Shown: positions 1-64,000 of the stretch, piece after piece | Layout of the letters: each line of letters starts with the position of its first letter | Numbering within the stretch: position 1 is the first letter of the stretch | Assembly: GCF_001632845.1 (NCBI RefSeq) | Contig: NZ_CP011994.1 | Coordinates: 2,118,001 to 2,182,000, forward strand | Length of the DNA stretch: 64,000 nt | Source: Ectothiorhodospira sp. BSL-9 | GTDB taxonomy: Bacteria > Pseudomonadota > Gammaproteobacteria > Ectothiorhodospirales > Ectothiorhodospiraceae | Direction of reading: 5' to 3' | The notes under the pieces: generated by a model | Database searches by the model: none | Told to the model about the DNA's origin: nothing | Seen by the model: only the letters and a program-made list of their open reading frames with translations | Made by a program: the position numbers and the translations under genes

Positions 1-59
1 ACCACGAAGAAGGCCGCGCCAAGCGCAATCAGCACGATGGCAAGGAGCTCTAGCAACAT
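1..59 (-). CDS. mnhG: Na+/H+ antiporter subunit G, 5' end only
   Basis: The first 19 codons of a gene that runs off the left edge. The start encodes MLLELLAIVLIALGAAFFVV, a hydrophobic first membrane helix as expected for MnhG/MrpG. Its ATG overlaps the stop of the upstream mnhF by one base (TGATG), so the two are translationally coupled. A GGAGGG ribosome site lies just upstream inside mnhF. The call rests mainly on position after subunits E and F, because only a short piece is visible. Confidence 0.75.
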   Translation of the reverse strand, partial: MLLELLAIVLIALGAAFFV

Positions 60-316
60 CAGTGATCCCTCCTGGTGACGACCACGAAGCAGATCAACGT
101 GACTGCGGTGAGGACCGCGAAGACAAGTGCCACATCCAGCAGTGCAGGCATGTCCATCACCTGCGAAAGGATCAGCAGGGTCGCTACTGCGGCGGTGCCC
201 AGGAGCTGCGCAGCCAGCATGCGCTCCGCCGGTTGCGGGCCGCGCAGGACCCGGATGAGCCCCCCAAGGATCGAGGCAAGCAGTACCAGCAGGATGATTG
301 GAAGCGCGAACGTCAT
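59..316 (-). CDS. mnhF: Na+/H+ antiporter subunit F (MnhF/MrpF)
   Basis: An 85-residue protein with three predicted membrane helices (about residues 3-23, 34-54 and 59-79). It carries the LRGPQPAERMLA-type segment between helices 1 and 2 that is characteristic of the MrpF/PhaF family, and its length is normal. MrpF is one of the small membrane subunits of the multisubunit Mrp cation/proton antiporter, which exports Na+ in exchange for protons and supports pH and salt tolerance. Its start overlaps the end of mnhE by four bases and its stop overlaps mnhG. The order E-F-G with no A-D upstream suggests the rearranged Mrp operon type in which E, F and G come first and the large subunits follow, here off the left edge (inference). 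Confidence 0.93.
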   Translation of the reverse strand: MTFALPIILLVLLASILGGLIRVLRGPQPAERMLAAQLLGTAAVATLLILSQVMDMPALLDVALVFAVLTAVTLICFVVVTRRDH

Positions 317-1014
317 GCTGCGTCCCCCGTGGCGATCGCTTTGGGCGCCGCGACTGTGGGCAGCCCGAAGAGGGCAGCGATACGCGCCTCCAGCACCCGG
401 AGCTGCACCTCCACATCGGCGTCCGTGTCGAGCATGTGCACAACGAGCAGGTCACCATGGATGCCTGCCGTCAGGGTGCCCGGCAGCAGCGTGATGACGT
501 TGGCGAACAAAAGCCGCGGCGCGCCCTCCGGCAGCGTGGTGCGAAACACCCGGCAGCCGGGGGCCAGCGCCTGCCGCCAGGCGAGCGCCCGGCGGGCCAC
601 GTCGAGCGCGCCCATCACCAGGCGCAGCGCGAACCAGGGCCCAAAGCGCAGCGCCCCGGCAGGAGAGAGGCGCCAGCGCGGTGGGCTCGAGTAGAGGAAG
701 ATCAGCATCGTGCCGGCCAGGACGGCGGGGCCGCCCATCACCCAGCTCTCCGCCGCGCCTCCGGTGAGTACCACCCAAAGCCCCGTGAGAAGTGCCAGAC
801 CAAACCCGGCACGTGCCAGGGGGCCGCGGCGGGGAGGGTAGAGGTCCACTGCGCTACCGGAAAGGACGTTCTTCCGGGGTCGCTGTGCAGGAAGACCATG
901 GGTTGCCCGTTGACGATTCATGCCCAGAGGAACATGGGCAGGGATGCATGCTGGCTGGGCCAGGGGGGGCGCAGGCGCAGGCGCAGCTGGGCTGGAGCCA
1001 GGGCGTGGGGTCAT
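313..1014 (-). CDS. mnhE: Na+/H+ antiporter subunit E (MnhE/MrpE) with long N-terminal extension
   Basis: From about residue 65 onward this is a MnhE family protein: two hydrophobic segments, then a soluble C-terminal part ending in a conserved region around NVITLLPGTLTAGIHGDLL and VHMLD. The start at 1014 is chosen because GGAGA lies six bases upstream. An internal ATG at 921 has no visible ribosome site. With the early start, the first 45 or so residues form a Pro/Ala-rich, then basic tail that is unusual for the family, where about 160 residues is common. It is the first gene of an E-F-G string with four-base overlaps. The gene is divergent from the DUF1127-like gene across roughly 200 bp. 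Confidence 0.88.
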   Translation of the reverse strand: MTPRPGSSPAAPAPAPPLAQPACIPAHVPLGMNRQRATHGLPAQRPRKNVLSGSAVDLYPPRRGPLARAGFGLALLTGLWVVLTGGAAESWVMGGPAVLAGTMLIFLYSSPPRWRLSPAGALRFGPWFALRLVMGALDVARRALAWRQALAPGCRVFRTTLPEGAPRLLFANVITLLPGTLTAGIHGDLLVVHMLDTDADVEVQLRVLEARIAALFGLPTVAAPKAIATGDAA

Positions 1015-1215
1015 GTTGTTTCTCCGTTGGCAACCGGATCACACATCCGTTGCCGGTAACAACGCGCCAGGGGCTGGCTTCATCCCGGGAATCGAAACGG
1101 GCTGCGTCGCCGCCCGCTGCCGTCACCCGGAGTCATGCCGGGAATCACGTAATGCAAAGATGGGATTATCTGCCCGTCTGCGGCGTTTTTCGGGTAGTCG
1201 CACGAGCAGGAGGAC

Positions 1216-1518
1216 ATGACCACGATGCTGAATCATTTGCCCCACATGAAGACTTGCGCTGCGGTTCTGGGCCAGCTGTTTCATCGCCATGCTCAGGCCT
1301 GCGAGGCACGGCTGGAAGAGCGCGACATGACCGTCATCACCGCCACCCTGATGCGCCTGTCCGAGCGCCAGCTCAACCGGATCGGCATGAGCCGCCGTAC
1401 ACTGGCTCTTGATGTGGATGATCTGGCGACCCGCGCCGATCGGGAGCGCCAGATTTGCCGCGAGGTACTGGAGATCGTCAAATGCGGTGAATCGCGGCGG
1501 GCCATCGCCGACGATTGA
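1216..1518 (+). CDS. small DUF1127-like protein
   Basis: A 100-residue basic protein. The central segment LSERQLNRIGMSRRTL resembles the DUF1127 (YjiS-like) core, in which a short helix LSDRELxDIGLSR is conserved. The rest is not recognisable. The start is well supported by AGGAGG five bases upstream. DUF1127 proteins are small Arg-rich proteins, some of which act in phosphate or carbon metabolism through RNA or protein contacts; the role here is unknown. A strong hairpin follows at once, so it is probably a single-gene transcript. Confidence 0.6.
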   Translation: MTTMLNHLPHMKTCAAVLGQLFHRHAQACEARLEERDMTVITATLMRLSERQLNRIGMSRRTLALDVDDLATRADRERQICREVLEIVKCGESRRAIADD

Positions 1519-1520
1519 GA

Positions 1521-1560
1521 TGCCCCCGGGCATGGGTCCCCGGGCATGGGCCCGGGGGCA
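1521..1560. terminator. GC-rich inverted repeat between convergent genes
   Basis: TGCCCCCGGG and CCCGGGGGCA form a perfect 10-bp stem enclosing a 20-base loop that is itself made of repeated CCCCGGGCATGGG units. It sits between the stops of the DUF1127-like gene and the DUF2333 gene, where a shared bidirectional terminator is expected. There is no clear T-run on either side, so the terminator role is inferred from position. Confidence 0.5.
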
Positions 1561-1584
1561 TTCGGCCGCGTGCGCGCAAAGGCG

Positions 1585-2583
1585 TCAGCGGGTGGCGCGA
1601 ACCACTCGGCTGATCTCGTCGAGCTGGAGGACCGCACGCTTGAGGTAGAAGCCTTGCAGCTGCAGATGATTGGCAACGAAGCTGTTGGCCCCACTGCCGT
1701 TGAGCACCACCCGCGGTTCGAGTTGCGAGGCTCGGCGCAGGCTTTCGATGGCCTGTGCCCATACCCTCTCGAGCCCATGGGCGGCGATCACGCTCTGATA
1801 GTCCTCGCCCAGTTCGCGCAGCAGCAGGTAGAACGCATAGCTCATGCCCTTGTTGAAGTAGAGCATGCGGTTTGATGTGAAATTGATGATGAATGGGTCA
1901 GTCTCCACAAGCGCGTCCAGCCGCGCGGCGCGCGAGCCGAGGTCGGTGGCGATGCGGTCGACGGTCATCACCAGGGCATCGCTACGCGTCTCAAAGACTG
2001 CCTCCCCGCGCGCCACGCGCTGGTTGTAGTTGATCAGGGCGGCGTGCGCGGCCCTGTATTGCGCATCGGCCGGCTGGACGGGCAGAAGCGACCGGTTGAG
2101 GTCGAAAAGCCAGACATCGGGCGGGAACTGCAAAAGTCCTGCTGCCCGCTCAAGATCATCGTCGATCGCCCCTGAGCCCCGCAGTCGCCCGATTTGGGTT
2201 TCCATTTCAAGGGTGAAGCGGCCCACCCCCCGCATCATCCCACTCTGGAAGCTGGGCATGTTCACGTGAAAGGCCGTGGGGTAGAAGAACGGGTCGTTGG
2301 GGCTCCAGCGATGGCTGATGGTCTCGCGCTCGATCAGGGCGGCAGCCATGTCCACCGCACGGCTTCCCCCCTCTATGGGTGTGAGTGGCTTGAAGTTCGG
2401 ATCGGCATCAATCCGGTTCATCATGCTGCCTGCCACCCCGAAATAGAGCCCGAAAGCAATCGTCAGCATGAGGGTGCTGCGCTTGACCACGGTGGTCAGG
2501 CGGGCGCCGAATATGCGTGCGCGCAGGGAGACCTTGGGGCGCCGCATGGTCTTTTGCTCTTGGGGGATCAGATCGTAGTACAT
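1585..2583 (-). CDS. DUF2333 family protein
   Basis: A 332-residue protein with one membrane helix near the N-terminus (about residues 35-55) and a large soluble domain presumed to face the periplasm. The overall pattern, including the WSPNDPFFYP segment and the C-terminal DEISRVVRATR helix, matches the uncharacterised proteobacterial DUF2333 family. AGGAG lies upstream of the ATG. The gene is divergent from the ECF sigma factor, and the 200-bp gap may hold a promoter for either. Function is unknown. The neighbouring sigma/anti-sigma pair suggests, but does not show, an envelope stress link. Confidence 0.8.
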   Translation of the reverse strand: MYYDLIPQEQKTMRRPKVSLRARIFGARLTTVVKRSTLMLTIAFGLYFGVAGSMMNRIDADPNFKPLTPIEGGSRAVDMAAALIERETISHRWSPNDPFFYPTAFHVNMPSFQSGMMRGVGRFTLEMETQIGRLRGSGAIDDDLERAAGLLQFPPDVWLFDLNRSLLPVQPADAQYRAAHAALINYNQRVARGEAVFETRSDALVMTVDRIATDLGSRAARLDALVETDPFIINFTSNRMLYFNKGMSYAFYLLLRELGEDYQSVIAAHGLERVWAQAIESLRRASQLEPRVVLNGSGANSFVANHLQLQGFYLKRAVLQLDEISRVVRATR

Positions 2584-2675
2584 GACGGCTCCTGTCCGAT
2601 GAGGCTGTTCTAAAGAACGCCCAGATACCCCGGTTTAATCCCGCTCAGCTCCCCGCGAAAAAAATTCGTCCAAGT

Positions 2676-2701
2676 GGGATGAAACCTGCCCGGAAAGCGT
2701 T
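2676..2701 (+). promoter_or_regulatory. possible ECF-type self promoter
   Basis: GGGAT at 2676-2680 and CGTT at 2698-2701 resemble the GGAAC / CGTT elements used by ECF group 26 and EcfG-like sigma factors, with near-standard spacing. It lies about 85 bp upstream of the ECF sigma gene, where autoregulation would be expected. The -35 element deviates at two bases, so this is a weak prediction. Confidence 0.25.
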
Positions 2702-2783
2702 TAATCCGGAAGACGCTGACGCAACAACGGACAGAGGACGGCCACATGACGACGAAGCCATGCCTTGGGAGGGGAGTTCCGCC

Positions 2784-3302
2784 ATGAGCCTGAAGAGCGA
2801 GCTTCACACACATATCCAGAGCCTGCGCCGTTACGCGCTGGTGCTGACCCGCAACCGCGACGCGGCGGAGGACCTGGTGCAGGAGACGTTGACCAAGGCC
2901 ATTGCCCGGGCAGAGACATGGCAGCCCGGTACCGCGCTGCGGCCCTGGCTTTTCCGGATCCTGCACAACACCCATGTCAGCGACATCCGTCGCCGGCAAG
3001 TGCGCGAGGTCGCTGCCCCCGACCTGCCTGAGCCGATCTCCCCTGAGTCACAGCAGCACCATGCCGAGTTGCGCCAGGTGCTTGCGGCGCTCGACAGGCT
3101 GCCCGAGGCGCAGCGAGCGCCGATTGTTCTCGTGGCGCTTGAGGGAATGAGCTACAAGGAGGCCGCGTGCAGTCTCGATGTACCGTTGGGCACCTTCATG
3201 TCGCGGCTCGGTCGCGGACGCGAGGCCCTGCGCAAACTCATGGACGAGCCCCAACCCAGGAATGACAGCGTTTTTGCCGTAGGAGGCCGTCATGCAACGT
3301 AG
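2784..3302 (+). CDS. ECF RNA polymerase sigma factor
   Basis: A 172-residue ECF sigma-70 family protein. Region 2 spans about residues 5-75 (YALVLTRNRDAAEDLVQETL, then RPWLFRILHNTHVSDIRRR). Region 4 spans about residues 105-160 (LDRLPEAQRAPIVLVALEGM, then YKEAACSLDVPLGTFMSRLGRGREAL, a helix-turn-helix that reads the -35 element). The start is set at the ATG preceded by GGGAGGGGAG; the frame is open further upstream but unlikely to be used. The gene overlaps its anti-sigma partner by 11 bases. The sequence has the look of ECF group 26-like factors, but the exact group cannot be fixed by eye. Confidence 0.93.
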   Translation: MSLKSELHTHIQSLRRYALVLTRNRDAAEDLVQETLTKAIARAETWQPGTALRPWLFRILHNTHVSDIRRRQVREVAAPDLPEPISPESQQHHAELRQVLAALDRLPEAQRAPIVLVALEGMSYKEAACSLDVPLGTFMSRLGRGREALRKLMDEPQPRNDSVFAVGGRHAT

Positions 3303-4092
3303 CGACGACAATCTTCCCGAACACGTTCACGATCCCGAGTTGCAGGCCTATCTGGATGGTCGCCTTTCACCAGAGGCCGCTGCGGAAGTAGAAGCCCGGC
3401 TGGCCGGCGACGATACTGTTTCCGCCGCTGCGTCAAAGTGGCATCGTCAACGCGAGCTGATTCGGGAAGCGGCCCAGGTGCTGGACACTGGCGAATCGAA
3501 CCTGCGTACGGCCGCACTCGAGCGCGACCTCGCATACAGACTCATGAAGCGCCAGCGGCGCGCACGTTTCGTTTCGCCGAGGCTGGGCCAGTTCGCCGCC
3601 TCGGTGGCCATCTTCGTCCTGGGCTGGGGGGCGCATATGGGCTATGAGCGGTTGGGCGCGCCCGACCACCCGGATTATGTCGCCGAGGCGCTCTCGGCGC
3701 ACCAGGTGTTTGCCCATGATGACCTGTATCCGGTGGAGTTTCGTGCCGACGAGATCGAACAGGCGGTCAGCTGGCTGTCGGCGCAGATGGAGCGCAAGGT
3801 CGATAGCCCCAAGCTGGATAACCTGGGTCTTGAGGTAGTGGGCGCGCGGCTCCTGGGAACACAAAACGGGCCGAGTGGGCTGTTCATCTACGAGAATGCT
3901 GAAGGCCAGCGCCTCTCGGTGCTCATTTCCCCGCACGAGGAGGGCACGCCCGAAATCTCGCTGCGCGTGTCCCGCCAGGGAGAGCAGACGGTCGCCTACT
4001 GGAGCGACGAGGCGATCGACTACGCTGTGCTCGGTGGCCACGACCGGGCCATGCTCACACAGGTCGCCGCTGCGGTGTCGATGAGCCGATGA
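3292..4092 (+). CDS. membrane anti-sigma factor
   Basis: A 266-residue protein. The cytoplasmic N-terminal part (residues 1-95) carries an LQAYLDGRLSPEAAAEVEARL motif shared by many anti-sigma factors. One membrane helix lies at about residues 97-115, followed by a periplasmic C-terminal domain. There is no HxxxCxxC zinc motif, so it is not a ZAS-type redox sensor; release of the sigma factor by proteolysis or another envelope signal is more likely (inference). The 11-base overlap with the ECF gene indicates coupled synthesis. No cognate target gene is obvious nearby apart from the divergent DUF2333 gene. Confidence 0.85.
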   Translation: MQRSDDNLPEHVHDPELQAYLDGRLSPEAAAEVEARLAGDDTVSAAASKWHRQRELIREAAQVLDTGESNLRTAALERDLAYRLMKRQRRARFVSPRLGQFAASVAIFVLGWGAHMGYERLGAPDHPDYVAEALSAHQVFAHDDLYPVEFRADEIEQAVSWLSAQMERKVDSPKLDNLGLEVVGARLLGTQNGPSGLFIYENAEGQRLSVLISPHEEGTPEISLRVSRQGEQTVAYWSDEAIDYAVLGGHDRAMLTQVAAAVSMSR

Positions 4093-4139
4093 TGCGTTCC
4101 CATGCCCAGCCTGGTTCGCGGGACTCATGGACCATGGCG

Positions 4140-5426
4140 CTATGGTTTGTTTTCCAGATCCAGCTCAGGTTGCAGTTCGGTGCGCGGATCCAGTTCGGCC
4201 GCCACCACCGAGGTGCGGGTAACCGGTAAAAAATCGGCCTTCTCTTCGCGGGCCACCGGTGGTTCCCGGAGTATCCGCCAGAGGGCGAACAGGGACAGCA
4301 GCAGGATGATGGCGCCGAATAGCAGGGGCAGTACGCTGATGGAAGCGACACTGACGGCGATCCCGGCCATGAGCGGACCCATGGTGGCCCCAATGCCGTT
4401 GATCAGGAGCAGTCCCCGGGTGCCTTCCAGTACTTCCGTGACATCCAATCTGTCATGGGTATGGGCTACCGCCAGGGCATAGAGGCTGAAGGCAAAGCCA
4501 CCATAGAACAGGGCAGCCACCAACAGCATCGTCAATTGATCATCCACGGTCAGAAAGATGGCCAGGGCCGCCACGGCTGCACCAGCGCAGGTAAACACCA
4601 GCACCCAACGCCGGTCTCGATGGTCGGAGAAGAAGCCGATGGGCCACTGCAGCAGCGCGCCGCCCAGGATGACGGCGCTCACGAAGGTGGCCACCCCGAG
4701 GGGGGCGATACCGGACTGCTGGGCATAGATGGCCCCGAATCCCCAGAACCCGCCCGAAGCGATCCCGGACACCAGGGCTCCGATCACGCCGACCGGCGTC
4801 CTGTCGTAGAGCACCCTCAGCGACAGGGCCTGAGCCTTGATGGGCGCAGGCTGCAGGGCCGGGGTCAGGGCGATGGGGATCAACCCCAGGGAGAACAGGA
4901 TGGCCACCAGTGCATAGCTGGCCAACTGCCCCGGTCCGTAAATCAGTACCAGGAACTGCCCCACTCCCAGCATGACCAGGCATATCATCATATAGAAGGC
5001 AAAGATCTGGCCCCGATTATGCCGTGCCCGCTCGTTGAGCCAACTTTCGATGACCATGTACAGCCCCACTACCGAAATGCCGTTGAATATGCGCAATACC
5101 CACCATATCCAGGGATCGAAGATCAGGCCGTGGAGCAGGGCGGCAATGGCTGATACGGCAGCCAGTGCCCCGAAGGCGCGGATGTGTCCAACACGGCGGA
5201 TCAGGCCAGGACATAGAAACGAGCCGATGATGAAGCCCATGAAGAAGCCGGACATGATCAGGCCGATCAGCCAGCTGGGTAGCCCTTCCTGGGCCGCACT
5301 CAGTCCCAGCAGGGTGCCTAGCATGCCGGAGCCGCAGAGCAGGATGCCCATGCCAAGAAGCAGGGTGGAGACGGATTTGAGGGTCGGAAACACGGGGGCT
5401 GCGTCGATGAGGTATCGGACCCGCAT
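4140..5426 (-). CDS. MFS transporter, YcaD-like
   Basis: A 428-residue major facilitator superfamily protein with 12 predicted membrane helices. Helix 1 includes LLLGMGILLCGSGMLGTLLG. The region after helix 5 reads VIESWLNERARHNRGQIFAF, which resembles E. coli YcaD and its relatives. The substrate is unknown. The start is set at the ATG at 5426. The open frame extends about 30 codons upstream, but that upstream stretch has a diverged second copy at 16631-16710 that is not coding, so it is treated as leader DNA. The gene is convergent with the anti-sigma gene and divergent from the oxoprolinase gene. Confidence 0.88.
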   Translation of the reverse strand: MRVRYLIDAAPVFPTLKSVSTLLLGMGILLCGSGMLGTLLGLSAAQEGLPSWLIGLIMSGFFMGFIIGSFLCPGLIRRVGHIRAFGALAAVSAIAALLHGLIFDPWIWWVLRIFNGISVVGLYMVIESWLNERARHNRGQIFAFYMMICLVMLGVGQFLVLIYGPGQLASYALVAILFSLGLIPIALTPALQPAPIKAQALSLRVLYDRTPVGVIGALVSGIASGGFWGFGAIYAQQSGIAPLGVATFVSAVILGGALLQWPIGFFSDHRDRRWVLVFTCAGAAVAALAIFLTVDDQLTMLLVAALFYGGFAFSLYALAVAHTHDRLDVTEVLEGTRGLLLINGIGATMGPLMAGIAVSVASISVLPLLFGAIILLLSLFALWRILREPPVAREEKADFLPVTRTSVVAAELDPRTELQPELDLENKP

Positions 5427-5442
5427 CCTACCGTTTCCATCG

Positions 5443-5520
5443 ACGTAGTGGGGCGCCACAATACCCTGGAGATGTGGACAGCCCAGGCCGCCCTTTGGCC
5501 TGCCGGTTTCGATCACGACG
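5443..5520. repeat. duplicated leader segment, copy 1
   Basis: This stretch upstream of the MFS gene is repeated at 16631-16710 in the same orientation. Shared landmarks are GTGGGGCGC, AATACCCTGGAGATG, GCCCAGG, CCCTTTGGCC and ATCACG in the same order with similar spacing. It appears to be one half of a duplicated intergenic region whose other half is the oxoprolinase 5' end. Confidence 0.75.
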
Positions 5521-5633
5521 CAGGACTGCCTGCTTTGCAGTGACGGCGATCATCCCGACGAGTGCGTCATCCCAGCGGCTACAAGCCGGAGGAGTAGTAC
5601 AATCCTGGTTGTTCGAGGCACTGGGGAATCATC

Positions 5634-8600
5634 ATGCAGCATCGGCAGGCAGACCGCTGGCAGTTCTGGATCGATCGGGGCGGCACGTTCACCGATGTGA
5701 TCGGCCGCAGGCCGGACGGCACCATGGTCATGCACAAGGTGCTTTCCGAGCACCCGGAGCGCTACCGTGATGCGGCCCTGCAGGGTATCCGCGATCTGCT
5801 GGGCCTGAAGCCGGACGACGCCATTGTGCCGGAGCGGCTGGAGTCGGTGAAGATGGGTACCACCGTGGCCACCAACGCCTTGCTGGAGCGCAAGGGCGAG
5901 CCCACGGTGTTCGTCACCACCCGGGGGTTTGCCGATGCGCTGCGCATTGGCTATCAGAACCGGCCGGACATCTTCGCCCTGGACATCCGGCTGCCCGAGC
6001 AGCTCTACCGGCGGGTGGTGGAAGTGGACGAGCGCATCGCCGCCGACGGCACGGTGCTCGCCACACCCGATCTGCAGCAGGTGCGCACTGCCCTGAAAGA
6101 GGCGCGGGCCGCTGGCTGTACCGCCTGTGCCATCGCCTTCATGCACGGCTACCGCTACACCGCCCATGAGGAACAGGTGGCCGCCATCGCCCGCGAATCC
6201 GGTTTTGAGCAGGTCAGCGTATCCCACCGGGTGAGCCCGCTCATGAACCTGGTGGGCCGGGGGGATACCACGGTGGTGGACGCGTACCTCTCGCCCATGC
6301 TCAAGCGCTATGCCGAGCAGGTGGCTTCGGAGCTGGGCGGCACCCGTCTGATGTTCATGAAAAGCGACGGCGGGCTCACCGATGCCCGCTGGTTTGAAGG
6401 CAAGGACGCCATTCTCTCGGGGCCGGCCGGCGGCATTGTCGGCTGCGTGCGCACCGCGATGATGGCGGGTTTCGAGCAGGTCATCGGCTTCGACATGGGC
6501 GGCACATCCACGGACGTGGCCCATTACAACGGGGAGTTCGAGCGCAGCTTCGAGACCGTGATCGGCGGAGTGCGCATGCGTGTGCCCATGATGCGCATCC
6601 ACACCGTGGCCGCCGGCGGTGGCTCGTGCCTCGGGTTCGACGGCAGCCGCTACCGGGTCGGCCCGGACTCCGCCGGGGCGGACCCGGGGCCGGCCTGCTA
6701 CCGCCGTGGCGGCCCGCTCACCGTGACTGACTGCAACGTCATGCTGGGGCGCCTGCAGCCGGCGTTCTTCCCGCGGGTGTTTGGCCCCGATGGCGACGAA
6801 CCCCTGGATGCCCAGGTTACCCGCGAGGCTTTCCGTGAGCTCGCCGAGCGGATCCACCAGGAGACCGGCGACACGCGCAGCCCGGAGGCGGTGGCCGAGG
6901 GCTACTTGCGCATTGCCGTTGAGAATATGGCCAATGCCATCAAGCAGATCTCGGTGCAGCGGGGGCACGACGTCACCGGCTACACCCTGAACTGCTTCGG
7001 CGGGGCCGGCGGCCAGCATGCCTGCCGGGTCGCCGAGGCCCTGGGCATGGCGCGGGTGCTGATTCATCCCTTCGCCGGGGTGCTGTCCGCCTATGGCATG
7101 GGCCTGGCGGATCTCACCACCCTGCGGGAACTGGCGGTGGACGAGCCGCTGCAGGCCGACACCCTGCAGCGGCTGGCGCCGCGCCTGGAACAGGCCGAGA
7201 GCGCAGGCCGGGAGGAGCTCCTGGCCCAGGGCGCCCCCGCTGATGGCCTGCGTGTCGTGCACAAGCTGCAGTTACGCTACGAGGGTACCGACACCGCGCT
7301 GCTGGTGGATCACGGTGATGCGGACAAGGTTCGGGCAGATTTCGAGACCCTGCATCGCATCCGCTTCGGTTTCACCATGCCGGACAAGCGGGTGTTGATC
7401 GCCGCTGCGGTGATCGAGGTGATTGGCGGCGATGGCACGCTCAGCAGCGAGCCCGAGCAGTCGCCGCGTGGTGCAGGTGACAGCCTGGAGACCCTGGGGC
7501 ACGTGGAGGCCTGGATGGAGGGCGCCTGGCGCACCGTGCCCGTGTACGACCGCGAGACCCTGGCCCCTGCGGACCGCATCGACGGCCCGGCCATCATCCG
7601 CGATCCGGTGTCCACCATTGTCGTGGAGCCTGACTGGTCCCTGCGCGTGAACCCCTATGGCCACCTGTTGCTGGACCGGCAGGCCGCGACGGCGGTGGCC
7701 AGCGTGGGCACCGAGGCGGATCCGGTGATGCTGGAGGTCTTCAACAACCTGTTCATGAGTGTGGCCGAGCAGATGGGCGTGACGCTGCAGAACACCGCCC
7801 AGTCCGCCAACATCAAGGAGCGGCTGGATTTCTCCTGCGCCGTGTTCGACGCCGAGGGCGGCCTGGTGGCCAATGCCCCCCACGTGCCAGTACACCTGGG
7901 TTCCATGGGCGAGAGTGTGCGCTCCATTATCACGGCCCGCCAGGGCACGATGCAGCCTGGCGATGTGTTCATGCTCAACGACCCTTACCAGGGCGGCACC
8001 CACCTGCCGGACATCACGGTGGTGACGCCGGTGTTCGATGATGCCGGCGGCGAGATCATCTTCCATGTGGCCAGCCGTGCCCACCATGCCGACGTGGGCG
8101 GTCTCACCCCGGGGTCCATGCCGCCCCACAGTCGCCATATCGACGAAGAAGGCGTGCTCATCACCAACGTGCAGGTGCTCGACGCCGGAGAGTTGCGGGA
8201 ACAGGCCCTGCGTGATCTCTTCGGCGGCGGCCCGCATCCGGCCCGTAACATCGAGCAGAATCTGAGTGACCTGCGCGCCCAGATCGCCGCCAACAACTGC
8301 GGCGTCAACGAACTGCACCGGCTGGTCGGCCAGTACGGCCTGGATGTGGTGCACGCCTACATGGCCCATGTCCAGGCCAACGCCGCCGAGCAGGTGCGCC
8401 GGGTGCTGGACGTGCTCGGCGACGGCACCTGGGAGAAGCGCCTGGACAGCGGCGCCGTGGTGCGGGTGGCCATCCGCGTGGACCGCGAGGCCCGCTCGGC
8501 GGTGGTGGACTTCAGCGGCTCAAGCCCCCAGCAGGACAGCAACTTCAACGCCCCCCGCGCGGTGACCCGGGCGGCGGTATTGTACGTGCTGCGCACCCTG

Positions 8601-9281
8601 GTCCAGGACAACATCCCGCTGAACGACGGCTGTCTGGAGCCCATCGAGCTGGTGATTCCGGAGGGCTCCATGCTGAGTCCGCGCCATCCCGCTGCGGTGG
8701 TGGCCGGCAATGTGGAGGTGAGTCAGGTGGTGACCGACGCGTTGTATGCGGCCCTGGGGGTGATGGCCAACAGCCAGGGCACCATGAATAACGTCACCTT
8801 CGGCAACCAGGCCCACCAGCACTATGAGACCCTGTGCGGCGGTGCCGGGGCCGGTGACGGCTTCCATGGCGCCAGTGCCGTGCACGTGCACATGACCAAT
8901 AGCCGCCTCACCGATCCGGAGGTGCTGGAGACCCGCTTCCCGGTGCGGCTGGACGGCTTCGCCGTGCGTCACGACTCCGGTGGTGACGGGCAGTGGCGGG
9001 GCGGCGACGGCGTTGAGCGCCGTCTGCGCTTCCTGGAGCCCATGACGGTGGCGGTGCTGGCCAACAGCCGAACGCAAGCGCCGGCGGGGATTCAAGGCGG
9101 CAGTGACGGGGCCTGCGGCGAGCAGTTTGTCCTGCGCGCCAGCGGCAGCCGCGAAGACCTCGGCGGCACGGACCTGGCCGAGATGAGTACCGATGACGTG
9201 TTCGTGATCCGCACCCCTGGCGGCGGCGGATATGGCGCCGGGCAGGTGCGATGCAAGCCGCTCCATAAGCGCACGATATGA
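5634..9281 (+). CDS. ATP-dependent 5-oxoprolinase, fused HyuA/HyuB type
   Basis: A 1215-residue protein of the oxoprolinase/hydantoinase family, as long as the eukaryotic OPLAH fusion. The HyuA-like half (about residues 8-690) starts with [19 protein letters not shown] and has [16 protein letters not shown] and the nucleotide-site motifs [12 protein letters not shown] and GGGS. The HyuB-like half (about 705-1205) includes [15 protein letters not shown] and HHADVGG and ends with TPGGGGYG. The known reaction is ATP-driven hydrolysis of 5-oxo-L-proline to glutamate, a step in glutathione turnover. Some family members act on hydantoins or acetone, so the substrate is assigned with moderate confidence. 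It stands alone, divergent from the MFS gene and convergent with the cyclase gene. A broken copy of its 5' end lies at 15620-15886. Confidence 0.9.
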
Positions 9282-9348
9282 TGGATTTTTGGGAAATGCG
9301 GGAAACAGGAGGCGAGCGCTGCATGGCCCATCAGCTTTCGACTAAATC

Positions 9349-10695
9349 CTAGTCCACCTGGGACTCGGTACAAACCTGATTGCGGCCGGCTGTCTTGGCC
9401 GCGTAGAGCGCCATGTCGGCACGGCTGACGAAAGCTTCATGGCTGTCGTGTTCTTCAAGATGTGAAGAGGCAAGGCCGGCACTGATGGTGATGCGGAGCG
9501 AGTGCTGGCGGATCAAAAAAGGCGTCGTTTCGATCTGCTGGCGCAGGCGTTCAATAAAACCCCTTGCCTGGGCTACATTGGTATCGGGCATCAGGATCAG
9601 AAACTCTTCACCACCCCAGCGCGCGACCCAGTCGGACTCGCGGGTACTGGCATGGAGCACCCTGGCGACCTCCTGGAGTAGTTGATCGCCCACCAGATGA
9701 CCATAGGTGTCGTTGACGCGCTTGAAGAAATCCAGATCAAGGATGGCGATGGCGTTTGGGCGTTGTCCCCGCTGCCCTTGTGCCTGAATGCCACGGATCA
9801 CATGCCACATGCCACGCCGATTGAGCAGCCCGGTCAGTGGATCATGGTCGGCATGGTAGGCGAGGCGCAACTCGGCCTCCTTGCGCCGGTGAATGTCGAT
9901 CCGCAAACCGCTGACTGCAACGGCGACCCCGTCTGGATTGCGTTCATAAACGCGCGCGTGGTCCTGTAGCCAGATCCAGCGTCCATCACGGTGCCGGAAA
10001 CGGTACTCGGCGGTGAAGTCATCCAGGCCACCGTGGATGACTTGCCCCGTTTGGTCGGCGAAGGCCGCCAGGTCCTCGGGATGGACGTTCGTCCGCCACC
10101 ACGCGTCGGTGATGACGACCTCGCCGGGTTGATAGCCGATCTGGGCCAGATAACGCTGGTCCGGGAACACCTGGCCAGTGGTGAAGTTGGCGGTATAAGT
10201 GCCGATGCCGCCAGCCTCAAGGGCAAGCTCGAGCATTCGTTGCGTCTGCAGGAGCTGCAGTTCCGCAAGTTTGCCGTCGTGGATGTCGCGACCGACACCG
10301 ATAATGGCAGTGACGTTTCCCTGCTCATCCAGCACGGCCACATCGGACCAGCCGAACCAACGCCAGCCATCCTGAGTCAGGGCCCGCTGTTCCAGATAGC
10401 AGCGGTGCGGCGGGTGGTAGAGCTTTGCCATTGCGGCATCGGTCCGCGCCTGATCATCGGGATGAACCAGGGGCATGAAACGTTGGCCAATCAGGTCCTC
10501 TTCGCGCTCACCGAAGGTCTTGCAATAACCAGGGCTCACGTAGAGGAAGCGGCCCTCGGTATCGACCTTGACGATCAAGTCGTTCTGCTGCTCGACCAGG
10601 AGTCGGTAATGCTCTTCACTGCCGGGCAGGGGGGCGGTGGATGCTGGCGGCGCCTTGCCACTGGGCGGCGGCTGGCTCGGTGGACGCTGATCCAT
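9349..10695 (-). CDS. PAS-PAS-GGDEF diguanylate cyclase
   Basis: A 448-residue cytoplasmic protein. A Pro-rich leader precedes PAS domain 1 (about residues 27-145) and PAS domain 2 with its PAC segment (about 150-270, including YRFRHRDGRWIWLQDHARV). The GGDEF domain occupies about 285-440. The active site reads GGEEF and is complete. The inhibitory site RESD lies exactly five residues before it, so product feedback by c-di-GMP is expected. The GGDEF domain also carries DPLTGLLNRRG and DLDFFKRVNDTYGHLVGDQLL. No membrane helix is visible, so the signal is probably sensed in the cytoplasm by the PAS domains. The stop lies 68 bp from the convergent oxoprolinase gene. A short degraded copy of the PAS1-coding region is present at 15534-15595. 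Confidence 0.94.
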   Translation of the reverse strand: MDQRPPSQPPPSGKAPPASTAPLPGSEEHYRLLVEQQNDLIVKVDTEGRFLYVSPGYCKTFGEREEDLIGQRFMPLVHPDDQARTDAAMAKLYHPPHRCYLEQRALTQDGWRWFGWSDVAVLDEQGNVTAIIGVGRDIHDGKLAELQLLQTQRMLELALEAGGIGTYTANFTTGQVFPDQRYLAQIGYQPGEVVITDAWWRTNVHPEDLAAFADQTGQVIHGGLDDFTAEYRFRHRDGRWIWLQDHARVYERNPDGVAVAVSGLRIDIHRRKEAELRLAYHADHDPLTGLLNRRGMWHVIRGIQAQGQRGQRPNAIAILDLDFFKRVNDTYGHLVGDQLLQEVARVLHASTRESDWVARWGGEEFLILMPDTNVAQARGFIERLRQQIETTPFLIRQHSLRITISAGLASSHLEEHDSHEAFVSRADMALYAAKTAGRNQVCTESQVD

Positions 10696-10865
10696 TGTGG
10701 CTTGCCTCCAGTCTCGGCACCGGCAGGAGTATGGTCAACACGTCCTTTATCGCATGCCGACAGCCAACCTGTACAGTTGGCAGTGCGCAACCCGGCATGA
10801 ACACTCGGATGGGATTCATATCGAGACAAGTTGAGACCTGGCGCCGGCAGGAAGACAATAAACGC

Positions 10866-13800
10866 ATGTTGCGAAACGATTCGCCCAAGCTCTACATTGA
10901 TGCCGGGCTCAGCCAGGTGAGGGCGGTACTGTACGTCCACGGGTCACCGGTACGTGAATGGGATCTGGCGGCTACCGGTGAATTGCCCAGGCAGGTGCAG
11001 GATAGCGGCCTGAGCGCCGCAAGCCAGGACAGCGCCGTGCGCATCACCGGCAAACTCGCCGAACCGGTACGCCAGCTGCTGGGTCGGGGTACCCTCATCC
11101 TGCCCGCCGCAGCCCTGTGGACTGCCCTGCGTGAGCGCCAGCAGCGTGACTATCCCGGGCAGCGGCTGGGCCTTCTGGAGATCTCCGCTTCCGGCTATCT
11201 GGCCCTTGCCCTGGATTGCCACGGTGGCACCGGTGACACCGGTCTGGTCACCCACCCCCGCTGTGGTGCTGGCTCCGGCACCAACCTCAACCGCGTGCTG
11301 CAAAAGCTGGATGTTCCCCCAGAGGCCGTGGACACGCTGCTCGCCGAATACCTGGGCGACACCGGTCAGGAGCGGCGTTCGGCCCTGCCGGTGCGGGCCG
11401 ATCGCTGTGGCGTCTTTGGGGCCTCGGCCACCATCTCCGACAAGAACCAGGGTATCCCGGTGGCCCATGCCCTGGCGGTCACCCTGAAGTCCGAGGTCAA
11501 CAAGGCCTGTCGAAGGCTGCCGTTGCCTGTGGACCGGGTGCTGCTGTGTGGCGGCCTCTTCCGATGGGCCTTCGCCCGGGATTGCGCCGTGGATGCCCTG
11601 ACCGCCGCCGGTGTACCCCACATCACCCACATGGCCGACGCCAACCTGACGCTGGAGGGGTTGCAGGCGCTGGATGAATCGGTGCCGGATGCGGCCATCG
11701 ACCCATCCCCACCTGCGGCTGTGGCGTCGGCATTTGATTACCCCCCTTTCACCACCCTGGAATCGCAATTGCAGGAACGGGACCAGTTGCGCCGTGTGCC
11801 CGCGCCCGCGTTGGACCCGGATGACTGGCCCCCGGGCCATCCGGTGAACATCGGCCTGGACGTGGGTTCCACCATGGTCAAGATGGTCATCGCCGATGCC
11901 GAGGATGGCCGCCTGCTGCACGCCGCCTCCCAGAGCAACGCCGGCGAGACCATCGCCACGCTGAAGGCCCTTTTCACTGCCCTGCAGGACGTCGGCCACC
12001 GCCACCTGAACTTGGGCCGCATCGGCATCACCGGCAGCGCCCGTTATCAGGTGCGCGAGGCCCTCACCCGGCTTTATCCGGCACTTGAGGGACGGGTGGC
12101 GGTGATGGTGGAGAACTACGCCCATGCCCGAGGCTCCCTGGAGGTGGCCCGCGAGCATGTGCGCGCGTTGGCCGAGGCCGGGCATGACGTGGACACACGC
12201 TGGTGCATCCTGGTGGATATCGGCGGAGAGGACACGAAGATCTCCACCCTGTTGCTGGAGCGCGGCGATCTGTTCGACAACGCCATGAACATCAAGTGCT
12301 CCGCCGGCACCGGCAGCCTCATGGACACCCTGGCCGGCCTGTTTGGCCTGCCCTCGGCCCGCGAGGCCTACGAACAGGCCCAGGCGGCGCCCGGCGCCCA
12401 TGACCTGGATGCCACCTGCTCAGTGTTTCTCATGGAGCATGCCCGTACCCTGCAAGCCCGTGGCGTGGGCAACGATGTGATTCTCGCCTCCGCCTGTTGG
12501 GCGGTGGTGGAGAACATGGCCCGCACGCTATGGAACCAGATCCACCTGCCGCCGCAGGCCGTGGTGCTGCTGCACGGTCAGCCGATGCTGGGTCGGCCGC
12601 TCCCAGCGGCGGTAGTCAGCCGCCTGCAGCGCCTGGTGGGGGCGCCAGTCCATGGCCTGGTGCCCCCCTTGCCTGGTCACCGTGCCTGCCTGGGCCTGCT
12701 GCCGGCACCGGTACAGACCCAGGACGCTGTCAGCGTGGACCTGGACACCTTTATCCAGCGCGAGTACGACAAGCGCATCATCACCTGCAAGGGAGCCGTC
12801 TGCGGTGATCCCGGGGCCCGTTGCAACCGCACCGCCCTGAAGACCATCGATCCCTTGCAGGGCACGCTGCGCCTCACCCTGGGTGGCTGCAGTGCCATCA
12901 ACGAGGCCACCGGCCGCAAGGGCGTGCGGGCGTCGCCCCGGGTGGCCGATCCCTACCAGGCGCTCTGGCGGCAAAGCGACCAGCGCCTGCCGCGCAGCGA
13001 GGCAGCGGACCGACTGGTCATCCCCAGGGCCTTTGCCATTTCCGAATGGGCGGTTTTTTTCGCCGAGTTGTTCACCCAGCTGGATCTGCCCGTGCATGTG
13101 GACAATCCGCAAACCGACGATGTCCTGGCCGGGCAGTCGCGATTTCGCGTGGATACCTGCGCCCCGCATCTGGGGGCCGTGGGCCAGTTGACCCGACTGG
13201 CGGGCGAACCCCACGGCTATATCCTGGCACCGCAGATCGAGTTCCTGCCGCTGACCGGGGCCGGACTGGGACGCAGTTGCACCATCAATCAGGGAGGACT
13301 GGCCACTGCGCGGGCCATGGCGCAGGAGGCCCACCCAAGGGCGCGAATTGAGCTGTTTCACCTCAACCTGCGCCATCCCGATGCGGCCGCCCTGGCCGCC
13401 CAGCTGTGGCCGCAGTTGCGATCGGTGTTCGCCCATTACCACCTCAAGATCGACCGGACCCGCCTGGAGTCGGCCATCGACCAGGCGCTGGCGGCCCAGC
13501 GGGCCTGGCGCCAGGCCCTGCAGGACACCCTGGCCGACCAGTTGGAAGAGGCCATGGCGGATGGTCAGGAGATCGCGCTGGTGCTGGGCCGGGAATACAT
13601 CCTCACCCCGGGGCTCTACGACAGCCACGCCGGTCGCCTGCTGCGGGACCGCGCCCTGGTGCCGGTGCCCGCCCATGTGCTGGACGTGACGGCGGATGAC
13701 GACCTGGCCCATCTTTACTGGCGCAATCCCCAGGTCATGACCACTCTGGTGAGGGCGGTCAGCCGGCGCCGGCTGCATACCCGTCTGCGACATCGCCGCC

Positions 13801-15497
13801 TGCGGCGACTGTTCCAGCAGCTGGAGGCCCCGGACCGTCAGCCACTGGCCCTGGTCTTCGTGTCCACCTTCCTGTGCGGCCCCGACAGCGTCACCCTGCC
13901 GCTGATGGCGGAGTTTGCCCGGCAACGACCCTTCCTGCTGATCCAGTCGGACGCGGCCATCCAGGAACTGGCCCACCTGGAGAACCGGGTCAACACCCAT
14001 GCCCAGCAGGTGCGGCAGTATCTCTCCCAGGGAGTGTGGCAGGCCCCGGAGGAGGGCTTCGAGGTTCAGACCCTGGAGCGGTTCACCGATCTCTCCGACG
14101 GCATCGACCCGGATCAGGACGTACTGGCCCTGCCCACCCTGGCGGACAACCGCTTCGTGACCTCGGTGCTGCACAGCACCCCGCTGACCTGCCTGGACAA
14201 CTACGACGATACCTACGACCTGGAGGCGACGATCCGCCATGGCCGCGCCGCGGCCGGCGAGTCGGTGTGCGCCCCCCTGGCCGCGGTCTACGGCGACACC
14301 CTGTCCCTGGTGGAACGCTTTCGCCGCTTGCGGCAGGACCCGCAATCCCCCCTGTACGGCAAGCGCCGCCTGCTGGTGTTCAACAACAAGGGGCTGGGCC
14401 CCTGTCGCCAGGGTCAGTACGTGGAGACCCACAAACTCCTGTTTCACCGCAGCCCGGGCGACATCCGTGACGAGGTCGGCGGGGGCGAGGCGGAGGATCT
14501 GCTGAGGTTTCTGGTGGCCCTGGAGGATCGGGGTTTTGACGCAGGTCTGGGCAAGGCGGTGTTGCTGCGTTGCATGCAGGGCGCGGTGCTGCAGGGCGTG
14601 TGTCACCAGTTATTGTTCGAGGCAGCGGCCCGCTGCCCCGACACCGATGCCCTGGCGCGTCTGCGCCATGACCATCGTGCCCTGACGGCGGCCATCTTCC
14701 AGCGACAGCGTGAGTTCAAGGCACCGGAACGCTCGTGGTCCTGGTGGCCGGCCTGGAACGGCCACCGACGCGAGTTGCAACGGCCCTTGCGGGATTTTGC
14801 CGGGCGCTGGCTGGCTCGGCCACCGGCCACGGCGTCGCCGCTGAAGATCCATGTGGAAGGGGAGACCTACATGCGGGTGGCCCAGGTGGAAGCGCTGTTC
14901 GACTGCCTGCTCAGCCTGCTCGGACCGGGCCGTTTTCGCCTGACCTACACCCCGGTGTGGTCCTATCTGGACTACAAGAACGCCAGCCGGCGCTGGCGCA
15001 GCCTGGAGACGGTTCGGCAAAGCCACGTCCGGCTGTCCCGTGCCACGGATCCGGATACCCGGTCATCGCTGCGTCGCCTGCGCAACGCCCGCGCGGGTCG
15101 TTATCTTGGGGCCCTGGCCGTGGAATGGGGCTTTCGCCAGTGGCTGGCCCGCCCCCTTTACCGGGCGGCAGGCCTGCCGATGCCCGAGAGCATGACCCGA
15201 GCATTGAACCGCTCCCGGCGACTGATCCCCACCGGTCGTCCGGGCGGAGAGCTCTCCCCCTACGTGGGCGAGGCCCTGGGGAAACTGGAGGCTGGTTACG
15301 ACATCGTCTTCAACGTCGCTCCCGAGGGCTGCATGGTATCCAGCATGGGGGATGCCATGAGCGGGCGCCTCACGAAAGAAGCCGGCGGCCGGGGCCGCAT
15401 CCAGCCCCTGTTCTCCGCCCAGGGTACCCTGGACGAAGACCTGGTCGCCCAGGCCCTGCTCCAGGCCGTGGGCCCCGAGGGGCTCTATCGTCGCTAG
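10866..15497 (+). CDS. acyl-CoA dehydratase activase-type protein, double activase with dehydratase-like domain
   Basis: A 1543-residue protein of the BadF/BadG/BcrA/BcrD/HgdC activator group joined to DUF2229 and HgdB-like regions. Domain 1 (about residues 1-290) is a diverged activase with RCGAGSGTNLN and RCGVFG. Domain 2 (about 325-620) is a canonical ASKHA ATPase: NIGLDVGSTMVKMVIADAED, GITGSARYQV, LVDIGGEDTKI, KCSAGTGSL and CSVF. Both domains keep the two cysteines that in this family hold a bridging [4Fe-4S] cluster. The C-terminal half has further cysteines (CKGAVCGDPGARC, GGCSAIN, DTCAPHLG, GRSCTINQGG) as expected for an iron-sulphur protein. Known activators use ATP to inject low-potential electrons into 2-hydroxyacyl-CoA dehydratases; this giant fusion has no proven substrate. 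The start at 10866 follows a weak AGGAAG; the frame is open further upstream but runs antisense into the cyclase gene. Confidence 0.85.
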   Translation: MLRNDSPKLYIDAGLSQVRAVLYVHGSPVREWDLAATGELPRQVQDSGLSAASQDSAVRITGKLAEPVRQLLGRGTLILPAAALWTALRERQQRDYPGQRLGLLEISASGYLALALDCHGGTGDTGLVTHPRCGAGSGTNLNRVLQKLDVPPEAVDTLLAEYLGDTGQERRSALPVRADRCGVFGASATISDKNQGIPVAHALAVTLKSEVNKACRRLPLPVDRVLLCGGLFRWAFARDCAVDALTAAGVPHITHMADANLTLEGLQALDESVPDAAIDPSPPAAVASAFDYPPFTTLESQLQERDQLRRVPAPALDPDDWPPGHPVNIGLDVGSTMVKMVIADAEDGRLLHAASQSNAGETIATLKALFTALQDVGHRHLNLGRIGITGSARYQVREALTRLYPALEGRVAVMVENYAHARGSLEVAREHVRALAEAGHDVDTRWCILVDIGGEDTKISTLLLERGDLFDNAMNIKCSAGTGSLMDTLAGLFGLPSAREAYEQAQAAPGAHDLDATCSVFLMEHARTLQARGVGNDVILASACWAVVENMARTLWNQIHLPPQAVVLLHGQPMLGRPLPAAVVSRLQRLVGAPVHGLVPPLPGHRACLGLLPAPVQTQDAVSVDLDTFIQREYDKRIITCKGAVCGDPGARCNRTALKTIDPLQGTLRLTLGGCSAINEATGRKGVRASPRVADPYQALWRQSDQRLPRSEAADRLVIPRAFAISEWAVFFAELFTQLDLPVHVDNPQTDDVLAGQSRFRVDTCAPHLGAVGQLTRLAGEPHGYILAPQIEFLPLTGAGLGRSCTINQGGLATARAMAQEAHPRARIELFHLNLRHPDAAALAAQLWPQLRSVFAHYHLKIDRTRLESAIDQALAAQRAWRQALQDTLADQLEEAMADGQEIALVLGREYILTPGLYDSHAGRLLRDRALVPVPAHVLDVTADDDLAHLYWRNPQVMTTLVRAVSRRRLHTRLRHRRLRRLFQQLEAPDRQPLALVFVSTFLCGPDSVTLPLMAEFARQRPFLLIQSDAAIQELAHLENRVNTHAQQVRQYLSQGVWQAPEEGFEVQTLERFTDLSDGIDPDQDVLALPTLADNRFVTSVLHSTPLTCLDNYDDTYDLEATIRHGRAAAGESVCAPLAAVYGDTLSLVERFRRLRQDPQSPLYGKRRLLVFNNKGLGPCRQGQYVETHKLLFHRSPGDIRDEVGGGEAEDLLRFLVALEDRGFDAGLGKAVLLRCMQGAVLQGVCHQLLFEAAARCPDTDALARLRHDHRALTAAIFQRQREFKAPERSWSWWPAWNGHRRELQRPLRDFAGRWLARPPATASPLKIHVEGETYMRVAQVEALFDCLLSLLGPGRFRLTYTPVWSYLDYKNASRRWRSLETVRQSHVRLSRATDPDTRSSLRRLRNARAGRYLGALAVEWGFRQWLARPLYRAAGLPMPESMTRALNRSRRLIPTGRPGGELSPYVGEALGKLEAGYDIVFNVAPEGCMVSSMGDAMSGRLTKEAGGRGRIQPLFSAQGTLDEDLVAQALLQAVGPEGLYRR

Positions 15498-15533
15498 AGC
15501 CGAGCGGTGATGGCAAAAGGCAGGACGGCGACA

Positions 15534-15595
15534 CTCGGTATCGACCTTGGCGATCAAATCGTTCTGCTTCCCAGCCCGGGTGTAAGTGCTCTACC
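15534..15595 (-). pseudogene. fragment of a PAS-GGDEF gene (copy of the cyclase N-terminus)
   Basis: The first 37 or so bases are nearly identical to 10555-10590 in the cyclase gene, and weaker similarity continues to about 15595. Read on the minus strand it encodes KQNDLIAKVDTE, matching EQQNDLIVKVDTEG in PAS domain 1 of the cyclase. No longer frame survives. It lies just after the activase gene, whereas the intact cyclase gene lies just before that gene. Confidence 0.8.
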
Positions 15596-15619
15596 GGATG
15601 CATGTATCCTGCGTCCAGA

Positions 15620-15886
15620 TGAGTACGATCCCGGTTGTTCCAGGCACCGGTGAAAATGATGCAGCATCGGCGGGAGGAGCGCTGGCAGTTCTGGGTCAAC
15701 CGGGGCGGCGCATTCACCCATGTGATCGGTCGCAGGCCGGATGGCAGCGTGGTCATGCACAAGGTGCTTTCCGAGCACCCGGAGCGCTGCCGTGATGCGG
15801 CCCTGAAGGGTATCCGCGATCTGCTGGGCCTGGAGCCGGGCGACGCCATTGCGCCGGAGCGGCTGGAGTCGGTGAAGACGGGTAAC
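15620..15886 (+). pseudogene. 5' fragment of the 5-oxoprolinase gene
   Basis: Near-identical to about 5594-5862, covering some 40 bp of leader and the first 75 codons. The fragment reads MQHRREERWQFWVNRGG and [12 protein letters not shown], against [17 protein letters not shown] in the intact gene. The ATG at 15659 corresponds to the intact start. Homology stops abruptly after VKTGN, exactly where the C-terminal coding end of the RBBP9-type hydrolase begins on the other strand. About 94% of the oxoprolinase is missing, so this is a dead fragment. The reading frame stays open to 15955 by chance. The DTGG-like core has changed to NRGGAFTHVIG, consistent with decay. Confidence 0.9.
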
Positions 15887-16439
15887 AGCCTTGCTGTAAT
15901 CTGCGCAGCAGGTCCAGCCCCTGTGGCCACGGCCCGAAGCCCGATTCCACATTGATGTGTCCGGCCCTGCCGATATGGATGACCTGACTCTCCCATCGGG
16001 TGATCCAGGGGGTGAGTTTGGAAGTCGGCATCCAGGGGTCGTTATCGCTGGCCACCACCAGACTGGGAAACGATAAGGGATGGGCAGGCAGTCGGGGGGC
16101 GAGGCTCTCGGTCGGGGCGGATGGGGACCGTATGCCGAAGGGCGAAAATCGGTCCGGATCTGCCGGTGCAACCAGCATGGCCCCGGCGACCTTGGAGGCA
16201 ACGTGATTGGCGGCGGCGACCGTCGCCAGGCAGCCGAAACTGTGTGCCACCAGCCACACCGGCCCTGTTGATCGCGTGATGGCAGTGCTCACGGTTTCGG
16301 CCCAGCGACCAAGGACCGGGGACTCCCAGTCGATGCCGATGACCCGGCGGGCATCGGGAAGCTCGGATTCCATCCAGGTTTGCCAGTGTTCTGCCTCACT
16401 GCCGTGATAGCCGGGTATGATCAGTGTGGTAGGAGTCAT
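15753..16439 (-). CDS. RBBP9/YdeN-type serine hydrolase with chimeric C-terminus
   Basis: An alpha/beta hydrolase of the RBBP9/YdeN family: LIIPGYHGSEAEHWQTWMES at the start, the nucleophile elbow AHSFGCLA (Ser at about residue 68), ASDNDPW with the acid residue and GHINVESGFG with the catalytic His. The natural protein should end near LLRRLQQ, at about residue 184. Here the frame runs 44 more residues through the antisense strand of the oxoprolinase fragment before meeting a stop, so the original stop was lost at that junction. The promoter and AGGAA site are intact. Substrate is unknown. It may still be active, since all catalytic residues lie before the junction. Confidence 0.85.
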   Translation of the reverse strand: MTPTTLIIPGYHGSEAEHWQTWMESELPDARRVIGIDWESPVLGRWAETVSTAITRSTGPVWLVAHSFGCLATVAAANHVASKVAGAMLVAPADPDRFSPFGIRSPSAPTESLAPRLPAHPLSFPSLVVASDNDPWMPTSKLTPWITRWESQVIHIGRAGHINVESGFGPWPQGLDLLRRLQQGCYPSSPTPAAPAQWRRPAPGPADRGYPSGPHHGSAPGARKAPCA

Positions 16440-16468
16440 GAGAATGTTCCTGAGCGATCTCGGCCCTC

Positions 16469-16495
16469 ACTATAAGGGGTATTGCGAACTGTCAA
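16469..16495 (-). promoter_or_regulatory. sigma-70 promoter of the hydrolase gene
   Basis: On the minus strand TTGACA (16490-16495) and TATAGT (16469-16474) are near-consensus -35 and -10 hexamers with a short 15-bp spacer. They lie about 30 bp before the ATG of the RBBP9-type hydrolase. The surrounding 310-bp gap (16440-16749) also holds the duplicated leader segment at 16631-16710. Confidence 0.6.
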
Positions 16496-16630
16496 TAAAT
16501 GATTGATCGTTGTGATTTGAGGTCGTTTTGGAATAAGGCCACCTGCAAGTCCTGAGTTCACGCGAGCAGTTCCGAAAGTCATTGACATACCGGATGCTGG
16601 GTGTCTTAAGCTCGGGGGACGTCGTGAAGC

Positions 16631-16710
16631 GTCTGGTGGGGCGCTCCAATACCCTGGAGATGCAGACCGCCCAGGGGCGACCCTTTGGCCTAAAGGGTCC
16701 AATCACGGCG
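16631..16710. repeat. duplicated leader segment, copy 2
   Basis: Second copy of the DNA found upstream of the MFS gene at 5443-5520, same orientation, diverged but clearly collinear. It lies in the gap between the hydrolase and esterase genes. No MFS coding sequence accompanies it. Confidence 0.75.
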
Positions 16711-16749
16711 CGGGGATAGTTGGATGATGGTAGCAAGGGAGAAAGCAGC

Positions 16750-18063
16750 ATGTTCCAGTTGAAAAAAGCGTTGAATGCGGGCGTATTACTGCTGAGCCTT
16801 GGGGCAGTCTGTTTCGCACCAGCGGCGGTCGCGGGCAATACCTGGCAGCGTATTGATGTTCCGGACAGTATGACCGTGTTGCTCGCGGACGGAAGCCAGC
16901 GGGATGTTTCTCCATCATGCTCAGGCGGGCCGACCCTGATTGACCCGGCAAAGCCGCCTGGACCCGACAACCTCGCACCGGCGGACACAGACTTTGCCTT
17001 CTTCGTGCAGCAGGGCAATCCCAACCGCATCCTGTTCTTCATGGATGGAGGTGGCGCATGCTGGAACGCTGAGACCTGCATCGGTTCGCCGCTGATCGGA
17101 GAGTCCACTTACGTCCAGACCGTCGACGGGATGTTAGGAGACTTGGCTAACATCGGCGGCGTGCTCGATTCTGACAACCCTGGTAATCCCTTCGCCAACT
17201 ACACCAAGGTCTTCGTGCCCTACTGCACTGGCGATATCCACTTCGGGACCCGAGATACAGAGTATGAACTCACCACCGATACAGAGTATGAACTCACCAC
17301 CGAAGGAGGATCGCTGCACTGGACGATCCACCATCGTGGTGTTGACAACCTTCTGGCCACGATTCACATGCTGAACACGAGTGTGAGCAGGAACGGGAAG
17401 CGGTTGGTTGTGGATTTCGCAAGCGCGAAGGACGTTACCGTGACCGGTCTCAGTGCAGGGGGTTATGGCGCTACGCTGGCTTTCGGCTATATCGCCGAGC
17501 AAACGAGTCCCCGCGCGCGTCTGAATCTGATCTCGGACTCCTCTCTGGGTGTGCAGACCAATGATTTCTATGCCCACGCGCTTTACGATGGCAGCGGTAA
17601 TGAGCGCTGGGGCATTGTAGACGGACTCCCGTCCTGGGTGCCTGCCTTCAGTGACCCCGATGCGTTCCTGAGCAGCGCCTCAGGGAACGCGCTAGCCTTT
17701 AAGCCATTGATATTCCAGGCGCTTGGTGATTATCGGCCCGCCGCACGCCTGGCTTCGGTATCGCCGAACTTCGATGGCGTGCAGATTGAATTCTATGCAG
17801 CCTCCCGCCCCGAAGGTACACCTCAGGAAATCGCCTCTGATTGGTATGACGGACTGCAGACCATCATCTACCAGACGGCGTCCGTACCGAACTACAGATT
17901 CTTCATTGAGGATGGCAGTTTCCATACCTTCCTCGCATCGGATGAGCACTTCTATGCGGTGGGTGCACTGGGCATTTCCCTGCGGGACTGGATCAACGCG
18001 ATGATCAAGCCCGGAAACCGGGCATGGGACAACCTCGACGCAGGGAAGCCTGCCCTGCAGTGA
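16750..18063 (+). CDS. secreted pectinacetylesterase-like esterase
   Basis: A 437-residue protein with a clear signal peptide (MFQLKKALNAGVLLLSLGA, cleavage near AVAG at about residue 29). The mature part has the pectinacetylesterase/Notum-type pattern: ILFFMDGGGACWN, then VPYCTGDIHFG, the nucleophile motif GLSAGGYGA (Ser) and a late His in GSFHTFLA. Such enzymes remove acetyl or acyl groups from polysaccharides or lipids outside the cytoplasm; the substrate here is unknown. GGGAGAAAG lies upstream of the ATG. GC content looks lower than its neighbours, hinting at transfer. A 24-bp in-frame tandem duplication lies at 17254-17301. Confidence 0.82.
   Translation: MFQLKKALNAGVLLLSLGAVCFAPAAVAGNTWQRIDVPDSMTVLLADGSQRDVSPSCSGGPTLIDPAKPPGPDNLAPADTDFAFFVQQGNPNRILFFMDGGGACWNAETCIGSPLIGESTYVQTVDGMLGDLANIGGVLDSDNPGNPFANYTKVFVPYCTGDIHFGTRDTEYELTTDTEYELTTEGGSLHWTIHHRGVDNLLATIHMLNTSVSRNGKRLVVDFASAKDVTVTGLSAGGYGATLAFGYIAEQTSPRARLNLISDSSLGVQTNDFYAHALYDGSGNERWGIVDGLPSWVPAFSDPDAFLSSASGNALAFKPLIFQALGDYRPAARLASVSPNFDGVQIEFYAASRPEGTPQEIASDWYDGLQTIIYQTASVPNYRFFIEDGSFHTFLASDEHFYAVGALGISLRDWINAMIKPGNRAWDNLDAGKPALQ
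17254..17301 (+). repeat. 24-bp perfect tandem duplication inside the esterase gene
   Basis: Two adjacent identical 24-base units starting GATACAGAGTATGAACTCAC. They add eight residues in frame, giving TDTEYELTTDTEYELTT just after the GDIHFG motif. Perfect identity suggests a recent slippage event. The unit lies in a surface-like, acidic stretch, so function may be retained. Confidence 0.95.
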
Positions 18064-18265
18064 AAGCACGCACCCGCCTTGCTACGGGCTGCTCCAAAAC
18101 GACTTGCCGGGATGGACTACATGAACCCGGTTTTCGTGGGCAGTTGAAGAGCATGTGTCGTTTTGTCGGGTGGTGAATAAATCACTGGACAGGGGCGGGA
18201 GAAGTGGTGTTTAACTTTCCTGTAATCCAGACACTCTTCAGCCGGGTGGGTTACAGGAGGGGGAT

Positions 18266-20341
18266 ATGGCTCAGGAAGCAGAGGGTAGGCAGGTACCTCA
18301 GCAGGGGTTGAATCATGTGGTTTTTTATGGCGCGGCCGTCGGTATCATCGTGTTCGCGCTTTGGGCGATGCTGTTTACCGAGCAGGCCAGTGCGGTGATC
18401 GGCGGTGTACTGGCCTGGATTTCCAATACCTTTGGTTGGTTCTATTTTATTGCCGTGGTCGCCTACCTGGTGTTTGTGGTGGCGATCGGGCTTTCACGCT
18501 ACGGCAGTATTCGTCTTGGGCCGGAACACTCGCGGCCCGATTTCAACATCGTCACCTGGGCGGCCATGCTGTTTGCCGCAGGTATCGGCATTGACCTGCT
18601 GTTTTTCTGCGTGGCCGAACCGGTCAGCCATTATCTGGCACCACCGGTGGGTGAGGCAGGAACCGTCGAGGCTGCCCGCCAGGCCATGAGCCTGACCTTT
18701 CTTCACTGGGGTCTTTCAGGGTGGGGTATCTACACGCTGGTGGGCATGTCACTGGCTTTCTTCAGTTACCGCCACGGCCTTCCGCTCACCATTCGCTCCG
18801 CGCTTTATCCAATCATTGGAAAGCGTATCTATGGGCCGATTGGGCATACGGTGGATATTGCTGCCGTGCTGGGCACGGTGTTTGGCATTGCCACGAGTCT
18901 CGGTATTGGCATTATCCAGCTGAATTTTGGGCTCAATTACATGTTCGGCATCGCCGAAAGCACGGTCACGCAAGCTTCTCTGGCGTTGATGATCGTGGTT
19001 TTTGCTGCCATATCGGCCATCACCGGTGTCGAGCGCGGCATCCGGCGATTGTCTGAGTTCAATATGCTGCTGGCACTGTTGCTGATGCTGTTTGTGCTGT
19101 TTTCCGGCAAGACGGTGCTGTTGCTGAACGCCCTCGTGATGAATGTCGGTGACTACCTGTCGAGCTATGTCAGTCTGTCGTTCAATACCTATGCCTTTGA
19201 TCCGCCCACCGACTGGCTCAATGCCTGGACCGTCTTCTTCTGGGCCTGGTGGATTGCCTGGGGGCCGTTTGTTGGCATGTTCCTGGCGCGGATCTCGCGC
19301 GGACGCACGATCCGCGAGTTTGTCGCCGGCACGCTGATTCTCCCTCTGGCCTTCATGATGGCCTGGATGGCCACCATGGGTAACAGTGCCATCGACCTGG
19401 TCGCCACTGGCAGTGGCGTGGAGAACTTCGGCGAGCAGGCCATGAACAACCCCGGCTCATCCATCTACCTTTTCCTGGAGAGCCTGCCCTGGACGGGGGT
19501 GACCACCATTGTGGTGAGCATTCTGGCCATCGTCTTCTTCGTCACCTCGGGCGACTCCGGGTCACTGGTGTTGTCCAACCTGACGTCCGTGATTCGAGAC
19601 CCCAACGAGGACGCCGCTAACTGGATGCGCATCCTGTGGGCTGCCATCATCGGGCTGCTGACCCTTGCCCTGCTGATGACTGATGGCCTGGAAGCCCTGC
19701 AGAGTGCAGTGGTGATCATGGGGCTGCCCTTTGCCGTGGTGCTGTTCCTGATGATGCTCGGTCTGTTCAAGGGTCTCAGGCTGGAGGGGCTGAAGTTCGA
19801 CAGTCACCAGCGGAGTCTTTCCGGCCATCTTTCTGGACGCACCGGACGGGTCAGCCAGGATGGATGGAAGAAGCGCCTGGCGCGTGCCATGCACTTTCCC
19901 AGTCGCGATGAGGCGCAACGCTTCCTTGCCGAGACTGCCCGACCGGCCATGGAGCAGGTGCGGGATCAGTTGCAAGAGCAGTCCATCAAGGCTGAAGTTA
20001 AGTTCGAGAAGGGTGAGTCATTGCATATCGCGCTGACCGTTGATCTGGGTGGTGAGCAGGACTTCACCTACCAGATCTGGCCGTTCAAGGCGCGCATGCC
20101 CGCATTCCCACTGCGCGCCACCCGGCCCCGGGCCAATTACTATCGGCTTGAAGTCCACCTCAGCGAAGGGGGGCAAGGTTACGATGTGGCCGGCTACAGC
20201 AAGGAGCAGTTGATTGCCGATGTGCTTGACCAGTACGAACGCCATCTGGACTTCCTGCATTCCCGGCAGCACAGTCTCGGTGGCCATACGCAGGTTCCCG
20301 AGGGGCCTGACAAGGCCGCAGGAAAGGAGTCGAACTCATGA
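18266..20341 (+). CDS. betT: BCCT choline/betaine transporter, BetT type
   Basis: A 691-residue BCCT family transporter with 12 predicted membrane helices. It has the family signature FWAWWIAWGPFVGMFLARIS followed by RGRTIREF and the GIGIDLLFFCVAEP segment. A long hydrophilic C-terminal tail (about residues 525-691) is typical of BetT, where it sets the osmotic response. It imports choline using the ion gradient. AGGAGGGGG precedes the ATG. The gene is translationally coupled to betA (ATGA overlap), which assigns choline as the likely substrate. No betI or betB is adjacent. Confidence 0.92.
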   Translation: MAQEAEGRQVPQQGLNHVVFYGAAVGIIVFALWAMLFTEQASAVIGGVLAWISNTFGWFYFIAVVAYLVFVVAIGLSRYGSIRLGPEHSRPDFNIVTWAAMLFAAGIGIDLLFFCVAEPVSHYLAPPVGEAGTVEAARQAMSLTFLHWGLSGWGIYTLVGMSLAFFSYRHGLPLTIRSALYPIIGKRIYGPIGHTVDIAAVLGTVFGIATSLGIGIIQLNFGLNYMFGIAESTVTQASLALMIVVFAAISAITGVERGIRRLSEFNMLLALLLMLFVLFSGKTVLLLNALVMNVGDYLSSYVSLSFNTYAFDPPTDWLNAWTVFFWAWWIAWGPFVGMFLARISRGRTIREFVAGTLILPLAFMMAWMATMGNSAIDLVATGSGVENFGEQAMNNPGSSIYLFLESLPWTGVTTIVVSILAIVFFVTSGDSGSLVLSNLTSVIRDPNEDAANWMRILWAAIIGLLTLALLMTDGLEALQSAVVIMGLPFAVVLFLMMLGLFKGLRLEGLKFDSHQRSLSGHLSGRTGRVSQDGWKKRLARAMHFPSRDEAQRFLAETARPAMEQVRDQLQEQSIKAEVKFEKGESLHIALTVDLGGEQDFTYQIWPFKARMPAFPLRATRPRANYYRLEVHLSEGGQGYDVAGYSKEQLIADVLDQYERHLDFLHSRQHSLGGHTQVPEGPDKAAGKESNS

Positions 20342-22035
20342 CTGAGTCACGCTTTGAAGAGGCATTCGACTACATTATCGTGGGTGCCGGTTCTGCTGGC
20401 TGTGTGCTTGCCGATCGGCTCAGTGCCGACGGCCAGTACTCGGTGCTGGTCCTGGAGTTTGGCGGTAAGGATAGTTCGATTTTTATTCAGATGCCCACGG
20501 CTTTTTCCATACCGCTGAACAAGCCGAAGTATGACTGGGGCTTGTACTGCGAGCCCGAGCCGGGCCTGGCGGGCCGGCGCCTGCACCATGCCCGTGGCAA
20601 GGTGATTGGCGGGTCCTCGTCGATCAACGGCATGGCCTATGTGCGCGGTTGTGCAGGAGACTTCCAGGAGTGGGAGCAGGCGGGTGCCAAAGGGTGGGGC
20701 TATCAGGATGTGCTGCCCTATTTTCGCCGTGCCGAGGATTGTGTGTACGGCGCGGATGATTATCGCGATACCGACGGCCCGGTCGGTGTGTGCAATGGCA
20801 ATAACATGCGCAACCCGCTTTATCGCGCCTTCATTGAGGCAGGCCGACAGGCCGGCTATGGCGAGACCAGCGATTACAACGGCTATCGGCAGGAAGGCTT
20901 TTGCCGCATGGACATGAGTGTGCGCAACGGGGTGCGCAGTTCGACCGCCAATGCCTACCTCAAGCCAGCACTCAAGCGCAGCAACCTCACGCTGCGCATG
21001 CATGCGCTGACCACGCGGGTGGTGATGCAGGGCAGGCGAGCTGTTGGCGTGGAGTACCGGCACAAGGGCCAGGCTTACCGGGTAGGCGCCAATCGCGAAG
21101 TCATCCTCAGTGCCAGTACCTTCAATTCACCCAAGCTGCTGATGCTTTCCGGTATCGGTCCGGCAGGTCAGCTACGTGAGCACGGTATCGAGGTGGTGCA
21201 CGAACTGGCCGGCGTGGGGCAGAACCTGCAGGACCATCTGGAGGTCTGGGTGCAGCAGCGCTGTACGCAGCCGATCACTCTCAACGGCTGGCTGAATCCC
21301 TTGGGCCAGTTGCGGATTGGTGCTCAATGGTTCTTCGCCCGTTCCGGCCTGGGTGCGACCAACCATTTCGAGTCCAATGCCTACATCCGCAGTCGGCCCG
21401 GTCTGAAATGGCCGGATCTGCAATATCATTTCCTGGCCGGGGCCATCGCCTACGATGGTAGCAAGGCCGTCAAGGGTCACGGTTTTCAGGTGCATCTGGG
21501 GGCCAATAAACCGCTGAGTCGCGGTGCGGTCACGCTGAAGTCCGCCAACCCCGAGGAGGCCCCGCGACTGGTGTTCAACTATCTGCAGGAAGAGGCCGAC
21601 CGCCAGGCCTATCGAGACGGTGTGCGACTGACGCGCGAAATATTCGCTCAGCCCGCTTTCGATCCATACCGTGGCGATGAGGTCTCACCGGGGCCGAGTG
21701 TGCATACTGATGATGAAATCGATGACTGGGTGGCGCAGACGGCCGCAACCGCCTACCACGCCTGTGGCACGTGCCGCATGGGCGAGGACGAGAACGCAGT
21801 GGTCGACTCGCAGTGTCGGGTGCGTGGTGTGGAGGGGCTGCGAGTGGTGGATTCATCCATCATGCCCACGGTGACCAACGGCAACATCAACGCACCCACC
21901 ATCATGATCGGCGAGAAGGCCGCCGACCACATCCTGGGCCGCGATCCGCTGCCACGCTCCGAGGTGCCTGTGTTCGAGCCAGACGGATGGCAGCAGCAAC
22001 AGCGTGAAAACGGGCCTGGGGTGATGTCCAGCTAA
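20338..22035 (+). CDS. betA: choline dehydrogenase, GMC oxidoreductase
   Basis: A 565-residue flavoprotein. The N-terminal FAD-binding fold is YIIVGAGSAGCVLADRLS. The GMC signatures are HARGKVIGGSSSINGMAYVR and, near residue 255, REVILSASTFNSPKLLMLSG. The C-terminal catalytic region has YHACGTCRMG and ends with NGNINAPTIMIGEKAAD. It oxidises choline to betaine aldehyde, and BetA proteins can also carry out the second step to glycine betaine, which matters because no betB lies here. Membrane association via the respiratory chain is usual. Overlap with betT indicates one operon for osmoprotectant supply. Other GMC alcohol dehydrogenases are similar, so the link to betT is the best evidence for substrate. 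Confidence 0.9.
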   Translation: MTESRFEEAFDYIIVGAGSAGCVLADRLSADGQYSVLVLEFGGKDSSIFIQMPTAFSIPLNKPKYDWGLYCEPEPGLAGRRLHHARGKVIGGSSSINGMAYVRGCAGDFQEWEQAGAKGWGYQDVLPYFRRAEDCVYGADDYRDTDGPVGVCNGNNMRNPLYRAFIEAGRQAGYGETSDYNGYRQEGFCRMDMSVRNGVRSSTANAYLKPALKRSNLTLRMHALTTRVVMQGRRAVGVEYRHKGQAYRVGANREVILSASTFNSPKLLMLSGIGPAGQLREHGIEVVHELAGVGQNLQDHLEVWVQQRCTQPITLNGWLNPLGQLRIGAQWFFARSGLGATNHFESNAYIRSRPGLKWPDLQYHFLAGAIAYDGSKAVKGHGFQVHLGANKPLSRGAVTLKSANPEEAPRLVFNYLQEEADRQAYRDGVRLTREIFAQPAFDPYRGDEVSPGPSVHTDDEIDDWVAQTAATAYHACGTCRMGEDENAVVDSQCRVRGVEGLRVVDSSIMPTVTNGNINAPTIMIGEKAADHILGRDPLPRSEVPVFEPDGWQQQQRENGPGVMSS

Positions 22036-22090
22036 GACCTGAGAAGACGGGGAGATGAGGGGCCGCTGTCGGCTCTTAACGATGCGGGGC

Positions 22091-22160
22091 GGGCAGGCGG
22101 TCGGGAGGCGAGGGTTTCGGTCGGGTTGGAATAAAGCTACCTGCAAATCCTGAGCTCACT
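22091..22160 (-). pseudogene. deletion remnant of a second RBBP9-type hydrolase locus
   Basis: Bases 22091-22125 match 16082-16115 inside the hydrolase gene, and 22126-22160 match about 16529-16562 upstream of that gene, same orientation and order. About 410 bp that separates the two pieces at the intact locus is missing here. The remnant fills the space before the CDGSH/glutamate-synthase gene. Sequence has drifted by several substitutions. Confidence 0.7.
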
Positions 22161-22173
22161 GTTAGGGGGCGAG

Positions 22174-23733
22174 ATGACGAAGCCAATAGTCGCGGCAGTA
22201 AAACCCGTAGGTGTCCCGCTCGAAAAGGACAAGGAGTATTACTTTTGTCACTGCGGGCGCTCCAGCGATCAACCCTTCTGCGATGGGTCGCACCGGGGGA
22301 CCGGCATCGAGCCGATCGCGTTCAAGCCCCGCAAGGATGGTAAGAACTGGCTTTGCATGTGCAAGCAGTCGGGCGATCTTCCCTATTGCGACGGCACCCA
22401 CGCACAGGTGCCGGAGAGCGCGGTGGGAGAGGGATTCGATGGTGTGAGCGATGACGCGGAAAAGGCCGGCGATGGTGCCGCTCCCGCGCCGCGCAACAGC
22501 GAGACGGAACCCCACGTAGAGTTCATCCATGCACTCGCGCGCGGCGGGCTGGAGGAGGTGGGTGCGATGGGGCCCACGGTCGCCATGGGCGTGCCGCGGG
22601 ATCGCACGCCATCCTGGGATGACATCCAGATCCTCACCGCGCAGTTCGCGCGCCGCCCGCTTCCCAGCGATGTGGATGTGGATAGCACGCTGGTGATTGG
22701 GCCGGAGTCCCGGCGTCCGTTGCGTCTGGAGATGCCGCTGTTGGTCACGGACATGAGTTTTGGCTCGCTGTCCCGCGAGGCCAAGATCGCGCTGGCGCGA
22801 GGCGCCGAACAGGCAGGTACCGGAATCTGCTCTGGCGAAGGCGGGATGCTTCCGGAAGAGCAGGCCGAGAATTCGCGCTACCTCTTCGAACTGGGGCCGG
22901 CGCGTTATGGCTACTCCGAGGAGGTGCTCGAGAAGGTGCAGGCCTTCCACTTCAAGGGCGGCCAAGGCGCGAAGACCGGTGTCGGCGGCTTGTTGCCGGG
23001 TGCCAAGGTCTCAGAAGAGATCGCCAAGGTGCGCGGCATCAAGGCCGGCCAGGACGCGGCGTCTCCACCGGTGATCCCGGACCTGGAAACGCCGGCTGAT
23101 TTCAGGCGATTTGCCGATTCAATCCGCGAACGAACCGGCGGCATTCCCATTGGCTTCAAGCTCTCCGCGAACCACATCGAACAGGACCTGGCCTTCGCGC
23201 TCGAAGCGGGCGCTGACTACGTGATCCTCGATGGCCGCGGGGGCGGCACCGGGGCCGCGCCGGCCCTGCTCAGGGATCACATCAGCGTGCCGACCATCCC
23301 GGCACTGGTGCGCGCACGGCGTTATCTGGATCTTCGCGGTGCGAGCGGAAAGGTCACCCTGATCATCACCGGTGGACTGCGTACACCGGCAGATTTCGTC
23401 AAGGCCCTGGCGCTTGGCGCCGATGGCATTGCGCTGGGCAATAGTGCCATTCAGGCGGTGGGCTGCGTGGGTGCGCGCATCTGCCACACCAACCGTTGCC
23501 CAACAGGCGTCGCGACTCAGGACCCGGAACTGCGCAAGCGTCTGGATCCGGAGGCGGGCAGCGCCGGACTCGCCCGCTTCCTCGGGGCCTCCCTGCAGTT
23601 GATGCAGGTGCTGGCCCGTGCCACTGGCCGGACACGCCTGGCGGACCTCGATCGGGATGACCTGATCACCTTCAATCGCGACCTGATGGAAATGGCCCAC
23701 GTGCCCTACGTCGGCGACTCCAGCAACGGTTGA
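22174..23733 (+). CDS. CDGSH iron-sulphur domain fused to glutamate synthase-type FMN domain
   Basis: A 519-residue fusion. Residues 1-80 hold two CDGSH-type cluster motifs, CHCGRSSDQPFCDGSH and CMCKQSGDLPYCDGTH, each able to bind a [2Fe-2S] cluster with 3Cys-1His ligation. From about residue 160 there is a glutamate-synthase central/FMN domain: PLLVTDMSFGSLSREAKIAL, GICSGEGGM, GGQGAKTGVGGLLPG, DGRGGGTGAAPA, TGGLRTPADFVKALALGAD, and CxxxxCxxG-like ICHTNRCPTGVATQDP, which in the family binds an Fe-S cluster. There is no glutaminase domain, so it is not a full GOGAT. It is probably an FMN/Fe-S oxidoreductase in which the CDGSH part passes electrons (inference). The start is a solid ATG after GGGGG. 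It is convergent with the CNNM gene, 18 bp apart. Confidence 0.85.
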   Translation: MTKPIVAAVKPVGVPLEKDKEYYFCHCGRSSDQPFCDGSHRGTGIEPIAFKPRKDGKNWLCMCKQSGDLPYCDGTHAQVPESAVGEGFDGVSDDAEKAGDGAAPAPRNSETEPHVEFIHALARGGLEEVGAMGPTVAMGVPRDRTPSWDDIQILTAQFARRPLPSDVDVDSTLVIGPESRRPLRLEMPLLVTDMSFGSLSREAKIALARGAEQAGTGICSGEGGMLPEEQAENSRYLFELGPARYGYSEEVLEKVQAFHFKGGQGAKTGVGGLLPGAKVSEEIAKVRGIKAGQDAASPPVIPDLETPADFRRFADSIRERTGGIPIGFKLSANHIEQDLAFALEAGADYVILDGRGGGTGAAPALLRDHISVPTIPALVRARRYLDLRGASGKVTLIITGGLRTPADFVKALALGADGIALGNSAIQAVGCVGARICHTNRCPTGVATQDPELRKRLDPEAGSAGLARFLGASLQLMQVLARATGRTRLADLDRDDLITFNRDLMEMAHVPYVGDSSNG

Positions 23734-23751
23734 TCCAGGCGTCCATTCAAG

Positions 23752-24768
23752 CTACCGATTGGATTTACCCGCGATGTTTCGTAACAAACGGCCCAGGATG
23801 TCGGTGCCGGTGAGCAATCTTGGTTGGTCTGTCCATGACAACACCACGTCGCCCTCGATAATGTCATCCCCTTTCGGCCCCGAATGCAGGCGGAACCGCG
23901 GGATCAGTTCACCGAGTTTCCGGGTGCCGCTGGTCACGATGATCGGGCGGTGGCAATGCCGTAGGGGGTTGAACTGCTCGGGAGCGAATATGGCCTCCCG
24001 CAGGAAGTCATTCACACTGAGGACCAGCCGCGGCCAGTCGTCGGAATCGACGATCACCACCCAGCTCTTGCCCGAACGATTAATTTGGCAGAGAAACGGA
24101 TCCTTGGGGTCGGCGGTGATTTTCGGGAATACCGGCCTTGTTCCAATGAATTCGAGGCACAGCACACTCCCCGGATCCACCGGCTCGCCTTCGTCTCGTA
24201 TCGGGACATCGTCCAGTTCCAGAAAATTCAGTGCACCCTGTCCTTCAACCCGGGCGATCTCGGACTCGGTGGTCTCCATATGGAGTTGGATCACCCGACG
24301 CAGATCACGCTCCGGAAAATAGCGAATGCTCTCACCACCCAGCCAGGCATCGAGTGCCAACGCGGTTGGCCGTGCCACCGGGTAGAGCAGCACCTGGTAA
24401 ACCCGCAGCACCGGCGCCAGCAGCGACGCCATGCGCAATGCGTTGCGGGTGAAATAGGACTGCGGAATGATTTCCGCGAAGATCGTGATCACGATGGTGG
24501 AGAACAGGAAGGCGATCACACCGCTCATCACGGAGCCGGAAAGCAACGCCAGCAGCACGTTCACCCCGACATTGCCCCAGAGGATCGTCACCAGCGCGAA
24601 GTTTGCGTCCTCACGCAGCCCCAGCACGCGCTCTGACAGTTTATTGCCCTTGTGCGCCTCAACTTCGAGCTCGAGCTTGCTCAGCGAGAACAGCCCCAGG
24701 TTCAGGCCGGAGAGCATCGCCGACTGCGACAGGCAAAACAGGATTCCAACCCAGGTCAGCAGCGTCAT
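23752..24768 (-). CDS. CNNM-domain (DUF21) membrane protein
   Basis: A 338-residue protein whose first 150 or so residues form a CNNM/DUF21 membrane domain (three to four helices; SAMLSGLNLGLFSLSKLELE and FAEIIPQSYFTRNALRM are typical). The C-terminal half is not a recognisable pair of CBS domains and lacks the CorC_HlyC cap by eye. CNNM/CorB proteins are linked to Mg2+ and Co2+ efflux or regulation. The start at 24768 is preferred because GGAGG lies seven bases upstream; six further codons could be added at 24786. It stands between the convergent CDGSH fusion gene and glgX. Confidence 0.83.
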   Translation of the reverse strand: MTLLTWVGILFCLSQSAMLSGLNLGLFSLSKLELEVEAHKGNKLSERVLGLREDANFALVTILWGNVGVNVLLALLSGSVMSGVIAFLFSTIVITIFAEIIPQSYFTRNALRMASLLAPVLRVYQVLLYPVARPTALALDAWLGGESIRYFPERDLRRVIQLHMETTESEIARVEGQGALNFLELDDVPIRDEGEPVDPGSVLCLEFIGTRPVFPKITADPKDPFLCQINRSGKSWVVIVDSDDWPRLVLSVNDFLREAIFAPEQFNPLRHCHRPIIVTSGTRKLGELIPRFRLHSGPKGDDIIEGDVVLSWTDQPRLLTGTDILGRLLRNIAGKSNR

Positions 24769-24879
24769 TTTCTTGCCTCCGGCCACATCAACGCACGAAC
24801 GAAATGTTTCAGATCGGCACCTGAAACCAGAGGGCAGGTGATCGATGCCCTTCGGCAGTGTCAGTCGAGGCTTGGGTGA

Positions 24880-27027
<2,148 letters not shown>

Positions 27028-27314
27028 TGGAGCAACTCCTTGTGGGCAATCCGGCAGGGCGGGGAAGACCCACCGTACGGATGGGGTCCTGGTCGGGCGT
27101 CTCTGCCAGGGAGTATCCCGCGAAAGCCAAAACATGAGAATAGGGTTCCCTACTCACTTCGCGCCTCCGAGGGCAGGGCTGCCGGGCCCTGAGGATGGCA
27201 GGGCGGCCCCTGAGTGTCGGGTCACCTTGCCACGGGGGCAGGGTCAGTTCAAACCAGGGCTGTCCGGGGCTGGTGTAGGGCGCGCCCACCGGATCGGATA
27301 CACTTCGCCTCCAC

Positions 27315-28538
27315 ATGACCCACTATCTTCGTTTTGTCGCCCTCCATTGGCGCTTTCTGCTCTTTGGCGTGCTGGCCGCCGCCCTCTCCGGATTCGGACA
27401 GACCTTCTACGTAGGGGTGTTTGGCGGCGAGTTGCGGGCGGCCTTCGATCTCACGCACGGCCAATACGGGCTGTTGTATTCCCTGGCCACACTGGGCAGC
27501 GGGATCCTGATGGTGTGGGCGGGGGCCTGGATCGATCGCATGTCCCTGCAGCAATTCGCTGTGCTGGTGGGTTTGGGCGTGGCCGCCGGGTCCGTGGTGA
27601 TGGGCCTGGCGGCCTCTGCGGTGATGATCGGGGTGGGTTTCTTTCTGCTGCGACTCTTCGGGCAGGGGCTGTTCATGCACATGGCCTCTACCAGCATGGG
27701 CCGGCATTTTTCGGCCAATCGGGGCAAGGCGGTGAGCATCGCCTCCAAGGGCCTGCCCCTGGCCGAGGCAGTGATGCCCGCCGCCGGCGTGGCCTTGATC
27801 GCCCTGATCGGCTGGCGCCATACGTGGCTGGCCTCCGCGGTGGTGATGGTGGTGTTCTTCATCCCCTTGTTGCTGTGGCTGTTACATGGGCGGGGCGTTC
27901 GGGGCGAGAACACTTCGACAGGCGCGAATCCCACGCAAGCCCCTGGAGTGCCTGTGAGTCCCCGGCAATGGACCCGCAGCGAAGTGTTGCGGGACCTGCG
28001 CTTCTACCGGCTGCTGCCGGTGGTGCTGGCACCGCCCTTGATCGTGACCGCCATGATCTTTCACCTGGCCCATCTGGGTGAGGGCAAGGGATGGTCCATA
28101 CAATGGCTGGCCACGACCTTCACCGGTTTTGCCCTGGCGCATGTGGTGGGGCTGCTGGTCTCCGGCGTGGTGCTGGATCGCTTTGGGGCGCGGCTGATGC
28201 TGCGGGTGTTCCTGTTGCCCATGCTGGCCGGACTGCTGGTGGTGGCATGGCTGGATCATCCGCTCTGGGCGTGGGTGTTCATGATCTGTCTGGGGGCATC
28301 CATCGGTGGTGCCGGTACGTTGCTGGGAGCGCTGTGGCCGGTGCTCTACGGCGTGGCACACCTGGGCGCCATCCGCGCCATGGTCCACTCGGCCATGATG
28401 ATCTCCACCGCCATCATGCCGGTAACGGTAGGGCTGGCTCTGGATGCCTCTGCCACGATGGAGTCGGTGGCACTGGTGCTGTCGGGCTATATCCTGCTGG
28501 CCCTGGCCGTTTCCTGGGGCGCGCTGAACAGGTCATAA
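27315..28538 (+). CDS. MFS transporter
   Basis: A 407-residue major facilitator with 12 predicted helices. The loop between helices 2 and 3 has the family-type WAGAWIDRMSLQQFA motif. The central loop (about residues 195-225) is short and polar. It resembles the uncharacterised MFS group that includes nitrate/oxalate-type and YbfB-like permeases, but the substrate cannot be assigned. The ribosome site is weak. It is divergent from glgX and convergent with thpR, 27 bp apart. Confidence 0.82.
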   Translation: MTHYLRFVALHWRFLLFGVLAAALSGFGQTFYVGVFGGELRAAFDLTHGQYGLLYSLATLGSGILMVWAGAWIDRMSLQQFAVLVGLGVAAGSVVMGLAASAVMIGVGFFLLRLFGQGLFMHMASTSMGRHFSANRGKAVSIASKGLPLAEAVMPAAGVALIALIGWRHTWLASAVVMVVFFIPLLLWLLHGRGVRGENTSTGANPTQAPGVPVSPRQWTRSEVLRDLRFYRLLPVVLAPPLIVTAMIFHLAHLGEGKGWSIQWLATTFTGFALAHVVGLLVSGVVLDRFGARLMLRVFLLPMLAGLLVVAWLDHPLWAWVFMICLGASIGGAGTLLGALWPVLYGVAHLGAIRAMVHSAMMISTAIMPVTVGLALDASATMESVALVLSGYILLALAVSWGALNRS

Positions 28539-28565
28539 AACCTGCAACTGCGGGGGCGCGTGGTG

Positions 28566-29072
28566 TCACACAGGATAGCGTTGCACCACCTCGTAGCGCA
28601 CGCCATCCGGGCCTGGCTTGGACACCACCAGACAGAAGCGGTCCACCGACCACCGGATAGGATGAATGGGCGCCCGTGCCACGGGGGCTTTCAGCTTGCG
28701 GGCCACGGTGACATGGGGACGGTATTCCCGCGCCTCCGGCTTGAAGCCGCAGGTTGTCAGGGCTGCGTTCAGATCCTGAGCCAGCCGCTCCAGGGGGGCT
28801 CGGGGGGCAACGTCCCCCAGCCACAACACTCCCGGTTTTCGGAAACACCCAAGCCCCGTGAGTTCGAACTCGAATGGCTGCATTTCCACCGTGCTTGCGG
28901 CCCGGGCCAGGCACTCGGCATAGGCCGCATCTGCATCACCAATGAAGGCCAGCGTGAGGTGCAGATTCTCGGGGGCGACCGGGCGCCCACCATGCCCCGC
29001 CGGCACGCGGGACTGGATTGCCTCCCGCAAGGGATCATCGGGCCACAGGGCGAAGAATAGTCGTTGGGTCAT
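28566..29072 (-). CDS. thpR: RNA 2',3'-cyclic phosphodiesterase (2'-5' RNA ligase family)
   Basis: A 168-residue 2H phosphoesterase. Both catalytic HxTx motifs are present: HLTLAF near residue 38 and HVTVAR near residue 121. The N-terminus MTQRLFFALWPDDPLREAI is typical of ThpR. The family opens 2',3'-cyclic phosphates on RNA ends and can ligate 2'-5' linked RNAs in vitro. The start at 29072 is chosen because it gives the standard N-terminus; an earlier in-frame ATG at 29132 adds 20 atypical residues. It follows wrbA on the same strand with a 75-bp gap. Confidence 0.92.
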   Translation of the reverse strand: MTQRLFFALWPDDPLREAIQSRVPAGHGGRPVAPENLHLTLAFIGDADAAYAECLARAASTVEMQPFEFELTGLGCFRKPGVLWLGDVAPRAPLERLAQDLNAALTTCGFKPEAREYRPHVTVARKLKAPVARAPIHPIRWSVDRFCLVVSKPGPDGVRYEVVQRYPV

Positions 29073-29147
29073 GCGGGTATTGTGCCTCAAGGAGAGCAGG
29101 ACGGCCCCCGCATGCTGGGCCGCCCCCCCCATGGGGCCGGGCTCAGT

Positions 29148-29756
29148 TCAAACCGCGCCGCTGGTCATCCTCTGAGCGACCTGCGCCACGTGCTGACCCT
29201 GGAAGCGGGCGATGGCCAGCTCCTTGTCACTGGGCTGACGGCTGCCATCCGGGCCCGCCAGGGTGGCCGCGCCATAGGGGCTGCCGCCCCGGGTTTCGGA
29301 AATGTCGGTCAGTTCGGGGATCGCATAAGGCACGCCCACGATCACGAACCCCTGGTGCGCCAGGGTGTGCCAGAAGGAGGTGATGGTGGTCTCGGCGCCG
29401 CCGCCGGTGCCGGTGGAGGTGAACACGCTGCCCACCTTGCCCACCAGCTTGCCCTGGGCCCACAGGCCGCCGGTGCGGTCCAGAAAGCTGCGCATCTGCG
29501 AGGCCATGTTGCCGAATCGGGTGGGGGTGCCGAAGATCACGGCGTCGTAATCCGCCAGTTCCTCGGGCTGGGCAATGGGGGCTGCCTGATCCAGCTTGGC
29601 ACCGGCGTTGCGGGCATCGTCTTCATTCATCAGTTCGGGCACGCGCTTGATGTCCACGGTGGCGCCGTCCACGCCGCGGGCACCCTCGGCGACTGCGTTG
29701 GCCATGGTCTCGATATGACCGTACATGGAGTAATACAAAACCAGAATCTTGCTCAT
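29148..29756 (-). CDS. wrbA: NAD(P)H:quinone oxidoreductase, WrbA type
   Basis: A 202-residue flavodoxin-like protein. It has the FMN phosphate loop [12 protein letters not shown], the [18 protein letters not shown] segment and the [13 protein letters not shown] loop, all hallmarks of WrbA. It reduces quinones by two electrons, limiting semiquinone radicals. GGAGG lies seven bases before the ATG. It is divergent from a LysR regulator with a perfect palindrome between them, so that regulator probably controls it. Confidence 0.95.
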
Positions 29757-29808
29757 TGTCCTGCCTCCGTGTGCAAAAAGAGCTTGCCGCCCCTGGATGG
29801 GGCTCGGG

Positions 29809-29819
29809 TTCCATTGGAA
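29809..29819. promoter_or_regulatory. candidate LysR operator between wrbA and lysR
   Basis: TTCCATTGGAA is a perfect 11-bp palindrome with one central base, placed in the 111-bp divergent gap. LysR-type regulators usually bind interrupted dyads in such positions. Binding is inferred only. Confidence 0.4.
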
Positions 29820-29867
29820 TTCATGGCGGCAGGTTGATAAACCCCTCGGAACACATAAGATTGATGC

Positions 29868-30782
29868 ATGAAACACATCGATCTGCCGGGTTTCGACCTC
29901 ATCCGCGCCCTGCGCGTCTTTGTCACCGTGGTGGACGCCGGGGGATTCAGCGCCGCATCGGAGCGCCTGGGCCTGGCGCGCGGGCAACCGAGCCGTTATC
30001 TGAGCAAGCTGGAGGGCCATCTGGGTACGCGCCTCATGCAGCGCACCACCCGCCGCCACTCCCTCACCGAGGCCGGCAGCGCCTTCTACCCCCGCGCGGT
30101 GCAGATCCTGCAACTGGTGGATGAAGCCGAGCAGGATCTGGCCCTGGAGACCGACGCCGTGCGTGGCCGACTGCGTCTGAGCGCCCCGGTGAGTTTCGGC
30201 ATCCGCCACCTGGCCCCGGCCCTGGCAGACTTCAAGCGGGCCTATCCCGCGGTCACGCTGGACGTGACCTTCAACGACCATCTGGTCAACCTGGTGGAAG
30301 AGGGGGTCGACCTGGCAGTGCGCATCACCTCATCCCTGGATCCCGCCCTGGTAGCACGCCCCCTGACCACCACCGACAAGGTCCTGTGCGCCGCCCCCGG
30401 CTACCTGAAGGCGAAGGGCGCACCGGACCACCCCCATGATCTCGTGGACCATGACTGCCTCGTGTACACAAACGAGCCCAGCAGCCAGGAATGGCGCTTC
30501 AGCCGGGGGCAGGAGGAAGTGGCCGTGCGGGTGGAAGGCTCCCTGCGCTCGGACAACGGCGAAATGCTGGTAGCCGCCGCTGAGGCGGAACTGGGCCTGG
30601 TGCTGGTGCCCCGATTCTTGGCTGCTGATGCGTTGGCACAGGGCAGACTGGTGACCTGTCTGGATGCCTGGCAGGCGCCGGCGCTGACGGTGTATGCCGT
30701 TTATGCGGATCGACGCTGGCTGCCACCAAGGGTTCGGGCGTTGATTGATTTTTTGGTGGGGCGGTTTGCTGGGGGAGTGTAG
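29868..30782 (+). CDS. LysR-family transcriptional regulator (next to wrbA)
   Basis: A 304-residue LTTR. The N-terminal winged helix (residues 10-70) reads [20 protein letters not shown] and [20 protein letters not shown]. The substrate-binding domain starts near residue 95 ([19 protein letters not shown]). The sequence pattern is that of the CrgA/DsdC-neighbouring quinone- or aldehyde-responsive LTTRs that often flank reductases. It is divergent from wrbA, the likely target. The effector is unknown. Confidence 0.93.
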
Positions 30783-30835
30783 GGGGAATGGCTACGGGTC
30801 TTGACCGTGAACACAATGTAATGACAATGTAAGTC

Positions 30836-31129
30836 ATGCGCCATCTTACCTTTGACTGGGATCCTCACAAGGACGCCGTCAACCGCAAGAAACATGGTGT
30901 TTCGTTTCAGGAGGCCAGGACGGCCTTTACCGATGAGTTTGCGCGTCTTATAGCCGACCCAGATCATACAGACGTGGAAGATCGGTTCATACTCCTCGGG
31001 GTGAGCATACAGTCTCGTTTGCTGGTGGTGTGCCATTGCGTCAGGGAAGGTGAGACCATTCGAATCATCTCTGCACGTAAAGCCAATAGGCGAGAACAAA
31101 AGGTTTATGAGGTATATAGACATGCGTGA
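30836..31129 (+). CDS. brnT: BrnT family toxin
   Basis: A 97-residue RelE-fold ribonuclease toxin of the BrnT family: FDWDPHKDAVNRKKHGVSFQEA at the start (the WDxxKxxxNxxKHGVxFxEA signature), DRFILLG in the middle, and RIISARKANRREQKVY at the end with the conserved RxxSAR. BrnT cleaves mRNA during stress. Toxin-first order with the antitoxin overlapping by eight bases is the standard BrnTA layout. It marks the left side of the accessory island. Confidence 0.94.
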   Translation: MRHLTFDWDPHKDAVNRKKHGVSFQEARTAFTDEFARLIADPDHTDVEDRFILLGVSIQSRLLVVCHCVREGETIRIISARKANRREQKVYEVYRHA

Positions 31130-31331
31130 TGATTATGATTTCTCGGGGTCGGTTAAGAATCCGTACGCCAAGAAACTCAAGAAGCAGGTCACGATCCGGC
31201 TCGATGAAGACACGGTCCAATATTTCAAGAATCTTGCTGAGGAAAAGGGTCTGCCCTATCAGAGTCTTATTAACCTCTATCTGCGTGACTGTGCACAGTC
31301 ACACAAAGAGCTAAAGATTGAGTGGCAGTGA
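31122..31331 (+). CDS. brnA: BrnA family antitoxin
   Basis: A 69-residue antitoxin. It begins MRDDYDFSGSVKNPYAKKLK, the BrnA hallmark, and continues into a ribbon-helix-helix DNA-binding part (QVTIRLDEDTVQYFKNLAEE). It neutralises BrnT and represses the operon. The start overlapping the brnT stop is chosen for family fit; an ATG at 31107 would add five residues. Confidence 0.93.
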   Translation: MRDDYDFSGSVKNPYAKKLKKQVTIRLDEDTVQYFKNLAEEKGLPYQSLINLYLRDCAQSHKELKIEWQ

Positions 31332-31389
31332 ATTGTTGACGACTGGTTGCTGATCGGGGGATACGTTCCAACCGCAGCATCACATTGGT

Positions 31390-31650
31390 GTGAGCTCTGC
31401 ACAGCGCCTGTTTGCCAAGTGTCGTCGCCGTGCGGGGATCAACAAGTCGGTGGGCATTCACGGCCTGCGGCATGCGTATGCCACGCATCAGTTGGAGAAT
31501 GGGCTGGCCGTACATGACCTGCAGCGGCTGTTGGGGCATAGCCATTTGCAGACCACGCTGCGGTATATCCACTGGACCCCCAGTGATCAACGCAGTTATT
31601 CCGGGCATGTGGATCTGATGGCGGCATTGCCGGAGGTTCGTCATGCCTGA
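31390..31650 (+). pseudogene. C-terminal fragment of a tyrosine recombinase of an IS91-type element
   Basis: The 86 codons cover only the catalytic C-terminus of a tyrosine recombinase: HGLRHAYATHQLENG, LLGHSHLQTTLRYIHW. This includes the H-x-x-R box, the second His (GHS) and the nucleophile Tyr in RYIHW. Family members are about 300 residues, so the N-terminal two thirds are gone. Homology can be followed back in frame to about 31370. It overlaps the downstream IS91-type transposase by eight bases, as in intact elements that carry both genes. Confidence 0.85.
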
Positions 31651-32239
31651 GCCCGCAACGATGCAGGATATTCTCAATCGCTTCCTGGTCGCAAGTTTGA
31701 GGCAGGCGTCCGACAGGGGGGAGCTATCTCGGGTGACTCGCCCCGGGGAGGTCGACCGTCTGCTGGACGAACTGATGCAGGTCCCGTGGAACGTCTACAC
31801 CAAGGCCTGCTTGAACCACAGCGCGACGGTGGTGGACTACCTGGGCCGTTACACCCACCGCATCGCCATCAGCAACCAGCGGGTTCTCGGATTGGATAAC
31901 GGCGAGGTTCACTTCACCTACAAGGATTATCGGACCGATCAACGTAAGGTGATGGTACTGGCAGGAGAAGAGTTCGTGCGCCGGTTCTTGCAGCACATTC
32001 TACCCAAGGGCTTGATGCGCGTTCGCCATTACGGTTTCTTGGCCAACCGTTGCCGACGGCAAAAGCTTGAGCAAATCCGGGTGGCATTGCGGCAGGAGGG
32101 CGCGCAGAAGCCAGCGGCATCACCGAGTACGGCAGCGGCGCATTACCCCTGTCCACGGTGCCGTAGCGGCCAGTTGCGTGTGATTGCCGAAATCCCGCGG
32201 GGTGTCTTGTGCAATCAACTCAAGGAGCGACGATGCTAA
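31643..32239 (+). pseudogene. IS91 family transposase with in-frame internal deletion
   Basis: 198 codons of an IS91-type Y2 transposase. A short normal start (PATMQDILNRFL) jumps directly to the C-terminal half at about residue 27 (GELSRVTRPGEVD), followed by WNVYTKACLNHSATVVDYLG, YTHRIAISNQRVL and the KGLMRVRHYGFLANRCR block. The zinc-binding domain and the HUH metal-binding region are missing, but the likely catalytic tyrosine pair in YLGRY remains. The deletion kept the frame. The product cannot be an active transposase on known mechanism. Confidence 0.85.
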
Positions 32240-32506
32240 GTGACTGAAACATGACTGATGATAAGCTGCCCTGACTGCGGCCCTGGTATGGGTCGCGCTT
32301 GAGTGCGGGTGACACATTGAAAGTGATCGTGAAATCGGGCTATGTTGAGCCTGAACAGGCCGCCGGGGATACCTCCGAAATAGATGAGATGTACTCAAAG
32401 GAGCCGGCGTAGGCCTCTCGCGCCGATCAGAGCGCTGCATGCCGCCTACTTGGCCTCTCGCCCTGAATACAATCCCCTATTTAGAGTATGTGCAGCACAT
32501 GGCTTC

Positions 32507-32565
32507 GTCCAACAGACGTTTATCCGCCATGCTGCGCACAGCGGATAAACGCTTATATGTTATAC
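32507..32565 (+). other. solitary integron attC (59-base element)
   Basis: A 59-bp imperfect palindrome. The left box GTCCAAC fits the R'' consensus RYYYAAC, and the right box GTTATAC is close to GTTRRRY. Between them the arms ACGTTTATCCGC and GCGGATAAACGC pair almost perfectly around a 13-base loop. A ribosome site and ATG follow about 30 bp after the right box, as at the start of a gene cassette. No integrase gene (intI) or second attC is visible in the window. Confidence 0.7.
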
Positions 32566-32593
32566 GTAAACTAAATATCGAGGAGGATAAGTG

Positions 32594-32623
32594 ATGGCAA
32601 AAATAATGTCCGTAGACGTTTTT
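32594..32623 (+). pseudogene. truncated cassette gene cut by an IS66-family end
   Basis: AGGAGGA at 32581-32587 followed by ATG at 32594 opens a frame MAKIMSVDVF, after which the left end of the IS66-family element begins (GTAACTGTTCAGG at 32624). Only ten native codons remain, so the product cannot be identified. Its position right after attC marks it as the first gene of an integron cassette. Confidence 0.5.
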
Positions 32624-33612
32624 GTAACTGTTCAGGCTCCCTGCCCGCAGTCTGCCCATTTTTCCCTCGATAGGCTATCCTGCCCTGTATGAAGCTCCAG
32701 CGCCCCACGCAAGCAGAACTCGACGGCATGACCCATGCGCAGAAGGATGCGCTGATCGTGCAGTTGTTCGATGCGCTGGAGACGCTCAGTGCCCGATTGG
32801 CCGAGTTGGAGAAGAAGGTCGAGAAGAACAGTCGCAACTCCAGCAAGCCTCCATCCTCGGACGGTCCACGCAAAGGTCCGGCCCAACCGCGGCAAAAGGG
32901 CCAAAGATCCAGTGGTGGCCAAAAAGGCCACAAAGGCGCGACCCGGCAGATGGTGGATAACCCGGATGCGGTGGAGGAACTGCTGCCCCAGGGTCGCTGT
33001 GCGTGTGGTTGCGATCTGGGCGTGTTGCCGGCCACGATGAAGGAACGTCGCCAGCAGATTGAAATTCCCGAGCCCCGGGCCATTTATACCGAATTCCGAC
33101 GGATGCAAGTGGTGTGCGGCTGTGGCCGTCGCCATCTGGGCGAGTTTCCGGCGGGTGTGACGCCCAACATCAGCTATGGTCCGCGCCTGAAGGCCTATGC
33201 GATTGGCCTGAACCAGGGGCATTTTGTCGCCTTGCAGCGTACCAGTCAGATTCTGGGAGACCAGTATGGCGTGGCGCCCTCCGCAGGGACGTTGCAGAAC
33301 TGGATTCTGGGGATGGCCGATGGCCTGGAGGCGACCTATCAGGCGGCCGGTGACCAGATCCGTCAGGCCGCCGTGGCCCATTTCGATGAGAGCGGGCTGC
33401 GGGTGCAGGGTCGACTGCACTGGCTCCACGTGGCCGCCACGACCGAGGCGGTGTACTACACGGCCCACACCAAGCGGGGGCATGAGGCCATGGATGAGGC
33501 CGGTATTCTTCCCCACTTCAAAGGGGTGGCGGTGCATGATCACTGGGCTCCCTACTGGCGCTACAAGGACTGCGAGCATGTGCTGTGCAATGCCCATCAT
33601 CTTCGAGAATTG
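32624..33612 (+). mobile_element. IS66-family insertion sequence, left part
   Basis: Starts with GTAACTGTTCAGG, which fits IS66-family termini that begin GTAA. It holds one transposase gene of the single-gene (ISBst12-like) type with no accessory tnpA/tnpB. The right part after about 33612 is missing, replaced by group II intron sequence. The left end lies inside a cassette gene. Confidence 0.7.
32689..33612 (+). pseudogene. tnpC: IS66-family transposase (TnpC), 3' truncated
   Basis: The first 308 residues of an IS66 transposase. A leucine-zipper-like N-terminus (LFDALETLSARLAELEKKVE) leads to the NSRNSSKPPSSDGP linker, a zinc-binding domain (CACGCDLG ... CGCGRRHLGEF), and the start of the DDE catalytic core (HFDESGLRVQGRLHWLH, VHDHWAPY, LCNAHHLREL). 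The reading frame then enters unrelated intron sequence and ends at 33747. The final catalytic Glu region is absent, so it is inactive. Confidence 0.9.
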
Positions 33613-34850
33613 AACTACAGCGATGAACTCACCGTGGAAAGGCGCGTTCTCTCAGTGGGTGAAATTCCCACGCGGCAACTATCGCTCCAGCCGGTAGCAA
33701 TCGGAGCGGCTGTGGAGGTAACGAAGCAGTCGAAGCCTCTGATGTAAAGGGTCATTATGTGACTCCGCGAGCATGCAGGCCGAACTAGTAGTGAACGCTG
33801 AGCAGGCCTCGAAAAGGGTAATGCGGAAGCTGATCCGCCTTTGATTCGGGGAAGGCCGCTGCTGTTGGGGAAGCGAGCGATACGAACACCCAGCAGTTCC
33901 GCCGGGGTAATGGCGACGGCATGTATGCACATGGGAGGACGACGCAACACGGGAAGCCCCTGGCGGTGATACGACGTGCGTATCAACCGGCGATCCGCGA
34001 GGGTCAGGCCGGGCTGTCTGGGGTGGCGGGAGGCCCGTAGTACCGGTGAGGCCGGGTAATGCCGGCGGAGGGAAGGGGCCTCAGTTCGAGGGCAGTGTTG
34101 AGCGAAGTGAGGTCGAGGAGACTGGTGTGAGCCTACAAGCTCCTGAAAAGGTACGGCCGCTATCACCGTTGCTCGCCAACCTGTTCCTGCACTATGCGCT
34201 GGATCACTGGTTGGCCGCGCATCATCCGGAGATCGAGTTTTGTCGCTACGCCGATGATGGCATCTTGCACTGTCGCAGCGAGGCCAAGGCACTTCAGATG
34301 CGCGAGCATCTGTCGTCTCGGCTGCAAAGCTGCGGTCTTGAACTCCACCCGGACAAGACCCGGGTGGTCTACTGCAAGGACAGCAAGCGCCCGGGAACGT
34401 ATCCGGTTATTCAGTTTGACTTCCTTGGCTACACGTTCAGGCCGCGGCGGATCGGGTTACGCGATGGCACGCTGAAGACGGGCTTTGCTCCGGCGGTGAG
34501 CCGGACGGCCCTGAAAGCGATGCGTCAACGATTGCGTGACAGTGGGGTGTTCCGGTACAGCCACCATGATCTTCAAGCACTGGCTGACTGGACGGCACCT
34601 CGCCTGCGTGGATGGATGCGGTACTACTGCCGCTATCGGGGTTCGGAGTTCCAGACCCTGGCCGACTATGTTGACTTCCTGATCGTTCGCTGGGCAATGC
34701 GGAAATACAAGCGCCCGCGAGGGCATAAAACTCGCGCTTACGCATGGCTGGATCGACAGAAGCGTCGCTCCCCATCGCTGTTTGCTCACTGGAGCGGCCG
34801 AGGGGGCAGTTCCCTCGGCCGACTCGATCGTCTGGTTTGATAGAGTATTT
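33613..34850 (+). mobile_element. group II intron, internally deleted, inserted in the IS66 transposase gene
   Basis: The 430 bp after the IS66 break contain no gene and show structured RNA-like sequence (for example GTGGGTGAAATTCCCAC at 33656-33672, a stem common in group II domain I). A group II intron reverse transcriptase follows. Both borders are approximate: the 5' terminus lies within 33613-33650, and the 3' side is followed by transposase and integrase scraps, not by the rest of IS66. A 34-base GC hairpin at 34791-34824 overlaps the end of the coding region, but it is not a convincing domain V. Confidence 0.65.
34127..34840 (+). pseudogene. ltrA: group II intron reverse transcriptase/maturase with large in-frame deletion
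   Basis: The start (GTG at 34127) encodes VSLQAPEKVR, the usual N-terminus of one class of intron RTs, then joins directly to PLSPLLANLFLHYALDHWLA, which belongs to the middle of the RT domain. About 200-250 codons with the RT fingers are missing but the frame is kept. The catalytic CRYADDGILHC motif and the maturase domain (ADWTAPRLRGWMRYYCRYRG) remain. The frame is open from 34046. It is inactive as a polymerase on known structure. Confidence 0.85.
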
Positions 34851-34884
34851 AAAACACCCTGGGGGCGAGAGAGGAGCGCCCAAG

Positions 34885-35012
34885 ATGCCGCGATATCCTG
34901 ACGAACGCAGAGAAGCCGCAGTAGCCAAGCTATTGCCCCCGTACAACCTCTCGCCCCGGGAGGTGGCGGAGCAGGAAGGGGTTTCCATTGCTACGGTGTA
35001 CAAGTGGCGCAA
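34885..35012 (+). pseudogene. N-terminal fragment of a transposase helix-turn-helix protein
   Basis: MPRYPDERREAAVAKLLPPY followed by NLSPREVAEQEGVSIATVYK and WRKA is the start of an IS3/Mu-type transposase subunit with a helix-turn-helix. GAGAGGAG lies upstream. After WRKA the DNA switches to integrase sequence in another frame; the open frame itself continues to 35049 with unrelated residues. Confidence 0.7.
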
Positions 35013-35189
35013 GGCCTGCGACATACGACCGCAAGTTATCTCACCATGAACGGCTCGTCCCTGGCGGAAGTGGCTGAAGTTCTGGGGCACAGAACTCTCG
35101 TGATGGCTTAGCGATATAGCCACCTGTCGGATGGTCACGTTGCCGGTGTGCTGGAGCGGCTGGACCGGCGGTTGTTCGGGGAGGTGTGA
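35013..35189 (+). pseudogene. tyrosine recombinase C-terminus with a nonsense codon
   Basis: In the frame starting GLRHTTASYLTMNGSSLAEV it encodes the end of a phage-type integrase: the RHTxAS box, VLGHRT (second His), then TAG at 35109-35111 where relatives have Gln (MAQRYSHL), then RYSHLSDGHVAGVLERLDRR with the catalytic Tyr, ending at a TGA at 35187. A C-to-T change in CAG explains the stop. The N-terminal part is absent; the fragment abuts the transposase scrap at about 35012. Confidence 0.85.
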
Positions 35190-35289
35190 GATATGAGCAG
35201 GGATAAGGCGGAAGTGGCGGTCGCCGAGACTTCGAAACATCAGCCCGCGGAGTGGCGAGGGTGTTACCCCTTGACCGCCTACATGATGA

Positions 35290-35303
35290 ATATACCCGTA
35301 TAT
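35290..35303. promoter_or_regulatory. palindrome upstream of the methyltransferase gene
   Basis: ATATACCCGTATAT is a 12-base perfect dyad around CC, located 63 bp before the methyltransferase ATG and about 14 bp after a TTGACC (35271-35276). It could be an operator for autoregulation of the restriction-type operon. No regulator gene (C protein) is visible. Confidence 0.35.
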
Positions 35304-35365
35304 GTTGTTGCAAGTATCAAGGTGAATGTGTAATCTTAAAAGAAAACGCAGGGCAGTTTGAGCGC

Positions 35366-36667
35366 ATGAAATTTATCGATCTTTTCGCAGGTTTAGGCGG
35401 TTTTCACCAGGCGTTGACACAGCGCGGGGCGGAGTGCGTCTTCGCGTCTGAACTAAATACGCACCTTGCGAACCTGTACGAAAAGAACTTCGGCATCGAG
35501 CCGCATGGTGATATACGTGCCGTCGATCTTGCGTCTATCCCCGATCACGATGTCCTTTGCGCCGGATTTCCCTGTCAGCCGTTCTCCAAGGCCGGTGATC
35601 AAAAAGGACTCGAATGCCCGCAATGGGGAAACCTCTTCGACTATGTCGTTGAAATCCTCAAGCTCAAGCAACCGCGTTACTTCATCATCGAGAACGTGCC
35701 CAACCTGATCAAGCATAAGGGCGGGGAGACATGGGAGAAGATTTGCTCCCAGCTGCGCGAAGATTACGATATCGACTTCGCTAGACTGTCCCCCCACATG
35801 TTTGGAATCCCGCAAAAGCGCGAGCGCGCCTTCATCATTGGCGACCGGAAGGGGCTGAACGGGTTTGACTGGCAGATACCGCAAGCCTTGCCGGAAATCT
35901 CTATCCGTTCGATACTTGATTATGATCCCGCCGATGCGCATGCGCTGAACGAGAATCACGTCACCTATCTGGAAGCCTGGCAGGACTTTGTCGCGGCCTT
36001 TCCTAAAGATGAGGACCTGCCGTCATTTCCGATATGGGCAATGGAATTCGGTGCGGACTATCCGCTGGATGGGCCAACGCCGCACAAGCGCGGATATCAA
36101 GGGCTGGGCGCGTTCAAAGGCGGATTCGGTCAGCCGCTCAAAAGGCTATCCCCCGATGCGGTCAAAGACGCGCTGCCCGGTTATGCCCGCACAGACCTCG
36201 ATACATTCCCGGACTGGAAGATCGACTTCATCCAGAAGAACCGCGATTTTTATGCCCGTCACAAGGCGCTGATCGATGGCTGGATTCACAGAATCAGGGA
36301 ATTTCCGCCCAGCTTCCAGAAGCTGGAATGGAACTGCAAAGGCAGTGAGCGGAATATCTGGAGGCACCTACTCCAATTTCGTGCCAGCGGTATCCGTGTT
36401 AAGAAAGACGATACTGCGCCGTCACTGATTGCCATGACCACGAGCCAGGTGCCGATTGTTGCCTGGCAAAAGCGCTACATGACGCCGCGCGAATGCAGCC
36501 GTTTGCAGAGCATGGGCGGTCTTGAGCATCTGCCCGATTCAAAGAACGGTGCATACAAGGCGTTCGGCAATGCGGTGAATGTGGATGTGGTCCTGCACAT
36601 CTACGATGTGCTGGTCAACCGATCAGCTCTTTGGGCACCGGAAACCATAATGGTTGCGGCGGAATAA
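35366..36667 (+). CDS. DNA (cytosine-5) methyltransferase
   Basis: A 433-residue C5 methyltransferase. Motif I FIDLFAGLGGF binds S-adenosylmethionine; motif IV GFPCQPFSKAG holds the catalytic Cys; motif VI is ENVPN; motif VIII is QKRERAFIIG; motif X is YKAFGNAVNVDVV. The target recognition region lies at about residues 220-370. The start at the ATG of MKFIDLF is chosen by family fit; upstream codons are not conserved. It is the first gene of a four-gene operon: its stop overlaps the next start (TAATG). It should protect host DNA while the downstream ATPases and nuclease attack unmodified DNA (inference). GC content and codon use look lower in GC than in flanking core genes. Confidence 0.95.
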   Translation: MKFIDLFAGLGGFHQALTQRGAECVFASELNTHLANLYEKNFGIEPHGDIRAVDLASIPDHDVLCAGFPCQPFSKAGDQKGLECPQWGNLFDYVVEILKLKQPRYFIIENVPNLIKHKGGETWEKICSQLREDYDIDFARLSPHMFGIPQKRERAFIIGDRKGLNGFDWQIPQALPEISIRSILDYDPADAHALNENHVTYLEAWQDFVAAFPKDEDLPSFPIWAMEFGADYPLDGPTPHKRGYQGLGAFKGGFGQPLKRLSPDAVKDALPGYARTDLDTFPDWKIDFIQKNRDFYARHKALIDGWIHRIREFPPSFQKLEWNCKGSERNIWRHLLQFRASGIRVKKDDTAPSLIAMTTSQVPIVAWQKRYMTPRECSRLQSMGGLEHLPDSKNGAYKAFGNAVNVDVVLHIYDVLVNRSALWAPETIMVAAE

Positions 36668-38244
36668 TGGCGCAGGTCAACTCGGTAAATATTCGACCTG
36701 GTGTCAACGTTCTCTCTGTACTGCCCCACCTGAACTACAAGTCATGGTTTGCTTTGGCCGAGTTTGTCGATAACTCGATTCAGAGCAGCATCGACAAGAA
36801 GAAGAAACTCAAGGCGGCGGACGGAGGCGCCTACAATCTGTGTGTAGAGATCGATTTCGATGCGCCTGGCAATATGATTACCATAAAAGACAACGCCGCC
36901 GGAATCGCCTCGGGTGACTATCAGCGGGCATTTCGCCCGGCAGAGATTCCGCCCGATGCGTCGGGCCTTTCCGAATTTGGTATGGGGATGAAGAGCGCGG
37001 CCTGCTGGTTCGCCTCAACCTGGAGTGTGCGGTCAAGCGCTCTCGATGAAGATGTCGAGCGTACCGTCATTTTCGATATCGATGAGATCGTCCACGACAG
37101 TACCGAAGAACTCAACGTGCTGTCCATGAAAGTGTCAGAAGACAAGCACTACACCGAAATCCGCCTTGAAAATATCCGCCGCTTTCCGCGCGGCAAGACC
37201 ATTCAGAAGATCAAGGAGCACCTGTCCAGCATCTACCGGGTCTATATCCGAGAAGGATCGCTTGCTTTGTATGTTGATGGCCAGGAACTCAGCTATGAAG
37301 ACCCGGCCATCCTCACCGCACCCAGCTACCGCGAGCCCGACGGACAGCCTGTCGAGTGGAAGCTGCCGATAGACTTCGATCTTGGTGACGGCAAGTCGGC
37401 CTCCGGCTTTGTGGCGATCCGTGAGACGGCGAACACACGGTTGGCCGGGCTTGCCCTGTTTCGGCGCAAGCGTCTAATCATGGGCAGCGCCGACGAAGCA
37501 TACCGGCCCGAAGATATCTTCGGACGCTCGAACACCTATCCCTATCAGCGAATTTTCGGTGAAATCCACCTGAAAGGGTTCTTCGTCTCCCACACTAAAG
37601 ACGGGATCAAGTGGGAAGAGAGCGAGGATGAGTTTCTGCGCAAGCTACGCAAAGTCCTGTCCGAAGAGGCATTCCCGCTGTTGCAGCAGGCACGGGAACA
37701 CCGCACCAAGACCAGCGCTAAAGCCGCCCGCAAGGATGCTGCCGCCGCGTTGAACACCACCGCATCCAACCTTCAGGATGCAACCTTGGCTGGGAAGCAG
37801 AACACAGTGAGTGTTGCCCCTGCCACGTCCGCCGGGGCGGATGACGGTGCAGGGTCTCAGAGCGAGACGCTTCCCGATCTGGATAGCGCCGACAAGGAAC
37901 AGGCCGAGTTCAGGTTGCGCTTTCGCAGCGAGATATGGGTTGTCGCCATCGAGTTGTCCTACGCCGATGATACCGCCGAGTGGCTGACTATCCGCGATCG
38001 CCCCTCGATCACCGACCCCGAACCCCGCCAGGTCACGGTGCGCGTGGCGATGCTACACCCATTCATGGCCCAATTTCCGACAATGGATTCGGACAGCTTC
38101 ACGGCCATTCTCAACATCGCTGCGGCGATGGCGCTGGCCGAGGTCGTGGCCGGTGAGTTGGCCGACAAAAATCCGGCCGCTGTTCGCCGGTACACCAATG
38201 AAATTTTGAAGAATCAGATGTCCAAGAGACTAATGCATGGCTGA
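36667..38244 (+). CDS. MORC-like GHKL ATPase of a restriction-type system
   Basis: A 525-residue protein with an N-terminal GHKL (gyrase/Hsp90/MutL-type) ATPase domain. Motif I is ALAEFVDNSIQSS, motif II is IKDNAAGI and motif III is SEFGMGMKSAACWFA, so all nucleotide-site motifs are present. A transducer-like region follows to about residue 345 (GLALFRRKRLI, VSHTKDGIKWEESEDEFLRK). A polar, Ala/Thr-rich linker (about 350-420) then leads to a C-terminal alpha/beta region. Prokaryotic relatives of eukaryotic MORC proteins were linked to restriction-modification operons by comparative genomics (Iyer, Abhiman and Aravind). Expected role: an ATP-driven clamp on DNA. Starts one base inside the methyltransferase stop and overlaps the Z1 gene by eight bases. 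Confidence 0.88.
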   Translation: MAQVNSVNIRPGVNVLSVLPHLNYKSWFALAEFVDNSIQSSIDKKKKLKAADGGAYNLCVEIDFDAPGNMITIKDNAAGIASGDYQRAFRPAEIPPDASGLSEFGMGMKSAACWFASTWSVRSSALDEDVERTVIFDIDEIVHDSTEELNVLSMKVSEDKHYTEIRLENIRRFPRGKTIQKIKEHLSSIYRVYIREGSLALYVDGQELSYEDPAILTAPSYREPDGQPVEWKLPIDFDLGDGKSASGFVAIRETANTRLAGLALFRRKRLIMGSADEAYRPEDIFGRSNTYPYQRIFGEIHLKGFFVSHTKDGIKWEESEDEFLRKLRKVLSEEAFPLLQQAREHRTKTSAKAARKDAAAALNTTASNLQDATLAGKQNTVSVAPATSAGADDGAGSQSETLPDLDSADKEQAEFRLRFRSEIWVVAIELSYADDTAEWLTIRDRPSITDPEPRQVTVRVAMLHPFMAQFPTMDSDSFTAILNIAAAMALAEVVAGELADKNPAAVRRYTNEILKNQMSKRLMHG

Positions 38245-40438
38245 TACGAAGAGCATCATCAGGGTTGCGCCAAACGCATCGGCGAGCGAGGGAAGGTGGA
38301 CGCCCAAACAGGGTAGGGCCTTCATCGATATGCTGGACGCGAACGATGCCCTGTCCGATGAAGAAAAAGACCGGCTGGTCGAAGAGACAACCTCGATTTT
38401 AAGTGAGTGCGTTGCTCCGTCCCAAGCGGACGAGGTCAATACCGGCCTGGTCATCGGTTATGTCCAGAGCGGCAAAACTCTGTCCTTTACCGGCCTGGCC
38501 GCGCTCGCACGTGACAATCAATATCGCCTGGTCATTTTGCTGGCAGGCACTACGAACAATCTGGTAGAGCAATCCCATTCCCGCCTGAAAGAGGATCTGA
38601 ATATTGAAGGCACGCGCGAATGGAAGCTGTTCTCTACGCAGCAAAAGGGCTTCCAGCAAAGCGAACTGGACCATGTGAATATGGAACTCGCACGGTGGCG
38701 ACGGGGGAATCCCCGCGCCCGGACGATCCTGATCGTCTCCATGAAGCAGCACCAGCATCTCGACAATCTGGCAACGCTGCTGTCGGATTCCGACCTGTCC
38801 GACGTACCTACCCTGATCATCGACGATGAGGGCGATCAGGCCGGAATCAATACCCGCGCCAAGCAGGATGAGGAAAGCACGACATATTCTCGGATCGTCG
38901 AACTCCGCCGGTTGTTCCCGCATCACAGCTACTTGCTTTATACCGCGACGCCGCAGGCTCCGCTACTGATCAGCCGGATCGATACGCTTTCACCCGATTT
39001 CGGGCGCGTCCTGACGCCCGGCAGCAAATACGTCGGCGGGCAGGAATTCTTTGTAGACGGCGCAAGCCGTTATATCGAGCCGATCCCGCTCGGTGATGTA
39101 CCAGACAAGAACGACCCGCCGCATGAGCCGCCGAATAGCCTGCTGACCGCACTGCGGGATTACTTTGTTGGCGTGGCCATCGGATTGCTGGAAAGAGATG
39201 ACCATAAGGGGCGTAATCGCTCCATGATGATCCATCCCGCCGTACCCAAGGATGAACACCTGATGTTCGCACGGTGGGTCAAGCAGGCCAAAGAGAACTG
39301 GTCGGTCATCTTGCAGGATGAGGATCACGACGATCACGGTGATCTGGTTGCCGCGTTTACGGCATCCGCCCGCGAACTCTTCAAGACCTACGAGACGCCC
39401 TTCACCTGTGATGACGTGCTGTCAGTGCTGCTCGATGCAATCGAGGAAACAGCAGTGGTCGAACTCAACACCCGTGAGAAGAACCGCATCCCGACCGTAG
39501 ACTGGAAGGGCGAATATAGCTGGATTCTGGTTGGCGGGATCGGTCTTGACCGAGGGTTCACGGTCGAAGGGCTGACAGTGAGCTACATGCCGCGCTCAAC
39601 CGGCGTTGGGAACGCCGACAACATCCAGCAGCGCGCACGCTTTTTTGGATACAAGAAGGGCTATCTTGGCCTTTGCAGAATTTACCTGACATCCGGGAAT
39701 ATCGATGCGTTCACCGACTATGTGAAACACGAGGAATCCATTCGCGAATCGATCCGTCATCACCTTGAAGATGGCAAGACCCTGAAGGAGTGGCGGCGCA
39801 CATACTTCCTCGATCAGAGCCTGAAGCCGACACGCAACTCGGTCATCCTGCTTGAAATGTACCAGTCCAAGGGGCGTGGCGGCTGGATTATCCCCGATCA
39901 TCCGTTCGAGGATTCCGAAATCGTGTCCGACAATCGCGAAGTAGTGGATGAGATCATCGCCGATTTTGACTTCTTACGCTATGCCGAAGATGGCTGGAAC
40001 GACAAGCAGATCGTTCCGGCGTTCAGCGATAATATCAGGCTGGCGGATGTGCTCGTGAAAATAGGGCAGTTGCGCTATAAATGGCCGGACGACAACTTGC
40101 AGCATTCCGCTCTAATGCTCGGCCTTGAACGGCTGGCCACCGAAGAGCCGGATATTCGGTGCAGCTTCTATGCATTGTCCGGGCCGTGGTCGGATGTCAG
40201 TGCAGTGCGTACCTTGAACGACAAGGTCCCACCGAAGATCAAGAACCTGTTTCAGGGTAAGAATGCCAAGACCAACTATCCCGGTGCCAGGGCGCTGATA
40301 TCCGCCGAAACAGTGACCTTTCAACTTCACCGCTACGATATCCAGACTGCAAACAAGAAGCGGATGATCAGTGACGTACCGATATTAGTCGTTCATGTTC
40401 CCGATCATCTGATGGAACGTGTCTGGGTCGAAAGATAG
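38237..40438 (+). CDS. Z1-domain superfamily II ATPase/helicase-like protein
   Basis: A 733-residue protein with helicase-type motifs: Walker A GYVQSGKT (about residue 75), Walker B/DExx-like LIIDDEGDQ (about 195), YTATPQAPLL (motif III-like, about 235), then the Z1 region with GGIGLDRGFTVEGL and the motif VI-like QQRARFFGYKKGY (about 465-475). The Z1 domain is found mainly in operons with MORC-like ATPases, cytosine methylases and PD-(D/E)XK nucleases. It probably uses ATP to remodel or move along DNA for the partner nuclease (inference). It overlaps both neighbours (8 and 20 bases), indicating strict co-expression. Confidence 0.88.
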   Translation: MADTKSIIRVAPNASASEGRWTPKQGRAFIDMLDANDALSDEEKDRLVEETTSILSECVAPSQADEVNTGLVIGYVQSGKTLSFTGLAALARDNQYRLVILLAGTTNNLVEQSHSRLKEDLNIEGTREWKLFSTQQKGFQQSELDHVNMELARWRRGNPRARTILIVSMKQHQHLDNLATLLSDSDLSDVPTLIIDDEGDQAGINTRAKQDEESTTYSRIVELRRLFPHHSYLLYTATPQAPLLISRIDTLSPDFGRVLTPGSKYVGGQEFFVDGASRYIEPIPLGDVPDKNDPPHEPPNSLLTALRDYFVGVAIGLLERDDHKGRNRSMMIHPAVPKDEHLMFARWVKQAKENWSVILQDEDHDDHGDLVAAFTASARELFKTYETPFTCDDVLSVLLDAIEETAVVELNTREKNRIPTVDWKGEYSWILVGGIGLDRGFTVEGLTVSYMPRSTGVGNADNIQQRARFFGYKKGYLGLCRIYLTSGNIDAFTDYVKHEESIRESIRHHLEDGKTLKEWRRTYFLDQSLKPTRNSVILLEMYQSKGRGGWIIPDHPFEDSEIVSDNREVVDEIIADFDFLRYAEDGWNDKQIVPAFSDNIRLADVLVKIGQLRYKWPDDNLQHSALMLGLERLATEEPDIRCSFYALSGPWSDVSAVRTLNDKVPPKIKNLFQGKNAKTNYPGARALISAETVTFQLHRYDIQTANKKRMISDVPILVVHVPDHLMERVWVER

Positions 40439-41405
40439 TCCCGCCGTGCTGTTCGAATCCTACGCAAAGCTGGTGAACAACTTTCCTGACGGCTGCGACC
40501 AGTTATTCGGGCAAGCGTTGACGGAGGATAATGCATTCTGGCTCTCAGTAGACGGTGATGCCTGTCCCTCATTGCTGTTTTCTGCACGGCGCGAGGATGT
40601 CCGGAGCGATATCGAATTGCGATCCGTCTCGGTTTGCTTTTCGCGGGATTGCGTTGTTGAAGCCGCCAAGGGCGAAGCGACGATGGGCATCTACACGGTC
40701 GTGCGCCTGAACGAGAACGACCCGGATATCGTGCGGATGTTGCTCCGGCTTCTGGAAGAGACGTTCCGGACGCGCAAGACCCCTTACACCAACAAGGAAA
40801 TCGCGGTCCGCATCCTGGAACTGGCCGACCTCTTTAAGCAGATCGGCGATTCCACAGGGGACATAGTTGGCCTGTGGGGCGAACTTTATGTCCTGTCGCG
40901 CGCAAGCAACCTTCAAACGGCTGTCCAATGCTGGTGCCTCAATAAGAACGCCAAGTACGACTATGTGACCGACGGCTTCGCCCTTGAGGCCAAAACGACG
41001 GTACGATCCCGGCGAAAGCACCGGTTCTCTCTCGATCAGCTTCGCCCCAACGGCGAGTTCCGCGTCTATGTCGCCTCACTAGCCGTCGTTGAACTCAATT
41101 CTGGCCACACGGCAGCCGACCTCATGGATGAGATGTATGGCAAAATCGGCGACGATGATCTGCGCGCGCGGTTCTTTGCGCAGTGCCTGGTCAAGGGCGG
41201 GCGCGATATCTACCGGAACACGCTCAAGCTGGGTGTGTTTCCCGATGGAACGTCGCTGATGGTCTTGGATGCTTCAACAATTCCCGTCCCCGAAGTCGCT
41301 CAGGCATCGCTCATCGAAAATGTGCGGTTTGATGTCGATCTGACCGACCTTAGCCCTGTCTCCCGCCGTGAGTTGGATACTGTGCTGGCATTCGGGAGGG
41401 CATAA
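40419..41405 (+). CDS. PD-(D/E)XK motif nuclease, DUF4420 family
   Basis: A 328-residue protein of the DUF4420 group. The putative nuclease core reads GLWGELYVLSR (Glu, about residue 150), then DYVTDGFALEAKTTVRSRRK (about 185), giving the D...ExK signature of the PD-(D/E)XK fold. This is the likely effector that cuts unmodified DNA. The start is a GTG inside the end of the Z1 gene; another GTG at 40446 would avoid most of the overlap. It is the last gene of the operon and is followed by 376 bp holding only a transposase scrap and the hicAB promoter. Confidence 0.87.
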   Translation: MSGSKDSPAVLFESYAKLVNNFPDGCDQLFGQALTEDNAFWLSVDGDACPSLLFSARREDVRSDIELRSVSVCFSRDCVVEAAKGEATMGIYTVVRLNENDPDIVRMLLRLLEETFRTRKTPYTNKEIAVRILELADLFKQIGDSTGDIVGLWGELYVLSRASNLQTAVQCWCLNKNAKYDYVTDGFALEAKTTVRSRRKHRFSLDQLRPNGEFRVYVASLAVVELNSGHTAADLMDEMYGKIGDDDLRARFFAQCLVKGGRDIYRNTLKLGVFPDGTSLMVLDASTIPVPEVAQASLIENVRFDVDLTDLSPVSRRELDTVLAFGRA

Positions 41406-41522
41406 TCAGCAGGGTTTTCGACCCGTTACTTGTCCGGCACCAGAAATCGCCCCATGCCCTTACCGACTAGGGCGGCCCTTTACCCATAAGTCGCGCAGAC
41501 CAGTTACTTTTGCCGACCATGA

Positions 41523-41640
41523 TCATTCGATTCCATCCCGCAAGGCATAGGCGAAGCTCATGCTGATGAGTTTGGTGTAGCCACGCCAGATGAGTTGGTG
41601 CCCGGGCGGGGGATCGATGTTGCGGTTGAGGTAGCCACCC
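41523..41640 (-). pseudogene. C-terminal scrap of an IS4-type transposase
   Basis: On the minus strand the last 39 codons read VLGGYLNRNIDPPPGHQLIW and RGYTKLISMSFAYALRDGIE. This resembles the end of IS4-family transposases (LGGYLGRKxDGxPGxxTLWRG). Upstream codons in the same frame do not look coding. The rest of the gap between the nuclease and hicA shows nothing else recognisable. Confidence 0.5.
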
Positions 41641-41747
41641 AGGACTGGGCGTAATCGCCCAGGACGCGCAGTTCGATGGTACCCGTCCTGTAGAACCCGT
41701 ATTCCATAGTCCCCAGGCCTGGCACCCATGATCGAGGCGGCGGCCTC

Positions 41748-41775
41748 TTGACGTGGTACCGGTATATGGTACCAT
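41748..41775 (+). promoter_or_regulatory. hicAB promoter with paired GGTACC operators
   Basis: TTGACG (41748-41753) and TACCAT (41770-41775) are candidate -35 and -10 elements with a 16-bp spacer. Two GGTACC palindromes (41755-41760 and 41768-41773) lie within it, so binding of the HicB ribbon-helix-helix would block polymerase. The -10 is only seven bases before the hicA ATG, implying a nearly leaderless transcript. Confidence 0.5.
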
Positions 41776-41781
41776 TCAATC

Positions 41782-42036
41782 ATGAAACGGAAGCACCAGA
41801 AAACCCTGGAGGCTATTTTCGCCCGCCCAACGAGCGCCAATATCCAGTGGCGTGATATTGAAGCATTATTTGGCGAGCTTGGTGCCGAGGTGAGTGAGCG
41901 AGAGGGTAGCCGGGTTGCGGTGGTTCTGTTTGGAGAGGTTCGAATATTTCATCGTCCTCATCCAAGCCCGAATACTGACAAAGGAGCTGTTGCCAGCATT
42001 CGCAAATGGTTAAAGCAGCACAGGGTATCGCCATGA
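41782..42036 (+). CDS. hicA: HicA family mRNA interferase toxin
   Basis: An 84-residue protein with a dsRBD-like fold. It carries the subfamily pattern NIQWRDIEALFGELGAEVSE, REGSRVAVVLFGEVRIFHRP and HPSPNTDKGAVASIRKWL. In classical HicA the catalytic His sits in GSHH; this subfamily has GSR there, and the conserved His residues are in FHRPHP. Toxins of this group degrade mRNA. The stop overlaps the hicB start (ATGA), the standard layout. Confidence 0.92.
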   Translation: MKRKHQKTLEAIFARPTSANIQWRDIEALFGELGAEVSEREGSRVAVVLFGEVRIFHRPHPSPNTDKGAVASIRKWLKQHRVSP

Positions 42037-42371
42037 ACACGATGACGTTAGAAGGCTATCACGCCAAAATTGAGTACGACGCTGAACTGGACACATTCCG
42101 GGGTGAAATCCTGGGGCTGAATGGCGGCGCTGATTTCTACGGTTGTAACCCAAAGGAGTTGAGGACGGAGTTCAGGAAGTCTTTGCACGCCTTCCTTGAG
42201 GTCTGCAAAGAGAAAGGCATCGAACCCCGCCGCCACTACTCTGGTAAGTTCAACCTCAGGATCCCGCCTGACCTGCACGAGCAGCTAGTGATTGCAGCGC
42301 AAGTGAAAGGCACAAGTGTGAATAAGCTAGCGCAAGAAGCATTGCAGAAAGAGATTACAAATGCCGGCTAA
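42033..42371 (+). CDS. hicB: HicB family antitoxin
   Basis: A 112-residue antitoxin. The N-terminal HicB fold (YHAKIEYDAELDTFRGEILG, LNGGADFYG) is a degraded RNase H-like domain that masks the toxin. The C-terminal ribbon-helix-helix (FNLRIPPDLHEQLVIAAQVK, GTSVNKLAQEAL) binds the operator. The start at 42033 is chosen from the four-base overlap with hicA. Its stop codon touches the 3' end of a group II intron fragment. Confidence 0.94.
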   Translation: MNTMTLEGYHAKIEYDAELDTFRGEILGLNGGADFYGCNPKELRTEFRKSLHAFLEVCKEKGIEPRRHYSGKFNLRIPPDLHEQLVIAAQVKGTSVNKLAQEALQKEITNAG

Positions 42372-42406
42372 TCGGGTAAGGGCGGGTGTTTAGCCCGCCC
42401 TCCCCA

Positions 42407-42441
42407 CACCACCAAGCATGCGGGTCTGCACTAGGCGGTTC
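42407..42441 (-). ncRNA. group II intron domain V
   Basis: Minus strand: GAACCGCCTAGTGCAGACC then CGCATGCTTGGTGGTG. GAACCGCC pairs with GGTGGTG and GTGC with GCAT-type inner stem, a form typical of common bacterial intron domain V. It is followed by TGGGGAGGGC and domain VI, in the expected order. Confidence 0.75.
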
Positions 42442-42465
42442 ATAAGAAGGGAGCACACGACGATT

Positions 42466-42750
42466 TCAGGCCGAGGCATAACCATGCGCTTTCATCCATT
42501 GATCGCGGATGCTGGTCAAGCCCTGGCGTCGCAGCCAGTGATCCAGCTCGGGAATGGGCCGATAGTAGTCCGAGATGCCGAAGTAGCCCATCCAACCACG
42601 GACATATTCAGTCAGCGTCTGGAGCCGGTAGTCCATGGACACGCCCCAGCTTCTGCTGGTGAGCTTTCGCAGCCGGTGACGGAAGTCCTGGTGGGCGCGC
42701 TCGGACCATCGCAGCTGGTATGGATGGCTGGGCGCTGCCATGCCATGCAT
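42466..42750 (-). pseudogene. maturase-domain fragment of a group II intron protein
   Basis: 95 codons covering the maturase-specific domain: RLRKLTSRSWGVSMDYRLQT, LTEYVRGWMGYFGISDYYRP. The RT domain is absent. The last residues GLTSIRDQWMKAHGYASA are not the usual RRLR-RWKTP-type end, so the C-terminus may be altered by a frameshift after LRRQ. Confidence 0.85.
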
Positions 42751-42766
42751 CTTTATCCTTGTGGCT

Positions 42767-43654
42767 TCAACAGTCGCCCTGCTCGGTAAACCATGTCTCC
42801 AGGGCGTTGCCGAGCCAGGTGACCACCGGGCGTCCGTGGGCTTGGTCCGCCTCCAGCGCGCTGAATGTCATCCACCAGGTGGCTTCCGGGTGGCGGATGA
42901 CGCGCAACCTTCCACTGGCCAGATGCTCGGCGATCAGGGGGAGGGGCAGGTCACCCCAGCCGGTTTCTTCCATGACCACATCCCGCATGATTTCGAACTG
43001 GGTGAACGCCAGGTAGTTCGCCGTCTCGGGGGACGCGGCCCGCAGGTTGCTGTCGCCCAGGTAGGCGAGGGTGATCTGGGTGTGCAGCACGAGATCGTCC
43101 TGGGTGACACGCGGCAGCCGTGCCAGCGGGTGTTCCGAGGCGGCCACGGTGTGCATGCGCACGTCGGCGATTTCCCGCAGGTGGTGGTAGCCCAGGCTCA
43201 TGGACTGAGGCAGGAGCCCGTAGGCCACATCGACGGCCTGGCGTTCCACGAGCCGGGGGAGTTCCTGGGGCGCTGCCAAGTACACGGAGACGCTGGTTTG
43301 CGGGAATTGCGTTTTCATGCGCCGCAGCAGATCCCGCCAGACGGATTCCGGCAGGCTGTCATCCCGGGCGATCCGCAGTTGTGATTCGGCCCCGGTGAGA
43401 TGGTGCAGGCAGCGGGACTGGATCTGGTCGGCCACCTGCTGCAGGCGTCGACAGTCGGTGACAATGGCGCCGCCGACCGGAGAGAGTTCCAGCCGGTTGC
43501 CGGAGCGCTGGAACAGGGTCACCCCCAGTTCGTCCTCCAGGGCCGAGAGGCTGGTGCTCACGGTGGTCCGGCTCTGCCCCAGGGCGCGCGCTGCCGCGGC
43601 GACCGAGCCTGTGTCGACGATGGCGAGAAAACTTTTGATCTGTGCAATGCGCAT
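42767..43654 (-). CDS. LysR-family transcriptional regulator (next to a CDF transporter)
   Basis: A 295-residue LTTR with an N-terminal winged helix (IKSFLAIVDTGSVAAAARAL, GQSRTTVSTSLSALEDELG) and a C-terminal ligand domain beginning near residue 90. It is divergent from the cation diffusion facilitator gene across 90 bp that hold a perfect dyad, so it may control that transporter. The inducer is unknown. It lies 17 bp from the end of the intron fragment, but its own sequence is complete. Confidence 0.92.
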   Translation of the reverse strand: MRIAQIKSFLAIVDTGSVAAAARALGQSRTTVSTSLSALEDELGVTLFQRSGNRLELSPVGGAIVTDCRRLQQVADQIQSRCLHHLTGAESQLRIARDDSLPESVWRDLLRRMKTQFPQTSVSVYLAAPQELPRLVERQAVDVAYGLLPQSMSLGYHHLREIADVRMHTVAASEHPLARLPRVTQDDLVLHTQITLAYLGDSNLRAASPETANYLAFTQFEIMRDVVMEETGWGDLPLPLIAEHLASGRLRVIRHPEATWWMTFSALEADQAHGRPVVTWLGNALETWFTEQGDC

Positions 43655-43687
43655 GCTTTCTTCCGCCGGTTATCCCGTCGCTGAGCG

Positions 43688-43703
43688 ACTCACGGTTGTG
43701 AGT
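43688..43703. promoter_or_regulatory. candidate LysR operator in the divergent lysR-CDF gap
   Basis: ACTCACGGTTGTGAGT is a perfect 6-bp dyad with a four-base spacer, located 34 bp from the lysR start and 41 bp from the CDF start. Binding is inferred from position. Confidence 0.45.
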
Positions 43704-43744
43704 GTGTCTCCCTAGAATCAGTTCAATAAGGTTCTGGAGGGATC

Positions 43745-44656
43745 ATGAAGCATTTCTTTTCGCGGGAAAATACGTCGCTCGTCGTGTCTGCCGTGGCTGC
43801 CGGGTTGTTCGCGCTGGCCGGGGTGGCCTGGGGGCTGTGGATGGGGTCACTGATGATCCTGTTCGACGGTGCCTATTCACTGATCAGCCTCTTGCTCTCA
43901 CTGCTGGCCCTGTACGTGGCACGCCTGATACGGCAGCCCGGCAACCGTCGCTTCCCCTTTGGCTATGCCGCGCTGCAACCGTTGGTCATTGCCGTCAAGG
44001 GCATGACCATCACCCTGCTGTGCGTCATCTCCCTGGCTGCGGCAGTGAACTCCATTTTGGCCGGTGGCGACTCGCTTCAGTTCGGGCTGGCCGTGGTGTT
44101 CACCTTCATCAGCGTGATCGGCTGTGCTCTTTGCATGCTGTATCTGCGCTGGTCCATGGGTGTGAACAGTTCGGGTCTGGTGGCGGCGGAGTATCAGCAA
44201 TGGCGCATGGATACGGCGCTGAGTGCGGCCGTGCTGGCCGGTTTCATCGGCGCATGGGGCCTGGAGTATGCAGGCCAGGGTCATTGGGCCGTGTATGCCG
44301 ACCCGGTGATGGTGCTGCTGGTCTCCGCTTACTTTCTGTGGGTGCCGGTGCGGATGACCTTGAATGCGGTGCGCGAACTGGTGCTGGCGGCGCCGCCCGC
44401 CCACATGGAGCGTCGGGTCACGGCCGCGGTAAGCGCCATGGGCCTATCCCTGGAGCAGGTACGCATGACCAAGATGGGCCCGTATCTGGTTCTGGAGGTG
44501 TCGCTGCCAGCGGAGGAGCGGCGGTCGCCGGAGGTGATTCGCTTCGGCCTGTATCGGGCCCTCACGGGTGTGGCTGCGCGGCCCGTGGTGCTGGTGCGCG
44601 CCGCCTCGGATCACGACCACATGTGGCCGTCGCTGGATGTGCCGGGGCGGCGCTGA
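43745..44656 (+). CDS. cation diffusion facilitator family transporter
   Basis: A 303-residue CDF protein. Six predicted membrane helices occupy about residues 10-205, with the metal-site Asp in helix 2 (LMILFDGAYSLISLLLSLLA) and FGYAALQPLV before helix 3. A short cytoplasmic C-terminal domain follows. CDF proteins export Zn2+, Mn2+, Fe2+ or related ions in exchange for protons. The metal cannot be assigned from the visible sites. GGAGGG lies four bases before the ATG. Divergent from a LysR gene, which is an unusual control partner for a metal exporter. Confidence 0.88.
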   Translation: MKHFFSRENTSLVVSAVAAGLFALAGVAWGLWMGSLMILFDGAYSLISLLLSLLALYVARLIRQPGNRRFPFGYAALQPLVIAVKGMTITLLCVISLAAAVNSILAGGDSLQFGLAVVFTFISVIGCALCMLYLRWSMGVNSSGLVAAEYQQWRMDTALSAAVLAGFIGAWGLEYAGQGHWAVYADPVMVLLVSAYFLWVPVRMTLNAVRELVLAAPPAHMERRVTAAVSAMGLSLEQVRMTKMGPYLVLEVSLPAEERRSPEVIRFGLYRALTGVAARPVVLVRAASDHDHMWPSLDVPGRR

Positions 44657-44768
44657 ACGGGTTTCAGCCCATAGGGTGACGCCGCTTTTATTGCAAAGGC
44701 GCCGGGGCCGGTCTGGGTGACGGTGACCTTGGGGGCGTAGGTGAGGGAGGCGTGCAGGGCGCACATCG

Positions 44769-46025
44769 TCATCCCGGATGGCCGGTGCGGCGGGATGGTT
44801 TTTCCATCAATGCCAGGGTGTGGAAAGCGGCGTCGGAGCTGGCGGCGAAGGCTTCGACGATATCGTGGGGATCAATCTCGCCGCACACCGCATTGGCCAG
44901 CCGATTGTTTTCCAGGGCCACTGCATCCTTCAGGAGGTGGCCGTAAAGTCCTTCATGCTTGGTGATGGCCTGCTTGATTTCATCGGCCAAAGGGAGTTCA
45001 TCCATGAAAAGTTCAAAGGACAGGCCAATCATCGCATCCAGGATTGAGAGCAACCCCACGGTATAGGCAGTCTCCGGGGTTCCCCGACCAATGAGTCTGC
45101 ACAGGTGCTCGCACAGGTTGGCGCGCAGTAAGCCCAGGTTGATGATTTCACTGGGGCGGCTCTCCAGTCCGGACATGACAAACAGGGTCGCCCACGCCCT
45201 GATGCGTTGCAGACCCATCAAGACCACCGCATGATGTATCGAGTGCACGCGGGTACGCAGGCCCACCGCGCTGGAGTTGACGTAGCGCAAGACCTTGTAG
45301 CTGAGCGCGGGGTCGCGGGAGACCAGGCTCACCACTTCGTCCATGGGTACATTCGGGTCATTCAAACGGGCAATCAGCCGTATGACCATGGATGCATTTT
45401 CCTCTACCCGGCGGGACTGAATCATCACCGGACGGGCGAAGAAATAGCCCTGGAAATAGTCGAAACCCATTTCCTTGAGTTGCTCGAACTGTTCCCTGGT
45501 TTCCACTTTTTCGGCCAGCAATCGGGCACCGCCAGCGCGCAGGCCGGGCAGTGCCCTGGGCAGTAGGGGGAGGGTGTCGGGGTTGATCTCCACCTTGATG
45601 TAATTCACCTCGGAGAGCAGGGGCTTGAGTGGCGGCTGGAAGGCGTAATCGTCCAGTGCCAGTTCGAAGCCCTGCTCACGCATGTTGGCCACACCGGCCA
45701 GCAAGGCATCGTCCACCTCCACATCTTCCAGAATCTCCAGCACCACCCGTTCGCGGTCGAAGGGGACCGGTGGCATGTCCACAAAGAAATGTCGGGTGAG
45801 GTTGATGAAGGCCTTGTGTGGGCCTGCCAGGCGATCCAGACCCATCTCCATGAAGGCGTTCAGCAGCGTCATGGATGAGGCGTGGTCCACATCGGTGATG
45901 CGGCAGTCCCCTTGGGCATCCCGGTAGAGGAGCTCGTAAGCGAACACGTTGAGGTCGCGGTCAAATATGGCCTGACGCCCCACCTGGATGGTGCGGGCCT
46001 TTTCCTGATCGTTGAGGGCTGGCAT
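44769..46025 (-). CDS. EAL-like/HDOD signalling protein (YuxH type)
   Basis: A 418-residue two-domain protein. The N-terminal half is an EAL fold (VGRQAIFDRDLNVFAYELLY to about residue 205), but the catalytic EAL triplet reads ELL and other metal ligands look incomplete, so c-di-GMP cleavage is unlikely. The C-terminal half is an HDOD domain (VSLVSRDPALSYKVLRYVNS, VGLRTRVHSIHHAVVLMGLQ). Such EAL-HDOD proteins (YuxH/CdgJ type) affect motility and signalling through protein contacts. It stands alone between the CDF and parDE-like genes. Confidence 0.9.
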   Translation of the reverse strand: MPALNDQEKARTIQVGRQAIFDRDLNVFAYELLYRDAQGDCRITDVDHASSMTLLNAFMEMGLDRLAGPHKAFINLTRHFFVDMPPVPFDRERVVLEILEDVEVDDALLAGVANMREQGFELALDDYAFQPPLKPLLSEVNYIKVEINPDTLPLLPRALPGLRAGGARLLAEKVETREQFEQLKEMGFDYFQGYFFARPVMIQSRRVEENASMVIRLIARLNDPNVPMDEVVSLVSRDPALSYKVLRYVNSSAVGLRTRVHSIHHAVVLMGLQRIRAWATLFVMSGLESRPSEIINLGLLRANLCEHLCRLIGRGTPETAYTVGLLSILDAMIGLSFELFMDELPLADEIKQAITKHEGLYGHLLKDAVALENNRLANAVCGEIDPHDIVEAFAASSDAAFHTLALMEKPSRRTGHPG

Positions 46026-46210
46026 CGCTTCCTGGGAACCGAGTTCTTGAGCGCATGGGAGGGGAGGCGGATAGACTCAGTCTAACATCGAGCGCGGGGT
46101 TTTCGTACTTGGTTATCCCTGGTTATCCGTGTGGGTGGGCAAGAAAGCTTGTTGCCGGGTCATGGACTATAGTGTAATGCGTTGTATTCACCTGAGTTGA
46201 GGTCAAGGCC

Positions 46211-46483
46211 ATGGGCGTTACCACAGTCCGTCTTCAGGCGGAGGTTGAGCAGGATCTGGAAGCGGTCGCGCACAGACTCCAGCGGAGCAAGGGTTGGGTG
46301 ATCAATCAGGCGTTGTCTGAATACATCGAAAAGCAACAACGTGAGCAGCAGCGCTGGGAGCAGACCCTGGAAGCGATGGAATCTGCCGCTCTTGGGAAGG
46401 TGGTCGATGCCAGCGAAGTCCATCAATGGCTCGAAAGCTGGGGGACTGACAACGAGCGGGATGCACCGGGATCAGCCGAGTGA
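46211..46483 (+). CDS. ribbon-helix-helix antitoxin of a ParDE/RelBE-like pair
   Basis: A 90-residue protein with an N-terminal ribbon-helix-helix (TTVRLQAEVEQDLEAVAHRL, QRSKGWVINQALSEYIEKQQ) and a polar C-terminal tail that should wrap the toxin. Overlaps the toxin start by four bases. An imperfect dyad around GTGTAATGCG / TATTCAC lies just upstream (46170-46189) and may be its operator. Confidence 0.88.
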   Translation: MGVTTVRLQAEVEQDLEAVAHRLQRSKGWVINQALSEYIEKQQREQQRWEQTLEAMESAALGKVVDASEVHQWLESWGTDNERDAPGSAE

Positions 46484-46782
46484 GGCTGGTTTACACGGAC
46501 GAGGCGATTGCCGATCTGGAGCGGCTCAGAGCATTCATCGATGTGCACAATCCCTCTGCAGCCAACCGGATCGCGGCGGAGTTGGTAGAGAAAATTCAGC
46601 TGCTGAAGGATTTTCCCGGCATGGGGGCACCTGTCGGGATGGCACCGATGCCTGATACCGTTCGTGACATGGTCTTTGGCAGGTACGTTGTCCGCTATTC
46701 GACGCACCCCAGTGGCATCATTATTTTGCGGATCTGGCATGGTACCGCATTCCCACCAAGGAGCCCACGATGTCCCGTTTGA
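46480..46782 (+). CDS. ParE/RelE family toxin
   Basis: A 100-residue RelE/ParE superfamily toxin: LVYTDEAIADLERLRAFIDV, FPGMGAPVG, then RDMVFGRYVVRYSTHPSGII and LRIWHGTAF. Start is a GTG overlapping the antitoxin stop (GTGA). The C-terminus overlaps the gamma-glutamyltransferase start by 13 bases. The activity class (gyrase poison or mRNA interferase) cannot be told by sequence alone. Confidence 0.87.
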   Translation: MRLVYTDEAIADLERLRAFIDVHNPSAANRIAAELVEKIQLLKDFPGMGAPVGMAPMPDTVRDMVFGRYVVRYSTHPSGIIILRIWHGTAFPPRSPRCPV

Positions 46783-48455
46783 TCCGATCCCTTGTCTTCC
46801 TGGTCTGCCTGATCTTTGCCGGTTCGTTGATGGCCGGGACGCCGCCCCATGGCGTGGCTACGCCCCATCCTCTGGCCACCGAGGTGGCCGTGGAGGTGCT
46901 TGCCCGGGGTGGCAATGCCTTCGATGCCGCCGTGGCGGTGGGTGCGGTGCTGGCGGTGGTGGAGCCTTATGGGTCCGGTCTGGGCGGGGGGGGCTTCTGG
47001 CTTTTGCATGAGGCCGCCACCGGGCGGCAGATGATGGTGGATGCACGGGAGCGGGCGCCGCTGGCCGCCCATGCAGACATGTTTCTGGATGATGCCGGCG
47101 AGGTGGACAGGGATCGGGTCATGAATGGTCCCCTGGCCGCCGCCATTCCCGGTACGCCCGACGCCCTGGATCACATCGCCCGGGAATATGGGGCGCTGCC
47201 CCTGGCGGAGCTGCTGGAGCCGGCCGTTCGCCTGGCTCGGGATGGGTTCCCGGTGGACCCGGTCTATGAGCGGTTGACCTCCTTCCGGCGGGACACCTTG
47301 CGGGAGTGGCCTGAGTCGGCAGCGGTGTTTCTGGATGATGGCCAGGTGCCCGGGGAGGGTTTCGTGATCCGTCAGCCGGATCTGGCCCGGACCCTGGAGC
47401 AACTGGCGGAGTCGGGGCGGGATGGGTTTTACCAGGGTCCGATCGCCGAGCAACTCATCCAGGCCGTGGGCGGGGCCGGGGGGATCTGGACCGAAGAGGA
47501 TCTGGTGAGCTATCAGGTGGTGGAGCGCGAACCCATCACCTTCAATTATCGGGGCATGCGTGTGGTGTCGGCGCCGCCGCCGTCCTCGGGCGGCATCGCC
47601 CTGGCCCAGGCCCTGCAGGTGCTGGAACGCTTCGATCTTGGGGTCATGGACGAGGCGGATCGGTTGCATCACGGGGTTGAGGCAATGCGGCTGGCCTACC
47701 ATGACCGCGCCCGGTATCTGGGGGATGGCGACTTTGTGGAGGTGCCCGTGGAGCGCCTCATGGATCCGCGTTACGCGGCCGGGTTGGCCGCCACGGTGCA
47801 CCCGGGCCGGGCCCGGCCTAGCGATCAGCTCCCGGGCCCGGCGGGTCTGCGGGGAGGGCAGGACACCACCCATTTCTCCATCATCGATGCGCAGGGCAAC
47901 CGGGTGTCGGCCACCCTGTCGCTGAACTATCCCTTTGGCTCGGGGTTCATGCCTGCCGGGACGGGGGTGGTCCTGAACAATCACATGGATGATTTCACCG
48001 CCGCGCCGGGCACGCCCAATGCCTACGGCCTGATCCAGTCGTCGGCCAATCGCATTGAGCCGGGCAAGCGCATGCTGTCGAGCATGTCACCCACATTCCT
48101 GGAGATGGATGATCGGGTGGCCGTGCTGGGCACGCCCGGTGGGAGTCGCATCATCACCATGGTGCTGTTGTCGGCCCTGGAGTTTCATGCCGGTGGTCGT
48201 GCCGATCGCCTGGTGGCGTCGCCCCGTCATCACCATCAGTATTTGCCGGATCACATCGAGTATGAACCGGATGCCTTCAGCGATGAGCTCAAGGCGCAAC
48301 TGGAGGCGTATGGGCATGCCCTGGAGGCCCGTTCTCGTCCCTGGGGCAATCTGCAGGCGGTGGTGGTGGAGGCAGATGGCCGTTTCGAGGCGGCCGCTGA
48401 CCCCCGGGGCGTGGGCAACCACTCAGCAGCAGGCTTCCTCCACCCAGGTGAGTAG
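46770..48455 (+). CDS. ggt: gamma-glutamyltransferase
   Basis: A 561-residue Ntn-hydrolase proenzyme with a signal peptide (LIRSLVFLVCLIFAGSLMAG). The large-subunit part has GGNAFDAAVAVGAVLAVVEP and SGLGGGGFWL. The self-cleavage site and catalytic Thr lie in GGQDTTHFSIIDAQGN (about residue 369), followed by NNHMDDF and SSMSPTFLE of the small subunit. It acts in the periplasm on glutathione and other gamma-glutamyl compounds. AAGGAG precedes the ATG, inside the toxin gene. Its last 33 bases overlap the convergent cowN gene. Confidence 0.94.
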   Translation: MSRLIRSLVFLVCLIFAGSLMAGTPPHGVATPHPLATEVAVEVLARGGNAFDAAVAVGAVLAVVEPYGSGLGGGGFWLLHEAATGRQMMVDARERAPLAAHADMFLDDAGEVDRDRVMNGPLAAAIPGTPDALDHIAREYGALPLAELLEPAVRLARDGFPVDPVYERLTSFRRDTLREWPESAAVFLDDGQVPGEGFVIRQPDLARTLEQLAESGRDGFYQGPIAEQLIQAVGGAGGIWTEEDLVSYQVVEREPITFNYRGMRVVSAPPPSSGGIALAQALQVLERFDLGVMDEADRLHHGVEAMRLAYHDRARYLGDGDFVEVPVERLMDPRYAAGLAATVHPGRARPSDQLPGPAGLRGGQDTTHFSIIDAQGNRVSATLSLNYPFGSGFMPAGTGVVLNNHMDDFTAAPGTPNAYGLIQSSANRIEPGKRMLSSMSPTFLEMDDRVAVLGTPGGSRIITMVLLSALEFHAGGRADRLVASPRHHHQYLPDHIEYEPDAFSDELKAQLEAYGHALEARSRPWGNLQAVVVEADGRFEAAADPRGVGNHSAAGFLHPGE

Positions 48456-48725
48456 GTCCTGGGCCTCGTCGTCGCCGCATTCTTCGAACAGTTCGCGGAT
48501 CTGGTTGATGTTGGCGTGGATCAGGAACAGGTCGTCGGGTTTGGGGCCTGACTTGGGATTGCGCTTGCCCAGGAAGTAGTCCCAGAAGGGGGATTTCTGG
48601 GCCGGATCGGCGGTGAACTCCTCGATCAGGTTCATGACCAGGCGAGCATTGCCGTCGCAGTCCAGGTCCTTGAAGCTGATGTAGCGGGCGTTGGCGGCGT
48701 CGGGGTGTAGGTTGGGGCGGGTCAC
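48423..48725 (-). CDS. cowN: N2-fixation sustaining protein CowN
   Basis: A 100-residue protein matching the CowN family almost throughout: ARYISFKDLDCDGNARLVMN, SPFWDYFLGKRN, GPKPDDLFLIHANINQIREL and FEECGDDEAQDLLTWVEEAC. CowN protects nitrogenase from inhibition by carbon monoxide so that N2 fixation continues. The start is a GTG with AGGAG nine bases upstream; no better ATG exists. The upstream region holds a sigma-54 promoter, an IHF-like site and a NifA site. No nif genes lie in the window. It implies that the genome encodes nitrogenase. Confidence 0.95.
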   Translation of the reverse strand: MTRPNLHPDAANARYISFKDLDCDGNARLVMNLIEEFTADPAQKSPFWDYFLGKRNPKSGPKPDDLFLIHANINQIRELFEECGDDEAQDLLTWVEEACC

Positions 48726-48761
48726 GAAGGGGCTCCTTGGTCTGGTGTTGTGCTGAGTGAG

Positions 48762-48778
48762 AAGCAAGGAGCGGGCCA
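48762..48778 (-). promoter_or_regulatory. sigma-54 (-24/-12) promoter of cowN
   Basis: Minus strand TGGCCCGCTCCTTGCTT matches TGGCACG-N4-TTGCW with one difference (C for A). The invariant GG and GC pairs have the exact spacing. Transcription should start about 10-12 bases downstream, some 25 bp before the GTG of cowN. Confidence 0.85.
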
Positions 48779-48793
48779 GGTTTTTATTTTTTT

Positions 48794-48806
48794 TAAGTTT
48801 TTGTTA
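48794..48806 (-). promoter_or_regulatory. IHF-like site upstream of cowN
   Basis: Minus strand TAACAAAAACTTA fits the IHF consensus WATCAANNNNTTR with one mismatch, within a very AT-rich stretch (48781-48810) that stands out in this GC-rich DNA. Placed between the activator site and the promoter, as usual for NifA-controlled genes. Confidence 0.55.
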
Positions 48807-48851
48807 ATTAAGGGAAAGCTGGAAAGGTGGGGTAGGGGGGTTACTTGAGAT

Positions 48852-48867
48852 TGTGGGGAACGTGACA
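48852..48867 (-). promoter_or_regulatory. NifA upstream activator site (TGT-N10-ACA)
   Basis: TGTCACGTTCCCCACA is an exact TGT-N10-ACA site. It lies about 80 bp upstream of the -24/-12 promoter of cowN, in the normal range for NifA. Confidence 0.75.
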
Positions 48868-48897
48868 AGCAGAGGAGTATGGTCCGGCCCTCACCCC

Positions 48898-48927
48898 AGC
48901 CCCTCTCCCGCTTGCGGGAGAGGGGCT
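48898..48927. repeat. REP-like perfect hairpin after valS
   Basis: AGCCCCTCTCCCGC and its exact complement form a 14-bp stem with a two-base centre, preceded by CCCTCACCCC. This motif is a widespread intergenic palindrome in proteobacteria. It is six bases past the valS stop and may limit read-through toward cowN, although no T-run follows. Confidence 0.75.
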
Positions 48928-48932
48928 AAACC

Positions 48933-51695
48933 TCACAACCGCCGGATCTTATCCAGCTGACCTTCCAGTTCCCGCAGGCTGGCGCCCATCTCTGCCACCC
49001 GGGTGCGTTCCTTCTCCACCACCTCGGCGGGGGCGCGGTCCACGAAGCTGGGGTTTTCCAGTCGACCCCGGCATTGGGTGAGGTTCTTCTGCACCTTGGC
49101 CACTTCCTTTTCCAGGCGGGCGATCTCCGCCTCCTTGTCGATCAGGCCGGCCAGGGGGATGAGCAGGTGCATCTCGCCCACCAGGGCCATGGCAGACTCC
49201 GGGGGCTCCTCGCCGTGCAGCCACTGCACGGACTCGGGCTTGCCCAGGAATTCGATGAAGGCGCGGCTGGACTGGAAGCGGGTCTGATCCTCCGGCTGCC
49301 AGTTGTGCAGCAGCACGGGCAGGGGCTTGCCGGGGCTGATGTCCATCTCGGCGCGGATGCGGCGCATGCCCAGGATGAAGTTCTTCACCCATTCGATTTC
49401 CTTGTCTGCCTGGGCATCCCGTGCGCTCTCGTCCACCTGGGGGTAGGGCTGGTGCATGATGGTGTCGCCCTCGCGGCCCGCCAGCGGGGCCACCTGACGC
49501 CAGATGGCCTCGGTGATGAAGGGCATGATGGGATGCATCAGCCGCAGCAGGGTCTCCAGCACCTGAACCAGGGTCTTGCGGGTGCCACGGCGGGCGGCCT
49601 CGCTGCTGTCCTCGCCGGTGAGCACCGGCTTGCACAGCTCCAGGTACCAGTCGCAGTAGTCGTGCCAGGTGAACTCATACAGGGCGCGGGCAGCCAGGTC
49701 GAAACGGTACTCGGCCAGGTGGCGGTGCACCTCGGTGATGGTCACCTGCAGGCGGGAGGTGATCCAGCGATCGGCCAGGGAGAACTCCACCTCACCGCCG
49801 TTCACGCCGGTGTCCTCACCCTGGGTGTTCATGAGCACATAGCGGGCCGCGTTCCACAGCTTGTTGCAGAAGTTGCGGTAGCCCTCGATACGGCCCAGGT
49901 CGAACTTGATGTCACGGCCACTGGAGGCCAGGGCCGCCAGGGTGAAGCGCAGGGCGTCCGTCCCAAAGGCGGGGATGCCATCGGGGAACTGCTTCTTGGT
50001 GGCCTTGGCGATGCGCTTTTCCATCTGCGGCTGCATCAGGCCCTGGGTACGCTTGGCCAGCAGTTCATCCAGGGTGATGCCGTCGATGAGGTCGATGGGG
50101 TCGAGCACGTTGCCCTTGGACTTGGACATCTTCTGGCCCTCGGCATCCCGGATCAGGCCGGTGACGTACACCTCCTTGAAGGGCACGTCGTCCATGAACT
50201 TGAGGCCCATCATGATCATGCGGGCCACCCAGAAGAAGATGATGTCAAAACCGGTGACCAGTACCGAGGTGGGGTAGAAGGTCTTGAGTTCCGGGGTCTG
50301 CTCCGGCCAGCCCAGGGTGGAGAAGGGCCACAGGGCGGAACTGAACCAGGTGTCCAGCACGTCGGGATCGCGGGTCAGGTTGACGCTTGCATCCAGGCCG
50401 TACTTGCTGCGCACTTCTTCCTCGCTGCGGGCCACGTAGATCTTGCCGGCATCGTCGTACCAGGCGGGGATGCGATGTCCCCACCAGATCTGCCGGGAGA
50501 TGCACCAGTCCTCGATATTGCGCATCCATTCGAAGTAGGTCTTGTTCCAGTTTTCCGGCACGAAGCGGATGCGGCCCTCTTCCACCGCCTGGATGGCCGG
50601 TTCGGCCAGGGGGCCGGCCTTCACATACCACTGGTCGGTGAGGAAGGGCTCGATGACGGCGCCGCTGCGATCCCCGCGGGGCACCATCAGCTTGTGATCG
50701 TCGATGCGTTCCATCAGGCCCTGGGCATCCAGGTCCTGAATCACACGCTCGCGGGCCTCGAAGCGGTCCAGGCCCCGGTAGGCCTCGGGGGCCTCGTCGT
50801 TGATCTTCGCGTCGATGGTGAAGATGTTGATCATGGGCAGGTCGTGCCGGCTGCCCACGGCGTAGTCGTTGAAGTCGTGGGCGGGGGTGATCTTCACGCA
50901 GCCGGAGCCAAACTCCGGGTCCACGTAGTCATCGGCGATCACCGGGATGCGCCGGCCCGTCAGCGGCAGTTCCACCTCCTTGCCGATGAGGTGCTGGTAG
51001 CGCTCGTCATCCGGGTTCACCGCCACGGCGGTGTCGCCCAGCATGGTCTCGGGGCGGGTGGTGGCCACCACCAGGTGACCGGAACCATCGGCCAGGGGGT
51101 AGCGCATGTGCCAGAGCTTGCCCTGTTCCTCTTCGGAGAGCACTTCCAGGTCCGAGACGGCGGTGTGCAGCACCGGGTCCCAGTTCACCAGGCGCTTGCC
51201 CCGGTAGATGAGGCCTTCGTCATACAGGCGCACGAACACCTCGCCCACGGCCTCCGACAGGCCATCGTCCATGGTGAAGCGTTCCCGGCTCCAGTCGATG
51301 GAGGTGCCCAGGCGCCGCATCTGTTGCTGGATCTGGTGGCCGGAGTGCTCGCGCCATTGCCAGACCTTGTCCAGGAAGGCGTCGCGGCCCAGGTCGTGAC
51401 GGGACTGCCCCTCACGGGCCAGCTGGCGCTCCACCACCATCTGGGTGGCGATGCCGGCGTGGTCGGTGCCCCCCTGCCAGAGGGTGTTGTCGCCGCACAT
51501 CCGGTGGTAGCGGATGAGGGTATCCATCAGGGTGTCCTGGAAGGCGTGCCCCATGTGCAGGGTGCCGGTCACGTTGGGGGGCGGCAGCATGATGCAGTAG
51601 GGGTCCCCCTCGCCACGGGCGGCGAACCAGCCATGGGTTTCCCATTCCTGGTAGACGGTTTGTTCGATGGCGCGGGGGTCGTAGGTCTTGTCCAT
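48933..51695 (-). CDS. valS: valyl-tRNA synthetase
   Basis: A 920-residue class I synthetase. HIGH motif [15 protein letters not shown] (about residue 38-52), the CP1 editing domain (about 190-330), KMSKS motif [13 protein letters not shown] (about 522), an anticodon-binding helical domain and a C-terminal coiled-coil ([16 protein letters not shown]) that contacts tRNA. It charges tRNA-Val and edits mischarged Thr. Last in the string pepA-holC-valS on the minus strand, a conserved gammaproteobacterial order. Confidence 0.98.
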
Positions 51696-51758
51696 GGGGC
51701 CTGTGTCGGATGCGGAGCGAAAGTGGCGGATTATATTAATCTTTTTTGGGGGTGCCGG

Positions 51759-52178
51759 TCACCTGCCCAGGGTGTGGTGATGCAGGTCGCAGCCCTGCTC
51801 CCGGTAGTGCCGGAACCGTGCCCGGCCGCTGTCACGCACGCTGGGGTCTTCATTGACCACCTCGGCCACGCGCTCGAAGCGCTCGAAGTGTGCGGGCACC
51901 TCGGGCGCCAGGTTGACCAGCACCTGGGCACCCTCCGGTGCATTGGGGCCGATGCTCACGGGCACTCGCGCATCGTCAGGGTTGATGCCATGCGGGATGA
52001 AGGCGTCATCCTTGAAGGTCCACAGCAGGTCGTCCAGTGCCCGGGCCTCGTTTTGCGAGCGGGTGTGGACATGCACCCGATGCCCAAGGCCGAAGGCCTT
52101 GTGCACCAGGCGACAGACGGTGGTGAGCCGCTGCTGGGGGTGGGTGCCCTTGAGGAGGTAGAAGTCGACTCTTGTCAT
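51759..52178 (-). CDS. holC: DNA polymerase III chi subunit
   Basis: A 139-residue HolC protein: VDFYLLKGTHPQQRLTTVCR at the start, then LDDLLWTFKDDAFIPHG and PVSIGP, all typical. Chi links the clamp loader to single-stranded DNA-binding protein at the replication fork. It lies between pepA (37 bp upstream) and valS (63 bp downstream), the usual operon. Confidence 0.95.
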   Translation of the reverse strand: MTRVDFYLLKGTHPQQRLTTVCRLVHKAFGLGHRVHVHTRSQNEARALDDLLWTFKDDAFIPHGINPDDARVPVSIGPNAPEGAQVLVNLAPEVPAHFERFERVAEVVNEDPSVRDSGRARFRHYREQGCDLHHHTLGR

Positions 52179-52215
52179 GGTGAGGTGAGTTGTTTGGCTG
52201 GGGTGAGGGCCGCAT

Positions 52216-53709
52216 TCATTCCTTGATGCGGTTGAACAGGAACTGCATCACCAGAGGCACAGGCCGGCCTGTTGCCCCCTTCTCCTTGCCGCTCTTCCAG
52301 GCCACCCCTGCAATGTCCAGGTGGGCCCATTTGTACTTCTTGGTGAACCGGGACAGGAAGCAGGCGGCGGTGATGGTGCCCGCCGGGCGGCCGCCGATGT
52401 TGGCCATGTCGGCGAAATTGCTGTTGAGTTGTTCCTGGTATTCATCCCAGAGCGGCAGCTCCCAGGCCCGGTCCAGGGTCTGACGGCTGGCGGTGAGCAG
52501 GTCGTTGGTGAGGGAGGCGCTGTTGCCCAGCACGGCGGTGGCCTGATGGCCCAGGGCAATGATGCAGGCGCCGGTGAGGGTGGCCATGTCCACCACCACC
52601 TCCGGGTCGAAACGCTCCACATAGGTCAGGGCATCGCAGAGCACCAGGCGGCCCTCGGCGTCGGTGTTGAGGACTTCCACGGTCTGTCCGGACATCGTGG
52701 TGATGATGTCACCGGGCTTGGTGGCGCGGCCATCGGGCATGTTTTCGGCGGCGGCGATCACGCCAATCACGTTCATGGGCAGCTTGAGTTCGGCGCAGGC
52801 CTTCATGGCCCCCATGACGGCAGCGGCCCCGCCCATGTCGTACTTCATCTCGTCCATGCCTTCGCCGGGCTTGAGGGAGATGCCGCCGGTGTCGAAGGTG
52901 ATGCCCTTGCCCACCAGGACCACGGGCTTGTCGTTCTTCTTGCCGCCCCGGTAGTCCATGACGATGAGGCGGGCCGGTTGTTCAGAGCCCCGGGATACGG
53001 ACAGCAGGGCGCCCATGCCTTCCTTCTCCATGGCCTCCTCATCCAGGATGTCCACCTTCAGGTCCTTGTAGGCCTTTTTCAGGCCCTTGGCCTGGTCCGC
53101 CAGGTACACCGGTGTGCACACGTTGCCCGGGCGGTTGCCCAGGTCCCGGGTGAGCTGCATGCCGGTGGCGGTGGCGGTGGCCCGTTTCAGGGTCTGCCCG
53201 GCGGTGTCCAGCTCCTCCTCGGCCTCCACGTTGAGCACCATCTGCTTGAGGGCCGTCTTGTTCTTTTTCTTGTTGCTCTTGAGCTCGTCGAAGCGGTAGA
53301 GGGCGTCTTCCACCACCAGCACGCTCTGGAAGAGCTTCCAGGGCAGGTCGCGGCCCTTGACGGGCAGGTCGGTGAGGAAATTGTGGGCGGTGGCTGCGCC
53401 GCTTTGCTTGAGGGCGGTGATCATGTGGGAGGTCAGCTTGCGGAAGGAGGCCTCGCTCAGGTCCCGCTCCTTGCCGCACCCCACCAGCAGCACCCGCTCG
53501 GCCAACTCGCCGGGCACTTGGTGCAGCCAGAGGGTCTGGCCCAGTTCGCCATCCATGTCGCCTCGCTTGAGCAGGGCGCTGATGGCGCCATCGGTGGCCT
53601 GATCCAGGGCCTTGGCGGCGGTGGACAGCTTGCGACGCTCGAATACACCCGCAACGATGCAGGGGCTGTGCTGTTCCTGGGGTTGACCGCTTGCGACTGA
53701 GAATTCCAT
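52216..53709 (-). CDS. pepA: leucyl aminopeptidase (cytosol aminopeptidase)
   Basis: A 497-residue M17 metallopeptidase. The C-terminal catalytic domain has VGKGITFDTGGISLKPGEGM (metal-binding Lys and Asp), the signature NTDAEGRL and the downstream DALTYV segment. It binds two metal ions and removes N-terminal residues; in E. coli the same protein also binds DNA at cer and carAB. The start MEFSVASG is chosen because GAGGAA precedes it; 20 further in-frame codons upstream are not conserved. Divergent from lptF by about 160 bp, as in many relatives. Confidence 0.96.
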   Translation of the reverse strand: MEFSVASGQPQEQHSPCIVAGVFERRKLSTAAKALDQATDGAISALLKRGDMDGELGQTLWLHQVPGELAERVLLVGCGKERDLSEASFRKLTSHMITALKQSGAATAHNFLTDLPVKGRDLPWKLFQSVLVVEDALYRFDELKSNKKKNKTALKQMVLNVEAEEELDTAGQTLKRATATATGMQLTRDLGNRPGNVCTPVYLADQAKGLKKAYKDLKVDILDEEAMEKEGMGALLSVSRGSEQPARLIVMDYRGGKKNDKPVVLVGKGITFDTGGISLKPGEGMDEMKYDMGGAAAVMGAMKACAELKLPMNVIGVIAAAENMPDGRATKPGDIITTMSGQTVEVLNTDAEGRLVLCDALTYVERFDPEVVVDMATLTGACIIALGHQATAVLGNSASLTNDLLTASRQTLDRAWELPLWDEYQEQLNSNFADMANIGGRPAGTITAACFLSRFTKKYKWAHLDIAGVAWKSGKEKGATGRPVPLVMQFLFNRIKE

Positions 53710-53868
53710 GCCATTCCTCGAAATAGACTGGGAAAGCCCGATGATGCAGCAATCCGGGCCCTGGGTCACTGGGTTCGGCGGCGGGTGGTTGGCCTAGCCG
53801 ATGCCGGGGCTAGTAGTATAGGGAATCTTCCTCCACCGTTAACGCACCCCGTGCCGGGGTGATTCGAG

Positions 53869-54978
53869 ATGCCGTTGAAGGTCCTGGACCGTTACCTGAT
53901 CCGCGAGATGCTGCTCACGCAGATGGCGGTGATCCTGGTGCTGCTGCTGATCATCCTGGGCGGCATGCTGGCGCGCCTGCTGGGGGAAGTGGCCGAGGGG
54001 CGCATCCCCGCCGATGTGTTGCCGGTGATCCTGGCACTGGGGTCTTTCCGGGCCCTGATCCTGTTGTTGCCGGTGTCGCTGTTCCTGGCGGTGATGCTCA
54101 CCCTGGGGCGGTTGCACAAGGACAGCGAGATGGCGGCGCTCAAGGCCTGCGGCGTGGGTTACGGGCGGCTGTTCGGTACCGTGATGGCGATTACCCTGCC
54201 GCTGAGCGTGCTGCTGGCAGTGCTGTCGCTGTATGTGGGGCCCTGGACCACCCTGCAGGTGGACGAGATCCGCGCCGAGACTGCGCAGCGCTCGGATCTC
54301 ATGGGGATCACCCCGGGGCGGTTCCTGCAGGCTGGCAGCGTGGATGGCACGGTGTTTTTCGTGGAGTCGTTTTCCGATGATCGTGAGGTGATGCACAACG
54401 TCTTCATCCAGCGGCGCCAGGGCGGGGACACCGAGGTGGTGGTGGCCCGCAGCGCCGAGCAGCAGATCGACCCCGGTAGTGGCCAGCGTTTCCTGGTGCT
54501 GCGTGATGGTCATCGTTACGAAGGCAGCCCCGGAGATGCGGATTTTCGCATCATTCAGTTCGCCACCCATGGAGTGCGCATGCCCGATCCCAGAGCCGTG
54601 ACCGTGCGCAGTCGCACGGACAACGTGCCCACGGCCGATTTGTGGGGGTCGGAGCGCCTGGAGCACCGGGCAGAACTGCAATGGCGCCTGGCCGCACCGT
54701 TGTCCATGCTGCTGCTGGCCGTCCTGGCCCTGCCGCTGTCTTATACCTCGCCACGCCAGGGCCGGTTCGCCAAGCTGGCCGCGGGGGTGGGGATCTACGT
54801 GGTCTACGCGCAGATGCAGATGGTATCCAAGGACTGGTTCGCTGATGGTGACACACCAGCCTGGCTGGGCATGTGGTGGGTACACCTGGGGCTGGTGGTA
54901 CTGGCGCTGGTGCTGCTGTGGCGACAGTACGGCAGTTTCTGGATGCTGCGTGGCTGGCGCCGGGCGAAACTGGCATGA
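53869..54978 (+). CDS. lptF: LPS export permease LptF
   Basis: A 369-residue YjgP/YjgQ family protein with six membrane helices, three at each end, around a periplasmic beta-jellyroll domain (about residues 110-270). N-terminus: LDRYLIREMLLTQMAVILVL. With LptG and LptB it extracts lipopolysaccharide from the inner membrane. Its stop overlaps the lptG start (ATGA), so the two are made together. Divergent from pepA. Confidence 0.96.
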   Translation: MPLKVLDRYLIREMLLTQMAVILVLLLIILGGMLARLLGEVAEGRIPADVLPVILALGSFRALILLLPVSLFLAVMLTLGRLHKDSEMAALKACGVGYGRLFGTVMAITLPLSVLLAVLSLYVGPWTTLQVDEIRAETAQRSDLMGITPGRFLQAGSVDGTVFFVESFSDDREVMHNVFIQRRQGGDTEVVVARSAEQQIDPGSGQRFLVLRDGHRYEGSPGDADFRIIQFATHGVRMPDPRAVTVRSRTDNVPTADLWGSERLEHRAELQWRLAAPLSMLLLAVLALPLSYTSPRQGRFAKLAAGVGIYVVYAQMQMVSKDWFADGDTPAWLGMWWVHLGLVVLALVLLWRQYGSFWMLRGWRRAKLA

Positions 54979-56036
54979 AGATCCTGCGCTTCTACATTGC
55001 CCGGCAGGTGATCGGCGGGACCCTTCTGGCCCTGCTGGTGCTCACCGCCCTGGATGTGGGTTTTGCCTTCATCGCCGAGATCGACGATGTGGGGGAGGGG
55101 GCCTACGGCTGGATTCAGGCCCTCATGTACACGGCATTGACCGTGCCACGCCGCCTGTACGAACTGTTCCCCACCTCGGTGCTCATTGGGGCCCTGCTCA
55201 GCCTGGGCACGGTGGCGGAGAACAGTGAGCTCACGGCCATGCGGGCGGCGGGGGTGTCGGTCTCGCGCATCATCACCGCAGCGTTGCAGGCGGGTGTGGT
55301 GCTGATGCTGGCGGCGGTGCTGTTGGGCGAGGTGGTGGCCCCGGCCAGTGAGCGTCAGGCCCAGAACATGCGTACCTTTTCCCATTCCGATCAGATTCAG
55401 GTGGGTGGCATTGGTTTATGGGCGCGGGACGGGAACGATTACCTGAACGTGCGCGTGATCATGCCCGGTTTGCGCCTGCATGATCTGCGGGTGTACCGGT
55501 TCGACGACGAGCAGCGCATGACCCAGTCCATCCGTATTGCCAGTGCCCGTTATCACGACGGGGAATGGCAGATGGAAGGTGTGGTGCGCAGCCATGTCTC
55601 GGTAGATGGCGTGGAGGTGGAGCGTGCCGACGCGGAGCAATGGGATCGTCTGCTGGCCCCGGAGTTGTTTGACGTGATCGTGGTGGAGCCGCGGCAGATG
55701 TCTGCCTGGACCCTGGCGCGCTACATCGGTTACCTGCGCGAGAACAATCTGGAGTCGGCCCCCTATGAGCTGGCCTTCTGGACGCGATTCACCACGCCGT
55801 TATCCAGCCTGGTGATGCTGCTGCTGGCCATTCCCTTCATCTTTGGCTCGTTGCGCACCGGGGGAGCGGGGCAGCGACTGTTCATCGGCATCCTGATCGG
55901 CGTGAGTTTCCACCTGCTCAACCGGATGCTGAATCACATGGGTCTGGTGTACGGCATGCCGCCGCTGCTGGCGGCGGTGCTGCCCATGGCTGTCTTCCTG
56001 GTGATCGCCCTGTGGGCCATCCGACGGGTGCGCTAG
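54975..56036 (+). CDS. lptG: LPS export permease LptG
   Basis: A 353-residue partner of LptF: N-terminus MKILRFYIARQVIGGTLLAL, helices 1-3, a periplasmic domain (about 125-260), then helices 4-6 including TRFTTPLSSLVMLLLAIPFI. The start is set by the four-base overlap with lptF. The stop overlaps that of the convergent RDD gene by four bases. Confidence 0.96.
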   Translation: MKILRFYIARQVIGGTLLALLVLTALDVGFAFIAEIDDVGEGAYGWIQALMYTALTVPRRLYELFPTSVLIGALLSLGTVAENSELTAMRAAGVSVSRIITAALQAGVVLMLAAVLLGEVVAPASERQAQNMRTFSHSDQIQVGGIGLWARDGNDYLNVRVIMPGLRLHDLRVYRFDDEQRMTQSIRIASARYHDGEWQMEGVVRSHVSVDGVEVERADAEQWDRLLAPELFDVIVVEPRQMSAWTLARYIGYLRENNLESAPYELAFWTRFTTPLSSLVMLLLAIPFIFGSLRTGGAGQRLFIGILIGVSFHLLNRMLNHMGLVYGMPPLLAAVLPMAVFLVIALWAIRRVR

Positions 56037-56554
56037 ACCTGCCCGGCCTTGTGATCCGGCAACCGTATCAGGCGCGTACCCGACCAGCGGTCGTGGAGCA
56101 TGAACTTCTGCGGATGGCGCAGGGTCCAGATGAGCCCAGCCACGAGGATCAGCGCCACCACCACGGCCACGGGCCACAGACCCTGACGCCAGGCCTGCAG
56201 GCCCCCCAGCAGGAGCATCCACTGGCTCATGGCCAGCACGAAACGACGCAAGGCCTGCACCCAGGTGACGCGATAGCCATCAAACCCCACCAGGCGCACC
56301 CGCCAGGTCTGCATGGCCAGGGTGATGCCGCTGTGGGTCCAGAACCAGCCGAAATACAAAAAGGCCACCCCGAGGATGAGCAGCACATAGGCCGGATACA
56401 GGGGGTGCTCCACGGTCAGGCCGGTAGCAACGGTCACCAGCAGGGTGGTGAGCATCAGCGCGGACAGGGCCAGCAGGCCGTCGTACATCCAGCAGGCCAT
56501 GCGGCGCAGCAGTCCAACGGGTTCGTGCGAGTAGGGTTTCGCGGTCTCGGTCAT
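56033..56554 (-). CDS. RDD family membrane protein
   Basis: A 173-residue protein. It starts with the family motif variant GLLRRMACWMYDGLLALSAL, in which the Arg and Asp of RDD are present, and has about four membrane helices. Function of the family is unsettled; some members are linked to cation/proton exchange. Its stop overlaps lptG on the other strand. RDD genes commonly sit beside lptFG in gammaproteobacteria. Confidence 0.9.
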   Translation of the reverse strand: MTETAKPYSHEPVGLLRRMACWMYDGLLALSALMLTTLLVTVATGLTVEHPLYPAYVLLILGVAFLYFGWFWTHSGITLAMQTWRVRLVGFDGYRVTWVQALRRFVLAMSQWMLLLGGLQAWRQGLWPVAVVVALILVAGLIWTLRHPQKFMLHDRWSGTRLIRLPDHKAGQV

Positions 56555-56703
56555 GGTGGAGCCTGGGCAATGCGTGAGGAGCGGCCATTATACTCATCCC
56601 CCCTGCAAGTAGAACCGGCCCTTACAAACCGGATCGGTACTCCTATACTCGTGGAGTGAATGCTGACAGGATCAGCGCAATGGCCACGATGGAGAGGCAA
56701 TCC

Positions 56704-57087
56704 ATGGTAGAGGAAGAGCAGAACGGAAGACGGCAGTTTCATCGGGTGACTTTCGACGGCGTGGCCTTTCTCACCTTCGACAGCCCCGATGAAATCCGGG
56801 TGGAACTGGTGGATCTGTCGCTGCAGGGTGTGCTGGTGCGAACGCCCACCCTGCTGGCTCCCCGTCGGATGGGCGATTATGGCTACCTGCGCGTGCCGCT
56901 GGATTCGGAGAACAGTATCCTGGTGATGGTTCAGGTGGTGCGCATGGATGCTCACGATCTGGGGCTTCGGGTCACGCAGATGGACCTGGAAAGTGCCCAG
57001 CATCTGCGACGCCTGGTGGAGCTGAACCTGGGCGACGAGACCCTGCTCAGCCGTGACCTGGCGGCCCTGATGGACAGCGGCCAGTAG
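56704..57087 (+). CDS. PilZ domain protein
   Basis: A 127-residue single-domain PilZ protein: RRQFHR (the RxxxR part) near the start and DLSLQGVLVRTP (D/NxSxxG) around residues 37-48, so the c-di-GMP binding motifs are complete. It likely reads out c-di-GMP made by cyclases such as the one at 9.3-10.7 kb. The start at 56704 has GGAGAGG six bases upstream; other in-frame starts exist at 56656, 56680 and 56692. A 15-bp tandem repeat straddles its stop codon. Confidence 0.9.
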   Translation: MVEEEQNGRRQFHRVTFDGVAFLTFDSPDEIRVELVDLSLQGVLVRTPTLLAPRRMGDYGYLRVPLDSENSILVMVQVVRMDAHDLGLRVTQMDLESAQHLRRLVELNLGDETLLSRDLAALMDSGQ

Positions 57088-57103
57088 AACAGCGGCCAGT
57101 AGA
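57074..57103 (+). repeat. 15-bp perfect tandem duplication across the PilZ stop codon
   Basis: ACAGCGGCCAGTAGA occurs twice in a row. The first copy contains the codons for SGQ and the TAG stop; the second is untranslated. It looks like a recent slippage product without effect on the protein. Confidence 0.95.
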
Positions 57104-57182
57104 AAGGAAACCTTGTGCCGCCTCCCATGGTCGAACCCATCAACGTTCCTCAGCTCAATTCTCAAAGGCTGGTCCCGGCCCC

Positions 57183-58715
57183 ATGAAACGACTCGCAACG
57201 CCCTTTGCCCGCCGAATCCTGCTCTGGTGTCTGCTGCTGTTGGTGGGCGCCGGGCTGGCCCTGTTCAGTCACGCCCAGGAGAACGGCAATGGCAATGAAC
57301 GGGGGGTTGCCGTGGTGCTGGATGTGGATGGCGCCATCGGCCCGGCCACCAGTGATTACTTTGTGCGCGGGCTGCAATCGGCCCGGGACATGAACGCCGA
57401 GATCGTGGTGGTCCGCATGGACACCCCCGGCGGCCTCGACAGCTCCATGCGGGACATGATCAAGGCCATTCTGTCGTCCCCGGTGCCGGTAGCCAGCTAC
57501 GTGACGCCCTCGGGCGCCCGCGCTGCCAGTGCCGGTACTTACATCCTGTACGCCAGCCACGTGGCGGCCATGACCCCGGCCACCAACCTGGGGTCGGCCA
57601 CCCCGGTGCAGATGGGAGGCCCGCCCGGCATGCCCGATGAGGATGAGCCTCGCCGGCCACGCTCTGGCGACCGCCAGCAGGACGAAGCTACCGATGAGGA
57701 CAACGGCAACGGCAACGGTAATGGCAACGGCAGTGAAGCCAATGATGAGGCTGCGGAAATCAGCGAGGAGGATGTGGAGCCTCTGCGCGATCCGCGTCGG
57801 GGCGGCACTGCCATGGAGCGCAAGGTGCTGGAGGATGCCGTGGCCTATATCCGCGGTCTGGCGGAGCTGCGCGGGCGCAATGCCGATTGGGCCGAGGAGG
57901 CGGTGCGCGAGGCCGTGAACCTCACGGCAACCGATGCACTTGAGAAGAATGTGATCGACGTGGTGGCCGAGGATACCCGGGATCTGCTGGCACAGATCCA
58001 TGGTCGCACGGTGAAAATGGAGATCGGTGAGCGTGAGCTCAACACCGAAAACCTGGAGCTGGTGGAGATTGAACCTGACTGGCGTACCCGGCTGCTGTCG
58101 GTGATCACCAACCCGAACATTGCCTACATCCTCATGCTGGTGGGGATCTACGGCATCATTTTCGAGCTGGCCAATCCGGGCAGCATCTTCCCCGGCGTGG
58201 TGGGTGCCATCTGCCTGGTGCTGGCGCTGTATGCCTTTCAGGTGCTCCCCATCAACTACGCGGGCCTGGCGCTGATCATCCTGGGCATCGGCTTCATGAT
58301 CGCCGAGGCCTTCCTGCCCAGCTTCGGGATACTGGGTATCGGGGGGGTGGCGGCCTTCGTCTTCGGCTCCATCATCCTGGTGGATGAGACCAACCTGCAT
58401 ATTTCCATCCCCCTGATTGGCGGTACGGCACTGATTTCCGCTGTCTTCTTCATCTGGGTGATGAGCAAGCTGATGGGCCTGCGCCGCAAGAAGGTGACCA
58501 CCGGCCGCGAAGAGTTGATCGGGGCGCAGGGGCAGGCAACGAAGGATTTCTCCAAGGGTTCCGGTCGTGTCTGGCTGCACAGCGAATCCTGGCTGGCGCA
58601 ATCCCAGGTGCCCGTTTCCAAGGGCGACACGGTGCGGGTAACCGGCATGAATGACCTGACGCTGATCGTGGAGCCCGTCTCTGATCAAGAAACCTCAAAA
58701 GGAGTCGTAACATGA
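57183..58715 (+). CDS. NfeD-type membrane serine protease
   Basis: A 510-residue protein with a signal sequence ([20 protein letters not shown]), a ClpP-like protease domain (about 40-265), four to five membrane helices (about 310-435) and a C-terminal OB-fold NfeD domain (about 445-505). The protease part has [18 protein letters not shown], the nucleophile in [10 protein letters not shown], and an insert rich in acidic residues and Asn-Gly repeats ([12 protein letters not shown]). Relatives with the partner slipin cleave membrane proteins. Coupled to the slipin gene by ATGA overlap. Confidence 0.92.
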
Positions 58716-59608
58716 TTACAGCCATTCTGGCTCCACTGGCCCTGATCCTGGGTCTGCTCATACTGTCCATCAGGATCCTGCCCGAGTATGAGCGTGGTGT
58801 GATCTTCTTCCTGGGGCGTTTCCAGGAGGTGAAGGGCCCTGGCCTGATCATCGTCATCCCCGGGATTCAACAGATGGTCCGTGTGGACCTGCGCGTGATC
58901 ACCCTGGACGTGCCCAGCCAGGACGTGATCTCCCAGGACAACGTGACGGTGCGGGTGAACGCGGTGCTCTACTTCCGGGTGGTGGATCCGGAAAAGGCCA
59001 TCATCCAGGTGGAGGACTTCAACAACGCCACCAGTCAGCTGGCCCAGACCACCCTGCGTTCGGTGCTGGGCAAGCACGACCTGGATGAGATGCTCTCGGA
59101 GCGGGACAAGCTCAACGACGACATCCAGAGCATTCTGGACAAGCAGACCGACAGCTGGGGCATCAAGGTGGCCAATGTGGAGATCAAGCATGTGGATCTC
59201 AACGAGAGCATGATCCGCGCCATCGCCCGCCAGGCCGAGGCGGAGCGTGAACGGCGTGCCAAGGTCATCCACGCCCAGGGTGAACTGCAGGCGGCCGTGA
59301 AACTCACCGAGGCCGCCGACATCATGGCCGGCAATCCACAGGCCCTGCAGTTGCGGTATTTGCAGACCATGAGCGACATGTCCAACGACAGTAACGCCTC
59401 CACCATCGTCTTCCCCTTCCCGTTCGATCTGCTCGGTGCCTTCCTGGGGAGCGATCGCGCCAACCCCGGTGGCCCCAGCGGCGGGACGACCTCCCGGCCC
59501 GCCAAGAACCTGGACGAGGCTGCGGAGACCACCGTCGCGGCAGACGAGGGTCCGGCAGCGGACAACGCGTTGCCACGTCGCCCCAAGGGTGAAAAGGGCG
59601 ATAAATGA
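58712..59608 (+). CDS. slipin (stomatin/band 7 family)
   Basis: A 298-residue SPFH protein. One N-terminal membrane helix ([18 protein letters not shown]) is followed by the band 7 domain ([20 protein letters not shown] to about residue 175) and a coiled-coil ([20 protein letters not shown]). The Pro-rich C-terminal tail is variable. It forms oligomeric membrane platforms with the NfeD protease encoded just upstream. Its stop overlaps xerD (ATGA). Confidence 0.95.
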
Positions 59609-60501
59609 CCCAGGCGTCGCCGGTGATCGACCGGTTTCTCGACGCGATGTGGATGGAGCATGGCCTGAGTGGTCACACCCTGGCCGCCTATCGAGCCGAC
59701 CTGACGGGTCTTGAGGGTTGGCTTGAGGGGCAGGGTGGAGATCTGGCCGCCGCTGACCGCCATCAGTTGCTGGCCTACCTGGCCCAGCGGCTGGAAGGCG
59801 GTGCCAGGCCCCGGAGTATGGCGCGTCTGCTGTCCACATTGCGGCGTTTTTATGGCTACCTGGTGCAGGCAGGGCAGATCCGCGAGGACCCCACGGTGCG
59901 TATCGACGCCCCCCGACTGGGGCGCCCCCTGCCGGATACCCTGACGGAAGCAGAAGTGGATGCCTTGCTGGCGGCACCGGATGTGGAGGATGCCAATGGC
60001 CTGCGAGACCGGGCCATGCTGGAGTTGCTGTATGCCACGGGGCTGCGCGTGTCCGAGCTGGTGGGTCTGCATCTTGGGCAGGTGAGTCTGCGCCATGGCG
60101 TGGTGCGTACCCAGGGCAAGGGCGGCAAGGAGCGCCTGGTGCCCCTGGGGGAAGAGGCCATGGACTGGCTGGAGCGCTACCTGGCCGAAGCCCGTCCGGG
60201 TTTGATGCAGGGTCACGGGCAATGCGAGGCCCTGTTCGTGACCCGCCGTGGCGCGGGTATGACCCGCCAGGCATTCTGGTACCTGATACGCCGTCACGCC
60301 CAGACGGCGGGCGTTACCAAGCATCTGTCGCCCCACACCCTGCGTCACGCCTTTGCCACGCATCTGCTCAACCACGGCGCAGACCTGCGCGTGGTGCAGA
60401 TGCTGCTGGGTCATTCCAGCCTCTCCACCACGCAGATCTACACCCACGTGGCCAGGGAGCGGCTCAAGACGCTGCACGCCGAGCACCATCCACGGGGCTG
60501 A
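59605..60501 (+). CDS. xerD: site-specific tyrosine recombinase XerD
   Basis: A 298-residue recombinase. N-terminal SAM-like core-binding domain (about 6-90), then the catalytic domain with all residues: Arg in [11 protein letters not shown], Lys in [27 protein letters not shown] and the Tyr nucleophile in TTQIYTHV. With XerC it resolves chromosome dimers at dif. Length and pattern fit XerD better than XerC. It is coupled to the slipin gene, an unusual but recurrent order, and is followed by dsbC as in E. coli (xerD-dsbC). Confidence 0.95.
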
Positions 60502-60609
60502 ACCCAAAGCCCCTGGGATGGTCTTTTAATCAGCGCCCCGAGTAATATGTCCCGCGTTTCAATCCGGTGACACCGCGATCGCGGCCCAACCCATTCCAAG
60601 AGTTGAACC

Positions 60610-61344
60610 ATGCCCAGCTACCGCATTGTCCTTGTCATGATCCTCCTGATGGCCCTGCCGGGGTTCGCCCATGCCGGCTCCGATGCCCCCCGCGAACTGC
60701 GCGAGCGTATCGAGGCACTGGTGCCCAATGCCCAGGCCAGCAGCATTCGCGAAACCCCCATCCAGGGCCTGTATGAAGTGCGCTTCGGTGCGCAGGTGCT
60801 CTACATGAGCGGCGATGGCCAATACGTGCTGGAGGGGGATCTGGTGGAGCTGGACACCCGCCAGAGCCTTACCGCTTCGGCCCGTTCCGAGGGTCGGCAG
60901 GAGATCCTGGGGGGGGTCAGCGAGGCCAGCATGGTGGTATACCCCGCCGAGGGTGAGTCCCGTCACACCATTACCGTGTTCACCGATGTGGACTGCCCCT
61001 ACTGCCGGCGTTTGCACGACGAGGTGGCCGAGCTCAACAAGGACGGTATTACCGTGCGTTACCTGATGTTCCCTCGCTCCGGTGAAGGCACGCCCACCTA
61101 CGAGAAGATGGTGTCCATCTGGTGTTCCGATGACCGTGCTCAGGCCATGGATCGGGTCAAGGCCGGTCGCTCCATTGGTGAGAATGACTGCGAGACGCCC
61201 GTGCGTGAACACCTGCGGGCGGGTCAGATGATGGGCGTGAACGGCACACCGGCCATCCTGCTGGAAACCGGTGACATGATCCCCGGTTATCGTCCGGCGG
61301 GTGAGATTGCCCAGATGATCGAGCATGTGTCCGGCGAACGTTGA
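60610..61344 (+). CDS. dsbC: thiol:disulfide interchange protein DsbC
   Basis: A 244-residue periplasmic disulfide isomerase. Signal peptide (IVLVMILLMALPGFAHAG), N-terminal dimerisation domain (about 25-85), and a thioredoxin-fold domain with the active site DVDCPYCRRLHDE (CPYC). The MVSIWCSDD and NDCETPVREHL cysteines form the second, structural pair; TPAILLETGDMIPGYRP contains the cis-Pro. It corrects wrong disulfides and is kept reduced by DsbD. Confidence 0.96.
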   Translation: MPSYRIVLVMILLMALPGFAHAGSDAPRELRERIEALVPNAQASSIRETPIQGLYEVRFGAQVLYMSGDGQYVLEGDLVELDTRQSLTASARSEGRQEILGGVSEASMVVYPAEGESRHTITVFTDVDCPYCRRLHDEVAELNKDGITVRYLMFPRSGEGTPTYEKMVSIWCSDDRAQAMDRVKAGRSIGENDCETPVREHLRAGQMMGVNGTPAILLETGDMIPGYRPAGEIAQMIEHVSGER

Positions 61345-61446
61345 TCCAGTCTACCCCTTGAAACCTGAATCTTTACCCCGAAAATAGAGGGCCACCCATC
61401 GGCCCTTCGGGCTGGGACTCACGCAAATTCAGTACAAGGCCAATTC

Positions 61447-62310
61447 ATGAGCACTTCCGCCACCATCGTCGATATCACCCAGGAGAATTTCCACGCCCTC
61501 GTTATCGAAGGTTCGCAGCAGCGCCCGGTGCTGGTGGACTTCTGGGCGGACTGGTGTCAGCCCTGCCAGATGCTCATGCCCATCCTGGCCAAGCTGGCCG
61601 AGGAGTACGCCGGTGGTTTCTTGCTGGCCAAGGTGAACAGCGATCAGCAGCAGGACCTGGCCCTTCAGTATGGGGTGCGCAGCCTGCCCACGGTGCTGGT
61701 CTTCCGCGAGGGTGAGCCGGTGGATCAGTTCATGGGCGTGCAGCCGGAATCCACCATTCGACAGATGCTGGACAAGCATCTGCCCGGCCCCGGCTCTGAA
61801 GCGCGCGGAGCTGCCCGGGAGGCACTGGAAGCAGGCGATGCCGACACGGCCCTGGCTCATCTGGCGCTCGCCCGCGAGGCCAACCCGGAGGAAGAAGAGC
61901 TGAAGATCGATCAGGCCCGGGCACTGGTGATGCTGGGTCGCGTGGATGAGGCTGAGGCGGTGATGAAGACGGTGCCCGTGCATCTCCATCAGGAGGATGC
62001 GGGCCGCCGCGTGGACGCCCAGCTTCGGCTGGCCCGGGCCCGCGGCGACCTGGCAGAAATCCCCGCACTGGAAGAGCGCCTGGACGGGAATCCGGATGAC
62101 CCCGAAGCGCTGCACCGAGTGGGCGCTGCCAGGATCCTCGATGGTGAGTATGAGTCAGGGTTGGCCATGCTCATGCAACTCATGAAAAAGCATCGCAAGT
62201 ATGGCGAGGATGCCGGTCACAAGGGCCTGCTGGCGGCGTTCGAGCTGCTGGGCGCCCGGCATCCGCTGGTCAACGACTATCGCCGCAAGATGATGGCGCT
62301 GATGTTCTGA
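61447..62310 (+). CDS. thioredoxin-TPR chaperone, CnoX/YbbN type
   Basis: A 287-residue protein. An N-terminal thioredoxin domain (about 5-112) has the active site FWADWCQPCQML, that is CQPC rather than CGPC; in CnoX proteins the site is often altered. The C-terminal TPR-like part (about 120-285) has AREALEAGDADTALAHLALA and LLAAFELLGARHPLVNDYRR. E. coli CnoX (YbbN) binds proteins damaged by hypochlorous acid and passes them to GroEL. Both site cysteines are kept here, so redox activity is possible, as in Caulobacter CnoX. Confidence 0.9.
   Translation: MSTSATIVDITQENFHALVIEGSQQRPVLVDFWADWCQPCQMLMPILAKLAEEYAGGFLLAKVNSDQQQDLALQYGVRSLPTVLVFREGEPVDQFMGVQPESTIRQMLDKHLPGPGSEARGAAREALEAGDADTALAHLALAREANPEEEELKIDQARALVMLGRVDEAEAVMKTVPVHLHQEDAGRRVDAQLRLARARGDLAEIPALEERLDGNPDDPEALHRVGAARILDGEYESGLAMLMQLMKKHRKYGEDAGHKGLLAAFELLGARHPLVNDYRRKMMALMF

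Positions 62311-64000
<1,690 letters not shown>

Follow-up and report, generated by a model that had tools for sequence, protein, structure and literature searches.

A giant orphan gene of Ectothiorhodospira sp. BSL-9 probably encodes an activase and a dehydratase-type reductase in one chain, with one ATP site very probably lost

What reaction could be served by a protein that appears to carry both halves of a cluster-bridged activase in one polypeptide, and that has no conserved pathway gene beside it? This question is raised by the open reading frame at 10866..15497 of the window, the 64,000-nucleotide stretch of Ectothiorhodospira sp. BSL-9 DNA which was analyzed; the gene lies on the + strand, as do all of its features located below. 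The frame encodes 1543 aa in a genome consisting of a single contig of 3,550,080 bases. Ectothiorhodospira is a genus of anoxygenic phototrophs. The upstream frame is open back to 10641, while the alignment of the relatives begins at about 10866. The closest named relatives are in Ectothiorhodospira lacustris (94% identity) and in E. shaposhnikovii and E. haloalkaliphila (84%). The gene is real: the frame is beyond chance because other phyla hold full-length relatives (41-49% identity) and because dN/dS is low, about 0.15-0.19 across the length of the gene in Ectothiorhodospira copies. These ratios indicate that the giant gene is under purifying selection.

The computed order along the chain is activase domain 1 (aa 1-290), activase domain 2 (aa 326-616), a four-cysteine linker (aa 641-675), and the two halves of a putative catalytic part, half 1 (aa 699-1052) and half 2 (aa 1053-1543). 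Based on a Pfam search, the query of which began one residue earlier than the 1543-aa protein, BcrAD_BadFG (PF01869) was identified at aa 330-573 (36.7 bits, cut-off 31.5) and DUF2229 (PF09989) at aa 720-929 (77 bits, cut-off 29.4). Both were matched in 17/17 full-length rows of the subfamily, for which 20 loci were recovered in a scan of GTDB genomes. Profile comparison (hhalign) of the subfamily with 21 other long members of the family gave E values of 6e-10 for domain 1, 1e-31 for domain 2, 7.5e-24 for half 1 and 5e-17 for half 2.

Domain 2 (11841..12713) is an activase domain with intact ATP motifs. Its phosphate-1 loop, DVGST, is located at 11859..11873 and its phosphate-2 motif, GGEDTK, at 12222..12239; D.GS and GGEDTK were each present in 20/20 subfamily rows. 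The score with the NCBIfam activase model TIGR00241 was 69.1 bits, under its cut-off of 125.4. Activase structures matched the domain at VIA-align Z scores of 21.6-24.8 (24.8 to 9gai_O, 24.0 to 4eht_B and 21.6 to 7yyl_E). In fold, ATP motifs and paired cysteines it resembles the activators HgdC (1hux), HadI (4eht), DCCP-R (7yyl) and MbdPQ (9gai); these are separate subunits, whereas the window protein joins two dissimilar domains, only one of them with ATP motifs, in a single polypeptide.

The domain without these motifs is domain 1 (10866..11735), a degenerate ASKHA activase domain. Its relationship is indicated by the profile match to domain 1 of the long family, and in the model its order of strands and helices parallels that of domain 2. 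The former phosphate-1 loop (10899..10910) reads D12-A-G- without the Ser/Thr of active members (DxGST), so that D.GS was found in 0/20 subfamily rows covering the site, and the phosphate-2 motif GG[E/Q]DxK is replaced by SASGY (aa 107-111; 11184..11198) in 20/20. The earlier note, which was made from the sequence alone, had spoken of two ATPase domains; at the level of sequence this description is not supported for domain 1. Pfam and NCBIfam placed an activase match in domain 2 only, and none in domain 1. Among the PDB matches listed, where one domain fills the lists, there was none of its own for domain 1, and within the subfamily the two activase domains did not match each other significantly by profile (E about 0.025-0.03). 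Nevertheless the cluster cysteines of domain 1 are kept in every covering subfamily row.

Invariant positions in the subfamily number 56/290 in domain 1 against 89/291 in domain 2, those of domain 1 including SASGY, W234, R238 and C240, and dN/dS in domain 1 is 0.15-0.24 (0.21-0.24 in pairs which include the window copy). Purifying selection and invariant residues together mark domain 1 as constrained, and therefore not as a decaying leftover. The same two observations would agree with a symmetric activase, in which non-standard residues (SASGY, W234, R238, C240 and D243, all invariant in the subfamily rows) would still let domain 1 bind ATP, each cycle then consuming two nucleotides like that of a homodimeric activase. 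This we regard as improbable, since both standard phosphate motifs are missing from every row and no ATPase model matches the domain. Judged from its motifs, domain 1 very probably does not function as an ATPase, having lost its ATP site and kept its cluster cysteines; its rebuilt invariant residues could bind another ligand.

In activases one [4Fe-4S] cluster is bridged by two cysteines from each subunit. The candidate ligands of such a cluster in the window protein are Cys133 (11262..11264) and Cys181 (11406..11408) of domain 1 and Cys478 (12297..12299) and Cys518 (12417..12419) of domain 2. These four were found in 79/79 long proteins, and the aligned cysteines are consistent with bridging by two from each subunit. 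The proposal that each ASKHA domain retains two cysteines was confirmed, and the proposal that both halves of a cluster-bridged activase lie in one chain is supported. A model of aa 1-690 (pLDDT 83, pTM 0.83) suggests that the two activase domains have a defined mutual arrangement, with the lowest pLDDT near the cysteine loops of domain 1 (56 at residues 131-140 and 46 at 181-190).

The earlier note had also described the C-terminal half as rich in cysteine motifs, like a built-in electron acceptor. The richness was confirmed, with 15/26 cysteines lying within aa 621-1543, of which 10 are conserved ligand candidates; the comparison with an acceptor falls short, since this half appears to be a catalytic component of the benzoyl-CoA reductase (BCR)/HAD type, with three conserved cysteines in each of its halves besides the four of the linker. 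The linker cysteines C641, C646, C653 and C675 (12786..12890) are predicted to hold an extra Fe-S cluster. C646, C653 and C675, together with C765, C805 and C1004 of half 1, occur in 79/79 long proteins. C641 can be aligned within the subfamily only, the other long proteins having a further linker cysteine at a shifted place. The triplet of half 2 (C1135, C1180 and C1489) is present in 78/79, the exception, L099, having a gap there (its frame is 1208 aa), and C1257 is conserved within the subfamily.

The loss of the domain 1 motif is a trend wider than the subfamily. Among the 79 long proteins aligned (17 of the subfamily and 62 others) GG[E/Q]DxK was found in domain 2 of 79/79 but in domain 1 of only 46/79. 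Of the 62 others, 16 also lack it in domain 1 (L094-L098, L116, L123-L125, L127, L129-L133 and L138, the last deviating only as GGEESK), and 0/62 lack the domain 2 motif or any activase cysteine. The fraction 16/62 is not a census, because 59 of these proteins were chosen by frame length from one phylum, one (L099, partial) comes from a family relative, and plasmid records supplied the other two. The 17-row subfamily set used for the cysteine counts and the tree is without L023, L025, L026 and L031 (partial). The frame-broken contig piece L030 was excluded from all alignments and the split gene L012 from the 79-protein comparison; L026 entered one alignment as a 759-aa piece only, alignment A5 is without L025 and L031, and alignment A4 is without L026.

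When domain 1 was left out of the tree, the subfamily members grouped together with support 100, their common branch measuring 2.77 changes per column. Of the 16 other proteins with a lost motif, 14 form a separate group within the rest of the tree (support 85, not starred); this tree is a quick, unrooted one with long-branch warnings, and L099 was left out. On its face, the natural reading is that the domain 1 ATP motif has been lost at least twice independently.

The catalytic part was investigated with a model of aa 612-1543 (pLDDT 76, pTM 0.77). Half 1 (12960..14021), which contains DUF2229 and the conserved C765, C805 and C1004, has a HadC/BzdN/DCCP-like fold. The best match of aa 699-1052 was chain D of (R)-2-hydroxyisocaproyl-CoA dehydratase, 3o3m_D (VIA-align Z 15.3, rmsd 3.8, 281 residues aligned), followed by chains of HAD, BzdNO, DCCP and MbdON at Z 10.9-14.8, with unrelated rows from 9.7 down. 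This assignment is based on VIA-align and profiles, not on Foldseek, which returned nothing below E 1e-3 for the C-terminal model. Half 2 (14022..15494), with the conserved C1135, C1180 and C1489, is homologous to the C-terminus of the long family according to the profile comparison given above; for the last ~490 aa no clear structural match was seen among the PDB matches listed, where one domain fills the list. The two halves resemble a duplication, because in the long family their profiles match each other at E 3.4e-12. Seven cross pairs served as profile controls, five mismatched ones giving E 0.07-0.46 and two half-1/half-2 pairs 2.4e-6 and 0.02. No match to PF06050 (HGD-D) was found in the protein at E up to 1, and profile comparison of the subfamily catalytic halves with four HgdB-type and four HgdA-type proteins (PF06050-type) was not significant. 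The C-terminal half is nonetheless probably a BCR/HAD-type catalytic component fused to the activase. The catalytic subunits of HadBC, BzdNO, DCCP and MbdON share the fold of half 1 and the three-cysteine pattern; unlike the window protein, they are separate subunits.

The number of cysteines bears on the kind of cluster. In BzdO and HadB a [4Fe-4S] cluster is bound through three cysteines, and in BzdN a double cubane through six (PMC11971306). The three cysteines of each half, in similar order, would match the ligation in BzdO and HadB, and since three are conserved per half the analogy points to a single cubane with an open site in each. A reductase of the DCCP type, with a double cubane and with a small molecule (acetylene, azide or hydrazine, for instance) as its substrate in place of a CoA ester, is therefore given little credence, less than the symmetric activase. 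In its favor, the structures matched by the fold of half 1 include DCCP chains (6eno at Z 13.7 and 7yyl_B at Z 13.8), and in small Falkowbacteria genomes the gene likewise stands as an orphan; but a double cubane needs six cysteines, as in BzdN (PMC11971306), against three conserved across the long family per half, with C1257 in addition in the subfamily.

The subfamily is rare and scattered. Host records include Ectothiorhodospira, Chromatiales, Burkholderiales, deltaproteobacterial, Desulfocapsaceae, Syntrophobacterales, Chloroflexi, Bacteroidota, Falkowbacteria and a Solemya symbiont, among others; many are metagenome bins, and some lineage labels may therefore be wrong. In the phylum of the window genome 1/398 genomes has a member, namely this genome alone, and in the order 5/47 have one. 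The phylum of the Falkowbacteria genome L022 gave 1/286 and that of L017 1/297, the sole match in each being the centre genome itself. One contig from a viral collection (L033) carries the gene and is probably host DNA, while phage records gave partial matches only, at 23-28% identity, to the activase/DUF2229 region.

No gene family was found beside the giant gene across lineages, and the neighbors are not conserved within Ectothiorhodospira either. When 260 neighboring ORFs from the window and 21 loci (L013-L033) were clustered in search of a conserved operon or pathway partner, no family occurred in more than 3/22 sources; some of these ORFs are spurious because ORF calling was greedy in GC-rich DNA. 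A defense system was considered as well, and PADLOC gave no match. Several observations were made on the surroundings. In the window, a 226 bp piece at 15659-15884 (+) is a truncated second copy, with 91% identity, of the start of the hydantoinase/5-oxoprolinase gene at 5634-9281, so that the giant gene and a GGDEF-like gene (named by eye) sit between the full gene and its truncated copy; the piece is possibly the trace of a duplication or insertion. The genes at 18266-23733 (a BCCT transporter, a GMC oxidoreductase and a glutamate-synthase-like protein with CDGSH iron-binding motifs) are fitting for an osmolyte-using halophile. In the two deltaproteobacterial loci a related gene lies directly upstream of the giant gene (L017 8621-9922 and L018 8617-9957), and CysD/CysN-like genes (named by eye) are near it.

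The earlier note had stated that no dehydratase is adjacent. Indeed no separate one is adjacent, and a search for a second classical dehydratase elsewhere in the genome found none, PF06050 being absent; the giant protein, however, carries a module with a dehydratase fold within its own chain. PF01869 is matched in this genome by the giant gene only. Nor does the gene track with a separate 2-hydroxyacyl-CoA dehydratase, PF06050 being absent from 10/14 searched genomes which carry the subfamily, this one included. These results bear on the possibility that the protein is nothing more than a fused version of a classical enzyme, either an (R)-2-hydroxyacyl-CoA dehydratase or a benzoyl-CoA-type reductase, from a catabolic pathway already known. 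The NCBI name of its relatives and the top fold matches (HadC and BzdNO) speak for it; the lack of pathway neighbors common to the loci, the patchy distribution and the missing PF06050 speak against it, and it is considered doubtful, though the likeliest of the alternatives.

Relics of the giant gene (aa ~1416-1463) were observed in two sister Ectothiorhodospira genomes (L006 1504-1611 and L009 1498-1632), one of them about 1 kb upstream of an intact copy, and may be read as gene loss or as an old duplicate. Such relics, and the patchy presence within the genus, are what would be expected if the gene were non-catalytic or decaying. We hold this to be very improbable in view of the dN/dS of 0.15-0.19 over the gene and the invariant ligand cysteines.

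The fused architecture is already in print. Proteins of Listeria (WP_014600632.1, 1475 aa) and Collinsella (WP_271761619.1, 1593 aa), annotated as "2-hydroxyacyl-CoA dehydratase", are co-linear with the window protein: each is a single chain, of a kind that is widespread, with two BcrAD_BadFG domains, DUF2229 and a C-terminal half, alike in domain order, cluster-cysteine positions and length. They differ in having only 20-22% identity to it, and the long branch sets the subfamily apart; SASGY is found in every covering subfamily row, whereas the domain 1 motif is missing from only a minority of the other long proteins. In Ruminococcus MAGs two YjiL-type ATPase domains are fused with DUF2229, a fusion which its authors suggest to be an acyl-CoA reductase of undefined exact function (PMC11362221). 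It is like the window protein in its two ATPase domains and DUF2229 catalytic half, but there a gene of its own encodes the second, Hgd-D-like half (compare the split gene L012), while in the window protein this half is fused. Nothing on this subfamily or on one-sided loss of an ATP site was found in the titles, abstracts and passages of the literature searched, which takes in few subscription papers, and both are apparently new as far as these searches go.

The explanation which we favor, with reasonable though not full confidence, is a self-contained and lopsided BCR/HAD-type system, an ATP-driven pump and a reductase/dehydratase in one chain, with one ATP site per bridging cluster. Domains 1 and 2 would form a pseudo-dimeric activase with one [4Fe-4S] cluster held between C133/C181 and C478/C518. 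ATP would be bound and hydrolyzed by domain 2, and domain 1 would give half of the cluster site; as the ATP site of domain 1 is lost, the pump would have a single one for each bridging cluster. A low-potential donor would supply the electron, perhaps via the linker cluster, to the cluster bridging domains 1 and 2, and movement driven by ATP in domain 2 would then pass it to the catalytic clusters of the fused HadB/HadC-like halves, where a substrate would be reduced or dehydrated. Whereas the domain order, the folds of domain 2 and half 1, the cysteine conservation and the motif loss were computed, we infer the cluster types, the electron path with the order of its first steps, the gating and stoichiometry by a single ATP, and the chemistry. 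A self-sufficient enzyme fits the absence of conserved neighbors.

More speculatively, and as a possibility that we judge unlikely on balance, one activase domain of long BCR/HAD-type chains may repeatedly have dropped its ATP site with the shared cluster site left intact, a single ATP per bridging cluster being enough for electron transfer at very low potential. The clade of the Ectothiorhodospira/Falkowbacteria type would then have fixed the loss completely and turned the emptied pocket, rebuilt with SASGY, W234, R238 and C240, to a different use, for instance as a surface by which the fused reductase is permanently docked or sensed, in the service of a CoA-independent reaction. With one plausible ATP site in a covalent pseudo-dimer, the protein would offer a direct route to the number of ATP that pumps of this kind spend on each electron. 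In one sampled phylum, that of the deltaproteobacterial genome L017, the long single-chain form is common (PF09989 in 78/99 genomes), yet DUF2229 is named in only one paper of the literature searched.
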